From assembly GCA_028281985.1 (NCBI GenBank), contig JANQIU010000043.1:1-34216 (forward strand): a stretch of DNA of 34,216 nucleotides, written 5' to 3'. A program made the translations under genes and the position numbers. The first letter of the stretch is position 1; each line of letters starts with the position of its first letter. This document shows positions 1 to 34,216 of this stretch, one piece after another. The notes below the pieces were generated by a model. The model was given only the letters and a program-made list of their open reading frames with translations, did no database searches and was not told the DNA's origin. Source of the stretch: Alphaproteobacteria bacterium. GTDB lineage: Bacteria > Pseudomonadota > Alphaproteobacteria > DSM-16000 > Inquilinaceae.

Positions 1-2
1 GG

Positions 3-554
3 GCAATCGAAGCCCCGCAGACGGTCGCGGAACTGCTGGTCCGCGGCGCGGCGGTCGACGATGTCGACGGACGCGAGGTGACACCGTTGCTGGCGGCGAT
101 CAATGCCGGAAACGACGCCGTCATCCGCCTGCTGCTCGACGAAGGGGCCGACAGCAACCGACCGGCGTCGGACGGGTCCATGCCGGTGGCGCGCGCGGCC
201 GGCCTGGGCCGGACGATTGGCACCGGCATGCTGATCGACGCCGGCGGCGACCCGGACAGCCTTGCCGCCGGTGGCCGGGTGGCGCTGGATCTGGCCGTCG
301 ATGGCGGTCACCTGGCGTCGGCAGCCTTGCTGATCAGCGCCGGGGCGGCCGTCGATCCGCGCAGTCCGGCGGACGGCAGCACACCGCTGATCCGCGCCGT
401 CGATCGCGGCGATACGGACATGGTGCGCCTGTTGATCGCCGGCGGGGCCGACCCGCAGACAACACGGTCGGACGGCATGTCCGCGCTCGCGCTGGCCGAG
501 GGGTCTTCCGACCTCAGCGGCCTGCTGGAAGCGCAGTCCTCAGTCCGACCCTGA
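3..554 (+). CDS. Ankyrin-repeat protein, 5'-truncated by window start
   Basis: Frame is open from base 3 upstream of the listed start; repeated ankyrin-type units (TPLLAAINAGNDAVIRLLLDEGAD, TPLIRAVDRGDTDMVRLLIAGGAD). Confidence 0.88.
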   Translation, partial: AIEAPQTVAELLVRGAAVDDVDGREVTPLLAAINAGNDAVIRLLLDEGADSNRPASDGSMPVARAAGLGRTIGTGMLIDAGGDPDSLAAGGRVALDLAVDGGHLASAALLISAGAAVDPRSPADGSTPLIRAVDRGDTDMVRLLIAGGADPQTTRSDGMSALALAEGSSDLSGLLEAQSSVRP

Positions 555-824
555 CGGCGGCGCACCGGCCGGCGCGGCACCCAGCGCATTGTGGCTGCCG
601 TCGCACAGCGGCATCCGCTGGGTGCGCTTGCAGGTACACAAGAAGTAGGTCTTGCTGCGTGTGGGGGTGAAGGCAACCGGTTCCAACCCGGTTCCGGCAT
701 GCGACCCGTCGCAGAAAGGCTGGGTTTTACTGCGGCCGCAGGCGCACCACCACACGGTCTTGCCGTCTTCCAGATCGACGGCGATCGGCGCATCACCGCC
801 GATTTCCGGTTCAATTTGGCTCAT
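540..824 (-). CDS. CDGSH-type iron-sulfur protein with two CDGSH motifs
   Basis: From internal [13 protein letters not shown]...[16 protein letters not shown]...[16 protein letters not shown]; two C-x-C-x(n)-CDGSH motifs. Confidence 0.92.
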
Positions 825-930
825 GGTTCCTTTCCAAGAAGATGGACCCTGCCGAGCGGCGGCCGGGCGCCAGTCAGGCCCGTCATTGACCTGGATCAGG
901 GCGATTGTCGACGGCTGTAACCTAAGCTTA

Positions 931-952
931 ACAGGCTGAAATTCAGCCCTGT
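931..952. promoter_or_regulatory. Palindromic element ACAGGCTGAAATTCAGCCCTGT in a divergent intergenic region
   Basis: GGCTGAA-A-TTCAGCC is a perfect inverted repeat (934-948), with imperfect extension to ACAG/CTGT; lies between the minus-strand CDGSH gene and the plus-strand YdcH-like gene. Confidence 0.45.
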
Positions 953-975
953 CCACGAAACAAAGGGTCCCACCG

Positions 976-1215
976 ATGCTGACAGACCCCCATGATCTGG
1001 TCGCGGAGCTGCCGGAATACAGCCAGCAGATCCGCACCCTCCAGGAGCGTGACGAGACGTTCAATGCTCTGGTGGTCGAATACAATCAGCTTGACCACCA
1101 CATCCAGGAGACCGAACTGTCCGGGACTCCCATTGACGATCATCATTTCGAAAATTTGAAGAAGCAACGGCTCCGGCTTAAGGACGAGCTGGTTCGACGC
1201 GTTCGAACACCCTGA
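976..1215 (+). CDS. YdcH-like (DUF465) small protein
   Basis: 79 aa, helical, typical ending HFENLKKQRLRLKDEL. Confidence 0.8.
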   Translation: MLTDPHDLVAELPEYSQQIRTLQERDETFNALVVEYNQLDHHIQETELSGTPIDDHHFENLKKQRLRLKDELVRRVRTP

Positions 1216-1364
1216 CACGGCGGCCCGCCCGGGGGACTGTGCGCCTCTGGACCGACACTCGCGGCGCCCACGTCCCCTGACAACCAGACCTGCAGGCCCC
1301 GGTCCGGCATGGCCGGCACATGGGATGGGTTTCTGACCCCTCCGACCGCCCCTATATTCGGCGG

Positions 1365-2375
1365 ATGAGCGACGGACCTGCCCATCTGACGGATCCTTTC
1401 GGCCGCGATATCCGCTATCTGCGGGTATCGGTCACCGACCGCTGCGACCTTCGCTGCGTCTACTGCATGGCCGAGACCATGCATTTCCTGCCGAAGGCGG
1501 AGCTGCTGACGCTGGAGGAACTGGACCGGTTGTGCACGGCCTTCGTCCGGCTCGGCGTGCGCAAGCTCCGGCTGACCGGCGGCGAGCCGCTGGTCCGGCG
1601 CAACATCATGGACCTGGTGCGCAACCTGGGCCGGCATCTGGGCGACGGCCTGGATGAACTGACGCTGACCACGAACGGCACGCAGCTCGCCGGCAAGGCC
1701 GCCGATCTGGCGGCGGCCGGTGTGCGCCGGATCAATGTTTCCTTGGACACGCTGGACCCGGCGAAGTATCGCGCGCTGACCCGCTGGGGCGACTTTGCGC
1801 GGGTCATGGACGGGCTGGCGGCGGCGGACGACGCCGGACTGCGCGTGAAGATCAATGCCGTGGCCCTGCGCGGCGTCAACGACGACGAAGCCGATCGCCT
1901 GATCGCCTGGTGCGGCGACCGCGGGTACGACCTGACCTTTATCGAAGTGATGCCGATGGGCGAAATCGGCAGCGAGGCGCGGCTCGACCAGTATCTGCCG
2001 CTGTCGATCCTGCGCGGCCGGCTGGCGCAGCGGTGGACCCTCGAAGACGTGCCTTTGCGGACCGGCGGACCGGCGCGCTATGCCCGGGTGACCGAAACCG
2101 GCGGTCTGCTGGGCTTCATCACGCCGATGACCCACAACTTCTGTGCCGCGTGCAACCGCGTCCGGGTGACCTGCACCGGCACGCTCTACATGTGCCTGGG
2201 ACAGGAGGATGCCGCCGACCTGCGCGCACCCCTCCGGCAGGCGGATAACGACGTCCCGCTGGAAGCGGCCATCCGCGCCGCGATCGCCCGCAAGCCGGCC
2301 GGGCACGACTTCGTCATCGATCGACGGCAGAAGCGCCCGGCCGTCGGCCGGCACATGAGCGTGACCGGCGGCTGA
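1365..2375 (+). CDS. moaA: GTP 3',8-cyclase, molybdenum cofactor biosynthesis
   Basis: Radical SAM motif [10 protein letters not shown]-terminal Fe-S motif [19 protein letters not shown], terminal GG. Confidence 0.97.
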
Positions 2376-2378
2376 CGC

Positions 2379-2867
2379 CTATTCGATCCGGTATTGGTGG
2401 GCGTAGGTCTGACCGTCGCTGACGGTCAGCTCGGTGAAGCCGAGCAGCTTCAGCAGGTCTAGGAAGGTGTACCAGTCCTCGACCCGGTTCTCGATGAAGA
2501 AGGGCGTGGCCCGGGCCTGGGCGGTCATCTGCGCCAGAAACGAGCGCATCTGGTAGAGCGTCACCAGAGAATCCCGGTCCAGCGTCACGATGATCAGTTT
2601 CTCCGCGTCCGCGCCCTTGGCGTACATGGCGAAGACCGGGGCGTAGGGCCGGCTCATCTGTTCCTGGGTCATGGCGACGACAAACCCGATGCGGCGGGTC
2701 CGGTTGCTGTCCGGCAGGGTCTCGGAACGGGCCGGATAGACCTCCTCGCTGGTCAGCGGCGGATAGTAGTATCCGGCATGCCGGTCGTCGTCCGGCTCCT
2801 GGGCGACGGCGGCAGCGCCGACCGACACCAGCACCGTCATCATCGCGCCCCAGAACACACTCTTCAT
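2379..2867 (-). CDS. Exported hypothetical protein
   Basis: ATG at 2867; signal-peptide-like N-terminus [24 protein letters not shown]; no family recognised. Confidence 0.75.
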
Positions 2868-2981
2868 GTCGATCTCCCGTCGCGGTTCAGCCTGTGGCCC
2901 AGCGCAGGGATGTGGCGCACCGCACGGCGCCGGCAAGTCGCGCGTGCCGCCCCACACTGGATGGTCTACAGTCCCCGTGCC

Positions 2982-3800
2982 ATGACCAAGGCCGAACAAA
3001 ACCCCGACGCCGATCACCCGCCGCTGCGCAGCCCGCCGCTCAGCGCCCCCTGTTTCGTGGCCGCAGAAACCGAGCAGGCACGGTCGGCCAAGGACCGCCT
3101 GGTCCGGCAATATGGCAGCGTACCCTTCGAGGAAGCCGACGTGGTCGTGACCATCGGCGGTGACGGCATCGTGCTGCAGGCCCTGCATCGCTGTCTTGCC
3201 AGGCAGCTGCCGGTCTACGGATTGAACTGCGGATCGGTGGGCTTTCTGACCAATGCCTTCAGCGAGGACCGGTTGGTCGACCGGTTGATGCGGGCCGAGG
3301 ACGTGGACCTGCACCCTCTGTCGATGACCGCGCACCGGGCCGACGGGGTGACGGAGATGGCGCTGGCGATCAACGAGGTTTCGCTGCTGCGTCAGACCCG
3401 ACAAAGCGCCAAGCTGCGCATTCTGGTCGACGGGGTCGAGCGGATGCCACAGCTGATCTGCGATGGGGCTATGGTGGCGACCCCGGCCGGCAGCACCGCC
3501 TACAATCTTTCCGTTCACGGCCCCATCATTCCGCTCGACGCCGACGTGATGGCGCTGACCCCGATCAGTGCATTCCGCCCGCGTCGTTGGCGCGGGGCCC
3601 TGTTACCGCACAAGGTGACGGTCCGCTTTGAGATCCTGGAACCGGAAAAACGCCCGGTCAGCGCCACCGCCGACAACAGCGAAGTCCGCAACGTGACCGC
3701 GGTCAGCGTTCACCAGGACCGGTCGGTCAACCTGCGTCTCTTGTTCGATCCGGAATCAAATCTTCGCGAACGCATCCTGATGGAGCAGTTCACGCCGTGA
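2982..3800 (+). CDS. nadK: NAD kinase
   Basis: [16 protein letters not shown] (GGDG motif), [36 protein letters not shown]. Confidence 0.95.
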
Positions 3801-4662
3801 CGCGGTCCCGTCCCTCGGCGTAGGCCGCGCAAATGCGGCCCATCAGGATCTCCATATTGGCCTTGAGCTCGGCCATCGCCGGAATGCGCTGCAACCGGCG
3901 TTCGTTCATATAGAGGCCGCGGTTGATCTCCACCTGCACGGCATGCCGGTGCTCGGCCGGCCGGCCGTGGCGGCGAACGATCTCCGCCCCGGAATACGGC
4001 TCGTTGCGGCGGACGGCATAGCCGCATTCCCGCAGCGTATCGACCACCAGATGCGACAGCGACGGGTCGCAGGTCTGGCCGTGCAGATCGCCGATGACGA
4101 AATCGGTCTGTCGTTCGGACTGGCCATGCGGTGCTGCCCCGCGGGACGGCATAGAATGGCAGTCGATAAGGATCGCCATGCCGAACCGCCTGTATGCCAG
4201 GTCCAGCATGCCGGTCAGCCGGTTGTGGTACGGCCGGTAGTAGCGATCGATGCGGCGGCGGACATCGGCCGCCGTCAGCGGCTGGTCGTAGACCGCGAAA
4301 CCGGGACGGTACTGGGTCCGGATCAGGCCGATACCCTGACGCGTCTTCTCCGTCGGGGCCGCCGGGTCGGGCCAGATATCAGCCAGCATGTCCGGATCGA
4401 GATCGTCATCGGCCCGGTTGAGGTCGATGTAGCTGCGCGAGAACTGGGCGGCCAAGAAACCGGCCCCGAAACGGGGCGCGCCACCGATCAGTTCGTCGAC
4501 GAACAGATCCTCGCTCTCACGCAGAATGCTTGGGTCGCAGGCCGTGACGAAGTCGGGAGGAATGCCGGTGCCGCTGTGCGGGCTGTCGAACACAACGGGG
4601 ACCGTTTCAGCATCCACACCGGTCAGCACCCCGGGCACATCGTGGCGCATCGGCCTCCTCAT
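3790..4662 (-). CDS. N-formylglutamate amidohydrolase family protein
   Basis: [39 protein letters not shown]. Confidence 0.9.
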
Positions 4663-4855
4663 CGCGGCGCCCTGAACGAACTTCAAGGGCAAAGGAGGTA
4701 CATTCCCTGGTCTGACCGTCCGAGGCAACCCGGTGCGGCACCACCGGCCATAGACCGGCCGCCGCCGGCAGGACATAATAGAGCGGTTGTCTCGGGGCAT
4801 GTGATCGTACCCGCGACGATCCGTCCTTTGCCGAAATCCGGTTCTTCCGCCGTCG

Positions 4856-5782
4856 GTGGCCACAGCTTCGCCCGATATATCGCGCTTTCGCGCCGGCAAT
4901 ACGGGGATTCCGTATGCTTGGCGGTTGCCCGGTCGATCCCCCGGCCACCATGTGCTCCTGACGGCCCTTGTGCACGGCAACGAAGCCTGTGGGGCGATCG
5001 CCCTGGCCAGATTGCTGGACTCCGGCTTTTCGCCCGACCGCGGTATCGTCACGGCGATTTTCGCCAATGTGGATGCGTTTCTTCAGATGGACCCGGCCAA
5101 ACCCTGGCAGAGCCGGTATGTCGACGAGGACATGAACCGGCTGTGGGACCCGGGGCGCCTGGCGGCCCCCGCGACCAGCGTCGAACACCGCCGGGCGAAG
5201 GCGCTGGTGCCGCTGGTCGATCAGGCCGACATCCTTCTGGACCTGCATTCGATGCATCAGCGCGGCGAGCCGATGCTGCTGGCCGGCCCGCTGGAGAAGG
5301 GCGTCTCGCTGGCGCGGGCCGTCGGGCGACCGCGGCTTGTCGTCCGGGACGCGGGGCACGCCGCCGGTCCGCGGCTGCGCGACTACCGGCAATTCGGCGA
5401 CCCGGCATCGCCCGCAGCGGCGCTGCTGGTGGAATGCGGACAGCATAGCGACCCCACCGCGGCGGACATTGCGTGGGCCACGACCTGGCGGCTGCTGGCC
5501 GCGGTCGGTGTGATCGATGCGCCACGGCCGGAAGACGGGATCGCCGACGACGATCACCAGACGGTCATCGAGGTGACCGAAGCGGTCACCGCCCGGACCG
5601 AGCGCTTTCGCTTCCTGCGGCCCCTGCAGGGCATCGCGCGGGTGCCGGATCGGGGAACCCTCGTGGCAATCGATGGATATCGGGAGGTCCGAACGCCCTA
5701 CGACGACTGCATTCTGGTGATGCCCGCAACCCGACCGGCACCCGGCCATACGGCCGTCCGACTGGGTCGTGTCGTCGCCTAG
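4856..5782 (+). CDS. Succinylglutamate desuccinylase/aspartoacylase family hydrolase
   Basis: LTALVHGNEACGAIAL zinc-binding motif, DEDMNRLWDP, LLDLHSM. Confidence 0.87.
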   Translation: MATASPDISRFRAGNTGIPYAWRLPGRSPGHHVLLTALVHGNEACGAIALARLLDSGFSPDRGIVTAIFANVDAFLQMDPAKPWQSRYVDEDMNRLWDPGRLAAPATSVEHRRAKALVPLVDQADILLDLHSMHQRGEPMLLAGPLEKGVSLARAVGRPRLVVRDAGHAAGPRLRDYRQFGDPASPAAALLVECGQHSDPTAADIAWATTWRLLAAVGVIDAPRPEDGIADDDHQTVIEVTEAVTARTERFRFLRPLQGIARVPDRGTLVAIDGYREVRTPYDDCILVMPATRPAPGHTAVRLGRVVA

Positions 5783-6872
5783 GCCCGGCAGCGGCGCCCT
5801 GCCCGGCACGGCCGGCCGGCTTGTGCGCCTGGCGGGCACGCTGGCCGCGGCGGCGGCCGGCGGGTTTGCCTGCGCCTCCATTGGGCTGCCGTTGGCATGG
5901 CTGATCGGCGCGGTCCTGGTGGTGGCCACGGCAGCCATGGCCGGTGCCCCGGTCTTCGTCTATCCGAAGTTGCGAGCGGCCATGTCCGCCGTGCTCGGCG
6001 TGATGCTGGGCAGCAGCTTCACGCCCGATCTGCTCGACCGCCTCGCTCCCTGGACGATCACCCTGGCGGCCTTGGTCCCCTACATCGTCGTCGCCGGCGG
6101 CGCGGGATATCTCTTTCTCCGGCGGTTCGGCGGCTACGACCGGCCAACCGCTTCCTTCAGCGCCATGCCCGGCGGGTTCGCCGAGATGACCCTGGTGGGA
6201 TCCGCGATGGGCGGCGACGAGCGCACCATCTCCCTGGGACACAGCACCCGGATCATGTTGGTCGTGCTGATCGTGCCGCCGCTTCTGACCTGGACGGTCG
6301 GCACCGCCGACCCCACGACGGCGGCGGGCGGCTTCGACCCGTCACGCATCGAGGGAACCTGGCTGGATTTCCTGTTGCTGACGGGCTGCATCGTCGGCTG
6401 GCCGATCGCCAAGCGGCTGCGCCTGCCTGCACCGGCCTTGACCGGACCGATGCTGGTCAGCGCCGTCCTGCATCTGACCGGCGGGTCGGAGGTGGCACCG
6501 CCCCAGCCCGCCATCAGCGCCGCCCAGGTCGTGCTGGGCGCGGCGCTGGGCGCCCGGTTCGCCGGCTACCGGCTGGCCCTGCTGGTCAGAACCGTGGGGC
6601 TGTCAGCCGGGCTGACCGTCGTGCTGCTGGCGACCGCCGCCGCCGCCATGGAAGTGCTGCACCTCGTCACCGGCATCTCGCATGCCGCCCTGTTGCTGGC
6701 CTACCTGCCCGGCGGCATCTCGGAGACGAGCCTTGTGGCCCTGGCGCTCGGCATCGACGCGGCCTTCGTCGCGGTCCACCACACCATCAGGCTGGCCTTG
6801 GTGATCGCCCTTGCGCCTTTGGTGTTCCGGTTGTCGCCGCTGCGGCGTCTGTCGGGGCCGGGTAGGCAATAG
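5769..6872 (+). CDS. AbrB-type polytopic membrane protein (COG3180-like, often labelled putative ammonia monooxygenase)
   Basis: Many hydrophobic segments in two related halves; repeated SAMPGGFAEMTLV / AYLPGGISETSLVAL motifs. Confidence 0.85.
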   Translation: MSSPRPGSGALPGTAGRLVRLAGTLAAAAAGGFACASIGLPLAWLIGAVLVVATAAMAGAPVFVYPKLRAAMSAVLGVMLGSSFTPDLLDRLAPWTITLAALVPYIVVAGGAGYLFLRRFGGYDRPTASFSAMPGGFAEMTLVGSAMGGDERTISLGHSTRIMLVVLIVPPLLTWTVGTADPTTAAGGFDPSRIEGTWLDFLLLTGCIVGWPIAKRLRLPAPALTGPMLVSAVLHLTGGSEVAPPQPAISAAQVVLGAALGARFAGYRLALLVRTVGLSAGLTVVLLATAAAAMEVLHLVTGISHAALLLAYLPGGISETSLVALALGIDAAFVAVHHTIRLALVIALAPLVFRLSPLRRLSGPGRQ

Positions 6873-6958
6873 AGGTCGACAGGCGGGGTTGCTGTGGCAT
6901 CATCCCCGCCGCGGATGTTGAGGTTACGGCCGCCTGCCATGGAGAAGGGTCCGGTTTG

Positions 6959-8014
6959 ATGGACGAATCGCTGATCTTCGTCGGTGCCATCGTTCTGCTG
7001 GCGGTGGTCGTGATTGCCATGGGGGTCAAGTCGGTCCCCCAGGGCATGGAATGGACCGTCGAACGTTTCGGCCGCTACACCCGCACGCTGGGACCGGGCC
7101 TGAACGCCATCATCCCTTTCATCGATCGCGTCGGTGCCCGCATCAACATGATGGAAACCGTCCTCGACGTACCGGTTCAGGAAGTCATTACCAAAGACAA
7201 TGCCATGGTCCAGGCCGATGGCGTCATCTTCTACCAGGTGCTGGATGCCGCCAAAGCGGCCTACGAGGTCCGCAACCTGGAACAGGCCACGGTCAACCTG
7301 ACGATGACCAACCTGCGCAGCGTGATGGGGTCGATGGACCTGGATTCCCTGCTGTCGAACCGCGACCTGATCAACGCCCAGCTCATGCGGGCCGTCGACG
7401 AGGCGACCGACCCCTGGGGGGTCAAAGTGACCCGAATCGAGATCCGGGACATTCAGCCGCCGCGCGACCTGGTCGACGCCATGGCGCGCCAGATGAAGGC
7501 CGAGCGCGACCGGCGGGCCGAGATCCTGATCGCGGAAGGCGACCGTCAGGCGCAGATCCTCCGCGCCGAAGGCGCCAAGCAGTCCGCCATCCTGGAAGCG
7601 GAAGGGCGGCGCGAAGCCGCGTTCCGGGACGCCGAAGCCCGCGAACGTTCGGCGGAAGCCGAAGCCAAGGCGACCCAGATGGTCTCAGAGGCCATCGCCG
7701 AGGGCGACATTCAGGCGGTCAACTACTTCGTGGCGACCCGGTATGTGGAAGCGATTCAGTCGCTGGCCTCCGCGCCCAACCAGAAGGTCCTTTTCCTGCC
7801 GCTGGAGGCCTCGTCGGTCATCGGCTCCCTTGGCGGGCTTGCTGAGATCGCCAAGGAGACCTTCGGCGGCAACGGGACCGATACCCCGTCCAGACCGCGG
7901 TCCCGCCGCCCGTCGTCGGGTGAGCGTCCGGCCCAGGATGTGGCGAGCGTTACCGCACCGCCGCGGTCGGCGCCCGATGCCCCTCCGTCCGACGGGTCGC
8001 CCTGGAGCCGGTAG
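6959..8014 (+). CDS. SPFH/Band 7 (stomatin/paraslipin-like) membrane protein
   Basis: N-terminal TM, PQGMEWTVERFGRYTRTLGPGLNAIIPF, MKAERDRRAEILIAEGDRQAQI coiled coil; alternative TTG start at 6956. Confidence 0.94.
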   Translation: MDESLIFVGAIVLLAVVVIAMGVKSVPQGMEWTVERFGRYTRTLGPGLNAIIPFIDRVGARINMMETVLDVPVQEVITKDNAMVQADGVIFYQVLDAAKAAYEVRNLEQATVNLTMTNLRSVMGSMDLDSLLSNRDLINAQLMRAVDEATDPWGVKVTRIEIRDIQPPRDLVDAMARQMKAERDRRAEILIAEGDRQAQILRAEGAKQSAILEAEGRREAAFRDAEARERSAEAEAKATQMVSEAIAEGDIQAVNYFVATRYVEAIQSLASAPNQKVLFLPLEASSVIGSLGGLAEIAKETFGGNGTDTPSRPRSRRPSSGERPAQDVASVTAPPRSAPDAPPSDGSPWSR

Positions 8015-8017
8015 CCC

Positions 8018-8458
8018 ATGCCCCAGATCGTCTTCTGGTACTGGTGGGTCGCGGCCGCCCTGCTGGTCGTCCTGGAGGTGTTCATCCCCGGCAACGTGCT
8101 GGTGTGGCTGGGCGTGTCCGCCGGCTTGGTCGGGTTCGCCGCGCTGGTGGTCCCGGAGATGCCGTCGTCGGTCGCTCTGGTCCTGTTCGCAATCCTGGCG
8201 GTCTCCTCGGTCCTGACGGCCCGGTTCTACATCCGGCGCCAGCAGAAGCCGACGGACCACCCGGCCCTGAACCGCCGAGCCCAACAGATGGTTGGACGGA
8301 CGGTCGAACTGGTGGAGCCCATCCGCGGCGGTTTCGGCCGCGTCCGGATCGGCGACAGCCTGTGGGTCGTCCGCGGCGACGATCGCGACGCAGGCATGTC
8401 CGTGCGCGTCGTAGCGACGGCCGGCACGGATCTGTTGGTTGAACCAGCCGACGTCTAA
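8018..8458 (+). CDS. NfeD family protein
   Basis: TM segments plus C-terminal beta domain (GRTVELVEPIRGGFGRVRIGDSLWVVRGDD); directly follows the SPFH gene. Confidence 0.9.
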   Translation: MPQIVFWYWWVAAALLVVLEVFIPGNVLVWLGVSAGLVGFAALVVPEMPSSVALVLFAILAVSSVLTARFYIRRQQKPTDHPALNRRAQQMVGRTVELVEPIRGGFGRVRIGDSLWVVRGDDRDAGMSVRVVATAGTDLLVEPADV

Positions 8459-8525
8459 GAACCGCCCACCGCTAGCGCGACCGCCCCTTCGCCTTATCGC
8501 AAATTCTTGTCGAGCGGGCCGACGG

Positions 8526-9434
8526 TTAGAACGAGTAGCGCAGCCCAATTCCAGTGAAGAACCGATCGTCCAGTTCTTCGGCGCTGACCCCTTCGGAGAA
8601 ACCCTGTTCCGGCCGGCTGTAGGTTCCGGACAGCGTCAAATCCAGATCGAAGTCGAAACTCAAGGTAAAGCCAAGCGACGCCGCGAAATCGGCCTCATCC
8701 TGACCGGGCTCCAACACCGTGAAGCCGGTGGGCCCGAGTCGGTCCTCGCGAACCCCGACCAGCGTGTCCGTCCGCGACGGCGCAAGCAACTGCGCGGCGA
8801 CGCCGGTGGTCAGGCGAATGTCCTCGCCCAGGCGTGTCGTGTACCCGATGCCGAGATCGGCGCTGGTCTCGGAGTCCAGGCCGCTGACATCGCCCCGAAC
8901 CCGCAGCTCGGCGGCAAAATCGCCCCCATCGTAGCGTAGAAAGCCGCCCAACTGGGTGGTCTCGGCTTCCTCACCGGACAGGATCGCGCCGGTGCCGCCG
9001 CCTTCGGCGCTCGGGACGCTGACCACCGGTCCGACCGACAGTCCGCCGAACCGCATCGCCTCCACGCCAATGTCGACCCCACCGGTCAGTCCGACATCGC
9101 CGAAGGACGACAGGATGTCCCGATTCCGCAAGAAAACGGGTGCGCCCGAACTGGCGAGTTCCTCAATGCCGGGTGCCGAACCGACGACATAGCGCGGAGC
9201 GGTCGGATCCTCGGCACTGATCGCAATATCGCTTGCGGACTCGGACTGGGCACCGGCAACCGTCGAAGCAAGCAGAACCGCGAATCCCAAGCCGGCGCCA
9301 AAAGCGCGAATCTTTGAGACACCGCTCAACAAGCCGGTCTCCAAGACCTTCGACCTCCGCTCTGCTCCGAAGCGCTGCACTGCTGCTAAGGGTTCTAAGA
9401 ACCCTACGCGGTATATGGGATTGGCGCACGACAA
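8526..9434 (-). CDS. MipA/OmpV-like outer-membrane protein
   Basis: Signal-like segment, ILSSFGDVGLTGGVDIGVEAMRFGG, alternating beta strands, terminal F (GIGLRYSF). Start uncertain: listed start is TTG and no clear ATG precedes the signal peptide. Confidence 0.72.
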   Translation of the reverse strand: MSCANPIYRVGFLEPLAAVQRFGAERRSKVLETGLLSGVSKIRAFGAGLGFAVLLASTVAGAQSESASDIAISAEDPTAPRYVVGSAPGIEELASSGAPVFLRNRDILSSFGDVGLTGGVDIGVEAMRFGGLSVGPVVSVPSAEGGGTGAILSGEEAETTQLGGFLRYDGGDFAAELRVRGDVSGLDSETSADLGIGYTTRLGEDIRLTTGVAAQLLAPSRTDTLVGVREDRLGPTGFTVLEPGQDEADFAASLGFTLSFDFDLDLTLSGTYSRPEQGFSEGVSAEELDDRFFTGIGLRYSF

Positions 9435-9662
9435 AAAAAGTGCGGCAACCCAACAGTTAGCGTAACACGAACGAAGCCCCTTCGCTATTGCTGCAATGCA
9501 ACAGTCGGCGAAAAGTGCGCTTACGCCTCACTCCAAGCTAAACGGCCCGGGTTACAAAAACATTTACCATATTGAAGTAAAGACGGCGGCATTGTCGGTC
9601 GGCGACGGGCTCCGGACGCGGCGTTCACTTGATGCCGGCGTCGACGGGCCCCATCGGGCCGG

Positions 9663-11027
9663 ATGGATTGGATGGATAGCGCGGCGCTGGCTACTGAAGA
9701 CCTGTTTATCGACCAGCTGACGCTTGAAGCCATGGCCGGCCAGCACGAGCGGTTCCTCAGCGGTCGCGACGGCGGACAGCGGCTCAATCTGGCCTTGCGC
9801 GTCGGCAAGGGCCTTCGGTTCGACAACATGGAGCTGTCCGACGCCGAATTGCGGGGCGCCCGTCTGGAACAGTGCAGCTTCGTCGGCGCGCGCATGCTGC
9901 GCGCCAATCTGTTCGGCGCGGATCTGCGATATGCCGATATGCGCGACAGCAACCTGTCGCATGCCGACCTTCGCGGGGCCATGCTGCGGGGGGCAAATCT
10001 GGAAAACGCGACGCTGGTCGAAGCGGATGCGCGCAGCGGCGATCTGGTGCGGCGACTGCGCGGCGGCGCGCTGCAACGCATCAACGCCGATAACGAGACC
10101 GGCCTTCCCTCCGCGAACATGCGGGGTGTCGATCTGACCAGCGCCAAGCTGTCTTCCCAGACCTTGCGGGCAACCGACCTGACCAACGCCATCCTCCGGA
10201 AGGCTAATCTGAGCGGCGCCGACCTGTCCTACTGCACGCTTCGGGGGGTCCAGCTCGACGGCGCCGATATGAGCGGCGCCAACCTCAGCCACTGCGTGCT
10301 GCACGGGGCGATGCTGCGTGGGGCGGTGCTGACCGATGCCGAAATGGACAATGCCGACCTGAACGCCTCGGTCTTCGACCAATCCCTTCTGGCCGAATGC
10401 AATACCACCACGGCGCTCCTGCCCCAGCGCCTGGATCGGCTCGACAGGCCTTTGCGCGAGGTGCTGGAGGGGCATCGCGGCTGGATCCAGTCCATGGCGC
10501 ATGAGGGGGCGCGCGCCGACTTCTCCGGGTTCGATCTGTCCGGCCAGGACCTGCGCGGCTTCGAGTTGTCCGCCGCACAGTTCTCCCGGGCGCTCATGGT
10601 CGGCACCCAGTTCAGCGGCGCCTCCTTGTCCATGGCCCAGTTCGACCACGCCAACGGACTCGACGCCGATTTCGCGCACGCCAATGTCCGTGGCGCGAAC
10701 CTTCAGGGCGCCACCCTGAACCGTGCGGTGTTCCGCTATCTGCGGGCGGATGCGGTGCCCATCGTCGGCAGCCGCAACACCATCTGGCCCACCAACTTCT
10801 CGCGGGCGATCCTTGACGGCGCCAGCTTCGAGGAAGGGTCCCTGGTGCGGGCCGACTTCACCCAGTCGTCCCTGCGGTCGGCGGACTTCCGGGGTGCACG
10901 GCTGGTGCGCGCCAGCTTCCTCGACGCCGATCTGACCGGTGCCGATTTCCGCGGCGCCGACGTCCTGCATGCCGATTTCCGTGGGGCGATCGGCTTCGAT
11001 CCACTATCGATTGAGGATGCGGTGTGA
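9663..11027 (+). CDS. Pentapeptide-repeat protein with two repeat blocks
   Basis: Tandem A(D/N)LxG-type repeats (ADLRGAMLRGANLENATL; ADFRGARLVRASFLDADLTGADFRGADVLHADFRGA). Confidence 0.93.
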   Translation: MDWMDSAALATEDLFIDQLTLEAMAGQHERFLSGRDGGQRLNLALRVGKGLRFDNMELSDAELRGARLEQCSFVGARMLRANLFGADLRYADMRDSNLSHADLRGAMLRGANLENATLVEADARSGDLVRRLRGGALQRINADNETGLPSANMRGVDLTSAKLSSQTLRATDLTNAILRKANLSGADLSYCTLRGVQLDGADMSGANLSHCVLHGAMLRGAVLTDAEMDNADLNASVFDQSLLAECNTTTALLPQRLDRLDRPLREVLEGHRGWIQSMAHEGARADFSGFDLSGQDLRGFELSAAQFSRALMVGTQFSGASLSMAQFDHANGLDADFAHANVRGANLQGATLNRAVFRYLRADAVPIVGSRNTIWPTNFSRAILDGASFEEGSLVRADFTQSSLRSADFRGARLVRASFLDADLTGADFRGADVLHADFRGAIGFDPLSIEDAV

Positions 11028-11119
11028 TCTCGCGGAGTGCCGCATCGAATTCGCTTTCGGATCCGTCCAGTTTGCCGAATAGTACAACGGAGACGTGTAG
11101 ACGGATGGGGGAACAGTCC

Positions 11120-11581
11120 ATGGCGGATACAGCCGATACCCTTGTCGTACCCACCATACACGGCGACTACGAAGTCGATCGAAGCCGCCTGATCGACATG
11201 CCGTCAGGCCTGATCGGCTATGACGAGGCGCAGACATTTGCGTTGGTCGACCTCCAGGGGACGGGCAAGCAAGCGTTCAAATGGTTCCAATGCGTCGAAC
11301 ATCGCGAATTGGGCTTCTACGTTCTGCCGGCTGCGGTCCAGGACCAGGACTACATCGGGGCGGGTTTCGGAGATTTGGCCAAGGCGGCTCAGGACTCCGG
11401 GCTTGCGTTGAACGCGGTCACCATCCTGCTCGTGATCAAGATCCTCTCCGATGGGCAGGAGGGCGCAAGCCTGGACGCCAATCTGAAAGCGCCCATCCTT
11501 GTCGACATGGACAAGCTGGTCGCTACCCAGGTTCAGACGTCGGACGATTACGCGGGAAGCTTCCTGATCGGCAGCCAGTAG
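11120..11581 (+). CDS. fliW: FliW-family protein
   Basis: DMPSGLIGYDEAQTFALVDL, FKWFQCVEHRELGFYVLP, SLDANLKAPILVDMDKLVATQV; matches FliW organisation as remembered. Alternative ATG at 11105. Confidence 0.78.
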   Translation: MADTADTLVVPTIHGDYEVDRSRLIDMPSGLIGYDEAQTFALVDLQGTGKQAFKWFQCVEHRELGFYVLPAAVQDQDYIGAGFGDLAKAAQDSGLALNAVTILLVIKILSDGQEGASLDANLKAPILVDMDKLVATQVQTSDDYAGSFLIGSQ

Positions 11582-11654
11582 CGGGTCCCAGGGGCGAGCC
11601 ATCCGATCCCAGCCCGGGCCCGGCAAACGACATCCAGACGGAGGGCCGTACCCG

Positions 11655-11996
11655 ATGCCCCATGTTCTGCGTGACGCCAATGGTGACATCATCGCCGTGG
11701 TCGAACGCGAATGCCCGGGACCGACGGAGGAAGTACCGGCGGATCACCCCGACTTCCTGGCCTTTGTCGGCCGCAGCGCCGAAGACGGCGAAGGCAATCA
11801 CGAGGCGTTCTCGCGCGCCGACCTGGACTTCATTCGAGTGCTGGAGGATCTGATCGGCGCCCTGATCACCAAGGGCCATCTGTCCCTCAACGATCTGCCC
11901 GCCGAAGCCCAGCGCAAGCTGCTGAACCGCAACGCGATGCGGGCCCGCATCACCTCCTATGAACTGGGCGATGAGGATGCGGATTTCCTTGTCTGA
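11655..11996 (+). CDS. Conserved small protein (type often labelled tryptophan synthase subunit beta-like)
   Basis: DLDFIRVLEDLIGALITKGHLSLNDLPAEAQRKLLNRNAMR. Confidence 0.78.
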   Translation: MPHVLRDANGDIIAVVERECPGPTEEVPADHPDFLAFVGRSAEDGEGNHEAFSRADLDFIRVLEDLIGALITKGHLSLNDLPAEAQRKLLNRNAMRARITSYELGDEDADFLV

Positions 11997-12074
11997 AGCG
12001 TTCGCCGGCCAGCCCGATGCGTTGCTGTCAGCCTTGTTGACGGTCACCGAACGGCTTAGCCTGCGCCGCGGTGT

Positions 12075-12150
12075 GCCGGCGTAGCTCAACTGGTAGAGCA
12101 GGCGCCTTGTAAGCGTCAGGTTGCGGGTTCAAGTCCTGCCGCCGGCACCA
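12075..12150 (+). tRNA. tRNA-Thr (TGT)
   Basis: GCCGGCG/CGCCGGC acceptor, GTAGCTCAACTGGTAGAGC D arm, anticodon loop CTTGTAA, GGGTTCAAGTCC T arm, encoded CCA. Confidence 0.96.
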
Positions 12151-12333
12151 GAAGAAAGGCCGCGCGCGTTCCCGCAATAGGCGGATCCCTTGTTTGGCCG
12201 TTCAGCGAACCCTCGCCCGGTTTGCCAACACCCGACCCCCGACATACTTTTGTTCATCTGGCCGGCACACCCGCTACGCTTCGGGTCCGCCGTGCGCAGC
12301 CCAACAAGAACAGGGACAAGGGAGATCATCAGA

Positions 12334-13380
12334 ATGCGCCTGCACCGCTTCACCCGTCGATACGCGAGTGCCTTCGCGGCAGCCGCCCTGTCGACCGGCT
12401 TGGTCATGGCACCGCAAGGATCGGCAGCCCAGGACGAGCGGGACTACCTTCTGGCGACCGCGAGCACCGGCGGCACCTACTATCCGGTGGGCGTTGCCCT
12501 GGCCACGCTGGTCAAAGTGCGCCTGCAACCGACCGAGGGCATCAATCTCTCGGCGATCAACTCCGCCGGTTCCGGGGAGAATGTGAAGCTGCTGCGGGAG
12601 GACGAGGCCCAGTTCGCCATCCTGCAGGGCCTCTACGGCTATTTCGCCTGGAATGGCGTCGGCCCCGTCGAACCGGACGGGCCGCAGGAGAACCTCCGCG
12701 CCGTCACCATGCTCTGGCCGAATGTGGAGCATTTCGTTCTGCACAACGACTATGTCGAGACCGGCACGATCGCCGACCTGATGACGGCCCAGGGCGAAGC
12801 GGCCTCCATGGGCCGGCGCAATTCGGGAACGATCGGGTCCAATACCGTGCTGCTGGGGCATCTCGGCATCGACGATATCGAAGCGGCGTTCGACCTTGTC
12901 TATCTCGGATACAACCCGTCGGCCGACGCCCTGCAGAATCGCCAGATCGTGGCGATGAGCACCCCGGCCGGGGACCCGGTCGCGGCCGTCACCCGGGCCT
13001 TCGCTGCCATGGGTGAAGACATCACGCTGCTGCAGTTCGACGACGAACAGGCGGCGCAGGCCGATGGCGGTTTTGGGCTGTGGACCTCCTACACGGTTCC
13101 CGCGGGCACTTATCCAGGACTGGACGAAGACACCCAGACCATTGCCCAGCCGAACTTCCTGGCGGTACGTGCCGACCTCGACGAGGAGGCGGTCTACCTG
13201 ATCACCAAGACGATCTACGAGAACCTCGGCTTCCTTCAGGGCATTCACCCGGTCACCAACGCCATGAGCCTGGACAGCGCGCTGGCCGGTCTGCCCATGC
13301 CCCTGCATCCCGGCGCCCTGCGGTACTACGAGGAAGTCGGCCTGGACATCCCCGACGCGTTGCGTTCGGCAGCCGACTAA
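12334..13380 (+). CDS. TAXI-family TRAP transporter solute-binding protein
   Basis: Signal peptide, then LLATASTGGTYYPVGVALATLV and NSAGSGENVKLLREDEAQFAILQ. Confidence 0.93.
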   Translation: MRLHRFTRRYASAFAAAALSTGLVMAPQGSAAQDERDYLLATASTGGTYYPVGVALATLVKVRLQPTEGINLSAINSAGSGENVKLLREDEAQFAILQGLYGYFAWNGVGPVEPDGPQENLRAVTMLWPNVEHFVLHNDYVETGTIADLMTAQGEAASMGRRNSGTIGSNTVLLGHLGIDDIEAAFDLVYLGYNPSADALQNRQIVAMSTPAGDPVAAVTRAFAAMGEDITLLQFDDEQAAQADGGFGLWTSYTVPAGTYPGLDEDTQTIAQPNFLAVRADLDEEAVYLITKTIYENLGFLQGIHPVTNAMSLDSALAGLPMPLHPGALRYYEEVGLDIPDALRSAAD

Positions 13381-13397
13381 CCGGTCGCGTCGACCCA

Positions 13398-13434
13398 TCG
13401 GCAGGCGGCGCGGCTCCGGCCCGCCGCCTGCCGA
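13398..13434. promoter_or_regulatory. Strong intercistronic stem-loop between TRAP binding protein and permease
   Basis: TCGGCAGGCGGCG (13398-13410) and CGCCGCCTGCCGA (13422-13434), perfect 13-bp complement, 11-nt loop, no U-tract. Confidence 0.8.
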
Positions 13435-13455
13435 AACGACGCGTCTCCTTTGCCC

Positions 13456-15609
13456 ATGGCGAGCCCCCCCGCCGTGCCGCCGCGCCCGGATCGACCGGTC
13501 AACGACCGGGAGATCGAACTGGGCGAGGTTCGCACCTACACCCGCCCGTTGTCCGGTCCACTCGGTTGGTTCGTGATCGCGCTCGGCGTGCCGATCGCCC
13601 TGGTCCACATCTACTTCAACGTCGTGGCCCTGTGGCCGCCTTTGCTGCAGCACGCGGTGCATTTCGCCGGCTTCGCGGTGCTATGCGCGGTGATCTATCC
13701 GGTTTCCACCCGCATTGCCGCCCGGCGTCCGATGCTGACCCTGGCCGCCGATCTGGCCATCGGCCTGGGAGCCGCTTTCTGCGCCCTCTACCTGGTGTTG
13801 TCGGAGGAACGGATCTTCGCCCAGGGGCAGGTCCTCAACACCTTCGACCAGATCTGCGCCGTCCTGCTGATATTGGTGGCCATCGATTTTACCCGCCGGA
13901 CCACCGGCTGGGTCATTCCGATCATCATCGTGGTGTCGCTCAGCTACATCTGGTGGCTGGGGCCGCTTCTGGGCGGCGTGTTCCAGTTTCGCGGCTTGAG
14001 CCTGGAAGCGGTCCTGTTTCGCAACGTGTTCAACGACGAAGGGATGTTCGGCATCATCGCCCGCATCTCGTCGACCTTCGTGTTCATGTTCATCCTGTTC
14101 GGCGCTTTCCTGATCCGGTCCGGCGCCGGCGACTTCATCGTCGATCTCGGCCGCGCGCTGGCCGGGCGCCTGGTCGGCGGACCGGGATTGGTCGCCGTCT
14201 TCGCCTCGGCACTGACCGGCACCATCTCCGGGTCCGCCGTCGCCAACACCGCCTCGACCGGGGTGATCACCATTCCGCTGATGAAGCGGTCGGGCTTTCC
14301 GCGCCCGTTTGCCGGGGCGGTCGAAGCCGCCGCATCGACCGGCGGCCAGCTCATGCCGCCGATCATGGGGGCCGGCGCCTTCGTCATGGCGACCTACACC
14401 CAGATCCCATACACGACGATCGTCGCCGTCAGCATCCTGCCGGCCCTGCTCTACTTCCTGACGGTCGGTTTCTTCGTCCGTATCGAAGCCAAGCGGCACA
14501 AGATCGGCGGCATCGAGGGCGAGCCGGTACCGCGCCTGATCGATGTCCTGAAGCGCGGCGGGCCAGTGTTCCTGCTGCCGCTGGGTGCGCTGATCGGCAT
14601 GCTGGTGGCCGGGTTCACGCCGACCTTCGCGGCCGGCTACGCCATCCTGGCGGTCATCGCCGCCTCGTGGCTGACGCGCAAACCGATGGGTCCGAAGGCG
14701 ATCATCGAAGCGATGGTCCTGGGCGCTCGAAACATGGTGATGACGGCCATCCTGCTGGTCACCGTGGGGATCATCGTCAACTCCATCGCCACCTCCGGCA
14801 TCGGCAACATGTTCTCGCTGCTGGTCACCGAGTGGTCTGGCGGCCACCTGCTGATCGCCATGGTGCTGGTCGCGCTGGCGTCGCTGGTGCTGGGCATGGG
14901 GTTGCCGGTGACCGCCGCCTATATCGTCCTAGTGGCGCTGAGCGCACCGGCCCTGCAGCAACTCATCGCCGAAGCCCACCTGCTCGAAGCGCTGATCGAC
15001 GGCACGGTGCCGCAGGCAGCCCAGGCAACCTTCATGCTGGTCGATCCGGATGCGTTGACCCGGCTTGCCGCACCGATGGACGCCGCGGCGGCCGAAGCGC
15101 TCCTGGAGGGCCTGCCCCCGGATCTGTTGCCGATCGTCCAGGATCAGGTCCTGTCGGCCGAAACGCTGACCCTCGCCCTGCTGTCGGCCCATCTGATCAT
15201 CTTCTGGCTGTCCCAGGACAGCAACGTGACGCCGCCGGTCTGCCTGACCGCATTCACCGCCGCCGCGATCGCCGGGTCGCGCCCGATGGCCACGGGGTTT
15301 CAGTCCTGGAAGATCGCCAAGGGTCTGTATTTGGTGCCCCTGCTGTTCGCCTACACGAACTTTATCGGCGGGCCCATCCTGGATGTTTTGCAGATCTTCC
15401 TGTTCGCCGTTTTCGGGCTCTACGCCTTCAGTGCCGCCCTGCAGGGATATCTCGAATCGCCCATCGGATGGGGCACGCGCGCCGTGTTGCTGGCCAGCGC
15501 TGCCGCCCTGCTCTGGCCGTCCGCCGTGATCCTGCACCTTGCGGGACTGACTGTATTTCTTGCGGTATTTGTTTTGAGCCGACGGGGGGCCGCGGTGATC
15601 CGATTCTAG
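13456..15609 (+). CDS. TRAP transporter fused permease
   Basis: About 718 aa polytopic protein; GTISGSAVANTASTGVITIPLMKRSGFPRPFAGAVEAAASTGGQLMPPIMGAGAF; ATG start chosen over TTG at 13450. Confidence 0.95.
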   Translation: MASPPAVPPRPDRPVNDREIELGEVRTYTRPLSGPLGWFVIALGVPIALVHIYFNVVALWPPLLQHAVHFAGFAVLCAVIYPVSTRIAARRPMLTLAADLAIGLGAAFCALYLVLSEERIFAQGQVLNTFDQICAVLLILVAIDFTRRTTGWVIPIIIVVSLSYIWWLGPLLGGVFQFRGLSLEAVLFRNVFNDEGMFGIIARISSTFVFMFILFGAFLIRSGAGDFIVDLGRALAGRLVGGPGLVAVFASALTGTISGSAVANTASTGVITIPLMKRSGFPRPFAGAVEAAASTGGQLMPPIMGAGAFVMATYTQIPYTTIVAVSILPALLYFLTVGFFVRIEAKRHKIGGIEGEPVPRLIDVLKRGGPVFLLPLGALIGMLVAGFTPTFAAGYAILAVIAASWLTRKPMGPKAIIEAMVLGARNMVMTAILLVTVGIIVNSIATSGIGNMFSLLVTEWSGGHLLIAMVLVALASLVLGMGLPVTAAYIVLVALSAPALQQLIAEAHLLEALIDGTVPQAAQATFMLVDPDALTRLAAPMDAAAAEALLEGLPPDLLPIVQDQVLSAETLTLALLSAHLIIFWLSQDSNVTPPVCLTAFTAAAIAGSRPMATGFQSWKIAKGLYLVPLLFAYTNFIGGPILDVLQIFLFAVFGLYAFSAALQGYLESPIGWGTRAVLLASAAALLWPSAVILHLAGLTVFLAVFVLSRRGAAVIRF

Positions 15610-15662
15610 TTCGTCAACGCCCTTGAGCGTTTGGTAACCATGATTTAAGCACCGACGTATAG

Positions 15663-16772
<1,110 letters not shown>

Positions 16773-16891
16773 TCTTCTAAGTGTGATAACAGTATTCAAG
16801 GAGTGATTCTGTTGATGTGGTCTCCGATGTGGACCCATCGCTTGCCCGATGTCCGAATGCCGGGGCATTCGTGGTCACAGGGAGAGCTTTC

Positions 16892-17767
16892 GTGAGGCAG
16901 CGAGGTAGACCGATGGCGCGGGTGGCGGTGCTGCGAGCACTGGCCAGTCGCTTCTCCTTCGGGATCCTGCTGACCGGTGCCGTTGCCCTGATGCTTCTCG
17001 GCAAGTTCGATGCCGTGGTGATGGACAGTATTCGCGCGCGGTTCACCGATGCGGTCGCGCCGATTCTGGACGGCATGTCGCGCCCGGCCGCCACGGTGTC
17101 CGATATGGTGGACGAGGTCCGTAGCCTGGGCGATCTGCGGGCGGAAAACGCCGCGCTGCGCGTCGAGAACGAAGCCCTGCTGGAGTACCGGGCCATTGCC
17201 CACGCCCTGATCGAAGAGAACCGGCAGCTTTCTTCGCTGCTGAACTATGTTCCGGCGGCGCCGCACACGTTCGTCACCGCCCGGGTCGTTGGCGACAATT
17301 CCGGCGCCTTCGTGCGCAGCCTGGCGATCAACATGGGCGGTGAGAACGGGATTCGCGACGGGCTGCCGGCCATGGGGGCTAGCGGCCTGGTCGGGCGAAC
17401 GGTGCAAACCGGTGACCGCTCCGGTCGCATCCTACTGATTACCGACCTGAATGCCCGCATTCCGGTCCTGCTGGAGGACCAGCGGTGGCGCGCCATCCTT
17501 GGCGGCGACAACACCGGTCAGCCGGAGCTGCTGCACCTCGTTCCCGAGGCAGAAGTCAGGATCGGCGACCGGGTGATCACCTCCGGCCATGGGGGTATGT
17601 TCCCGCCCGGCCTGCCGGTCGGCCGGGTGACCTCGGTCGTCGAAGGCACGGTCCGGGTCGAGCCGTTCGAGGATCTGAGCCGGATGGAGTTCGTGCGCAT
17701 TTACGACTTCGTGCCCTATCGGGATGATGCCATGTTGCGGGCGCCGAGCGGGTACTTCGTGGAATAG
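16892..17767 (+). CDS. mreC: Rod shape-determining protein MreC
   Basis: N-terminal TM, coiled coil, beta-domain VTARVVGDNSGAFVRSLAINMGGENGIRDGLPAMGASGLVGRTVQTGDRSGRILLITDLNARIPV; start may be GTG 16892 or ATG 16913. Confidence 0.93.
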   Translation: MRQRGRPMARVAVLRALASRFSFGILLTGAVALMLLGKFDAVVMDSIRARFTDAVAPILDGMSRPAATVSDMVDEVRSLGDLRAENAALRVENEALLEYRAIAHALIEENRQLSSLLNYVPAAPHTFVTARVVGDNSGAFVRSLAINMGGENGIRDGLPAMGASGLVGRTVQTGDRSGRILLITDLNARIPVLLEDQRWRAILGGDNTGQPELLHLVPEAEVRIGDRVITSGHGGMFPPGLPVGRVTSVVEGTVRVEPFEDLSRMEFVRIYDFVPYRDDAMLRAPSGYFVE

Positions 17768-17782
17768 GGCCGCGCGCGGGGT

Positions 17783-18298
17783 ATGGAGTTAGGGCAAAGG
17801 ATACAGAGCTTCGGCCGCGTTGCCGCACCGACGGCGACGACGCTGTTCATCGCCCTGGTGTCGGTGGTTCCGTTCGGCATCCCGGGCTATGGCGCCGTGG
17901 CGCCGTCACTGCCCCTGATCGCGCTCTACTACTGGGCCGTCCATCGCCCGGATTTGCAGCCGTACAGCGTGTGCTTCGGTGTCGGCCTGTTCTACGACGT
18001 GTTGATCGGATCGCCGCTTGGGATCCACGCCTTCGTCTTCCTGGTCTGTCAGTGGCTGGTCATCGGCCAGCGCCGTTTCGTGGCCGGCAAGTCCTTCGTG
18101 ATCCTCTGGTGGGGATTCGTCATCGTGGCGGCCCTGGCCGCGATACTGGAATGGGCGGCCTACAGTGCCGCGCTGGCGCATCCGATGCCGCTGGAGCCGG
18201 TCGCCTTTCGCGCGCTGATGTTGGCGGCGATGTTTCCGCTGCTCGGGTGGGGACTGGTCCAGGTGCACCGCGGCATAGTGCATCAGGAAGACGGCTGA
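17783..18298 (+). CDS. mreD: Rod shape-determining protein MreD
   Basis: Polytopic about 171 aa, syntenic between mreC and mrdA; FGVGLFYDVLIGSPLGIHAFVFL. Confidence 0.9.
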   Translation: MELGQRIQSFGRVAAPTATTLFIALVSVVPFGIPGYGAVAPSLPLIALYYWAVHRPDLQPYSVCFGVGLFYDVLIGSPLGIHAFVFLVCQWLVIGQRRFVAGKSFVILWWGFVIVAALAAILEWAAYSAALAHPMPLEPVAFRALMLAAMFPLLGWGLVQVHRGIVHQEDG

Positions 18299-20154
18299 TG
18301 GACCGGGACACCGACCGCTACCGCAACCTGACCCGGCGGGCGCTGGTTCTCGGCGGATTCAAGCTGGCGCTGATCGGCACGCTCGGCGCGCGCATGTACC
18401 ATCTGCAGGTGCGCGAGGCCGAACGGTACCAGCGTCTGGCCGAAGAGAACCGGATCAACATGCGGCTGCTGCCACCCTCCCGCGGGTTGATCCTGGATCG
18501 GTTTGGCGTGCCGCTGGCGGAAAACCGGCAGAACTTCCGGGTGGTCCTGGTCCCGGAGGAGGCCGGCGAAGTCGAGGGAACGCTCGACCACCTGGCCCGG
18601 GTGGTGCCGATTCCGGAAGCCGACCGCCGGCGGGTCCTGCGCGACGCCGCGCGGTTGCCCGGCTTCATGCCGATCATGGTGCGCGACACCCTGGACTGGG
18701 ATCACGTCTCCCGGCTTGAAGTGAACGCGCCGGAATTGCCGGGCCTGTCGATCGATGTCGGCGAGTTGCGCCATTATCCGTTCGACGAGGCCACGGCCCA
18801 TGTTCTGGGCTATGTCGGCGCGGTCACCGAGGAAGAGCTGAACGGCGATCCGGTTCTGACGCTTCCAGGATTCCGCATCGGCAAGACCGGCGCGGAGTAC
18901 CAGCATGAGGGCGACCTGCGCGGGGCCGCCGGGGCCAGCCAGGTCGAAGTCAATGCGTATGGCCGCGTCATCCGGGAGCTGAGCCGCGACGACGGCACGC
19001 CGGGCAAGGACGTACGCATGGCCCTGGATATCGGGCTCCAGGAGTACGTCCAGGAACGGCTGAAGACCGAGCGCAGCGCGTCCGCCGCCATCATGGACAT
19101 CCACCGCGGCGACGTGTTCGCCCTGGCCTCTCACCCCTCATTCGACCCCAACCTGTTCACCACCGGGATCAGCAGCGCCACGTGGCGGTCGTTGCTGAAC
19201 GATCCGTACGCGCCATTGACCAACAAGGTGATCGCCGGACAGTACGCCCCCGGCTCTACCTTCAAGATGCTGGTCTGTCTGGCGGCCTTGGAAGACGGCC
19301 GGATCAACGAGAACCATACCGTCTGGTGCCCCGGGCATATGACGCTGGGCAACCACCGGTTCCATTGCTGGAAGCGCGGCGGGCATGGCTGGCTCGATAT
19401 GATCCAGTCGATCTCGCAATCCTGCGACGTGTTCTTCTACGACGTCGCCCGGCGCATCGGCGTCGACAAGATCGCCGAGATGGCCAACCGCCTGGGGCTT
19501 GGGTCAACCGTGGGGTTGGACCTGCCCGGCGAGCAACCCGGCCTGATCCCGACGCGCCAATGGAAAAGCGACAATCTGGGACAGCCCTGGCAGCAGGGCG
19601 AAACGCTGGTGGCGGCCATCGGCCAAGGCTACGTGCTGGCGACGCCGCTGCAGCTCTGCGTCATGCAGGCGCGCATGGTCAATGGCGGCAAGGCCGTCGT
19701 CCCGCGCCTGACCTATCCTGCCGACGAAGGCTTCCCCGAATGGCCGGATATCGGGGTCTCCGAACACGCCCTGCAGGTGATCTTCGACGGCATGCAGGCC
19801 GTCACGACGACCGGGACCGCCCGTAACTTCCAGATCCCGGAAGAAGGCCTGGAGATGGGCGGCAAGACCGGGACCAGCCAGGTCCGCCGCATCACCATGG
19901 CCGAACGCGCCACGGGCGTTATTCGCCAGCAGGACCGCCCCTGGCGCGACCGGCACCACGGTCTGTTCGTCGGCTTCGCGCCGCTGCACGCCCCGCGCTA
20001 CGCCTGCGCCGTGGTGGTGGAACACGGGGGCAGTTCGGCCGTCGCCGCACCGATCGCCCGGGACATCCTGCACGAAACCCAGCGCCGGAACCCGGCAGTG
20101 CCGATGGTGCCGCGTCCGCTGGCCACGGCTGATCCCGGCCCCATCGCCGGTTGA
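18298..20154 (+). CDS. mrdA: Penicillin-binding protein 2 (MrdA)
   Basis: RGLILDRFGVPLAENR, PGSTFKMLV (SxxK), SQSCDVFF (SxN-like), GKTGTSQ (KTG); ATG overlaps the mreD stop. Confidence 0.96.
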   Translation: MDRDTDRYRNLTRRALVLGGFKLALIGTLGARMYHLQVREAERYQRLAEENRINMRLLPPSRGLILDRFGVPLAENRQNFRVVLVPEEAGEVEGTLDHLARVVPIPEADRRRVLRDAARLPGFMPIMVRDTLDWDHVSRLEVNAPELPGLSIDVGELRHYPFDEATAHVLGYVGAVTEEELNGDPVLTLPGFRIGKTGAEYQHEGDLRGAAGASQVEVNAYGRVIRELSRDDGTPGKDVRMALDIGLQEYVQERLKTERSASAAIMDIHRGDVFALASHPSFDPNLFTTGISSATWRSLLNDPYAPLTNKVIAGQYAPGSTFKMLVCLAALEDGRINENHTVWCPGHMTLGNHRFHCWKRGGHGWLDMIQSISQSCDVFFYDVARRIGVDKIAEMANRLGLGSTVGLDLPGEQPGLIPTRQWKSDNLGQPWQQGETLVAAIGQGYVLATPLQLCVMQARMVNGGKAVVPRLTYPADEGFPEWPDIGVSEHALQVIFDGMQAVTTTGTARNFQIPEEGLEMGGKTGTSQVRRITMAERATGVIRQQDRPWRDRHHGLFVGFAPLHAPRYACAVVVEHGGSSAVAAPIARDILHETQRRNPAVPMVPRPLATADPGPIAG

Positions 20155-21317
20155 CGGCTCCAGCAGCGATGTACGGACAACTCACCTCCGACCAGCCCAG
20201 CATGACGCTGGGCGAGAAGATCATTCAGCTGAACTGGCTGTTGGTGCTGCTGATCTGCGCCATCGCCGGGGTCGGCTTCGCGATGCTGTATTCGGCCGCC
20301 AACGGCAACATGGACCCCTGGGCGTCGCGGCAGATGATCCGTTTCGGCATGGGCATGGTGGCCCTGTTCGTGGCGGCGTTGATCGATATCCGCATTTGGA
20401 TGCGCCTGGCCTATCCGATGTACGGCGGCGCCATGCTGCTGCTCGTCGCCGTGGAGGTCATGGGCGAGATCGGTATGGGCGCCCAGCGCTGGATCAATCT
20501 CGGCATCATCCAGTTGCAGCCGTCGGAGTTGATGAAGATCGCCATGGTGCTGGCCCTGGCCCGCTATTTCCATGGACCGACCCTGGAGGCGGTGGGCCGC
20601 CCGACGCGATTGATCATCCCGCTTGCCCTGGTCCTGATGCCGGTGGCGCTGGTGCTGAAGCAGCCGGATCTCGGCACGGCGCTGATGCTGATGATGGTCG
20701 GTGGCGCGGTCTTCTTCTGTGTCGGCGTCCGCCTGTGGAAGTTCGCCGTCATCATCGCGGGCGGGCTGGGTGCAATCCCCGTGATCTGGCAGTTCCTGCA
20801 CGAGTACCAGCGCGAGCGCATCCTGACCTTCATCACGCCGGAGCGGGATCCGCTGGGGGCCGGCTATCACATCCTGCAATCGAAGATCGCCCTGGGCTCG
20901 GGCGGGCTCTTCGGCAAGGGGTTCCTGAACGGCACCCAGGCGCATTTGAACTTCCTGCCCGAACGGCAAACCGACTTCATCTTCACCATGCTGGCCGAGG
21001 AGTTCGGGCTTGTCGGCGGCCTGACCCTGCTGGTGCTCTACACTCTGGTGTTGATCTACGGCACGGTCATCGGCCTGCGCAGCCGCAACCATTTCGGGCG
21101 TATCCTGGCGCTGGGGCTCACCACCAACCTGTTCCTCTACGTCTTCATCAACGTCGCCATGGTCATGGGCCTGCTGCCGGTGGTCGGCGTCCCCTTGCCG
21201 CTCATTTCCTACGGCGGCACGGCAATGCTGACGGTGATGTTCGGCTTCGGCCTCATCATTTCCGTCTACGTCCACCGCGACACGCGCATATCGCGCCGCG
21301 GCGTCGAAGACTTCTGA
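20151..21317 (+). CDS. rodA: Rod shape-determining protein RodA (MrdB)
   Basis: SEDS features: LGIIQLQPSELMKIAMVLALARYF, KQPDLGTALMLMMVGG, LPERQTDFIFTMLAEEFGLVGG; overlaps mrdA by 4 nt (TTG start) or starts at ATG 20169. Confidence 0.96.
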   Translation: MTAPAAMYGQLTSDQPSMTLGEKIIQLNWLLVLLICAIAGVGFAMLYSAANGNMDPWASRQMIRFGMGMVALFVAALIDIRIWMRLAYPMYGGAMLLLVAVEVMGEIGMGAQRWINLGIIQLQPSELMKIAMVLALARYFHGPTLEAVGRPTRLIIPLALVLMPVALVLKQPDLGTALMLMMVGGAVFFCVGVRLWKFAVIIAGGLGAIPVIWQFLHEYQRERILTFITPERDPLGAGYHILQSKIALGSGGLFGKGFLNGTQAHLNFLPERQTDFIFTMLAEEFGLVGGLTLLVLYTLVLIYGTVIGLRSRNHFGRILALGLTTNLFLYVFINVAMVMGLLPVVGVPLPLISYGGTAMLTVMFGFGLIISVYVHRDTRISRRGVEDF

Positions 21318-21472
21318 TCGCACCGGACCGGCTATCGGACCTACACGGATTGGATTTAGAGGGCCGCCGTTCCCCAACACAGGATCACCGGCGGATACCA
21401 TTAAGAATTGTATCAAATTCATATGGCACCATCCCTGTTGGCACCGATGCGGAATCAGGGATCAACCGACGG

Positions 21473-22396
21473 ATGGTCGTTCGAGTCTTTTGGAGCATGC
21501 TCGGCCTGCTGACCGCGCATCTCGCGACCGGGTCTGCCTGGGCGCAGACCACGCCTTCCGACGTCCTGCGACACGTCGAGGCGATGGCGCAGCAGGTCGC
21601 CTTGTATCGCTTCGCCGACGGTATCGATCCGGATCTGCCTGAGGTGACGGCGGACGACATCAGGATGCCGCGCCACGTCCTCCAACAGGCCCGGATCGTC
21701 TACCGGAGGATTGAGATGCTGCGTTGGCTGAACGGACTGGAGACGGAACCGCTGTCACCGGTCCCGCCACAGGAGATCCGGCCTGCCGATGTCCTGGCCG
21801 TCGTGGAGCGAGCCCGCGCGGCACTGGCCGATCTGGCACCGGTCTACGGGGTCCCCGCCGTGACCAATCTCCCGGAAGGCCGCACACCGGTCGAACCGAA
21901 GGATGTCATGGCGGCCCTGCAGTCGCTGTCTCAAGGTCTGGACGATCTGGGCCTACCGGACATTGTTCCAAACGACGTGTTCAGGATCGCACACGCGATG
22001 CGCGTCCACGCCGACGGCCTGGCGGAGGCTCGCGGGGTCGAAGTTCCTGCCTTGCCCCACACGGCCGACCAGAGACAACCCGCGGATGTCTTCGAAGCGG
22101 GACTGCTCTTGCTGGAAGAGCTTCAGGCGTTTGACGATGCCACGGGCAACTATCTGCCGGGCGGCGTTGCGGCCATCGCGCGCCCATCCGGGCGCGTCGA
22201 TCCGTCGGACGTGATCAGGCTGCTGGAGCTTGTCCTTGCCGACATCTACAGCGTGTCCGTGGCGCTGGGCGACGAACGGTGGCTCGAAGACCCGGCACCC
22301 CAGGTCGGGCGAACCCCGGCGGATGTGTTCGACGAGGTGAGCCGCACCCGAATGATCGTCGTCGCGCTGACCGCCAGCGCGCAAGGATTACCGTGA
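21473..22396 (+). CDS. Secreted protein with eight degenerate P-x-[DH]-V repeats, function unknown
   Basis: Signal peptide MVVRVFWSMLGLLTAHLATGSAWAQ; repeats TPSDVLR, MPRHVLQ, RPADVLA, EPKDVMA, VPNDVFR, QPADVFE, DPSDVIR, TPADVFD, each followed by a helical segment. Confidence 0.8.
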   Translation: MVVRVFWSMLGLLTAHLATGSAWAQTTPSDVLRHVEAMAQQVALYRFADGIDPDLPEVTADDIRMPRHVLQQARIVYRRIEMLRWLNGLETEPLSPVPPQEIRPADVLAVVERARAALADLAPVYGVPAVTNLPEGRTPVEPKDVMAALQSLSQGLDDLGLPDIVPNDVFRIAHAMRVHADGLAEARGVEVPALPHTADQRQPADVFEAGLLLLEELQAFDDATGNYLPGGVAAIARPSGRVDPSDVIRLLELVLADIYSVSVALGDERWLEDPAPQVGRTPADVFDEVSRTRMIVVALTASAQGLP

Positions 22397-23208
22397 TGCG
22401 CCGGTTGGGTATGGAGGCGCGGGCCATCATTCCGACCGCGCCGATGACGCTGATGATCGTCCCGCTGCTGGCCCTTGCGATCGTCGCCTTCAAGTTGACG
22501 GAGTCGATCAGCAACTCCGTGATGGACAGCCTCGGTGAAGTCGACTCAGAGGCAGCACGGGCTCTGTCTGCCACGGAAGCGATCGTGGTTCTCCAGGGGG
22601 CGAATGCCGAACTGGTGGCAACCCTCGCTCAGGTATCACAGATCCATCAGTCGGCGTTGCTGGGCAACGATCCTGCCGCCACCGGAGACGTTCGTGCCGC
22701 CCGAGCGAGACTGACCGCGTCCAGCAACGCCCTGGCGACATCGCTGACCGGACTGGGCAGGGTGCGCGAGGCCTTGGCATCCCACCCGGCAACCGCCCAT
22801 GCGGAAGTCCGGCGCATGATGGGCTTCGCCGAGCGGGGCGCGACCATCGTACCCCGGGTTGTGTCGCTGTTCGTTGAAGCCAACGAACGGACCCTGGGGC
22901 GCCTTGAAACGGGCGAACCGGACGCCGCCCGCGCCAACTTCCTCTTCGAAGAACGCGCGCGGCTGGAGGCGGTGACCCACCGCGTCGGCCGGCAGGTGGA
23001 GGTGCTGGAGAACCTGGCCCGACAGGTCTCGGCGATCGAGGCCGGGCAAGTGAGCGACATCATCGCCACGGCATCGCAGCGTGCGACCAGTCGACTTTGG
23101 ATCGGAGCCATCGCCGCCGCCCTGATCATCGCGGTCGTCGTCGGCCTGGCCCTGCGAACCGTCCGGCGGGCGCGCGCGCCCAAGACGGTGCCGCAGGCAC
23201 GGCGCTGA
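22396..23208 (+). CDS. Two-TM chemoreceptor/sensor-like protein lacking an output domain
   Basis: TM near N-terminus (APMTLMIVPLLALAIVAFKL), long helical periplasmic-type region, TM near C-terminus (LWIGAIAAALIIAVVVGLAL), then ends; ATG overlaps preceding stop (TGATG). Confidence 0.78.
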   Translation: MRRLGMEARAIIPTAPMTLMIVPLLALAIVAFKLTESISNSVMDSLGEVDSEAARALSATEAIVVLQGANAELVATLAQVSQIHQSALLGNDPAATGDVRAARARLTASSNALATSLTGLGRVREALASHPATAHAEVRRMMGFAERGATIVPRVVSLFVEANERTLGRLETGEPDAARANFLFEERARLEAVTHRVGRQVEVLENLARQVSAIEAGQVSDIIATASQRATSRLWIGAIAAALIIAVVVGLALRTVRRARAPKTVPQARR

Positions 23209-23223
23209 CGATACCAGCGGGAC

Positions 23224-23751
23224 TCAAGCCCCCTCGAACGCCATCAGGGTTAGCACCGACTTGCCCATCGCCTCGATCCGCTTGCGGCCGCCCAGGTCCG
23301 GCAGGTCGATCACGAAGGACGTGCCGATGACCACGCCGCCGGCCCGTTCGATCAGCTTGATCGCCGCCTCTACCGTGCCGCCGGTGGCGATCAGGTCGTC
23401 GACGATCAGAACCTGCTCACCCGGCGCGATGGCGTCCTCGTGCATCTCCATGACGTCGGTGCCGTATTCCAGCGCATATTCCTGGGCCATCGTCCGCCAC
23501 GGCAGCTTGCCCTTCTTGCGCACGGGCACGAAGCCGACCGAAAGCTGGTGCGACACCGCCCCGCCCAGGATGAACCCCCGCGCCTCGATCCCCACCACCT
23601 TGTCGATCTTGGTCCCGGCGTAGGGCTGCACCAGCTGGTCGACCGCCTGGCGAAAGCCGCGGGCGTCCTGCAACAAGGTGGTGATATCGCGGAACAGGAT
23701 CCCGGCATGGGGGTGATCCGGAATGGTGCGGATCAGATCCTTTAGCTCCAT
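23224..23751 (-). CDS. apt: Adenine phosphoribosyltransferase
   Basis: [55 protein letters not shown]. Confidence 0.97.
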
Positions 23752-23808
23752 GGGGGCGCACCCTTTGTCGATGGCTGGTGTCGGAAAGGCGGCTGGCCGG
23801 CCCGGGCC

Positions 23809-24684
<876 letters not shown>

Positions 24685-24874
24685 CGTCCACGCCTCCGCC
24701 GTGCTTGCCAGTATGGGTTCATGCAGGATCAACCTGCACCGGCCGGCACAGGGGCAGCCAAGCTAGCGCAGTTGCGCCGGGCCTGAAAGCCGGCCACGCA
24801 TGGCTGGGTTACGCCTCGCCGCCCTCGCCCGCCTTGCCAACCGCCGACCCCGCGCCTATGTTCGCCGCCCTTGG

Positions 24875-24950
<76 letters not shown>

Positions 24951-25003
24951 AGGAAATCAAGACGTTAGCGGCATTCGGTTGAGAACAAGACTGGAACGCC
25001 GTT

Positions 25004-25030
25004 GAGTTGAAAAGTTGAAAGTTTCAACTC
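25004..25030. repeat. Overlapping inverted/direct repeat (GAGTTGAAA-AGTTGAAA-G-TTTCAACTC)
   Basis: GAGTTGAAA (25004-25012) and AGTTGAAA (25013-25020) are both complementary to TTTCAACTC (25022-25030). Confidence 0.7.
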
Positions 25031-25115
25031 TTGGCTCTGATCTGTTCTCCCCACCTCAGAACCCATTTTTATAGCGGCTTGAGAGCATCACCGGCTGGGC
25101 GCGGATGCGTCTCGG

Positions 25116-26369
25116 TTAGAACGGCGTATAGTCGTGCCCGTGGTCTTCTCGCGTAGCCGCGTTTGGATCGTGCTCCACGATGAACCGAGCCCTTTGGAGA
25201 AGCTCATCGAAAGTGATGATTTCGGGGCGCCACGTATGTCGCCGGTATAGCTCAAAAGACCTGAACTTGGGCACATTGACTCCACGGTCTGATTGAAACT
25301 GCCCTAGTGAACCGATAACCAGGTATGAGCGTGGTTGGAGGTTGAACAGGGTCTCGCCAGTCGGGTCGCCTACGTCATTGGTCGGCCTCAGCTCACGACC
25401 GAGTGTTTCGATTGCCGCCTGAACGGTCGTTTGGATTTGGGCCACGCCCGCCGCTAGCTCGGCCGATGGCGGCCAGACATCTGGGCGATACGACGTCGAA
25501 CCAAGCAAGGCCGTGTCGTGGCGCTTGATTTCTACAAAGCACAGCGAGCTAACGATCCCGAGGGTCTTCATGACCGCATCGGAACGCTTGCCGGCCCCCC
25601 CAAGGTCATGGCCGCGAACGATCTGCTCAAGCTTCCGTTCGTCGAGCTTGGACAGGAACTGATACGAGAGCCCGTAGCCGAAAATCCAGGTATTGGCTTC
25701 AAAAAACTTCTGCCAAACGTCCTCTGGTTTACATAGAAGCCGTTCTACCTCTTCAGAAAAATAGTCTGAATCATATAGCAAAGAATGGAATTTCTGAATC
25801 TGTTTTCGTCGATAGCCAATAGAAATTAGGTCATGGGTGATGTTTTCTTGTTGTGCAAGGCTCGTGAAGAGCTCTGCGTTCTTCACGAAAATGCGGTGCG
25901 CCTGTTGTTGGTCAAGAATGACGTCGCGCAGGATCTCGTCTGACAGATGAACTTTGGCGGCACCATCCAAAGGCATAGTATTAATACCAGCAAGGAAGTC
26001 TTTAAGCGTATCAATTTCTCTACCTGTGAATGTAAAATACTGCGCTCTTGCCGGACCACTCTTGCTGCTATATTTCTGGAACGTCAACCTCCGGATCGAA
26101 CGGTCGTCCTCCAAGAAAGTTGCCTTGATTTCGTATCGTCCTGCGGGGGTCACCCGTAGAAGCATCTCGCCATTCACGGTCGCGAACTGCAGCCCTGGTT
26201 GGCCTTCAACGATATGCGACGCTATCCGCAAATGCCTGCCGGTCAGGTCTTCCGTGAACCGCCTGCTGAAGATGGTTTTGTCAGTTCGTCGGTCGAAGAA
26301 CCACTTTCTTTCATCGTACTCGCCGGTCACGTTCCGCCTCCCGAACTGACGTAGTACGAGTGATAACAT
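25116..26369 (-). CDS. Shedu-like (DUF4263, SduA C-terminal) anti-phage nuclease
   Basis: WQKFFEANTWIFGYGL, GKRSDAVMKTLGIVSSLCFVEIKRHDTALLGSTSYRPDVWPPSAELAAGVAQIQTTV: PD-(D/E)xK arrangement with the Shedu-type WIFG / ExK / YR...EL..A..Q pattern. Start at 26369 inferred; frame is open upstream to 26741. Confidence 0.82.
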   Translation of the reverse strand: MLSLVLRQFGRRNVTGEYDERKWFFDRRTDKTIFSRRFTEDLTGRHLRIASHIVEGQPGLQFATVNGEMLLRVTPAGRYEIKATFLEDDRSIRRLTFQKYSSKSGPARAQYFTFTGREIDTLKDFLAGINTMPLDGAAKVHLSDEILRDVILDQQQAHRIFVKNAELFTSLAQQENITHDLISIGYRRKQIQKFHSLLYDSDYFSEEVERLLCKPEDVWQKFFEANTWIFGYGLSYQFLSKLDERKLEQIVRGHDLGGAGKRSDAVMKTLGIVSSLCFVEIKRHDTALLGSTSYRPDVWPPSAELAAGVAQIQTTVQAAIETLGRELRPTNDVGDPTGETLFNLQPRSYLVIGSLGQFQSDRGVNVPKFRSFELYRRHTWRPEIITFDELLQRARFIVEHDPNAATREDHGHDYTPF

Positions 26370-26844
26370 GGGTCCGAATGCGCGTCCTATCACAGAGCGC
26401 GCCCGCCGATCCGTGCAACATGTTAGAGGCCATTTGTCATTCAGATCCGCAGCCTGAGTACGGCGGTTCGTGACCCACTGCGGCCTGTTCGAACTGTCTG
26501 GCCCGCTTGATCTCGGTATCAAGAACGGTCGTATGTTCTGGTGACACAGACTTACGAGTTCTGGTGGCGCTGATAGCGGCACGGAGCCCGATGCCGAAAA
26601 TCGTGCTCGTGCCGTACACCGTCTGCAGGTTCTGGAGCTGCAGGCAGTAGGTGATCCACGGCCAGGACCTCTACGGTCAGCGGCCCTGTCGGTTCTGATT
26701 GAAACGATGCGGCACCCGGCGTGAAAGCGAACCCGGTTCACAGATCCCTTGATGGCCGCTATCGTAAATGTCGATACTCCAACTGAGGTTAGTTGGTGAA
26801 AAGGTTAGCTCTTAAGCCTAGCCGATTGGAGTTGGTCGAAATAT

Positions 26845-27366
26845 ATGTCGAAATATAGAAAGTCAGGAACTCAAAACATGACAGATAAAAGCGATGCATT
26901 AAGCAAGCATGTTCCGGTATTGACTAAGCTAGATATGATAGAAAAAGAAGTATCTATCGATCCTCAGATAAAAGCAGCTCTGGATCCAGGCTCCGAAATC
27001 AATGAAAAAAACACTATTCTTTTGACCAAACGCTTCACCAAGGATGAGTTTAGTTTTAAGAACCCACGCCCTACGCTCATTCAATTTAGAAATTTCGAAG
27101 TTATATTCACTGACCGTGGAAAGGTCGTGATAGGTGCGCGATACTACAACCACAGGAAACCACCGGTTAATCCAGTTAGTGTTCATATGGGCACGCAGAA
27201 TGGAACGGAGTTAGACAAGTTCCTTTTTATGAATCCGATTTCTAACAGATGCAGAACATGGAAGCGCATTAGTTGGACCGGAGAATATGACGCAGACTTA
27301 TACGAACTGATTGGGACTGGATGGGTGGAGTTACGTCGTCCGGAAGAGCAATTCAGATGGTGTTAA
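26845..27366 (+). CDS. AT-rich hypothetical protein in genomic island
   Basis: 173-aa ORF in low-GC region; no family recognised. Confidence 0.6.
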   Translation: MSKYRKSGTQNMTDKSDALSKHVPVLTKLDMIEKEVSIDPQIKAALDPGSEINEKNTILLTKRFTKDEFSFKNPRPTLIQFRNFEVIFTDRGKVVIGARYYNHRKPPVNPVSVHMGTQNGTELDKFLFMNPISNRCRTWKRISWTGEYDADLYELIGTGWVELRRPEEQFRWC

Positions 27367-27828
27367 ATCATAAAATGACCCTCCGATAAGGAGGCCCGTT
27401 CAAGGAAATATCACAGTCACTTCTTCTTTTTGATCTATTCTACTTGAGTGGTAGGTGTGGCGTGATAATTCTTTGTATTAAAGAAAATCTCTAGGAACGA
27501 TGACCGCTAATACAACGTACGAGTCAATCACCAGTATTCTCTTTGCCACGCGAGCAGGGACCCGGGAATTCGAGCCAGACAACGGTCACAAACCCAGGGC
27601 GAACCCGCGTCGCGTTCCAACAGGTTTGTGGCCAGTTCAGCTGGGTGCGCACGACAGCAATTGGCACGAAGCGGCCTTTGTCGACGCGCGGCATCAGGTT
27701 CGTTCTCACGGCCTTGTACCCATTCTCAGCAATCCAAGCCTGTCGCTGACAGCCCGCGCCCGGTCGTGTCGACCTTGAGAATGTCAAAGGCGATGATCTC
27801 GGCCCCGAAGCTAGATGATTTCAAGCCA

Positions 27829-28930
27829 CTATGTATAGTCGACCATCAACGCCCGCTCGTGCGCCAGGCGCTTCCGGAACGCCTGTTCGGCGAGCCGTTC
27901 GGTGCGGATCAGATACCGGTCGAGGATCTGATCGACCGCCGTCAACGTGTGGCCGGTGATCGACACAATCTCCGCTTTCCGGCACCCGGCTTCAGAAAGT
28001 CGCGTCACGGCGGTGTGGCGTAGATGGGCGAACTTCACGCCCTCATAGATCGGCCATTTCTCGTGTGCGATCTCCCGGACCCTGCGAACGAGCTTGCGAA
28101 AATTGTCTTCCCCGTATGGCCGCCTCGTCGCTTCCGATACGAGCAAGGTTGTTGCGGCGATCGCGTCGCCGGCCGGCCGTGCGTCCCCAATCCGCGCGAT
28201 CAGATCGGAGAGGTGTGGGACGATGCCGACGGGCAATGGCACGCCGGCGCCGGTCTTCGACGTTGTCAGGCGCAACACGCCGTCCTGCAGGGGGTCGACC
28301 GGGATGCGCAGTAGGTCGCCTTCCCGCAGCCCAAACCAGCAATTCAACACGGCCGCATAGCCGATCGACGGGCGCCCGATCTTCTGTGCGGCCTCCGCGA
28401 AGAGGGCGACCGCTTCGTGGGACCAAAGCTTGCCCTTGGCGGCCGTGGCGCGGATGCCGGGCCGCTGTGCCGGGTTATCGAGGCCGGGGAAGTGCAGCTT
28501 GTCGGCTTTGTTCCAGATCAGCCGAATGACCCGCACCAGGGCGGCGGCCTGGGACGGTGCCCGCTGGCGCAGTCGATCGTATACGGCTTCGACGATGACG
28601 GCGGTCACCTGACGCGGTTTCTGGTCGCCCCATAGGCGATCGATCGTGCCGATGAGCTTCCGAAACTCATTCTGGGTTTTCGGGGCCGGTTCGGTGAAAA
28701 AAACGACTGGCTTTGTAGGCTTCCGTCAGGGCCTTGACGGTTGCCAGCGCTGTGCCGCGTGGCGTCGACTGTGGTGGCCGTGGCGATGGATTGCGGGCGC
28801 GGGCCTGGTCGAGCTGCCGGTTGATGCTTTCGGCTTCCGCAGCGACCTTGACGGGGTCATCGTCCAGCCGCTTTGGCTCCCAACCAACCATCCACACCAC
28901 AGGACGAGCAGGCTTCTCGCACCTCACCAA
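27829..28930 (-). pseudogene. Tyrosine recombinase/integrase split by a +1 frameshift
   Basis: C-terminal catalytic part (27829-28608 ORF): LREGDLL, TSKTGAGVPLP, HLRHTAVTRL, ITGHT, DRYL. N-terminal part (28667-28930) is in another frame; removing one base from A7 at 28697-28703 gives continuous ...EAYKASRFFTEPAPKTQNEFRKLIGTIDRLWGDQKPRQVTAVIVEAVYDRL... Confidence 0.88.
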
Positions 28931-28980
28931 GAGGGGTCAAATCTGAAAGCCGATCCCTCCGCTCAAGGGGTCAACATTCC

Positions 28981-30012
28981 ATGCCGATCCACACAATCGA
29001 CCCAAGGTGGGACCTCGCCCGCCGTACGGTGATTGATTGTGCCGCGACTTGTCGGTTGAATATCCTCCACAGCCTTAAACGTACTTTTGGGGGAAAGGTC
29101 GACGAGATGGCCGCGAGTAAGTGGAATTCGAAGACCAACAAAAACAGTTACGCCGACAGCGCTATATCAGTTTTGTGCCCGATAACATTGGTGTTCTCTC
29201 CCAACAAATCGTTGCCTCGATTTGTCAGAGAATCCTACGTTGGCCTCCTGCGGGCAGGATACAATGTGAATGTTACGCAAGATTTTGAAGTTTTGCTTAG
29301 TACTAGTACATCAGGTTCTTCTCCCCGGATCGAGCATGAAGGGCGCAGAGGCATCTACATTATTTATGATCCAACGAAATCAGGAAACTTCGCTCTGCAA
29401 ATCCACTCAAGGCTCAACGAGAATAAGCATAATATAAATCCAAAGATAGGAATTGTTTATATCATTAACCGAAGGAGTGGCAAGATGATGGATTTTTCAT
29501 TTAGCCATCCAAATACCTTAGCACTATGGTCATATCCGATTACATCCAACAAAACTCTTGAAACAATAAATGATATTATTACTAGCTTTGTTGATAAACT
29601 ATCTTCTGAGAAACACTCCGAATATCAAGAAGAGCCTCCTGTCTCGGCAAAATTAGCGGTGGTCCAATTACGTTCTGTGGTTACAGAATTACGCTCGTTT
29701 CAGCTCAATTCAATTAGCGCGCAGATCAACCAATTAGAGATCATCGCTGACACTCTTAATGATGATGTATCCAATATTAACGATCCGATGTTGATAAAGC
29801 GAGTTATGCACATTATTCATGGGATATTTGGTGTCGTCGATAACTCTGGAACAGCAAAAATACTGATAAAGGGTGCAATTGCTACGTTTGTCGGTCTTGG
29901 TGGTATCTGGCCTACTACTTGCTTGGGCTTGCTGCTTGCAACGTCTCATGGAAAAGACGCTCTTCTTAAGGCAATTGAGAGAATTGGTGTCAACAGGCAG
30001 GATGGCGATTAA
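28981..30012 (+). CDS. AT-rich hypothetical protein with hydrophobic C-terminal segment
   Basis: Long ORF in low-GC island; C-terminal KGAIATFVGLGGIWPTTCLGLLLATS; no family recognised. Start inferred (MPIHTIDPRW) over listed ORF start 28873. Confidence 0.65.
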   Translation: MPIHTIDPRWDLARRTVIDCAATCRLNILHSLKRTFGGKVDEMAASKWNSKTNKNSYADSAISVLCPITLVFSPNKSLPRFVRESYVGLLRAGYNVNVTQDFEVLLSTSTSGSSPRIEHEGRRGIYIIYDPTKSGNFALQIHSRLNENKHNINPKIGIVYIINRRSGKMMDFSFSHPNTLALWSYPITSNKTLETINDIITSFVDKLSSEKHSEYQEEPPVSAKLAVVQLRSVVTELRSFQLNSISAQINQLEIIADTLNDDVSNINDPMLIKRVMHIIHGIFGVVDNSGTAKILIKGAIATFVGLGGIWPTTCLGLLLATSHGKDALLKAIERIGVNRQDGD

Positions 30013-30316
30013 CTGTCTTGCTCAACGCAGGCGTGCGCATTCTCACGCAAACATCAATGCTTCGTTGTATGACGTGGTCGGGCCGCTCCCGTGCGGCATG
30101 ATCGATCGCGCCCTGCCGACTGCCGCAAAGTCCATTCGGGACCTTGCATTGCCGTGCAGCGCAGCTTTGCGTCATCTATAACAAACAATCCGAGAAATTG
30201 AGCAAAAATCAGTCGACTTTCTTCCTCTCAAACAGCGATCATTCGATCTCTGGGCATTGTCGGACGGCTGGCACGCGGCGGAGCCGCGGCGGGTCCGGGC
30301 GAAGAGGAGGACGATC

Positions 30317-30796
30317 ATGGTGCATGCACGCATGGCGGCGCAGCTGCCGATTACAACGGCGGCCGCGGCCTTTCTGGTCCTTGGCGGTTGTGCAGCCTTC
30401 GGGCCGACCGGGCAGCAGACGCTGGAGGTCCAGCCCATCGACGCCGGCACCCAGGGCAGCGTGTCCCCGTTCATCTACTCCCCGCCCAACTACGCCGGTA
30501 TCACCGCCGCCCGCATCCTGATCCCGCGGCGCAACGGGACCTTCATCGTCGCCGAGTTTTCCGACGGCAAGGAACAGGGTCAGATCGAAGTCGAGTGGCT
30601 TCTGCCCGACGGCGAACGTGTCACCTACCGGGCCGCGGATGTCCGTGCCTTTGAAGGCCAGGCCGTCCGCGGCGAGGTCGAGCGGGCAATCGTCGAGACC
30701 ACGGGCCAAACGATCCAGGAACTGACGCCCGAGCTGCGCAGCGTCATCGAAACGGCGATCACGGCTGCCTGTACCGCTGCAGGAGGCACCTGCTAG
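30317..30796 (+). CDS. Putative lipoprotein
   Basis: AAAFLVLGGCAAFGP lipobox; GC-rich codon usage resumes. Confidence 0.75.
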   Translation: MVHARMAAQLPITTAAAAFLVLGGCAAFGPTGQQTLEVQPIDAGTQGSVSPFIYSPPNYAGITAARILIPRRNGTFIVAEFSDGKEQGQIEVEWLLPDGERVTYRAADVRAFEGQAVRGEVERAIVETTGQTIQELTPELRSVIETAITAACTAAGGTC

Positions 30797-31092
30797 AGCG
30801 GGTCATTACCGGGCCTGCTTTTCAGAGATGCCAGGGGCAAGTCGGACGGCGGTTATTACGGCCGCGACCGATTGACCTGCGGGCAGATGCCTCTAAATCG
30901 CCAAAAAGTTAAAGCACGTCGCCCCTAGAACACGTGTGATGCGGTCTAGATCCTTGGTGGATCGGTGGGGTAGCGGGGGTACCAGACAGGAGGCGGGTCC
31001 GTCGGACTCGCGGACCGGATTGGTCGCCCGCTTTCCCGACGGTCATCTGCCGCTGCCACTCGGAGCACCGTAGCGATGGGAACTTCCCCGGC

Positions 31093-31290
31093 ATGAGCCT
31101 GTTGAGCAACGTCCGCATAGCCCGGCGGCGGGTCGGTTTGATGTTCGCCGTCTTCGTGGCGTCGGCCCTTGGCGCCTGCCGCACCGACATCCGCGGGCCC
31201 GACGGCCGGATCCTGGTGGACACGCGCGGGCGGAGCCGGTCGTCCTACCGCAGCAGTGGCGGCGACGGAGACGATGACGACGATGACTGA
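31093..31290 (+). CDS. Small putative lipoprotein with poly-Asp C-terminus
   Basis: MFAVFVASALGACRT lipobox; C-terminus SSGGDGDDDDDD. Confidence 0.6.
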   Translation: MSLLSNVRIARRRVGLMFAVFVASALGACRTDIRGPDGRILVDTRGRSRSSYRSSGGDGDDDDDD

Positions 31291-31295
31291 GCCCG

Positions 31296-31324
31296 CGGCC
31301 CTTCGGGCCGGTCAGGCGGCCTGA
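31296..31324. other. Two adjacent GC-rich hairpins after the small lipoprotein ORF
   Basis: CGGCCC-TTC-GGGCCG (31296-31310) and TCAGG-CGG-CCTGA (31312-31324); no U-tract, so terminator role unproven. Confidence 0.5.
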
Positions 31325-31382
31325 TCCCGGCATCGCGGCCGCCCCTCCACCGCCCGATCCGGCCACCCGGAGCCGATCCGGC

Positions 31383-32636
31383 CTACGCGGCTGTCACAAG
31401 TCCCTCCAGCTTTCGGAACTTCCGCTCCCGGCGTAGCGCGGAAAGCGCCGGATCGCAGTGCAGCCAGTCGGGATGCTGCCATCCGCACTCGGTGATCGCT
31501 TCCAGCCTGGCGATGGCTTCGGTGGCGGCACCCGTCCAGGCGATGGCGGCGACGTTGTAGTACTGGATGGGCTGTCCGTCCCGCTCATCCGCTTCCACTG
31601 CGGCGATGGCCTCTTCGAAGCGGCCAAGGCGGGCCAGGAAGGAGCCGCGTACGTTGCGCGCTCTCGGCTCGGCCGGATCGGCTGCCAGACGGTCGCTAAC
31701 CCGGGCGAAGCCCCGCGCGGCAGCCACCCGTGCCCGGCCGATATCGCCCACACAGGCCCAGGCGCCGGATGCGAGGTACAGGGCCCGATAGTCGTCTGGC
31801 GCCAACGCGGCCGCCCGTTCGGCAAGTTGGGCCGCGGCCGTCATGTCACCGGCGGCAAACAGGGCCCTGGCGAACAGGTAGTGAACTTCGAAGCTGCCCG
31901 GATCGCACGACAGGGCCTTCTGGAAACTTTGCCGGCCGATCTGATGCCGCCCCAGTGCCGACAGCGCGTAGCCCAGGGCGACATGGCCTTCCGCCTGATC
32001 CGGTCGCAGCCGTGTGGCCGCCGTCGCCGCTTCCGCCGCGACCGTCAGTGACGGCCCCGCCTGATCGCTGTACAGCCGACGCTGCGCGGCGGCGATCGCG
32101 AACTCCGCCTGGGCGAAGGCGAAGCGCGGTGCCCGGGCTACGGCCTCCGCGCATAGCGCCTGCGCCTGTTCGACCGCGCCGGGGCCGCTGCGTTCACCGA
32201 CCCGGCGGGATTCGAGGCACAGGAGATAGGCGTCGAGATCGAAATCGTCGGCGTCCGACGCCATCCCGCCGCCATCCGCTCGGCCCTCCGTTTCCGCACC
32301 CGGTTGGATCAGAAGCCGGTAGCCGGCCTTGTGGACCGTCTCGATGAACCGGGGATTGCCGGCCGGGTCGCAGAAAGCGCGCCGCAGTTCCGAGATGACA
32401 TGGGTCAGGGACTCTTCGCCGACGCACACCCCGGGCCAGCCCGCATCCATCAGATCATCGCGGGAAACCACCGCGCCGCCTGCGACGGCGAGGTGCTGCA
32501 GAACGGTCATCGCCTTCGGTGACAGACGACGCGTCATGCGACCGTCCGTTGCCTCGCGCGCGCCGGGATCAATGTGCCAGGCGCCCAGCCTGAACGGTTG
32601 CCGGTGGGGCTGGTTGGCGTTTGCCGATGTGCGCAT
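31383..32636 (-). CDS. Winged-helix (OmpR/CadC-type) transcriptional regulator with TPR-like C-terminus
   Basis: RRLSPKAMTVLQHLAVAGGAVVSRDDLMDAGWPGVCVGEESLTHVISELRRAFCDPAGNPRFIETVHKAGYRLL; C-terminal helical TPR-like repeats. Confidence 0.88.
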   Translation of the reverse strand: MRTSANANQPHRQPFRLGAWHIDPGAREATDGRMTRRLSPKAMTVLQHLAVAGGAVVSRDDLMDAGWPGVCVGEESLTHVISELRRAFCDPAGNPRFIETVHKAGYRLLIQPGAETEGRADGGGMASDADDFDLDAYLLCLESRRVGERSGPGAVEQAQALCAEAVARAPRFAFAQAEFAIAAAQRRLYSDQAGPSLTVAAEAATAATRLRPDQAEGHVALGYALSALGRHQIGRQSFQKALSCDPGSFEVHYLFARALFAAGDMTAAAQLAERAAALAPDDYRALYLASGAWACVGDIGRARVAAARGFARVSDRLAADPAEPRARNVRGSFLARLGRFEEAIAAVEADERDGQPIQYYNVAAIAWTGAATEAIARLEAITECGWQHPDWLHCDPALSALRRERKFRKLEGLVTAA

Positions 32637-33147
32637 GTGATGCTGCAATCCCTTTGTCGAATAAACTGCCCATAGAGCCGGAACGCGCCACCAATGGCCG
32701 CAATCCGTCGGCCGGGAATCGGCCGCGACCGGGCACAAGCATTCGGTGCCGTTTCCGGCGCCCTGAACCGGGGCCTGCCGACCCGAAAAAAGACCGGCGT
32801 GAGAACCGTAGATACCTTTGGTGGTTAATGATCAAGTCTGGTTGCGCAGACCACCCACAATCGTGTGAGCGCGTTTAGAACTTCAGGAACCCGGTTTAGG
32901 GAATCTCCACGGCTCCCGCTGCCGTCTCGCAAGCACGGACAGGCCGGCAGCGGTTCGAAGGCGTGACCGTGTTGGAAACCTGTCATCAGTAGGGTGAAAC
33001 ATGACGACAACGGATTTCGGGTTGGGATGTTTGCCCTTGTTTCGTCTAATATAGAATTCACAATAATATTTAGCAAAATAAGCGTTTCCCGAGTTCCGTT
33101 GGCCCACCGCCAGCTGTGTCCAAGCCTACCTTCTTGGAGATCGCGCC

Positions 33148-34188
33148 ATGACCCACAGGCTCCGCGTCGACCGTTTCACTTACCTCGCAGCCACGGTGAC
33201 TGCCGCACTTGCTGCGGCCGCCGGATCTGCCGCTGCGCAGGACCTGCCTCCTTCTTACGGCACCTACACGCTGTCTCTGGACCGCAGCGACTCCGTCAAT
33301 GTCAGCCTGCAGGCGGGCGGCCCGATCTCGGCACCGCAGCTCCTTGGGCCCAACTGTCAGGGCATGGTGGCTGACGCGCCCGACGTTCGCGTCGTGCTGC
33401 AGGGAACAAGCCGGGCGGACATGCAGATCGACGTCAACTCCGCAGCCGACACGACGCTGATCGTGCTGCTGCCCAACGGCGACTGGTACTGCGACGACGA
33501 CACGGTTGGGCTGAACCCTGCGGCAACCCTGTCGGCCTTCAGCGGCGTCTACGACATCTGGGTCGGCACCTACGACCCCGTCGGCTTCCCGAACGCGGAT
33601 ATCGCCATCAGCACCCGGCCCGCCGGTCAGACACCACCCGGGCCCGCCCCGATCGCCCAGGGTGGCGAGTACTGGTACAACGCCGACGGCACGCCCACCG
33701 GCCCGGTGCCGCTGTCCGAGATCGAGGCGGCCATCGCCGCCGGGACCATCACACCGGCAACCCTTGTCTGGCAGGACGGCATGGCGGACTGGGTCGCCGC
33801 GGAAAGCGTTCCGGCCATCGATGCCTTGTTCCCGACGGCACCGCCGCCCCTGCCGGGCGGCGATGAAGAGCCCGGCGGACCGCCGCCGCTGCCGGCCGGT
33901 CCGTCGACGACACCGGAAGCCAAGCCGGAAGACACCACCGACGTTCCGGCGGACGAGGGCGTTACGGACGCCGCGCTGATGGACGCCTGCCGCGGTGCCG
34001 CCGGTCCCTTCCGCCTGGACCCACCCGAAGTCGATCCCACCTGCACCTGTCTGATCCAGGAACTGCGCGCGGCCAGTCTGGATGCGGCCCTGCTGGCGTC
34101 GTTCACCGGGGACTTTGTAGCTGCGTCCGAAGGCCTCCGGTCGATCGACGAACCGCTCTACGACGCGATCGACGATACCTGCTTCTGA
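33148..34188 (+). CDS. Secreted protein: PPC-like beta domain, GYF_2 (DUF4339) domain, proline-rich linker, Cys-containing C-terminus
   Basis: Signal peptide ending AAAAGSAAAQD; TTLIVLLPNGDWYCDDDTVGLNPAATLSAFSGVYDIWVGTYDP; EYWYNADGTPTGPVPLSEIEAAIAAGTITPATLVWQDGMADWVAA; PPPLPGGDEEPGGPPPLPAG. Confidence 0.82.
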   Translation: MTHRLRVDRFTYLAATVTAALAAAAGSAAAQDLPPSYGTYTLSLDRSDSVNVSLQAGGPISAPQLLGPNCQGMVADAPDVRVVLQGTSRADMQIDVNSAADTTLIVLLPNGDWYCDDDTVGLNPAATLSAFSGVYDIWVGTYDPVGFPNADIAISTRPAGQTPPGPAPIAQGGEYWYNADGTPTGPVPLSEIEAAIAAGTITPATLVWQDGMADWVAAESVPAIDALFPTAPPPLPGGDEEPGGPPPLPAGPSTTPEAKPEDTTDVPADEGVTDAALMDACRGAAGPFRLDPPEVDPTCTCLIQELRAASLDAALLASFTGDFVAASEGLRSIDEPLYDAIDDTCF

Positions 34189-34216
34189 CCGGCCACCGGG
34201 TGTCACGCCAACGGCG

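Follow-up and report, generated by a model that had tools for sequence, protein, structure and literature searches.

A conserved gene pair of a putative secreted helical repeat protein and a chemoreceptor sensor module lacking its output half in Alphaproteobacteria

In bacteria, a periplasmic protein can work together with a membrane receptor having a helical sensor, as in TorT-TorS and XylFII-LytS. Chemoreceptors (MCPs) contain a half composed of a transmembrane segment, a periplasmic sensor and a second transmembrane segment, as well as a HAMP domain and an MCP signalling domain. In Corynebacterium glutamicum, the all-helical membrane receptor GlnX with its four transmembrane segments relays to a separate kinase, PknG; its partner GlnH, a lipoprotein, belongs to the periplasmic binding proteins (PMC9769921). 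Tls of E. coli B2 strains is a chemoreceptor-like protein that acts outside the chemotaxis pathway and sequesters FlhDC (PMC12623472).

The pair considered here, Orf1 and Orf2, is located in a window of 34,216 nucleotides (the whole stretch of DNA analysed, contig JANQIU010000043.1) belonging to a fragmented alphaproteobacterial assembly of 361 contigs, which is 86% complete. Orf2 is similar to MCPs in its membrane-sensor-membrane half, which is homologous to that of the MCPs accompanying Orf1 relatives, but the HAMP and signalling domains of MCPs are both absent from it. By analogy, GlnH-GlnX-PknG is the nearest documented logic for the pair, as both systems have an extracytoplasmic partner and an all-helical receptor (predicted in the case of Orf2) with no catalytic output domain; GlnX has four transmembrane segments against two in Orf2, and the likeness is one of logic only, no sequence relation or membership being claimed. 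The XylFII-LytS complex 5xsj was a weak Foldseek match to Orf2, whereas Orf1 appears to differ from partners of the TorT/XylFII type, since a low-confidence model predicts it to be all-helical and Pfam solute-binding-protein profiles gave no match above the cut-off to it or to seven of its relatives. Tls resembles Orf2 as a chemoreceptor-like protein and differs in the sequestration of FlhDC; no co-encoded secreted partner is named in the abstract of that article (PMC12623472).

Orf1 (21,473–22,396, forward strand, as all features of the pair) is an open frame from ATG to TGA for a putative secreted P-x-D-V helical protein of 307 residues, whose family was established by profile search. Residues 1–24 (21,473–21,544) look by eye like a signal peptide with possible cleavage between SAWA and Q, and the relatives keep a hydrophobic start. 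Orf2 (22,396–23,208, 270 residues) begins within the overlap TGATG (22,394–22,398), where the stop of Orf1 and the start of Orf2 have one base in common; this overlap, reported in the sequence-only reading, was confirmed, and it is preceded by AAGGA inside Orf1 (22,383–22,387), a possible ribosome binding site for Orf2. On the 5′ side lie mreB, mreC, mreD, the gene of a PBP2-type transpeptidase (mrdA) and rodA, directly downstream of which the pair stands, and on the 3′ side, on the opposite strand, there are genes of an apt-like phosphoribosyltransferase and a phosphorylase.

A signal peptide and eight degenerate repeat units had been proposed for Orf1, and the motif P-x-[DH]-V-[LFMI] was indeed found eight times, at residues 28, 66, 104, 142, 166, 203, 244 and 282. 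Shuffled versions of the mature protein contained on average 0.06 and at most 3 motifs, and none of 20,000 shuffles reached eight, so the series is not a product of chance. The spacing, 38-38-38-24-37-41-38, fits that of the family, which is nearly constant (about 38-38-38-24-37/38-40/44-38). In the AlphaFold model of Orf1, which is of low confidence (pLDDT 62), a helix starts at each motif proline or within one residue of it; S/T-P-x-D is a classic helix N-cap, and this explains the motif. The same low-confidence model, examined for an alpha/beta two-lobe fold of the solute-binding-protein type, is all-helical. Comparison of the N-terminal and C-terminal halves over the family by hhalign gave a probability of 99.6% (E 7e-24), and repeats i and i+4 are the most alike (the best of 24 pairings). 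Orf1 consists of a four-helix unit in two tandem copies, which accounts for its fixed repeat spacing and refines the initial description. The N-terminal copy (21,548–21,949; repeats 1–4, motif prolines at 21,554, 21,668, 21,782 and 21,896) was delimited by hhalign and the model helices, and the C-terminal one (21,950–22,381; repeats 5–8, prolines at 21,968, 22,079, 22,202 and 22,316) by these and the family spacing.

In family f208, the architecture of Orf1 is doubled again to about 615–632 residues; such relatives (L111:3632-5527, L112:5993-7840 and L114:5672-7570) stand beside hybrid kinases, and an Hpt domain was found in L111 by Pfam. The called frame of another relative (L133:6163-7596, 477 residues) is extended at its N-terminus, its start site being uncertain.

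Searches of Pfam and NCBIfam gave nothing above the cut-off for Orf1, Orf2 or seven Orf1 relatives, and the earlier view of the proteins as uncharacterised was upheld; the Orf1 family is "uncatalogued" in the sense of absence from these two collections only. Profile searches of the PDB produced no match, and Foldseek matched nothing to the low-confidence Orf1 model. The predicted structure of Orf2, a long helical bundle, matched only helical bundles, every E-value being above 0.001. The pair was unmatched in the plasmids and viral contigs searched, and the Orf1 family is undescribed in the open-licence papers searched. Three weak matches (L008–L010) were dropped because they were located in frames of unrelated genes.

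Orf2 contains two hydrophobic segments, separated by some 200 residues. The first (about residues 15–33; 22,438–22,494) was placed by hydrophobicity and alignment and the second (23,098–23,163) by alignment with MCP relatives; between them lies a predicted periplasmic helical sensor domain (22,495–23,097), assigned from alignments and from a weak Foldseek similarity to sensor domains of the helical-bundle type, and the protein ends 14 residues past the second segment. A profile of MCP sensor halves from four genomes (G050, G675, G637 and G438; window excluded) matches Orf2 from the first membrane segment to the second with an E-value of 5e-23, which bears out the earlier description of a sensor half stopping after its second membrane segment. 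The stop coincides with the start of HAMP in the aligned MCP relatives, and NFLFEERAR in the sensor domain corresponds to the conserved NxxFEExxR of the aligned MCP partners. Pfam found no HAMP after the second segment, and the MCP signalling domain PF00015 is absent from Orf2; a six-frame search for it was empty on the contig of Orf2 and on that of the sister genome described below. Only 15 bases separate Orf2 from the end of the convergent apt-like gene, which together with the empty searches leaves no room for an MCP remnant. Judged from its sequence, Orf2 is the sensor half of an alphaproteobacterial MCP whose output has been lost. MCP domain matches number 20 in the source genome, which also encodes CheW-domain proteins, so the truncation does not reflect a loss of chemosensing. 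A full-length receptor with the sensor domain of Orf2 was not found in this genome (86% complete), and the MCP loci retrieved from the source genome, the sister and G050 hold no second Orf1-like or Orf2-like protein.

The pair is also present in the sister genome G010 (Rhodospirillaceae MAG HKST-UBA02, same family), with an ATGA overlap at the same junction and a second protein that also terminates just after its second membrane segment. The output-less state is known from these two genomes only, both being fragmented assemblies. Orf1 evolves more slowly (63–67% identity between window and sister) than Orf2 (50%). Values of pN/pS, 0.62 for Orf2 and 0.51 and 0.44 for the two parts into which Orf1 was divided, indicate that both are under some purifying selection, and a truncated pair kept under such selection at 50–67% identity is neither a sequencing error nor a fresh wreck. 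Conservation between the two genomes does not extend to Orf2's short cytoplasmic tail, which therefore offers no clear output interface. In another alphaproteobacterial MAG, G050, the gene after an Orf1 homologue of 30% identity encodes a full-length MCP that carries both the HAMP and the signalling domain. The Orf1 tree nests both output-less members within the alphaproteobacterial MCP-linked clade (support 100/97; together with G637 and G438, 99/97), and consequently the loss of the output half is a derived state.

Among 60 relatives of the source genome, only 2 contain Orf1 homologues. A three-row Orf1 profile gave matches in 30 of 399 Pseudomonadota genomes, about 27 of which were accepted and three weak ones excluded, and an improved profile added six further accepted genomes in the order of G637; L135–L137 (local E 4e-6 to 3e-5) were excluded from the counts. 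Orf1 is itself matched over nearly its full length (E 1e-57) by a profile built from 24 other family members, from which window and sister were left out. In each of the 33 Orf1 relatives whose flanks were long enough for the check (window and sister excluded; genes called by a simple script), the gene next to it, in the same orientation, encodes a two-segment membrane receptor. These receptors comprise 13 MCPs and 20 histidine kinases; their outputs were mostly assigned by a sequence motif, with Pfam applied to a subset, and one kinase (L122), truncated by a contig end, was assigned from its membrane-segment pattern alone. As genes for MCPs and kinases amount to a few per cent of all genes, chance cannot explain such constancy; the neighbourhood check was strongly favourable to the proposal of a conserved pair, in which a probable periplasmic partner stands beside a membrane receptor. 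Where starts are clear, the two genes are mostly within about 35 bp of each other, and the Orf1 relative comes first in most loci (the MCP is first in G406, G409 and G412). Pfam showed HAMP and MCPsignal domains in MCP neighbours of this subset and, in a kinase neighbour, a PF21623 sensor with HAMP, HisKA, HATPase and receiver domains; PF21623 sensors occur in further members. An apparent exception, G934, proved to be an artefact of gene calling, the MCP lying on the strand of Orf1 beneath a longer antisense frame.

Orf1 is best read as a periplasmic co-sensor or adaptor, given its constant adjacency to receptors of differing output and its signal-peptide-like N-terminus. In our opinion, it is fairly probable that Orf1 serves as a co-sensor in the periplasm for Orf2, a sensor module that has lost the MCP output and acts laterally on another membrane partner. 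The ancestral state is a pair of Orf1 and a full-length chemoreceptor, such as persists in other Alphaproteobacteria, and the HAMP and methyl-accepting signalling half was lost in a shared ancestor of the source genome and the sister. We infer that Orf1 is secreted to the periplasm. There it probably either binds a ligand or senses its surroundings, and attaches to the Orf2 helical bundle. The complex could then act sideways on another membrane receptor or kinase, as GlnH-GlnX does on PknG, so that Orf2 may signal through another protein. However, Orf1 relatives accompany receptors with differing sensor domains, and a single shared docking surface is therefore not assured.

Since Orf2 lacks an output and has a short, unconserved tail, and since the genome yielded no full-length receptor that shares its sensor, lateral action is favoured, with docking as the main rival. 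According to the latter, which we regard as unlikely, Orf2 is a mere membrane anchor or docking platform, and Orf1 acts locally by ligand binding, buffering or handover with no signal passing via Orf2. The absence of an output domain and of a conserved cytoplasmic tail, together with the slower evolution of Orf1, agrees with this, but Orf2 descends from a signalling receptor and has kept the FEERAR core motif and the helical bundle. It is quite improbable that Orf2 serves as a decoy dampening chemotaxis, either in mixed dimers or arrays with other chemoreceptors or by taking the ligand of Orf1: MCPs pair via helical bundles and the genome offers 20 MCP domain matches, but the search of the 86% complete genome, which gave no same-sensor full-length receptor, speaks against it. 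Very improbable is a decaying remnant, with the receptor output gone and the pair drifting to loss; although pN/pS is moderately high (0.44–0.62) and the pair is absent from most sampled relatives, two genera keep both frames intact and share the end point, and a start/stop overlap has been retained. Finally, the suggested envelope role, in which the pair serves cell-wall synthesis by virtue of its place on the same strand directly after mreBCD-mrdA-rodA with no terminator-like site between, is hardly credible and was not supported, because mre/rodA are absent from the vicinity in those relatives whose loci were read gene by gene (the neighbouring genes of the two nearest encode a metallo-beta-lactamase-fold protein or a DNA methyltransferase) and the constant neighbour is a receptor.

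Returning to Orf1 as a co-sensor and Orf2 as its laterally acting module, the pair suggests an unrecognised way of environmental sensing. To our knowledge, many bacterial receptors are without a known ligand, and a secreted partner, encoded beside a receptor in every case tested, both MCPs and histidine kinases, would be the missing half of such receptors. A partner of the Orf1 type could explain why some isolated sensor domains bind nothing in vitro, and the output-less pair provides a natural experiment on signalling by a receptor module devoid of a signalling domain of its own. A broader proposal, put forward tentatively and with somewhat less than even confidence, is that Orf1 represents an unrecognised and widespread class of periplasmic co-sensors, built as a duplicated four-helix unit, which serve receptors of chemotaxis as well as relays of hybrid kinases and perhaps enzymes of c-di-GMP turnover, Orf2 of the window, which has no output domain, signalling via another membrane protein.

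Several other genes were observed near Orf1 relatives. A 348-residue protein with two CHASE3 domains and two transmembrane segments, which stops right after the second of them (L115:5108-6154 and L118:7156-8202), is encoded directly upstream of an Orf1 relative and is a second, unrelated output-less sensor beside the family. A CheB-CheR fusion, identified by Pfam, follows a hybrid kinase (L115:11160-12839), and genes of similar size (about 553–581 residues) occupy the same position in many other kinase-type loci, their identity being given by size and place only. In L132, a GGDEF-EAL protein with two N-terminal transmembrane segments (7175-10981) flanks the Orf1 relative opposite the MCP side, which suggests a third kind of output for the Orf1 family.
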